From: Deltaproteobacteria bacterium | GTDB lineage: Bacteria; Bdellovibrionota; Bdellovibrionia; JABDDW01 | Direction: 5' to 3' | Length of the DNA stretch: 6,478 nucleotides | Assembly (NCBI GenBank): GCA_013287405.1 | Contig: JABDDW010000078.1 | Coordinates: 1-6,478, forward strand | Shown: positions 1 to 6,478 of the stretch, piece by piece | Position numbering within the stretch: the stretch's first letter is position 1 | Layout of the letters: every line of letters starts with the position of its first letter | Program-made: the position numbers and the translations under genes | Notes under the pieces: model-generated | Database searches by the model: none | The model's input: only the letters and a program-made list of their open reading frames with translations | Told to the model about the DNA's origin: nothing

Positions 1-414
1 GCCGAACTTCTTAAAGCTGCAAAGGTTAGCGTTGTCGTCACTTGCGGTCCCCAAGACGACCACTTTGTCAGAGAGACGGATATCCTCAACGTTAAAGATG
101 TGGTGGCAGTCCGAACTGAAAGCGGAGAAGAGCTCTTAGGACTTCTCTCCTTAGCTAAGGCGGTGGTGGTTCCAAGTACCGGTGTGGCCCACTTAGGGGC
201 GTCACTAGGAGTTCCCGTAATCGGGCTCTACAGCCCCGTGCGAGTGCAGTCTCCTAAGCGCTGGGCACCTCTGGGTGACAAAGTGCAAGTTCTTGTTCCC
301 AACGTGCAATGCCCCGGCATTTTTAAGTGTTTAGGAGAAAAATGCCCCCATTACGACTGTATGGAGCAAATTACTGTGGATTCTCTAATGTCGTGTGTTA
401 TGGATAAATTATGA
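1..414 (+). CDS. Glycosyltransferase family 9 (LPS heptosyltransferase type), 3' part only
   Basis: The frame is open from the first base, so the N-terminal Rossmann half lies outside the window; 137 residues plus stop are visible. The GT9 signature PSTGVAHLGASLGVPVIGLY (bases 172-231) matches the ADP-heptose-binding C-terminal domain of WaaC/WaaF/WaaQ-like enzymes, where the usual form is DTGxxHLAxALGxPxVxLFGP. It is followed by a four-Cys cluster (bases 310-360, spacing C-x5-C-x4-C-x4-C) and then a Met, like the C-terminal CPxxxxxC...CM segment common in this family. Family members transfer heptose, or sometimes another sugar, from a nucleotide donor to lipid A-core at the cytoplasmic face of the inner membrane. 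The stop overlaps the start of the heptose-7-phosphate kinase gene (ATGA at 411-414), which supports a role in LPS heptose chemistry. Acceptor and exact linkage cannot be read from this fragment. Confidence 0.88.
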   Translation, partial: AELLKAAKVSVVVTCGPQDDHFVRETDILNVKDVVAVRTESGEELLGLLSLAKAVVVPSTGVAHLGASLGVPVIGLYSPVRVQSPKRWAPLGDKVQVLVPNVQCPGIFKCLGEKCPHYDCMEQITVDSLMSCVMDKL

Positions 415-1424
415 CTCCGAGTTCGCAGCACCTTTTAGGTGAGATTGATAAGATTAAAGGCAAGAGAATCCTTATCGTTGGTGATGTGGGCCTTGATGAA
501 TATGTTATTGGTTCAGTTAGAAGAATAAGTCCTGAGGCGCCAGTCCCGATTGTCGAAGTCAGTGGGGAAGACATGCGTTTGGGCCTCGCCAGCAATGTGG
601 CTGCTAACGTGGCCAGTCTCGGCGGCGTTGCTATGCTAGTTGGGGTGGTGGGCAGAGATGAAGCTGCAAATGTCTTTGCCGATCAGTTAAAGAAATACAA
701 ATGTTCTCCAGAGTATCTTATTGTAGATGACGAAAGACCAACGACCAGAAAATTAAGAGTTATCGCCGGTCAACACCACATAGTCCGTGTCGATTTCGAA
801 CGTAAGAAGTTTATTACCGACGAAGTGGCAGGGCGACTTTTGGAGAGAGTTCGCAATCTTATAAAATCATGCGATGGGGTTATTTTAGAGGACTATGCTA
901 AGGGAGTTTTGACGGCCGACCTTATAAAAGCGGTGATCGACGTGGCTCACAAAAATGGAAAATTAGTGTCGCTAGATCCTAATAGAACAACTCCGGTGGA
1001 TCTTTATGCTGGTGTGGATTATTTCACACCCAATACCGATGAAGCTATTGCGCTTTCTGAGCTGAAATTAGACGACCTTCGAAGTCCCTCCGATTCATTG
1101 CATGAAGTGGGTTCTAGTTTGCTGAAAAGACTGAATGCTCAAGGGGTGATCGTTACACGAGGTAAGGACGGAATGAGTGCTTTTACAAAGTCAGGAGCTC
1201 CGCAAGGACAGCACTTTCCGACCTTTGCTCGGTCGGTCTTCGATGTGACCGGCGCCGGTGACACAGTTATAGCCACTCTGACCATGGCTCTGACGTCAGG
1301 TTTGTCGTTAGAAGATTCTTGCTTGCTTTCAAATTATGCGGCCGGCGTAGTTGTCGGGAAAATCGGTTGCGCTTCTACTTCGATTGACGAACTTAAAGAA
1401 TATATTCTTAGTCATACTCAGTAA
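411..1424 (+). CDS. hldA: D-glycero-beta-D-manno-heptose-7-phosphate kinase (HldA/RfaE1 type, kinase only)
   Basis: This 337-residue PfkB-fold kinase should phosphorylate D-glycero-D-manno-heptose 7-phosphate at C1, an early cytosolic step towards ADP-heptose for the LPS inner core. The RfaE-type signature ISPEAPVPIVEV is at residues 39-50, followed by a sugar-binding stretch LGLASNVAANVASLGG (57-72). RPTTRKLRVIAGQHHIVRVD lies at 109-128. The PfkB C-terminal signature FDVTGAGDTV (277-286) supplies the anion hole and the catalytic base Asp284. The length matches the kinase half of E. coli HldE (about 318 of 477 residues); the C-terminal nucleotidyltransferase half with its HxGH motif is absent, so a separate HldC would be needed. 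The ATG at 411 sits in an ATGA overlap with the upstream glycosyltransferase stop, with a GGA six bases upstream, so the start is well supported. A general sugar kinase is possible but less likely given the signature and neighbour. Confidence 0.92.
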   Translation: MTPSSQHLLGEIDKIKGKRILIVGDVGLDEYVIGSVRRISPEAPVPIVEVSGEDMRLGLASNVAANVASLGGVAMLVGVVGRDEAANVFADQLKKYKCSPEYLIVDDERPTTRKLRVIAGQHHIVRVDFERKKFITDEVAGRLLERVRNLIKSCDGVILEDYAKGVLTADLIKAVIDVAHKNGKLVSLDPNRTTPVDLYAGVDYFTPNTDEAIALSELKLDDLRSPSDSLHEVGSSLLKRLNAQGVIVTRGKDGMSAFTKSGAPQGQHFPTFARSVFDVTGAGDTVIATLTMALTSGLSLEDSCLLSNYAAGVVVGKIGCASTSIDELKEYILSHTQ

Positions 1425-1426
1425 AC

Positions 1427-1469
1427 ACGGGTCAACTGCCCGTCATTTCGCTCGTTTCGGCCCCCGCCG
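1427..1469 (+). terminator. Two short GC-rich hairpins after hldA, possible weak terminator
   Basis: Just after the hldA stop there is a perfect 5-bp stem ACGGG/CCCGT (1427-1431 with 1439-1443, 7-nt loop), then a 4-bp stem CGGC/GCCG with a CCCC loop (1458-1469). No clear T-tract follows either one (only ATTTCG and TAAATA), so these are not classical intrinsic terminators. They lie in the one sizeable gap between genes, where the LPS block ends and rlmN begins, which is why a transcript-end role is considered. Confidence 0.25.
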
Positions 1470-1480
1470 TAAATACCCTG

Positions 1481-1508
1481 TTGTTCGGACCCAAGATATG
1501 GTAATAAT
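1481..1508 (+). promoter_or_regulatory. Possible sigma70-like promoter for rlmN
   Basis: TTGTTC (1481-1486, three of six to TTGACA) is followed after 16 bp by AATAAT (1503-1508, five of six to TATAAT), preceded by TATGG. A start near 1515 would leave a leader of about 16 nt before the rlmN ATG. The match is weak and chosen by eye; its position in the only gap longer than 100 bp is the main support. Confidence 0.25.
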
Positions 1509-1530
1509 CACCCTTTAGAGATTTTCAAAC

Positions 1531-2580
1531 ATGATGAAAAATTTTTACGACCTTACCTTAAACGAGCTTGAGGACTTCTTCAAAGTCCAGGGTAAACAGC
1601 GCTTTCGGGCCGAACAGCTCTTTCGTTGGGTTTATCAAAAGGGCACGACAAATTTCGATGAAATGTCGAACTTGGCAAAAAGCTTTCGTGAGGAGGTCAA
1701 ATTTCTTCTTGAATTTCAGCTTCCAAAAGTCACCCAACAATTAGATAGCGTCGATGGTACGAGAAAATTTCTTATGGCGGTTGAAGGGGCCAAAGAAATT
1801 GAATCAGTTCTTATTCCCAACGGTGATAGATTGACCTTGTGTGTTTCAAGTGAAGTGGGTTGCGCCATGGGATGCAAGTTCTGTTTTACTTCAAAGATGG
1901 GCCTCATGCGAAGACTTAGTGTCTCTGAAATCGTAGGGCAATATCTGAATGCTGCTCAGAGTCTCGACGACGGCCGGCGCATAACCAATATCGTTTTTAT
2001 GGGGATGGGCGAACCCTTAGATAACGTTCAAAATGTAACAAAGGCCATTGACATCATTCATGATCAAAGAGGGATCGGATTTGCAAGACGAAAGATTACG
2101 GTTTCAACGAGCGGTCTAGCTCCTCAAATAAAACACGTTGCCGAATCCGGGGTGCGGCTCGCAATTAGCCTGAATGCGACCACAAACGAAATACGGGACA
2201 CTATTATGCCCATTAATCGCAAATATCCCCTCGAAGTATTGCTTAGAGCTTGTAAGGAGTACACTGACGAGACAAAAGAAATGATCACTTTTGAATACGT
2301 CCTTCTCAAAGGTGTTAACGATAGCCGAGATGACGCCCATCGCATTGTGAAACTCACTCGGGGAATCCCGAGTAAGATAAATCTTATTCCGTTTAACGAA
2401 CACCCAGGTTCAGGATTTAACAGACCTGCCTCAAAAGAAGTTGGCGAGTTTCAGAAAATTCTTATGAGCCTAGGTAAGCATGTGCTTGTTCGAAAAACCA
2501 TGGGGAGAGATATTTTCGCGGCTTGTGGCCAGCTTCGATCCGCCATGGAAGCTCACCCTAAGAAGATGGCTATCAACTGA
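1531..2580 (+). CDS. rlmN: Dual-specificity RNA methyltransferase RlmN (23S rRNA A2503 / tRNA A37 C2-methylation)
   Basis: This 349-residue radical-SAM enzyme methylates C2 of A2503 in 23S rRNA and, in characterised homologues, A37 of some tRNAs. The 4Fe-4S ligands are in CAMGCKFC (Cys111, Cys115, Cys118; CxxxCxxC). The SAM-contacting GMGEPLDN is at 158-165. Glu91 corresponds to the general base E. coli Glu105. Cys104 in LTLCVSS and Cys332 in AACGQL match E. coli Cys118 and Cys355; the latter becomes the methyl-carrying cysteine. The N-terminal RNA-binding region (about 1-90) has the typical RAEQLFRWVYQKG stretch. All catalytic residues are present and the length is normal. Translation starts at tandem ATGs (1531 and 1534); either could be used, and only a weak AGAG (1517-1520) lies upstream. 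The stop TGA shares its last base with the ATG of the following kinase. Confidence 0.97.
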   Translation: MMKNFYDLTLNELEDFFKVQGKQRFRAEQLFRWVYQKGTTNFDEMSNLAKSFREEVKFLLEFQLPKVTQQLDSVDGTRKFLMAVEGAKEIESVLIPNGDRLTLCVSSEVGCAMGCKFCFTSKMGLMRRLSVSEIVGQYLNAAQSLDDGRRITNIVFMGMGEPLDNVQNVTKAIDIIHDQRGIGFARRKITVSTSGLAPQIKHVAESGVRLAISLNATTNEIRDTIMPINRKYPLEVLLRACKEYTDETKEMITFEYVLLKGVNDSRDDAHRIVKLTRGIPSKINLIPFNEHPGSGFNRPASKEVGEFQKILMSLGKHVLVRKTMGRDIFAACGQLRSAMEAHPKKMAIN

Positions 2581-3491
2581 TGGGCCATATTCTCGTTGTT
2601 GGAAGTCTGGCCTACGACACGGTTAAAACTCCTACGGGAAAAATTGAGGGTGCTTTAGGGGGAAGTGCTAACTACTTTGGCGTAGCAGCGTCGCTCTTTG
2701 CTTCTGTTCGGGTCGTCGGTGTTGTCGGTGAGGACTATCGAGCTGAAGATTCTGAGCTTCTTTCCAAAAAAAACATAGATATTTCTGGGGTAGAGCATAC
2801 GTCAGGAAAGACTTTTCACTGGGCGGGAGAGTATGACAACAATCTTAATGAAGCGAAAACCTTGCGCACTGAATTGAATGTTTTTGCTAACTTTCACCCG
2901 AAGCTTCCTGAGTCATTCAAAGATAGCGAAATTATTTTTCTGGCCAATATTGATCCTGCGTTGCAATTGGAAGTCCTTAACCAGGTGACCCGGCCCAAAG
3001 TGATTGCCGCTGATACGATGAACTTTTGGATCGGAAGTAAGATGAGCGATCTTTTGGTCATATTAAAGCGACTTGATATTTTATTAATTAATGAAGCAGA
3101 AGCCATTCTTTTGACTGAGACATCCAATGCCATTCTTGCAGCAAGAAAAATATCGACTATGGGGCCGAAACATATTGTGATTAAACGAGGGGAATACGGC
3201 GTGGTTATTTTTTCAAATAACAGGTACTTTTGCCTTCCGGCCTATCCCGTAGGCGAGGTCGTTGATCCTACCGGCGCCGGTGATACCTTTGCTGGAGGGT
3301 TTTTGGGTTATATCGGCAAAAGTGGACAACCTCTTAGTCTGGATCTTTTGAAGTCCGCAGCCGTTTATGGGACCCTTTTGGCAAGTTTTACAGTTCAAGA
3401 CTTTAGTCTCAACGCTATCAAAAATTTGACGTTTGAGCAGGTCGAAATTCGTCGACAAGACTTTCGACAAGTCGTCTCCTTTCCCACTTAA
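2580..3491 (+). CDS. PfkB-family carbohydrate/nucleoside kinase, substrate unknown
   Basis: This 303-residue ribokinase-fold protein carries both family signatures. The N-terminal one is GALGGSANYFGVAASLFASV (24-43), with the GG that clamps substrate, then VRVVGVVGED (43-52). The C-terminal one is DPTGAGDTFAGGFLGY (229-244), with TGAG as the anion hole and Asp235 as catalytic base. A conserved-looking ADTMNFWI (144-151) lies in the core, and KRGEYGVVI (202-210) matches the usual K-x-G-x-x-G strand before the active site. The family phosphorylates sugars or nucleosides with ATP. Here the lid region (about 74-105, HWAGEYDNNLNEAKT) does not let me name the substrate. It is not a second RfaE1: the ISPEAPVP signature is missing. 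The start ATG overlaps the rlmN stop (TGATG), with AGAAGATGG (2561-2569) as a possible but distant ribosome site, so translation is probably coupled to rlmN. Confidence 0.9.
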   Translation: MGHILVVGSLAYDTVKTPTGKIEGALGGSANYFGVAASLFASVRVVGVVGEDYRAEDSELLSKKNIDISGVEHTSGKTFHWAGEYDNNLNEAKTLRTELNVFANFHPKLPESFKDSEIIFLANIDPALQLEVLNQVTRPKVIAADTMNFWIGSKMSDLLVILKRLDILLINEAEAILLTETSNAILAARKISTMGPKHIVIKRGEYGVVIFSNNRYFCLPAYPVGEVVDPTGAGDTFAGGFLGYIGKSGQPLSLDLLKSAAVYGTLLASFTVQDFSLNAIKNLTFEQVEIRRQDFRQVVSFPT

Positions 3492-3524
3492 GTCCTTAGA
3501 ACTCCTGCCCGATAAGAAAACTGG

Positions 3525-4382
3525 ATGAGTAACAAGAAGAAAGATTTGGCCGAAGAACTTGTCGATTTCTTGCTCAAAGAAGATGAACTCAAGAAAGCGA
3601 TTCATGGGCCTGATAAATTGGATGATCTTGACCGCACCAAACCTATTTTGGTGCAAGAGCAGACTCTTGTAGACCTTTCTTCTTCAAAAACTCTACCGAA
3701 GACGGTTTTGATCCCCAGTAACGAGCCGGCTCCGACTCCGTCCCCACCCTCTCCTCCTTCAAAACAATTTGTGAGTCAAAGAGCAAATGTTGTATTCAAC
3801 GAAGTAACTCAGCTTATGGCGGGAACAGAAGCTGTAAAAGTGGCTCAGGCCAGAATTAACACACTAGAAAAGGAAAAAGAAACTCTCCGCACGGAAATCG
3901 ATCTTTTGTTGACTTCAAGCGAAACCATACAGAGGAAGTTTAACGAGCTCAAGACCCTGCACGAGAACCTAGAGCGCAAACACCGTGAAAAAACTGAGAT
4001 TCTCGAAGATGAAAAGGCGGTTATTAAGACGCGGTTGAACGCGAAGGAGGCTGAGCTCAGTGCTTTAAAAAGAGAAAACGGAGATCTACTTTCTCGTTTT
4101 CAAAGTGATTTGAGAAAAATTCGCGTGCGTGAGCGAGAGCTTGAGCACAGGCAAGAAATTATTCGGGCCGAGATGGTCACAGTCGTACGAAGCAAAGATG
4201 AAGTTATAGTCGAGCTCAAGCGGCAATTAGAAAAACTTCATTTTGAACTTGATAATTTTAGAGCGAAGTCTGCCGATATGAATACAAAGTTTAGCGAATT
4301 TAATGATCGAAATCACCGTACGGTTAAAGCTCTCCGACTGGCCTTAAGTGTCTTAGAAACAGGGGATGTTGACGAAAAATGA
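3525..4382 (+). CDS. Coiled-coil protein with proline-rich linker, coupled to the GGDEF gene
   Basis: This is a 285-residue, highly charged, cytosolic-looking protein with no signal peptide or membrane segment. I do not recognise a named family. Residues 1-30 look helical and charged. Residues 33-66 are low in predicted helix and hold three threonine motifs, T38-KPI, T47-LVD and T60-VLI. A Pro/Ser-rich linker (about 67-80) follows. A long Leu/Glu/Lys/Arg-rich heptad-like region (about 103-260) is very probably a coiled coil. The C-terminus ends in a short amphipathic stretch, TVKALRLALSVLETGD (266-281). The ATG at 3525 follows a 33-bp gap and lacks a clear Shine-Dalgarno. The stop overlaps the next gene's start (ATGA, 4379-4382), so the two proteins are probably made together and may interact. 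A scaffold or localisation role for the cyclase is inference. Confidence 0.85.
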   Translation: MSNKKKDLAEELVDFLLKEDELKKAIHGPDKLDDLDRTKPILVQEQTLVDLSSSKTLPKTVLIPSNEPAPTPSPPSPPSKQFVSQRANVVFNEVTQLMAGTEAVKVAQARINTLEKEKETLRTEIDLLLTSSETIQRKFNELKTLHENLERKHREKTEILEDEKAVIKTRLNAKEAELSALKRENGDLLSRFQSDLRKIRVRERELEHRQEIIRAEMVTVVRSKDEVIVELKRQLEKLHFELDNFRAKSADMNTKFSEFNDRNHRTVKALRLALSVLETGDVDEK

Positions 4383-5758
4383 AAACGAGAGTCATTTTTT
4401 TAGATGACGAGCCCAAAACAGCCCAAAGGCTCCAGAGGATCCTCGAAAGTCACGGGTATTCTGTTGGAACACCAGGAACTCTTGAAGAAACATTTAAAGA
4501 GGTCAATGCGAACGGAGCTGAAATCCTCATCCATTCGGCTCATCGTTCAAACACCTACAGTGAATTGTGCGAGGGTTTTTTTAATCAATACCCCCAATTT
4601 CCAAGTCTCCATTTGGGGACTGGGCCATCCGCAGAAACCTATGAAAAAAATCTAAAGGGTGCCTTTCATTCTAAAATGAGACCCCTCACTCCGCAAAGAG
4701 AGTTCTTAACCCGGGTGAGGCGACTTATCTTTCTCGGTCGACTGAGTCGTCAGAACTATGCCTTGTCGAGAACCGTCAAATTGCAAAATAAAATTGATCA
4801 GTTATTTGAAACCTTGGATGCAGGTGAGCTTAAAGAGCGCACCGTAAAATTTTTCGATGAGGAGTTTAAAGCCAAGAACGTATATTATTTAAGTGTTGGA
4901 GGATATGGCCACTTTTTACAAGAAATGTGGAAAGTAGCTACAGTTATGCCTTTGGATCAAAATCCGTTAAAGCATCAACTTTGCTCTTCAAAGAAATCCT
5001 CTGAGACCGAACTCAGCGGTATCTTGGCCAGAATTTCAGGTCGTCTCCCTCCAGGATGGGAATTCAGAAACAGCCGAACCTGTTTGGACGATATCGTCTT
5101 TATTCCCCTTGTGGGGAGTGCTTCAAAAAAAATCTGTGGTCATGTCATGATGGTTGAGCCGACATTATACGGGGATCAAGCTTTAGATAAGACACTTCCT
5201 TATTTAACGCGGGTCTTGGGTCGCCATTTCGATCATGCACAGAATTTTGCCAATGCAAAAAGCCTCAATTACATGGACGACCTTACGGAACTCTATAATC
5301 AACGCTATCTAAAACTTGTTCTGGATAAAGAGATCAATCGGGCAGCCAGGACAAAGACCAGCTTTTCCGTTTTGTTTATGGATATAGATCATTTTAAACA
5401 AGTTAATGATACAAAAGGGCATGTGGTTGGGAGTAAGGTCTTAGTTCAAATGGCTGAGATCCTGAATCAACATATTCGAGCGACAGATTATGGGTTTAGA
5501 TACGGTGGCGATGAGTTCATACTTATTTTGGTAGGCTCAGAAAGCCAGCAGTCTCTAGGTGTTGCAGAAAGAATAAGAAAACAAGTTGAATCCAGCGTTT
5601 TTCAAATAGATGGAGTCGAGATTCGATTGACGCTCAGTATTGGAATTGCCACTTATCCCGATCACGCTCACACGAAAGAGGAAATACTTGAGCTTGCTGA
5701 CCGAGCCATGTATTGTGGAAAAAATAAATCTCGCAATGTTGTCTATGTCGCAAGTTAA
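4379..5758 (+). CDS. Pseudo-receiver/GAF-like/GGDEF nucleotidyl cyclase, candidate Hypr (cGAMP-type) enzyme
   Basis: This 459-residue soluble protein has three parts. Residues 1-118 form a receiver-like domain: the acidic pair Asp9-Asp10 is kept, but the phospho-acceptor position in EILIHSAH (48-55) is Ser53 or His52, not Asp, and the usual KP is Arg101-Pro102. Residues about 130-290 resemble a GAF domain. A signalling helix and DLTELYNQRYL (301-311) lead into the catalytic domain (about 295-459). In that domain the metal Asp335 (MDIDHFK), Lys340, Asn343, the RYGGDEF signature (374-380) and an RxxD I-site (Arg367/Asp370, five residues before GGDEF) are intact. The guanine-contacting Asp (PleD Asp344) is Ser352 in GHVVGSKV. 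Canonical GGDEF enzymes make c-di-GMP from two GTP; this Asp-to-Ser change marks the Hypr class, which accepts ATP and makes cGAMP. No EAL or HD-GYP domain is present. The start is set by the ATGA overlap with the coiled-coil gene. Confidence 0.93.
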   Translation: MKTRVIFLDDEPKTAQRLQRILESHGYSVGTPGTLEETFKEVNANGAEILIHSAHRSNTYSELCEGFFNQYPQFPSLHLGTGPSAETYEKNLKGAFHSKMRPLTPQREFLTRVRRLIFLGRLSRQNYALSRTVKLQNKIDQLFETLDAGELKERTVKFFDEEFKAKNVYYLSVGGYGHFLQEMWKVATVMPLDQNPLKHQLCSSKKSSETELSGILARISGRLPPGWEFRNSRTCLDDIVFIPLVGSASKKICGHVMMVEPTLYGDQALDKTLPYLTRVLGRHFDHAQNFANAKSLNYMDDLTELYNQRYLKLVLDKEINRAARTKTSFSVLFMDIDHFKQVNDTKGHVVGSKVLVQMAEILNQHIRATDYGFRYGGDEFILILVGSESQQSLGVAERIRKQVESSVFQIDGVEIRLTLSIGIATYPDHAHTKEEILELADRAMYCGKNKSRNVVYVAS

Positions 5759-5763
5759 GAAAT

Positions 5764-6478
5764 ATGAAAAGACTCAAGCTCGTCGTAAGTGATTTTCACC
5801 TGGGTAAAGGCCACATCCTTTCCGACGGATCTCTGAATATTCTTGAAGAATTTTATTATGACGATAAATTTATCGAATTTTTAGACTACTACTCTACCGG
5901 GGAATTTACAGACGTCGAAGTTGAAATCATTATAAATGGCGATTTTCTTAACATGCTACAAACCGATTATAAGGGACACTTCACGACTGTTATCACTGAG
6001 TCCATTGATTTGTATAAAATAAAAACCATTGTTGAAGGGCATAAGGGAGTATTTGATGCTCTGAGAAGGTTTGCCTCTCGCCCAGGAAAAACTCTGACCT
6101 ATATTGTTGGAAATCACGATCAGGGAATGCTGTGGCCGAAATGTCGTGAATACTTTGATGAAGTTTGTGGGAGTCGACTCAATTTTAAAAATATAGTCTA
6201 CTTTTTTGATGGGGTGCATATCGAACACGGGCACCAGCATGAGGCCGCAAATAGAGTCAATCCGAAGAAATTCTTTTTAAAACAAGATCTTCCTGAACCT
6301 ATTCTAAATTTGCCATGGGCTTCATTCTTTTTTATCAATTTTGTTTTAGATATAAAGACTCAAATGCCCTATATCGACAAAGTGCGTCCCTTTAGCTATT
6401 TCATACGTTGGAGTATCGTCAATGATTTTTGGTTTAGTGTTAAAACGATCGGACGACTCGTTTGGCATTTCTTTGTTA
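5764..6478 (+). CDS. Calcineurin-like metallophosphoesterase, 3' end outside the window
   Basis: The frame is open from ATG 5764 to the right edge (238 complete codons, no stop). The metallophosphoesterase motifs appear in order: SDFHLG (Asp10, His12), NGDF (Asp60), GNHD (Asn117, His118, Asp119) and IEHGHQHE (His155, His157, His159). The first four metal-binding blocks are thus present, and the final GHxH block should lie past the window edge. Spacing and the HLG start loosely resemble LpxH-type UDP-2,3-diacylglucosamine hydrolases, but the HGH block differs from the LpxH HGD and I would not name a substrate. Residues about 180-197 and 208-238 are rich in Phe, Trp and Ile and may form an interfacial or membrane-contacting insert. 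The start is 5 nt after the GGDEF stop, with TTAAGAAAT as a weak ribosome site, so co-transcription with the cyclase is likely. Confidence 0.88.
   Translation, partial: MKRLKLVVSDFHLGKGHILSDGSLNILEEFYYDDKFIEFLDYYSTGEFTDVEVEIIINGDFLNMLQTDYKGHFTTVITESIDLYKIKTIVEGHKGVFDALRRFASRPGKTLTYIVGNHDQGMLWPKCREYFDEVCGSRLNFKNIVYFFDGVHIEHGHQHEAANRVNPKKFFLKQDLPEPILNLPWASFFFINFVLDIKTQMPYIDKVRPFSYFIRWSIVNDFWFSVKTIGRLVWHFFV

Follow-up and report, generated by a model that had tools for sequence, protein, structure and literature searches.

A gene of 459 codons in the stretch of DNA analysed here (the window: 6,478 nucleotides, positions 1 to 6,478 of contig JABDDW010000078.1 in assembly GCA_013287405.1, from a member of the Bdellovibrionota) very probably encodes a Hypr GGDEF enzyme that makes mainly 3′,3′-cGAMP. 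It would represent a second cGAMP-synthase family of its phylum, present in two classes, with its own conserved neighbourhood, and with no copy at that locus in the genome that we take for that of HD100. The gene and the residues on which this reading depends are as follows.

4379..5758, forward strand: predicted Hypr-type GGDEF gene, 459 amino acids, arranged as degenerate receiver, middle domain and GGDEF domain (open reading frame; Pfam GGDEF; best PDB match GmGacA 6d9m).
5270..5737, forward strand: GGDEF domain, residues 298-453, the sole GGDEF domain of the 459-residue frame (Pfam E 2.6e-45).
5300..5302, forward strand: Gln308, cross-dimer position, corresponding to Tyr304 of GmGacA and to Arg in PleD and DosC (alignment).
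5432..5434, forward strand: Ser352 (AGT), nucleobase-selectivity position, corresponding to PleD Asp344 and GmGacA Ser348 (HMMER alignments, homologue alignment).
5477..5488, forward strand: I-site RATD, Arg367-Asp370 (alignment).
5504..5518, forward strand: GGDEF motif, residues 376-380, with Asp as its third residue (alignment).

The preliminary description of this DNA had placed the serine of codon 352 at the guanine-contact position of PleD, with Asp335, Asn343 and the GGDEF motif intact, and the alignments bear this out. When the protein is aligned by HMMER with PleD (9g85) and with the GacA domain of Geobacter metallireducens (6d9m), there are no gaps around codon 352: GHVVGSKVL of the 459-residue protein lies opposite GHDIGDEVL in PleD and GHLVGSQVL in GacA, the Ser stays at the guanine-contact site, and no Asp is brought into it. 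A misalignment hiding an Asp at the selectivity site is ruled out by the absence of gaps. Asp335, Asn343, Asp344, the GGDEF motif (376-380), Arg367, Asp370 and Arg398 (assigned by spacing to the position of PleD Arg390) are all identical in GacA. When all PDB sequences were searched, the top match was the Hypr enzyme GmGacA (6d9m, E 1.3e-42), followed by DosC (E 9.2e-36) and PleD (E 8.5e-28), and the identity across the GGDEF domain is 48.8% to GmGacA, 42.9% to DosC, 40.4% to PleD and 38.5% to Bd0367. The preliminary description had also named GacA, Bd0367 and enzymes of Myxococcus as members of the cGAMP class, in agreement with published reports (PMC6456294, PMC9140294; for M. xanthus GacA and GacB, PMC8844925). 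A phage origin of the gene was considered and rejected: 106 phage records match, and none covers more than 80% of the query.

Hallberg 2016 is reportedly the founding Hypr paper. Three determinants of Hypr activity have been reported, i.e., Ser or Thr at the selectivity site, a GGDEF rather than a GGEEF motif, and the residue at the cross-dimer position (PMC6456294). According to the same source, Ser combined with GGEEF is inactive (the Goldilocks rule), most diguanylate cyclases carry Arg as the cross-dimer residue, and mostly cGAMP is made by those Hypr enzymes in which this residue is Tyr, Ser, Ala or Gln (PMC6456294). The 459-residue protein fits all three determinants, with Ser352, GGDEF and the non-Arg residue Gln308. 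The assignment as a Hypr-type GGDEF, which the preliminary description had based on the serine, is thereby well supported at the level of sequence, as Gln308 and the Asp of the GGDEF motif, a requirement for the Ser, add strength to it. In the mechanism proposed, Ser352 would contact either purine, the Asp of the GGDEF motif would hold magnesium at the distance required by a Ser, and Gln308 would stand where an Arg would give preference to guanine across the dimer. As the I-site is intact, product inhibition would be expected.

Ser alone does not prove a cGAMP product, because in GSU3350 the change of D to S in an enzyme with a GGDEF motif left a pure diguanylate cyclase (PMC6456294). By analogy, the protein could be an active GGDEF enzyme making essentially only c-di-GMP in the cell, with Ser352 tolerated because the motif is GGDEF. 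This we consider improbable: the Arg is replaced by Gln308, Ser or Thr is the published Hypr signature (PMC9140294), and the Ser is strictly kept, Thr being its sole replacement among the 60 loci read from a second class of the phylum.

Conservation among homologues is consistent with the reading as a cGAMP synthase. Of 7996 candidates scored in a homologue search, 1067 passed the threshold of E <= 1e-30, and the best 120 of the 1067 (the 459-residue protein itself and 119 others, the other 947 lying outside the alignment) were aligned. In these best 120 rows, Ser352 and Gln308 are invariant, and the motif is GGDE[F/Y] throughout, its last residue being F in 90 rows and Y in the other 30. Such constancy speaks strongly for selection on the triad of Ser, Gln and GGDE. 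The general-base Glu379 and the other catalytic residues examined are also invariant in the best 120 of 1067 rows, which argues against a catalytically dead GGDEF domain serving as a receptor for cyclic dinucleotides or as a scaffold, an explanation that would suit the degenerate receiver and the coiled-coil protein encoded next door but is highly improbable.

The Goldilocks pairing was also followed across 206 aligned GGDEF domains; as the rows share ancestry and include some duplicates, the outcome is a consistency check and not a test of independence. Ser or Thr occupies the selectivity site in 118 of them, and all 118 have Asp as the third residue of the motif (one of the 118, L106, is degenerate and without a GGDEF motif). 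Asp occupies the selectivity site in 87, where the third motif residue is Glu in 79 and Asp in 8, and the one remaining domain combines Asn with Glu. L106 (from G006) and L109 (from G004) are degenerate GGDEF proteins with open frames longer than 500 amino acids and are possibly CdgA-like.

The part of the protein that precedes the GGDEF domain has the following features.

4382..4738, forward strand: degenerate receiver-like domain, residues 2-120 (profile comparison with Bd0367-type receivers, probability 97.6%).
4535-4537, forward strand: Ser53 in place of the phospho-acceptor Asp (same profile alignment).
4781..5254, forward strand: middle domain, residues 135-292, possibly GAF-like, a weak match (profile against a Nitrospirota GAF domain, probability 36.8%).

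The receiver-like domain was recognised by comparing a profile of residues 1-125 with the receivers of Bd0367-type proteins; as controls, the middle domain against the receiver gave 0.3% and the N-terminus against GAF gave 0.6%. Pfam Response_reg matches the N-terminus with E 0.022, below the curated cut-off. At column 53 of the best 120 of 1067 homologues, a residue is present in 81 rows and is never Asp, and the other 39 rows have a gap. GacA with D52A is reported to be still active, and therefore a receiver lacking the Asp can go with a functional enzyme. Control of the enzyme would thus probably not be by phosphorylation of an Asp. The middle domain may possibly have a GAF-like fold, to which a weak Pfam match to GAF in 2 of 73 family members corresponds. 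The product of the 459-residue protein, its regulation and a possible link with the DgcB pathway are what we infer.

The distribution of the gene was determined in two classes of the phylum. In the first, the class of G003, a Bdellovibrionaceae genome (143 genomes in the class), the 459-residue type of protein matches 41 genomes at the threshold of E <= 1e-35. All 41 copies have Ser at the selectivity site and Asp as the third residue of the motif, and at position 308 Gln is found in 38 copies, His in 2 and Tyr in 1. Ser352 is not a product of chance or of a sequencing slip, since Ser is found in the 119 homologues and in these 41 copies, whereas Asp stands at the selectivity position of the DgcB-type domains that these loci encode a few genes further downstream. 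In the second, the class of G007, a Bacteriovoracaceae genome (129 genomes in the class), a Thr-type relative matches 115 genomes at E <= 1e-25, the weakest of which lie outside the loci read and may belong to other families. Sixty loci were read (the top 30 plus a selection of 30 among the remaining matches with E <= 1e-35): the selectivity site is Thr in 35 and Ser in 25, the third motif residue is Asp in all 60, and position 308 is His in 3, Ser in 3 and Lys in 1. The departures from Gln at position 308 in both classes weigh against the cGAMP reading. The frequent occurrence of Thr for Ser in this class (L287-L346) provides a natural Ser/Thr contrast at one locus. Outside the phylum, the GGDEF proteins of 23 Nitrospirota loci (L009-L031) have Ser as their selectivity residue, Asp in the motif, and a cross-dimer residue that is mostly Thr and otherwise Ser or Leu; L009, the one scanned, has GAF and GGDEF domains in Pfam. 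By their residues these proteins are a further Hypr-like family, on which no paper was found in the literature search.

The enzyme of the phylum with which the 459-residue protein invites comparison is Bd0367 (DgcA), which makes cGAMP and controls gliding (PMC9140294). The genome G011 was taken as that of HD100, as it holds a protein of receiver and GGDEF domain with Ser214, Asp74 and a Met at the cross-dimer position, which corresponds to the published Bd0367 (PMC9140294). A pattern derived from the printed primers for Bd0367 gave 0 matches in the 143 genomes (the printed primers could be those of a recoded version), and the gene was located afterwards by protein search. A commentary (PMC9302825) prints the residue as S124, whereas the research paper (PMC9140294) and the sequence both give Ser214.

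Bd0367 and the 459-residue protein share the Hypr Ser, the GGDEF motif and the phylum. However, the cross-dimer residue is Met170 in Bd0367 and Gln308 here, the receiver of Bd0367 is intact with Asp74 where the 459-residue protein has Ser53, and the two genes differ in N-terminus, locus and clade. In a tree of 102 thinned domains (out of 206 rows, 176 of them different), calculated with positions 308, 352 and 378 masked, the Bd0367-type rows, including Bd0367 itself (L236), form one clade (support 98) and 22 Nitrospirota Ser-type rows form another (support 99); the rows of the 459-residue family lie in a third region (support 88-90), which also holds the Thr-type L087 and L189, a copy with His308. 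All Ser/Thr rows except the long-branched L106 fall on one side of the tree, GacA among them without a firm place; the support of this side is modest (86) and the Asp enzyme DosC lies inside it, which weighs against the Hypr assignment. The Bd0367-type protein matches 121 of the 143 genomes of the first class at E <= 1e-50, and in the 47 genomes in which the gene was read, Met, Ser and Asp occupy the three sites in all 47. Of the 41 genomes with the gene of the 459-residue type, 37 also carry a Bd0367-type gene elsewhere, the exceptions being G003, G006, G126 and G143.

Orthology with Bd0367 is therefore rejected on the grounds of Gln308, Ser53, the separate clade, the gene order of the dgcB locus and the co-existence of both genes. 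The preliminary description had named Bd0367 as a relative; a kinship beyond the enzyme class is not supported. It had also suggested a control of surface motility, which cannot be transferred from Bd0367 as a direct kinship between the two lacks support. That the gene is the local counterpart of Bd0367, controlling gliding and prey exit, is suggested by the common Ser signature, the phylum and the reported activity of Bd0367, but with Bd0367 in a clade of its own, a Bd0367-type gene already present elsewhere in most of these genomes, and the gene itself in the dgcB locus, it is scarcely credible.

The neighbouring genes in the window are as follows.

1531..2580, forward strand: rlmN, in the conserved gene row (Pfam, gene order in relatives).
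2580..3491, forward strand: PfkB-family sugar kinase, in the conserved gene row (Pfam, gene order in relatives).
3525..4382, forward strand: coiled-coil gene, whose stop overlaps the start of the Hypr gene (ATGA, 4379-4382) (open reading frame; upstream neighbour in 41 of 41 genomes).
5764..6477, forward strand: calcineurin-like phosphoesterase, cut by the end of the window, equivalent to Bd0740 (Pfam Metallophos in a full-length relative).

The nearest relatives share the row of rfaE, rlmN, pfkB, coiled-coil gene, Hypr gene and phosphoesterase gene, some of them lacking pfkB or other members of it. Given the ATGA overlap and the 5 bases between the Hypr stop and the phosphoesterase start, the coiled-coil, Hypr and phosphoesterase genes are probably co-transcribed. 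By tblastn (E <= 1e-3), the coiled-coil gene lies upstream and the phosphoesterase gene downstream in all 41 first-class loci. In the second class both flanking genes are found in 27 of the 30 best loci and in 10 of the 30 others, counting only rows with the phosphoesterase, as the coiled-coil matches were loose (E 0.01) and may include the coiled coil of the enzyme itself. A second phosphoesterase, 42-48% identical to that of the window, is present in three near relatives (G001:C147, G002:C20, G144:C66).

In the 13 first-class loci with enough flanking DNA (L001-L008, L170, L240-L243), a gene that matches full-length DgcB lies downstream on the same strand in all 13, preceded by PGI in 6, and both DgcB genes scanned (L170, L003) have FHA and GGDEF domains in Pfam. 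We infer from these relatives that dgcB follows the phosphoesterase gene of the window, which ends before that point. Within the available DNA there was no DgcB match in the second-class locus L032 or in L244, a locus without the Hypr gene. In one genome (G082, L243:1257-3129), the Hypr gene has a tandem pair of DgcB-like genes downstream.

The genome taken as HD100 has the row coiled-coil gene, phosphoesterase, PGI (408 amino acids) and DgcB, which corresponds to the published Bd0740 (calcineurin-like), Bd0741 (PGI, 408 amino acids) and Bd0742 (DgcB) (PMC6733907, PMC8354745), and its phosphoesterase is 60% identical to that of the window. The slot between the coiled-coil and phosphoesterase genes is empty of a Hypr gene: the coiled-coil frame, without its stop codon, extends to L237:6468, and with a possible start of the phosphoesterase frame at 6473 there is no room for a Hypr gene. 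Thirty phosphoesterase loci were fetched, 21 of them from genomes without the gene of the 459-residue type; of the 17 of these that were read, 16 have a coiled-coil match directly upstream of the phosphoesterase gene, and in the 17th (L188) the upstream frame resembles the coiled-coil gene by eye.

A phosphoesterase tree in which the Hypr gene is present for 42 entries and absent for 22 (a sample, mostly of the most window-like sequences) needs three gain or loss changes of the Hypr gene, and the genomes without it lie among those with it. Because the genomes are interleaved and the gene occupies the same place in the second class, loss of the Hypr gene in the Bdellovibrio line appears to be the simpler reading, although this is not proof. 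Beyond this, a wider scenario can be put forward tentatively and is on balance doubtful: an ancestor of the Bdellovibrionota may have had a dedicated cGAMP synthase gene, flanked by the coiled-coil gene and the Bd0740-like gene and at a later stage beside dgcB, with cGAMP and c-di-GMP made from neighbouring genes around prey contact, and the line of HD100 may have lost it and come to depend on Bd0367 alone. If this were true, work on HD100 would miss a widespread cGAMP system of its phylum. In the relatives, the gene lies near the prey-invasion gene dgcB, at a spot which is empty in the model species, and it is this neighbourhood in the relatives alone that hints at a possible role in predation.

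Riboswitches were considered as possible receptors. In the window there is no Rfam match at the gathering score. GEMM-I riboswitches match in 90 of the 143 first-class genomes (28 candidates scored and one match taken per genome), from which, together with one weak match from the second class, 32 loci were fetched (31 + 1), the weak matches L173-L175 lying outside this set. In all 29 that were readable (i.e., without L150, L164 and L172), the base at what we take to be position 20, the selectivity base, is G, as in the c-di-GMP type, and no cGAMP-type (A20) GEMM riboswitch is among these 29 loci of relatives. These counts, like the case of GSU3350, favour a product of c-di-GMP alone, and a pathway from the 459-residue enzyme to a riboswitch, as for GacA, is not supported by the loci read.

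Hypr enzymes have been estimated at 0.17% of GGDEF domains (PMC9140294). Bd0367 is the sole Hypr enzyme of the phylum found described in the literature searched, and no report that places another Hypr family in Bdellovibrionota, or a Hypr gene in the dgcB locus, was found in that search of titles and abstract openings, which most subscription papers lie outside. The second family makes it possible to test how the work is split when a small genome has two cGAMP synthases, and whether the DgcB step involves cGAMP.

The closest known system is GacA of Geobacter (GSU1658 / Gmet_1914, 6d9m), which shares with the 459-residue protein the selectivity Ser, the GGDEF motif, a non-Arg cross-dimer residue, an intact I-site and a receiver-like N-terminus, and which, comparing the GGDEF domain only, has the highest identity of the five compared and is the best PDB match. 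The two differ in that the cross-dimer residue is Tyr in GacA and Gln here, in that the receiver here is without the phospho-acceptor Asp, and in that no cGAMP-type GEMM riboswitch was read in the relatives, unlike in the GacA pathway. DgcB (Bd0742) is the neighbour in the same locus of the relatives, encoded on the same strand a few genes further downstream, and also has a GGDEF domain, but with Asp and GGEEF and an FHA input domain, as a c-di-GMP enzyme, whereas the 459-residue protein has Ser and GGDEF. The presence of two Hypr enzymes in one genome can be likened, by description, to Myxococcus xanthus, in which GacA and GacB are both reported cGAMP synthases (PMC8844925). The class of the enzyme is known, its family is distinct from that of Bd0367, and its setting beside dgcB is, as far as was found, new.
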